Below, piece after piece: positions 1 to 5,063 of a stretch of 5,063 bases of DNA. Source of the stretch: a bacterium (GTDB lineage Bacteria > UBA9089 > CG2-30-40-21 > SBAY01); contig JBFLYA010000268.1 in the NCBI GenBank assembly GCA_040757115.1, positions 1 to 5,063 of the forward strand. Direction: 5' to 3'. The notes below the pieces were generated by a model. The model was not told the origin of the DNA. It did no database searches and was given only the letters and a program-made list of their open reading frames with translations. The position numbers were made by a program, and so were the translations under genes. The number at the start of each line of letters is the position of its first letter. Position 1 is the stretch's first letter.

Positions 1-2
1 AT

Positions 3-104
3 GCCCTGGAGTTACCTTATCAACCAGGGAAAACAGTCAAATCATTTTGTGGGGATTCATACTGTAGTGCCAAAACTCAACCTCTCTGCTCTGTAAGTTG
101 TTGA
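3..104 (+). other. Open tail running in from the left edge, unidentified
   Basis: On the plus strand, frame 3 is open from the window edge to a TGA at 102-104, giving 33 residues that begin ALELPYQPGKTV and end with a cysteine-rich stretch (four Cys in the last 18 residues). It is antisense to the non-homologous tail of the reductase-like fragment. It may be the C-terminus of a gene lying mostly outside the window, or chance. I do not recognise the family. The short length makes chance quite likely. Confidence 0.15.
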
Positions 105-290
105 TAATACAAGACTTATTTTTTTAAACGGCGAACTTGGGTTACCGTATTTCTCGGATAACTCTGCTATCTTGCGCAGTTGCTCTGGAGTAACATTACC
201 TCCCAGAATTCTTACTCGAACGCTAAACAGATTCTTCTGCCGCTGGGCAATAATTCCACCGGCTTTTACTTCTTCAAGATTTAATGCCAT
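57..290 (-). pseudogene. 5' fragment of nitrite/sulfite reductase-like ferredoxin-domain protein
   Basis: This ORF encodes 77 residues from the ATG at 290. That start is preferred over the upstream in-frame ATGs at 350-353 because AGAAGG (299-304) lies 8 bases before it and because the upstream codons read through a repeat array. Residues 1-49 (MALNLEEVKAGG, then QKNLFSVRVRILGGNVTPEQLRKIAELSEKYG in two pieces) match my memory of the N-terminal ferredoxin-like half-domain of small nitrite/sulfite reductase-family proteins. In that family the next segment normally reads roughly GYVHLTTRQGVE, followed by siroheme and 4Fe-4S cysteines. Here the match stops at residue 49 (near position 144); the remaining 28 residues resemble nothing I know and end at a stop. 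The gene would be over 200 residues if intact. It is the last gene of the leftward operon, 338 bases after tatA1. It is probably disrupted, or joined to foreign sequence by assembly. Confidence 0.6.
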
Positions 291-309
291 CTGATATTCC
301 TTCTGAAAA

Positions 310-344
310 TAAGGAAGTAGAAAGTAGAGAGTAGAAAGTAATGA
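310..344. repeat. Heptanucleotide repeat array A (GTAGARA units)
   Basis: Consecutive 7-base units GTAGAAA (317-323), GTAGAGA (324-330) and GTAGAAA (331-337) are flanked by degenerate units TAAGGAA (310-316) and GTAATGA (338-344). The array lies 20 bases upstream of the likely start of the reductase-like gene, so it would be in its leader or in the intercistronic RNA. Its core 18-mer (317-334) is exactly the reverse complement of 615-632 in array B. Confidence 0.7.
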
Positions 345-353
345 AAACATCAT

Positions 354-628
354 TCCTCACGCCTATCTCCTTACCTCCCACCTTCTATCTCCTACCACTA
401 TTTTCATCCTCCTTTCTCCTAAAAATAGCCGTGAGAATAGAACACGGATGACACGGATTTAACGGATTTTCGCTGATTTTTTTCTCTTTTTTCTATCTTA
501 TATCTATCCGCGAATATCCGCATCATCAGCGTGCTATTATTTTTCATCGTCATTTGTGCCCACTCCCTGTGGACATGGCCGTTTCTCCTAAAAAAAGACC
601 AAAGACCAACTTACCTACTCTCTACTTT
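354..628. other. Gene-free spacer between tatA1 and the reductase-like fragment
   Basis: No credible gene lies here. The stretch holds a pyrimidine-rich tract (355-418) with roughly 7-base periodicity in CTATCTC/CTACCAC-like words, an imperfect palindromic repeat (435-540), another pyrimidine tract, and the start of heptad array B (615 onward). The plus-strand ORF at 531-716 is low complexity and overlaps tatA1 in antisense, so it was not accepted. I see no GC-rich terminator stem. Confidence 0.6.
435..540. repeat. Imperfect inverted repeat of the CACGGAT/ATCCGYG type
   Basis: The left arm (about 435-478) contains the words ACACGGATG, ACACGGATTT and AACGGATTTTCGCTGAT. The right arm (about 505-540) contains ATCCGCGAATATCCGC and ATCATCAGCGTGCTATT, which align to the reverse complement of the left arm with several mismatches and a gap of about 6 bases. 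The loop is AT-rich (479-504). Within the left arm, CACGGAT-like words are also tandem. It resembles the small palindromic dispersed repeats of many uncultured bacteria. No coding capacity is seen. Confidence 0.6.
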
Positions 629-649
629 CTACTCCCTACTCTCTATTCT
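615..649. repeat. Heptanucleotide repeat array B (CTACTYT units)
   Basis: Five units in perfect 7-base register: CTACTCT (615-621), CTACTTT (622-628), CTACTCC (629-635), CTACTCT (636-642) and CTATTCT (643-649). It runs into the 3' end of tatA1, where the array provides the last six codons and the stop (629-631). Positions 615-632 are an exact inverted copy of 317-334 in array A. Confidence 0.8.
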
Positions 650-844
650 CTTCAAGTCTTCTAACGGCTTTGTGATTTCTATATCTTTCAAATTCACACC
701 TTCTTTTAATTCCTGAGTTGCTTTCCTGAACTCTTTTATTCCTCGACCTATTGCCTGTCCTAATTCAGGTAATTTCTTAGGGCCAAAGATAACCATTGCT
801 ATGATGAGAATAAGTATCAATTCTGGCATCCCTATTCCAAACAT
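629..844 (-). CDS. tatA: Sec-independent translocase subunit TatA (copy 1)
   Basis: A 71-residue TatA/E protein of the twin-arginine translocation pathway, which moves folded proteins, including many molybdoenzymes, across the cytoplasmic membrane. After MFGIGMPE comes a short membrane helix (about residues 7-20, [13 protein letters not shown]), then the FGP hinge (20-22) and an amphipathic helix beginning [20 protein letters not shown] (23-42), followed by a charged tail. The length is normal for TatA and short for TatB. The ATG at 844 follows a strong GGAGG (about 851-855), which fixes the start. The last six residues, RIESRE, and the TAG stop are encoded by heptad array B, so the original C-terminus may have been replaced; this tail is normally dispensable. 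It lies 277 bases after the paralogue tatA2. It could serve as TatA or as a TatB-like partner; which one cannot be told. Confidence 0.93.
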
Positions 845-866
845 AATTAACCCTCCTTCCTTCGGT

Positions 867-887
867 TATAGTCTATAGTCTATATAG
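867..887. repeat. Heptanucleotide repeat array C (TATAGTC units)
   Basis: Three units in register: TATAGTC (867-873), TATAGTC (874-880) and the degenerate TATATAG (881-887). The array lies 11 bases beyond the tatA1 ribosome-binding site, in the spacer between the two tatA genes. Confidence 0.75.
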
Positions 888-925
888 CACTTATTAATCG
901 AAATTTGACATAGATATGGTTCTGA

Positions 926-1056
926 AATTCCAAATCACAAATTCCAAATTCCAAATAAATTCAAATAACCAAAATTCAAAACATTACTTCCATAGTTTGT
1001 ATTTAGGACTTGAAATTTGGTGTTTATTTGAGATTTGGTGCTTGTGATTTGGGATT
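926..1056. repeat. Palindromic CAAATTCCAAAT-type repeat
   Basis: The left arm (926-980) is built from tandem words such as ATTCCAAATCACAAATTCC and CCAAATAAATTCAAATAACC. The right arm (about 1008-1056) is TGAAATTTGGTG...TGAGATTTGGTGCTTGTGATTTGGGAT. Its reverse complement aligns along the whole left arm (ATCCCAAATCACAAG... against ATTCCAAATCACAAA...). The transcript of the tatA2-tatA1 spacer could fold into a long AT-rich hairpin of about 45 imperfect pairs with a 27-base loop. It looks like a non-autonomous dispersed repeat and has no coding capacity. A role in transcript processing or attenuation between the two tatA genes is inference only. Confidence 0.7.
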
Positions 1057-1100
1057 TTTTTTACTTATCCACTCTGAGTAAAGTTTTGACTAATAACTGC

Positions 1101-1127
1101 TATAGTCTATGGTCTATGGTTCTATGT
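1101..1127. repeat. Heptanucleotide repeat array D (TATRGTC units)
   Basis: Units TATAGTC (1101-1107), TATGGTC (1108-1114) and TATGGTT (1115-1121), then CTATG after one extra base. The array touches the TAG stop codon of tatA2 (1122-1124), whose complement CTA is part of the repeat word. Confidence 0.7.
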
Positions 1128-1301
1128 ATTAGCAGTCTTTTGTTTTTCCTTTTCCTCATCACTATTAGATGATACTGATTGTTTAAATCCTTTAATCCCT
1201 TCTCCTAAGGATTTACCAAGTTGTGGTAATTTATTCACCCCAAAAATAATGACCACAATTAGTAAGATAACTAATAATTCCGGCATACCAAGTCCAAACA
1301 T
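1122..1301 (-). CDS. tatA: Sec-independent translocase subunit TatA (copy 2)
   Basis: A 59-residue TatA paralogue: [21 protein letters not shown], then [20 protein letters not shown], then a short polar tail rich in Ser, Glu and Lys. It shows the short membrane helix (about 7-20), the F-G hinge with Val where copy 1 has Pro, and the amphipathic helix with LPxLGxxxGxGIKxF. The ATG at 1301 follows GGAGGT (1311-1316) with 9 bases spacing. The first 31 bases overlap the 3' end of the MOSC gene, so the ribosome site lies within MOSC coding sequence and translation is probably coupled. The stop touches heptad array D. The role is pore formation in twin-arginine export; two diverged copies may divide TatA- and TatB-like work. 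tatC is not in the window. Confidence 0.93.
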
Positions 1302-1777
1302 TCCTTATTCACCTCCTTTATCTCATCACCTATCTTAATCATACCACCTTTTAGAACTCGGGCAAAGATTCCTTCCTTAGGCATAACGCAGTCCCCTGCC
1401 TGATAGTAGATAGCGCATCTGGTATGGCAGACCTTGCCTATTTGACTTACCTCCAAAATGACATCATTACCTACCTGAATCTGGCTACCCACGGGTAAAG
1501 AAAGCAAATCTATACCTGAGGTAGTGATATTTTCGGCAAAATCTCCTGGGGAAACATCAAGTCCCATCTGCCGCATCTTTTCAATTGATTCTTGAGCCAA
1601 AAGGCTAACCTGGCGATGAGAGGTTGCAGTCTGTTCCTCTATGCTGAGATTAGCATGGCCATTGGCTTTAAGCCCACACCCTGCTATTACTTCCCAGCTC
1701 CCATCTACCGGCTTCTTCCGCTGCCCCTTGTTCTTGCTGATATTAACAGACACCACACAAGCTATCTCTTCCTCCAA
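1271..1777 (-). CDS. Stand-alone MOSC-domain protein (molybdenum cofactor sulfur-carrier type)
   Basis: A protein of up to 168 residues that is almost entirely a MOSC domain. Numbering from the TTG at 1777, the family pattern runs from [11 protein letters not shown] (8-18) through [15 protein letters not shown] (54-68) and GDFAENI (78-84). It then has GKVCHTRC (114-121), GDCVMP (128-133) and [10 protein letters not shown] (136-145). Cys117 is the likely conserved sulfur-handling cysteine; Cys121 and Cys130 are also typical. MOSC proteins bind or sulfurate Moco, or act in thiol chemistry of N-hydroxylated compounds. Many bacterial homologues near moaA are fused to or adjacent to MogA/MoaB, but no such domain follows here. 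The start is uncertain: TTG at 1777 lies inside a GGAGG-like stretch, and GTG at 1756 is a plausible alternative with a long spacing. The 3' end overlaps tatA2 by 31 bases. Confidence 0.85.
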
Positions 1778-1782
1778 AAAGC

Positions 1783-1873
1783 GGTTATCGTCTATCGTTG
1801 ATGGTTTATAGTTTATAGTGTATAGTTGATGGTTGATAGTCTATAAACTATAAACGATAAACTATAAACGATG
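1783..1873. repeat. Long heptanucleotide array E with hairpin
   Basis: Thirteen consecutive 7-base units fill the moaA-MOSC gap without register slip: GGTTATC, GTCTATC, GTTGATG, GTTTATA, GTTTATA, GTGTATA, GTTGATG, GTTGATA, GTCTATA, AACTATA, AACGATA, AACTATA and AACGATG. The first nine share a GT(N)TATA-like form. The last four resemble the complementary form, so 1804-1818 and 1841-1855 are exact 15-base inverted copies with a 22-base loop. The array begins 2 bases after the moaA stop and ends 5 bases before the TTG of the MOSC gene, so any hairpin would form in the mRNA just ahead of the MOSC start. Confidence 0.85.
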
Positions 1874-1875
1874 TT

Positions 1876-2850
1876 CTACCCACCAATTGCTACCATCTGG
1901 CGATTGCCTTTTAAATTAAAGTTGCCAGAGATAGGCTTTGATTTTATTGCCTGAATGATGATTTGCGTCAATTCATTATCACTGGCACCTTCTCGCAATG
2001 GACCCTTTAAATCAAATTCCGTTGTTTGGCCCAGGCAAACCCGCAAATGCCCATCAGGGGTTAAACGCAGGCGATTACACCTCTGACAAAAATGGTCACT
2101 TATCGACGAGATAAATCCCAGCTTGCCGCAAGCCCCCTTTATCTGGTAATATTCTGCAGGACCGTTACCTGCTTCTACCTTAGCGGGAACAAGGTGGAAG
2201 TATCTTGCCAGTCTTTCTTTTACTACCCAGTTAGGCAGATACTCCCTCTGCCATTCAAGCTTGTCTTGCCTGCCAATAGGCATAAACTCGATAAATCTAA
2301 CCTCAAGTGCTCTATCCAGGGTTAGCCAGGCAAAATCCTCTACCTCATCAGCATTTATCCCATTCATTACTACCATATTTACCTTTACTGGTTTTAAGTT
2401 GGCTCTTAATGCCGCATCAATCCCGGATAAAACAGCCTTAAGATTACCGCCTCCGGTAATTAGGGTATAACGCTGTTCATCTAAGGAATCCAGGCTGATA
2501 TTAACCCTCTTGAGACCTGCCTGTTTCAATAAGGGGGCAGATTGGGCTAAGAGTGTCCCGTTGGTGGTTAATGCTAAATCCTCTAACCCTTCAATCCGGA
2601 ATAGTTTTTCAATCAAATGGTTAACATCCCGTTTAATCAAGGGCTCACCACCGGTAATCCGTATCTTTTTTACCCCCAGCCGCACCATTAAAGAGGCAAT
2701 CCGCACAATCTCTTCATACCTTAAAACCTCAAAATGGCTCTTCTTACCAATCTCTTCAAAAGGACGGCAATAAAGACACCTGAGGTTACACATATCCGTA
2801 ATCGAAAGTCGTAAATAATCAATCTGGCGATGATAATTATCTATGAGCAT
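1876..2850 (-). CDS. moaA: GTP 3',8-cyclase MoaA
   Basis: A full-length (324 residues) radical SAM enzyme for the first Moco step, converting GTP to 3',8-cyclo-GTP with MoaC acting next. The N-terminal radical SAM cluster motif is C21-NLR-C25-LY-C28, followed by GGEP (67-70) and TTNG (95-98). The C-terminal substrate-binding 4Fe-4S site is C255-QR-C258 and C272 in FCQRCNRLRLTPDGHLRVCLG (254-274; one residue over the usual quoted core). The protein ends in the double glycine of RQMVAIGG, the C-terminal tail needed for activity in characterised MoaA. The ATG at 2850 has AAGAGG a few bases upstream. It starts 15 bases after the transporter stop, in one transcription unit with it and moeA. No truncation or missing key residue is seen. 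It sits in the cytoplasm as an oxygen-sensitive enzyme. Confidence 0.97.
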   Translation of the reverse strand: MLIDNYHRQIDYLRLSITDMCNLRCLYCRPFEEIGKKSHFEVLRYEEIVRIASLMVRLGVKKIRITGGEPLIKRDVNHLIEKLFRIEGLEDLALTTNGTLLAQSAPLLKQAGLKRVNISLDSLDEQRYTLITGGGNLKAVLSGIDAALRANLKPVKVNMVVMNGINADEVEDFAWLTLDRALEVRFIEFMPIGRQDKLEWQREYLPNWVVKERLARYFHLVPAKVEAGNGPAEYYQIKGACGKLGFISSISDHFCQRCNRLRLTPDGHLRVCLGQTTEFDLKGPLREGASDNELTQIIIQAIKSKPISGNFNLKGNRQMVAIGG

Positions 2851-2865
2851 AAAACCTCTTCACTA

Positions 2866-4043
2866 TCAAGACCTGCCAATCACAAGTTGTGAATAGCGCC
2901 TAATCCATTCCAAAATCATTCCAAAACCACAGGCAATGGCTAAGTTATTGGTAAAGACAGCAATTATTCCAATTAGACAGGCTAATAGAAATCCCTTTTC
3001 TCCGATTAAGTCGCTAATCAAGAGACAATGTTTTAAACCTACATACATTACCATTATACCAAGAATAGCTGGAGAAATCAACTTAAATATTTCACCCATT
3101 CCTTTGCCGAAGAAGAAAGCCAATCCTATATAAATGCTACCGATGATGATGCAGGCTATCCCTGTGCGTGCTCCGAAGCTATAATGGGCAGTTAAACCAC
3201 CTGAACCATGACAAATAGGCATTCCCCCAGACAACCTATGACCATATTAGCGGTGCCTAATCCAAGACACAAAGAGGTTTCAGTAACTCGCCTGGCTTGC
3301 TGACCAAAGTATTTTCTAGCTACATCTGTTGTAGAAATAATTGAATTGCCTAATGTTAAAGGTAATTGTGGAATGACTAAAAGAAAAAAGGCGTTAATAA
3401 AATCGTCAATCTTAGGAATAGATAGACTGAATTCTGGCATATTAAACATTTGGATGGCAGAATGCTCCATTCCTCTGGTTAACAAATTTAGCCCTATTCC
3501 CCAGATTAATATGGCAATTGTAGCAGGAAACCCTTTATTCCAGAGAAAAATAGATATAATCACTAATCCCCCAAAAATCATCAGCAGTTGGAAAGGTATT
3601 CCTCCTGATAAACCACAACTACCCTCGGAGATGATTGATTTAGTAATCATCTTCCAACTTGTATTTACTAACATCAACCCTATTCCTAACTGTATTCCTT
3701 TTATTATTGGCGGGCTAAACAGACAAGTCAAAAGTCTGGTTAATCCAGTTATTGCCAGTAACAATAAGATTATCCCCATTAATATCCCTGCGGCATAAAT
3801 TAATGAAGGGCTGAGACTATTAGCAATAGCAATAGCCGCTAAGGCTTTTAAGGGTTGAACAGGCATCGGTAGTTTATAATAAAAACCAGCAATTATATAT
3901 ACCAATCCAACCATCAATAAACTCACTGTGGCATTCAATCCATTTATAGCGATAAGAGATACATAGATTGGGAGGAGTGTGGGAATATCTCCTAAGGCAC
4001 CAGATAATTCAGTTAAGAATGTTTTTTTATTATTTTCTTTCAT
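2866..4043 (-). CDS. MOT1-family molybdate/sulfate transporter, interrupted by a one-base frameshift
   Basis: A multi-pass membrane protein of the MOT1 / putative sulfate-molybdate transporter family; it would be 392 residues if the frameshift is repaired, a normal length. The ATG at 4043 is chosen because AGGAG lies 5 bases upstream; an upstream in-frame TTG (4082) is not needed. Family motifs are PMPVQPLK (59-66), QLPLTLGNS (226-234) and GGMPICHGSGGLTAHYSFGARTG in two frames (273 onward). Many hydrophobic helices are visible. Frame 1 runs to a stop at 3192; the second frame continues from about 3228 to 2866. The break is at a G5 run (plus-strand C5, 3224-3228): six Gs would give CLG-GMPICHG uninterrupted. 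The neighbours moeA and moaA point to molybdate as substrate; this is context, not proof. If the slip is real, the last 118 residues are lost and the gene is probably inactive. Confidence 0.9.
3224..3228 (-). other. Frameshift site in the transporter gene
   Basis: The run of five C on the plus strand (five G in the coding strand) lies in CTG-GGG-GAA-TGC. One more G restores CTG-GGG-GGA-ATG, coding L-G-G-M of the conserved GGMPICHG motif. The change is a one-base loss, or a sequencing or assembly error at a homopolymer. Confidence 0.85.
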
Positions 4044-4062
4044 TATATCTCCTGAAAATGGG

Positions 4063-4080
4063 CTGTCTGACCTGTCGGAC
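4063..4080. repeat. Tandem 9-base repeat and near-palindrome in the moeA-transporter gap
   Basis: CTGTCTGAC (4063-4071) is followed directly by CTGTCGGAC (4072-4080), differing at one base. The 7-mers GTCTGAC and GTCGGAC are also near-complementary to each other across two bases. It lies 20 to 37 bases upstream of the transporter ATG, where an operator could sit, but the two-base spacing does not make a useful hairpin. It may instead be a dispersed GTCNGAC-type repeat. No regulator can be named. Confidence 0.4.
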
Positions 4081-4097
4081 AATCCCCTATGTTTTCC

Positions 4098-4989
4098 TCA
4101 ATCCAGCAAATATGCCTCAACCTCTATTCCTTGTTTCAACTCCGTTACCTCTTCAGGCACTACCACTAAAGCATTGGCTAAGACGAGAAATTTCAATATC
4201 CCGGAACCCTGCGGTCCGGTTGGGAAGGCTTGATAATGATTATCTTTCCTCTCTATTCGGACCCGCAAAAAGAATTTTCTACCTGGTTTTTTTCTGAAGT
4301 CCTGCATCAATTCTGCCTTGACCACTGTTCGATAAATATCTTTATGCCCCATCATCTTAAGCAAGGCAGGTCGAACAAAGATCTCAAAGCAAATTATGGC
4401 AGAAACAGGGTTACCTGGTAAGCCAAAAATAGGTTTAGTATTATGCAAGGCAAAGGTAATGGGTTTGCCAGGCTTTATAGCAACCTTAGTAAATTGGACC
4501 TCTGCACCTATATCTTCAAGCACCTTCCCTACTAAATCATAGTCCCCCATAGAGACTCCGCCGGAGAGAATGACAACATCAGATAATACTAATGCGTTAA
4601 GTATAGCCTCTTTTATCCTCTGGCTATTATCCGGAACAATCCCCAGTTGCACAGGTTTTGCCCCCACCTGCCTTACCTGAGCCTCTAAGGCATAGCCATT
4701 GCTATTTCTCTTTTTGCTCCAGGTTAGTTCCTCATCTAAATCTATCAATTCATCGCCTGTAGAAATTACACTTACATAAACCTGTCGGATAACATCTATT
4801 TCTTTGCTACCCAGAGCTGACAGCATACCTATCTCTTGAGGTCGAATAACGCTATCTTTTTTTAATTACCAGCTCTCCTTGAATTACATCCTCACCCTTT
4901 AACCTAACATTTTCACCCTTCTCAACAGGGTAAAATATTTCGACCTGTGAAATAGGTCTATCCTTTTTATTTATGCAGCCTTTTTTAGC
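4098..4989 (-). pseudogene. moeA: Molybdopterin molybdenumtransferase MoeA, 5'-truncated and frameshifted
   Basis: MoeA inserts molybdate into adenylylated molybdopterin in the cytoplasm. From the in-frame ATG at 4826, 242 residues cover most of the protein: TGDEL (23-27), SGGVSMGDYD (88-97), KPGKP (118-122) and GLPGNPVSA (135-143) of the catalytic MoCF domain, then the C-terminal beta domain ending in EVEAYLLD. This ATG is not the true start. Before it, DSVIRPQEIG belongs to MoeA, and after a one-base shift at the A7 run (4857-4863) the other frame reads IFYPVEKGENVRLKGEDVIQGELVIK, cited here as two adjoining parts, IFYPVEKGEN and VRLKGEDVIQGELVIK. Six As instead of seven would join them. 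Upstream of about 4960 the MoeA similarity fades, and a TGA lies at 4990-4992. The N-terminal 130 or so residues of a usual 400-residue MoeA are absent. Confidence 0.88.
4857..4863 (-). other. Frameshift site in moeA
   Basis: Seven T on the plus strand (seven A in the coding strand). With seven, the upstream frame gives ELVIKKR then TAG at 4852-4854; with six, it reads ELVIKKDSVIRPQEIG, which matches MoeA throughout. The slip is one extra A in a homopolymer. Confidence 0.85.
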
Positions 4990-5063
4990 TCAAAGAGTAT
5001 CTGCCTCTTCTTAATCCAATTATCTTGTTCATTGTTTTGGTGCAAGGTAATAACTGAAGCCAA
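4971..5063 (-). CDS. C-terminal 30 residues of an unidentified protein entering from the right edge
   Basis: The frame is open from the window edge and ends at TAA (4971-4973). The tail starts LASVITLHQNNEQ and ends NWIKKRQILFELKKAA. It is basic with a probable helix, and it is not MoeA sequence. The tail overlaps the point where MoeA similarity fades. It could be the end of a transposase inserted in moeA, a foreign gene joined by assembly, or a chance ORF. I do not recognise the family. Confidence 0.3.
   Translation of the reverse strand: MASVITLHQNNEQDNWIKKRQILFELKKAA

Follow-up and report, generated by a model that had tools for sequence, protein, structure and literature searches.

The abundance of seven-base repeats in bacterial genomes has, to our knowledge, been reported since 2007, and its cause has stayed unsettled. 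Several described systems come close to what we report here. The BrickBuilt, 464 and PgRS MITEs of Porphyromonas gingivalis carry an internal tandem array whose unit number varies by copy and strain, can lie one inside another, and are present or absent at sites with a target duplication (PMC4596501). They are also exclusively intergenic, which we count as a further likeness, and they differ in having 23- and 41-nt units in direct orientation, about 10-20 copies and IS5-type ends (PMC4596501). RUP of Streptococcus pneumoniae, which is mobilised by IS630-Spn1, and the Correia/NEMIS elements are small, non-coding intergenic palindromes with inverted ends, a TA target and long stem-loops (PMC2229807). 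REPs are palindromes 20-40 bp long, one foot of which is an unpaired GTAG or CGTC, and REP/BIME sequences form high-copy intergenic palindromes, arranged in clusters and mosaics and often nested in other palindromes (PMC3733652). Intergenic heptamer arrays of two to many units, finally, are known from the work of Mrazek in 2007 (as cited in PMC4679880), from cyanobacterial STRRs, from the GGGAATC repeats of Xanthomonas and Nostoc, which are sometimes inverted and then yield stem-loops (PMC4692102), and from the TAACTGA repeats of Beggiatoaceae, for which a binding-site role has been proposed (PMC4679880).

The locus analysed here resembles all of these and coincides with none. Compared with BrickBuilt and its kin, it has 7- to 10-base steps, inverted arms and interchangeable cores, and its elements occupy much of the intergenic DNA. 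One of them, here called MITE-1, differs from RUP and Correia/NEMIS in its ends, in that a partner insertion sequence was not found, and in a heptamer-hairpin core that is swapped between copies. The heptamer reports cited above concern a single word or a handful per genome, without a mobile shell, whereas here there are dozens of words, many of which are the arms of dispersed elements. REP/BIME sequences are set apart by size, by their GTAG or CGTC foot, which is missing here, and by the TA duplication of MITE-1. The components (array-bearing MITEs, TA-target MITEs and heptamer arrays) have each already been described. For their combination, in which inverted heptamer arrays serve as exchangeable cores within conserved mobile shells, we found no description in the open-access literature searched.

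Results

Organization of the locus

The window, i.e., the whole stretch of DNA that was analysed, is 5,063 nucleotides long and constitutes the entire contig JBFLYA010000268.1 (C268) of a draft genome (GCA_040757115.1, hereafter G000) of 4.3 Mb in 462 contigs. Its minus strand encodes MoeA, a MOT1-type molybdate transporter, MoaA, a MOSC-domain protein and two TatA proteins, together with the start only of a sulfite/nitrite-reductase half-domain protein. The moeA gene (4098-5063) is frameshifted, its N-terminal part lying in another frame upstream of about 4860, beside a T run; the transporter gene is split across two frames (2866-3234 and 3192-4082) near a C run at 3224. These frameshifts are either sequencing errors or signs of pseudogenes. 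The repeat features of the window are the following.

303-407, minus strand: module A, a dispersed palindrome whose ends are CTGAAAAT / ATTTTCAT
413-548, minus strand: second dispersed module, made of ACGGATT-type words and linked to module A by a short joint
541-592, minus strand: joint with a small covarying hairpin, in the sense direction AGGAGAAACGGCCATG-TCCACAGGGAGTGGG-CACAAATGACGATGAAAAAT
615-651, minus strand: array 2, GTAGARA-type heptamers (Tandem Repeats Finder, TRF), running over the 3' end of tatA (629-844), stop codon included
867-884, plus strand: array 3, left part of a TATAGTC array (TRF); the left TA of the target duplication lies at 883-884
885-1102, no strand assigned: MITE-1, a 218-bp palindromic element with ends TAGCA(C/G)TTATTA(A/G)TC(G/A)AAA
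1103-1127, plus strand: array 4, right part of a TATAGTC/TATGGTC array (TRF 1100-1126); 1103-1104 is the right TA
1783-1873, no strand assigned: array 5, a TATAGTY-type hairpin of two inverted heptamer arms that fills the moaA/MOSC spacer

Frequency of period-7 arrays

TRF recovered five period-7 arrays in the window (315-340, 615-651, 867-884, 1100-1126 and 1785-1872), close to where the first-pass annotation had placed them, as well as a period-7 stretch of AAATTCC at 925-956 that was absent from its list. Allowing at most 3 mismatches, the window contains the triple CTATAGTCTATAGTCTATAG 3 times, compared with 0.00 in 200 shuffles.

The frequency of such arrays was surveyed in 603 kb of G000 (14% of the genome, taken as stretches), in 420 kb of a sister species, G001, some stretches of which share 97-99% identity with G000, and in 790 kb belonging to other phyla. 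In the stretches sampled, genes were delimited by simple ORF calling, with no gene finder, and the counts refer to non-overlapping intergenic arrays with a TRF score of at least 40, harmonics being pooled. The G000 sample contains no arrays of period 5, 7 of period 6, 90 of period 7, 54 of period 8, 12 of period 9 and 44 of period 10. It had been suggested at the outset that the pattern would be chance if period 7 were no commoner than periods 6 or 8 in the spacers of this genome; at 90 arrays versus 7 and 54, it is commoner, and 7-base units are in excess over the other periods, as in heptanucleotide simple sequence repeats. A good part of the period-8 count comes from one word family, AAGGAGAT, which is the opposite arm of the element to which array 1 belongs. 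Period 7 prevails in G001 as well (3, 52 and 16 arrays of periods 6, 7 and 8) and also in the other phyla (3, 8 and 1), where the density, about 10 per Mb, is roughly fifteen times lower than the 149 per Mb of G000. Other dispersed short-period families occur in the G000 sample with periods of 8 (AAGGAGAT, ACGCAGAG, ACACAGAG), 10/20 (AAATAGATAG, AAATAGGTTGAAATTTATAG) and 17; i.e., the step is not always 7.

The lead of period 7 even in other phyla is what would be expected from independent slippage, whereby the array in each spacer grew from a chance seed, slips of 7 nucleotides being favored, with no mobile element involved. Independent slippage was proposed by Mrazek et al. in 2007, who also proposed that 7 nucleotides is the length contacting DNA polymerase (as cited in PMC4679880). 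The large number of unrelated words likewise agrees with it: after rotation and strand reduction, the G000 sample holds 49 distinct period-7 units. This number bears out the initial observation that the period is shared while the words are not. Of the two generating mechanisms suggested with it, slippage would fit the length differences in steps of whole 7 bp, described below; no result points to a 7-base-step enzyme, to which these tests would have been blind. The word families are also taxonomically narrow. For example, the two species of this genus have 171 and 129 GTAGARA triplets, compared with 0 in the family's other genus, and 5 of 155 genomes contain such triplets at all.

Inverted partners and dispersed flanks

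A reverse-complement partner was found within 150 bp of 40 of the 90 intergenic arrays of period 7, 14 or 21, compared with 3 for random flanks and 9 for a reversed query. Moreover, the flank of 79 of the 90 period-7 arrays (88%) is repeated elsewhere in the sample. The corresponding figures are 189 of 300 (63%) for random intergenic spots and 40 of 300 (13%) for random coding spots; the contrast between arrays and random intergenic DNA is modest because the intergenic DNA of G000 is mostly dispersed repeat. Conserved, non-periodic flanks around dispersed copies, as well as inverted partner arms, are at odds with independent slippage. Nor do they support the first-pass view that a shared mechanism, rather than copies of one element, underlies the arrays: in addition to the dispersed flanks, arrays 1 and 5 belong to high-copy dispersed elements.

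Module A and the joints between modules

Module A is about 105 bp long, has complementary ends, and occurs in tens of copies in both G000 and G001; its best copies are 94-97% identical over positions 300-415 of the window. One arm is array 1 (GTAGARA heptamers, 310-344), and the opposite arm consists of AAGGAGAT-type octamers. Among copies, the array measures 17, 24 or 31 bp, or 25 or 32 bp with one extra A, i.e., it varies by whole units. With inverted ends ATGAAAAT/ATTTTCAG, high copy number, and presence or absence at an orthologous site, module A shows three features of a MITE. The latter feature is seen in a 147-bp module-A cassette that is found in G001 only and not in G000 (loci L301 and L302). 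This 147-bp difference is edged by the direct repeat TTTCCCCTGAAAATAG, itself part of the joint sequence; it could reflect an insertion or, equally, a deletion by recombination between the direct repeats.

When folded as RNA, the gene-sense strand of module A is more stable than the antisense strand in 30 of 30 copies (mean -41 vs -22 kcal/mol), a gap that arises because pairing relies on G.U pairs. This sense-strand bias suggests that module A, at least, is probably transcribed as a 5'-UTR hairpin of the adjoining gene, although the purine/pyrimidine bias of its arms could have another cause.

The second module (413-548) is matched, at 82-94% identity, by several sites in both G000 and G001, and the composite of module A and an ACGGATT-type module is also found in G001, on contig C38. 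Joints string together modules of different words. In these joints the frame is conserved, and the stem sequence changes while complementarity is kept; the recurrent stems are GAGCC/GGCTC, GAACC/GGTTC, GTCCAC/GTGGAC, GCCCAC/GTGGGC and GAGTC/GACTC. Modules end at AAAAT, not AAAATA, and a strict joint pattern retrieves 4 copies only. An integron attC-like reading of the joints, to which their covarying stems had pointed, was discarded, as no GTTRRRY/RYYYAAC boxes were recognizable by eye. Judging from sequence, modules seem to lend genes a ribosome-binding site (541-592 in the window; loci L218-L237 elsewhere), and an ORF of at least 60 aa starts no more than 15 nt away from 11 of the 49 ATTTTCAGGRGAA module ends.

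This proximity to gene starts, the intergenic location and the strong sense-strand hairpin of module A could be taken to mean that the heptamers are binding-site arrays, i.e., direct repeats recognized, in 7-base steps, by a regulator that binds DNA or RNA. However, the words are dozens and unrelated, the unit number varies freely, and, as shown below, orthologous moaA/MOSC spacers hold different element families. A general binding-site function is therefore most improbable, although some copies may have a secondary regulatory role.

Array 2 and the end of tatA

Array 2 runs into the 3' end of tatA, so it is not purely spacer. It supplies the last TatA residues and the stop codon (629-651; translation RIESRE-stop), and appears to be a heptamer array that was recruited into a coding end. 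Across 629 kb of G000, its flank (585-614) has no match at other GTAGARA arrays; only the array part matches.

MITE-1 and the array that it splits

When MITE-1 and one TA are removed from the window, arrays 3 and 4 join into TATAGTC TATAGTC TATAGTC TATGGTC TATGGTT, five heptamers in register. Arrays 3 and 4 were one array before MITE-1 inserted; the five arrays originally described are thus real, but they are not five independent arrays. The ends of MITE-1 are TAGCASTTATTA, and its terminal inverted repeats, TAGCACTTATTAATCGAAA and TAGCAGTTATTAGTCAAAA, are those of a MITE. Its core is an AAATTCC/GGAATTT heptamer hairpin (915-1060) that folds at -43 kcal/mol (z -6.3). A target-site duplication, TA, is found on both sides of the element in the window; TA also precedes the end in 36 of 39 copies, and in 85 of 99 in a larger set that was partly fetched with a TA-containing pattern. 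As befits a high-copy dispersed element, the end pattern has 158 matches in G000 and 129 in G001, while the reversed pattern has 0 in both. Of 19 genomes of the phylum, 10 contain matches to the ends; the reversed control gave a single match, in a genome without the ends.

Paired copies of MITE-1 (n = 26) measure 104-487 bp, inside the range of about 50-1000 bp expected of a MITE, and, like MITEs, have no transposase gene. Elsewhere, the same ends enclose cores built from different words, and a further hairpin can lie in the loop of the original one. In these draft genomes, no transposase with MITE-1 ends was found, the DDE_3 loci inspected having no matching ends; nor was there, in the loci inspected, a large autonomous element of more than 487 bp between MITE-1 ends. 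The DDE_3 (IS630-type) genes were discarded as the source of MITE-1, since the ends at the inspected loci differ; G001 has no DDE_3 match at all. Viral contigs contained no MITE-1 ends.

Array 5 and the TATAGT hairpin

Array 5 folds strongly on both strands (z -8.1 on the minus strand and -4.9 on the plus strand). With both palindrome strands counted, it is matched 123 times in G000 and 55 times in G001. Its best-preserved relatives have a fixed left flank ending in AACTCG, a left arm of TTTATAG-type units that closes with TATAGTC, a CTT loop, and CAACTAT-type units in the right arm. The left arms, as delimited by fixed flanks, comprise 18 distinct sequences of 30-114 bp, all of them 2 modulo 7 in length, and unit number correlates moderately between left and right arm (Spearman 0.50, 27 copies). 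The TATAGT hairpin is embedded in a bigger, dispersed mosaic that measures at most about 480 bp and whose two borders vary among copies (L001-L005, L022). A search of Rfam 15 with the window and nine related loci returned no family at gathering score, and only sub-threshold miRNA look-alikes, which we take to be generic long hairpins.

High-copy, clustered, intergenic palindromes are also what REP elements moved by RAYT (Y1) transposases would produce; GTAG occurs within the array words, and there are 6 PF01797 matches in G000 and 5 in G001. We nonetheless consider a REP/RAYT origin very unlikely. The elements here are about 80-480 bp in size and have long inverted ends, MITE-1 duplicates TA, and another genome, G017, has TATAGTY arrays with no PF01797 match. 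Across genomes, the presence of Y1 transposases does not track that of the arrays, and these enzymes were rejected as the source. Likewise, the elements end in TAGCA, CTGAAAAT or CTCGTTTATAG, and do not fall in the GTAG or CGTC superfamily of the REP class.

Comparison with relatives

Arrays and elements were compared between G000 and G001. The CCGAGTC and TGGTAAA arrays differ between the two by exactly one 7-bp unit, and whole 7-bp length steps are as slippage or unequal exchange would give. Entire elements differ as well. An element with a TAATCGG/CCGATAA hairpin core is found at a TA in G000 and is absent at the G001 site; conversely, an element with GGTAACCG/CGGTTACC ends, a 9-bp direct repeat, CCTTTTTAG, and a nested MITE-1 is found in G001 and not in G000. 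These presence/absence and length differences are unpolarised, i.e., each may be a gain or a loss. Target duplications were seen for MITE-1, and at single sites for two other elements.

The moaA/MOSC spacer is occupied differently in each genome compared. In G000 it holds array 5; in G001, a palindrome some 300 bp long that contains CACAGAG words; in G002, an AAATGCA-like array; and in G013, a TCCGTG palindrome. In G007 there is a bare 6-bp junction, the genes nearly abutting. Two further MOSC genes exist in G000; it is the copy on contig C244, not that of the window, that matches the G001 copy on contig C97, and this contig stretch is 98.5% identical between the two.

Exact 7-bp changes are readily explained by independent slippage, but the presence or absence of whole elements between sister species is not, and for arrays 1, 3/4 and 5 slippage of this kind is contradicted. 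That is, slippage alone accounts for length change, and not for dispersal or inverted arms; as a full explanation, it is improbable.

That the same elements recur in other families, and in another, independent genome of this genus, also bears on whether the repeats are an artefact of assembly or binning, i.e., misassembled repeats or a contig foreign to the bin. Repeats can break assemblies, the draft comprises 462 contigs, and some genes in the window are frameshifted. Yet array 1 matches other G000 repeats at 94-97% identity, and the sister species is also enriched in period 7, so that an artefact is scarcely conceivable.

Discussion

Taken together, these data indicate, with a probability that we put at about 0.78, that the arrays are the arms and cores of small, non-coding, palindromic, MITE-like elements that were spread by transposition, altered by unit slippage or recombination, and often nested in one another. 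For the most part, the arrays would then be an unusually dense form of a known kind of genomic parasite.

In this mechanism, a transposase acting in trans would move palindromic elements into spacers and into one another; in the case of MITE-1, insertion would be at a TA target, in a Tc1/mariner/IS630-like mode. Slippage or unequal exchange within the arms would then add or remove heptamers, and new word families would become established lineage by lineage. This last step would explain why the arrays share a period without sharing words.

Against this mechanism stand the failure to find a transposase with matching ends in the loci inspected, and the 7- to 10-base step of unrelated cores, which a moving agent leaves unexplained. 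A tentative extension, which we regard as possible but doubtful, is that conserved mobile shells have their hairpin cores rebuilt again and again from new words of 7- to 10-base step, partly through a new periodic hairpin set into the old loop. Hairpin-linked copying or template switching would create inverted heptamer arrays de novo and, if this is true, arrays would have the step in common and not the word.

Because the repeats are tied here to hairpins with identifiable ends, pairs of occupied and empty sites, and countable units, spread by insertion and slippage of units become separable and measurable. Spacers made of nested hairpins also affect the annotation of such genomes, as illustrated by an array-derived protein end and by candidate module-derived ribosome-binding sites, and they affect their assembly.
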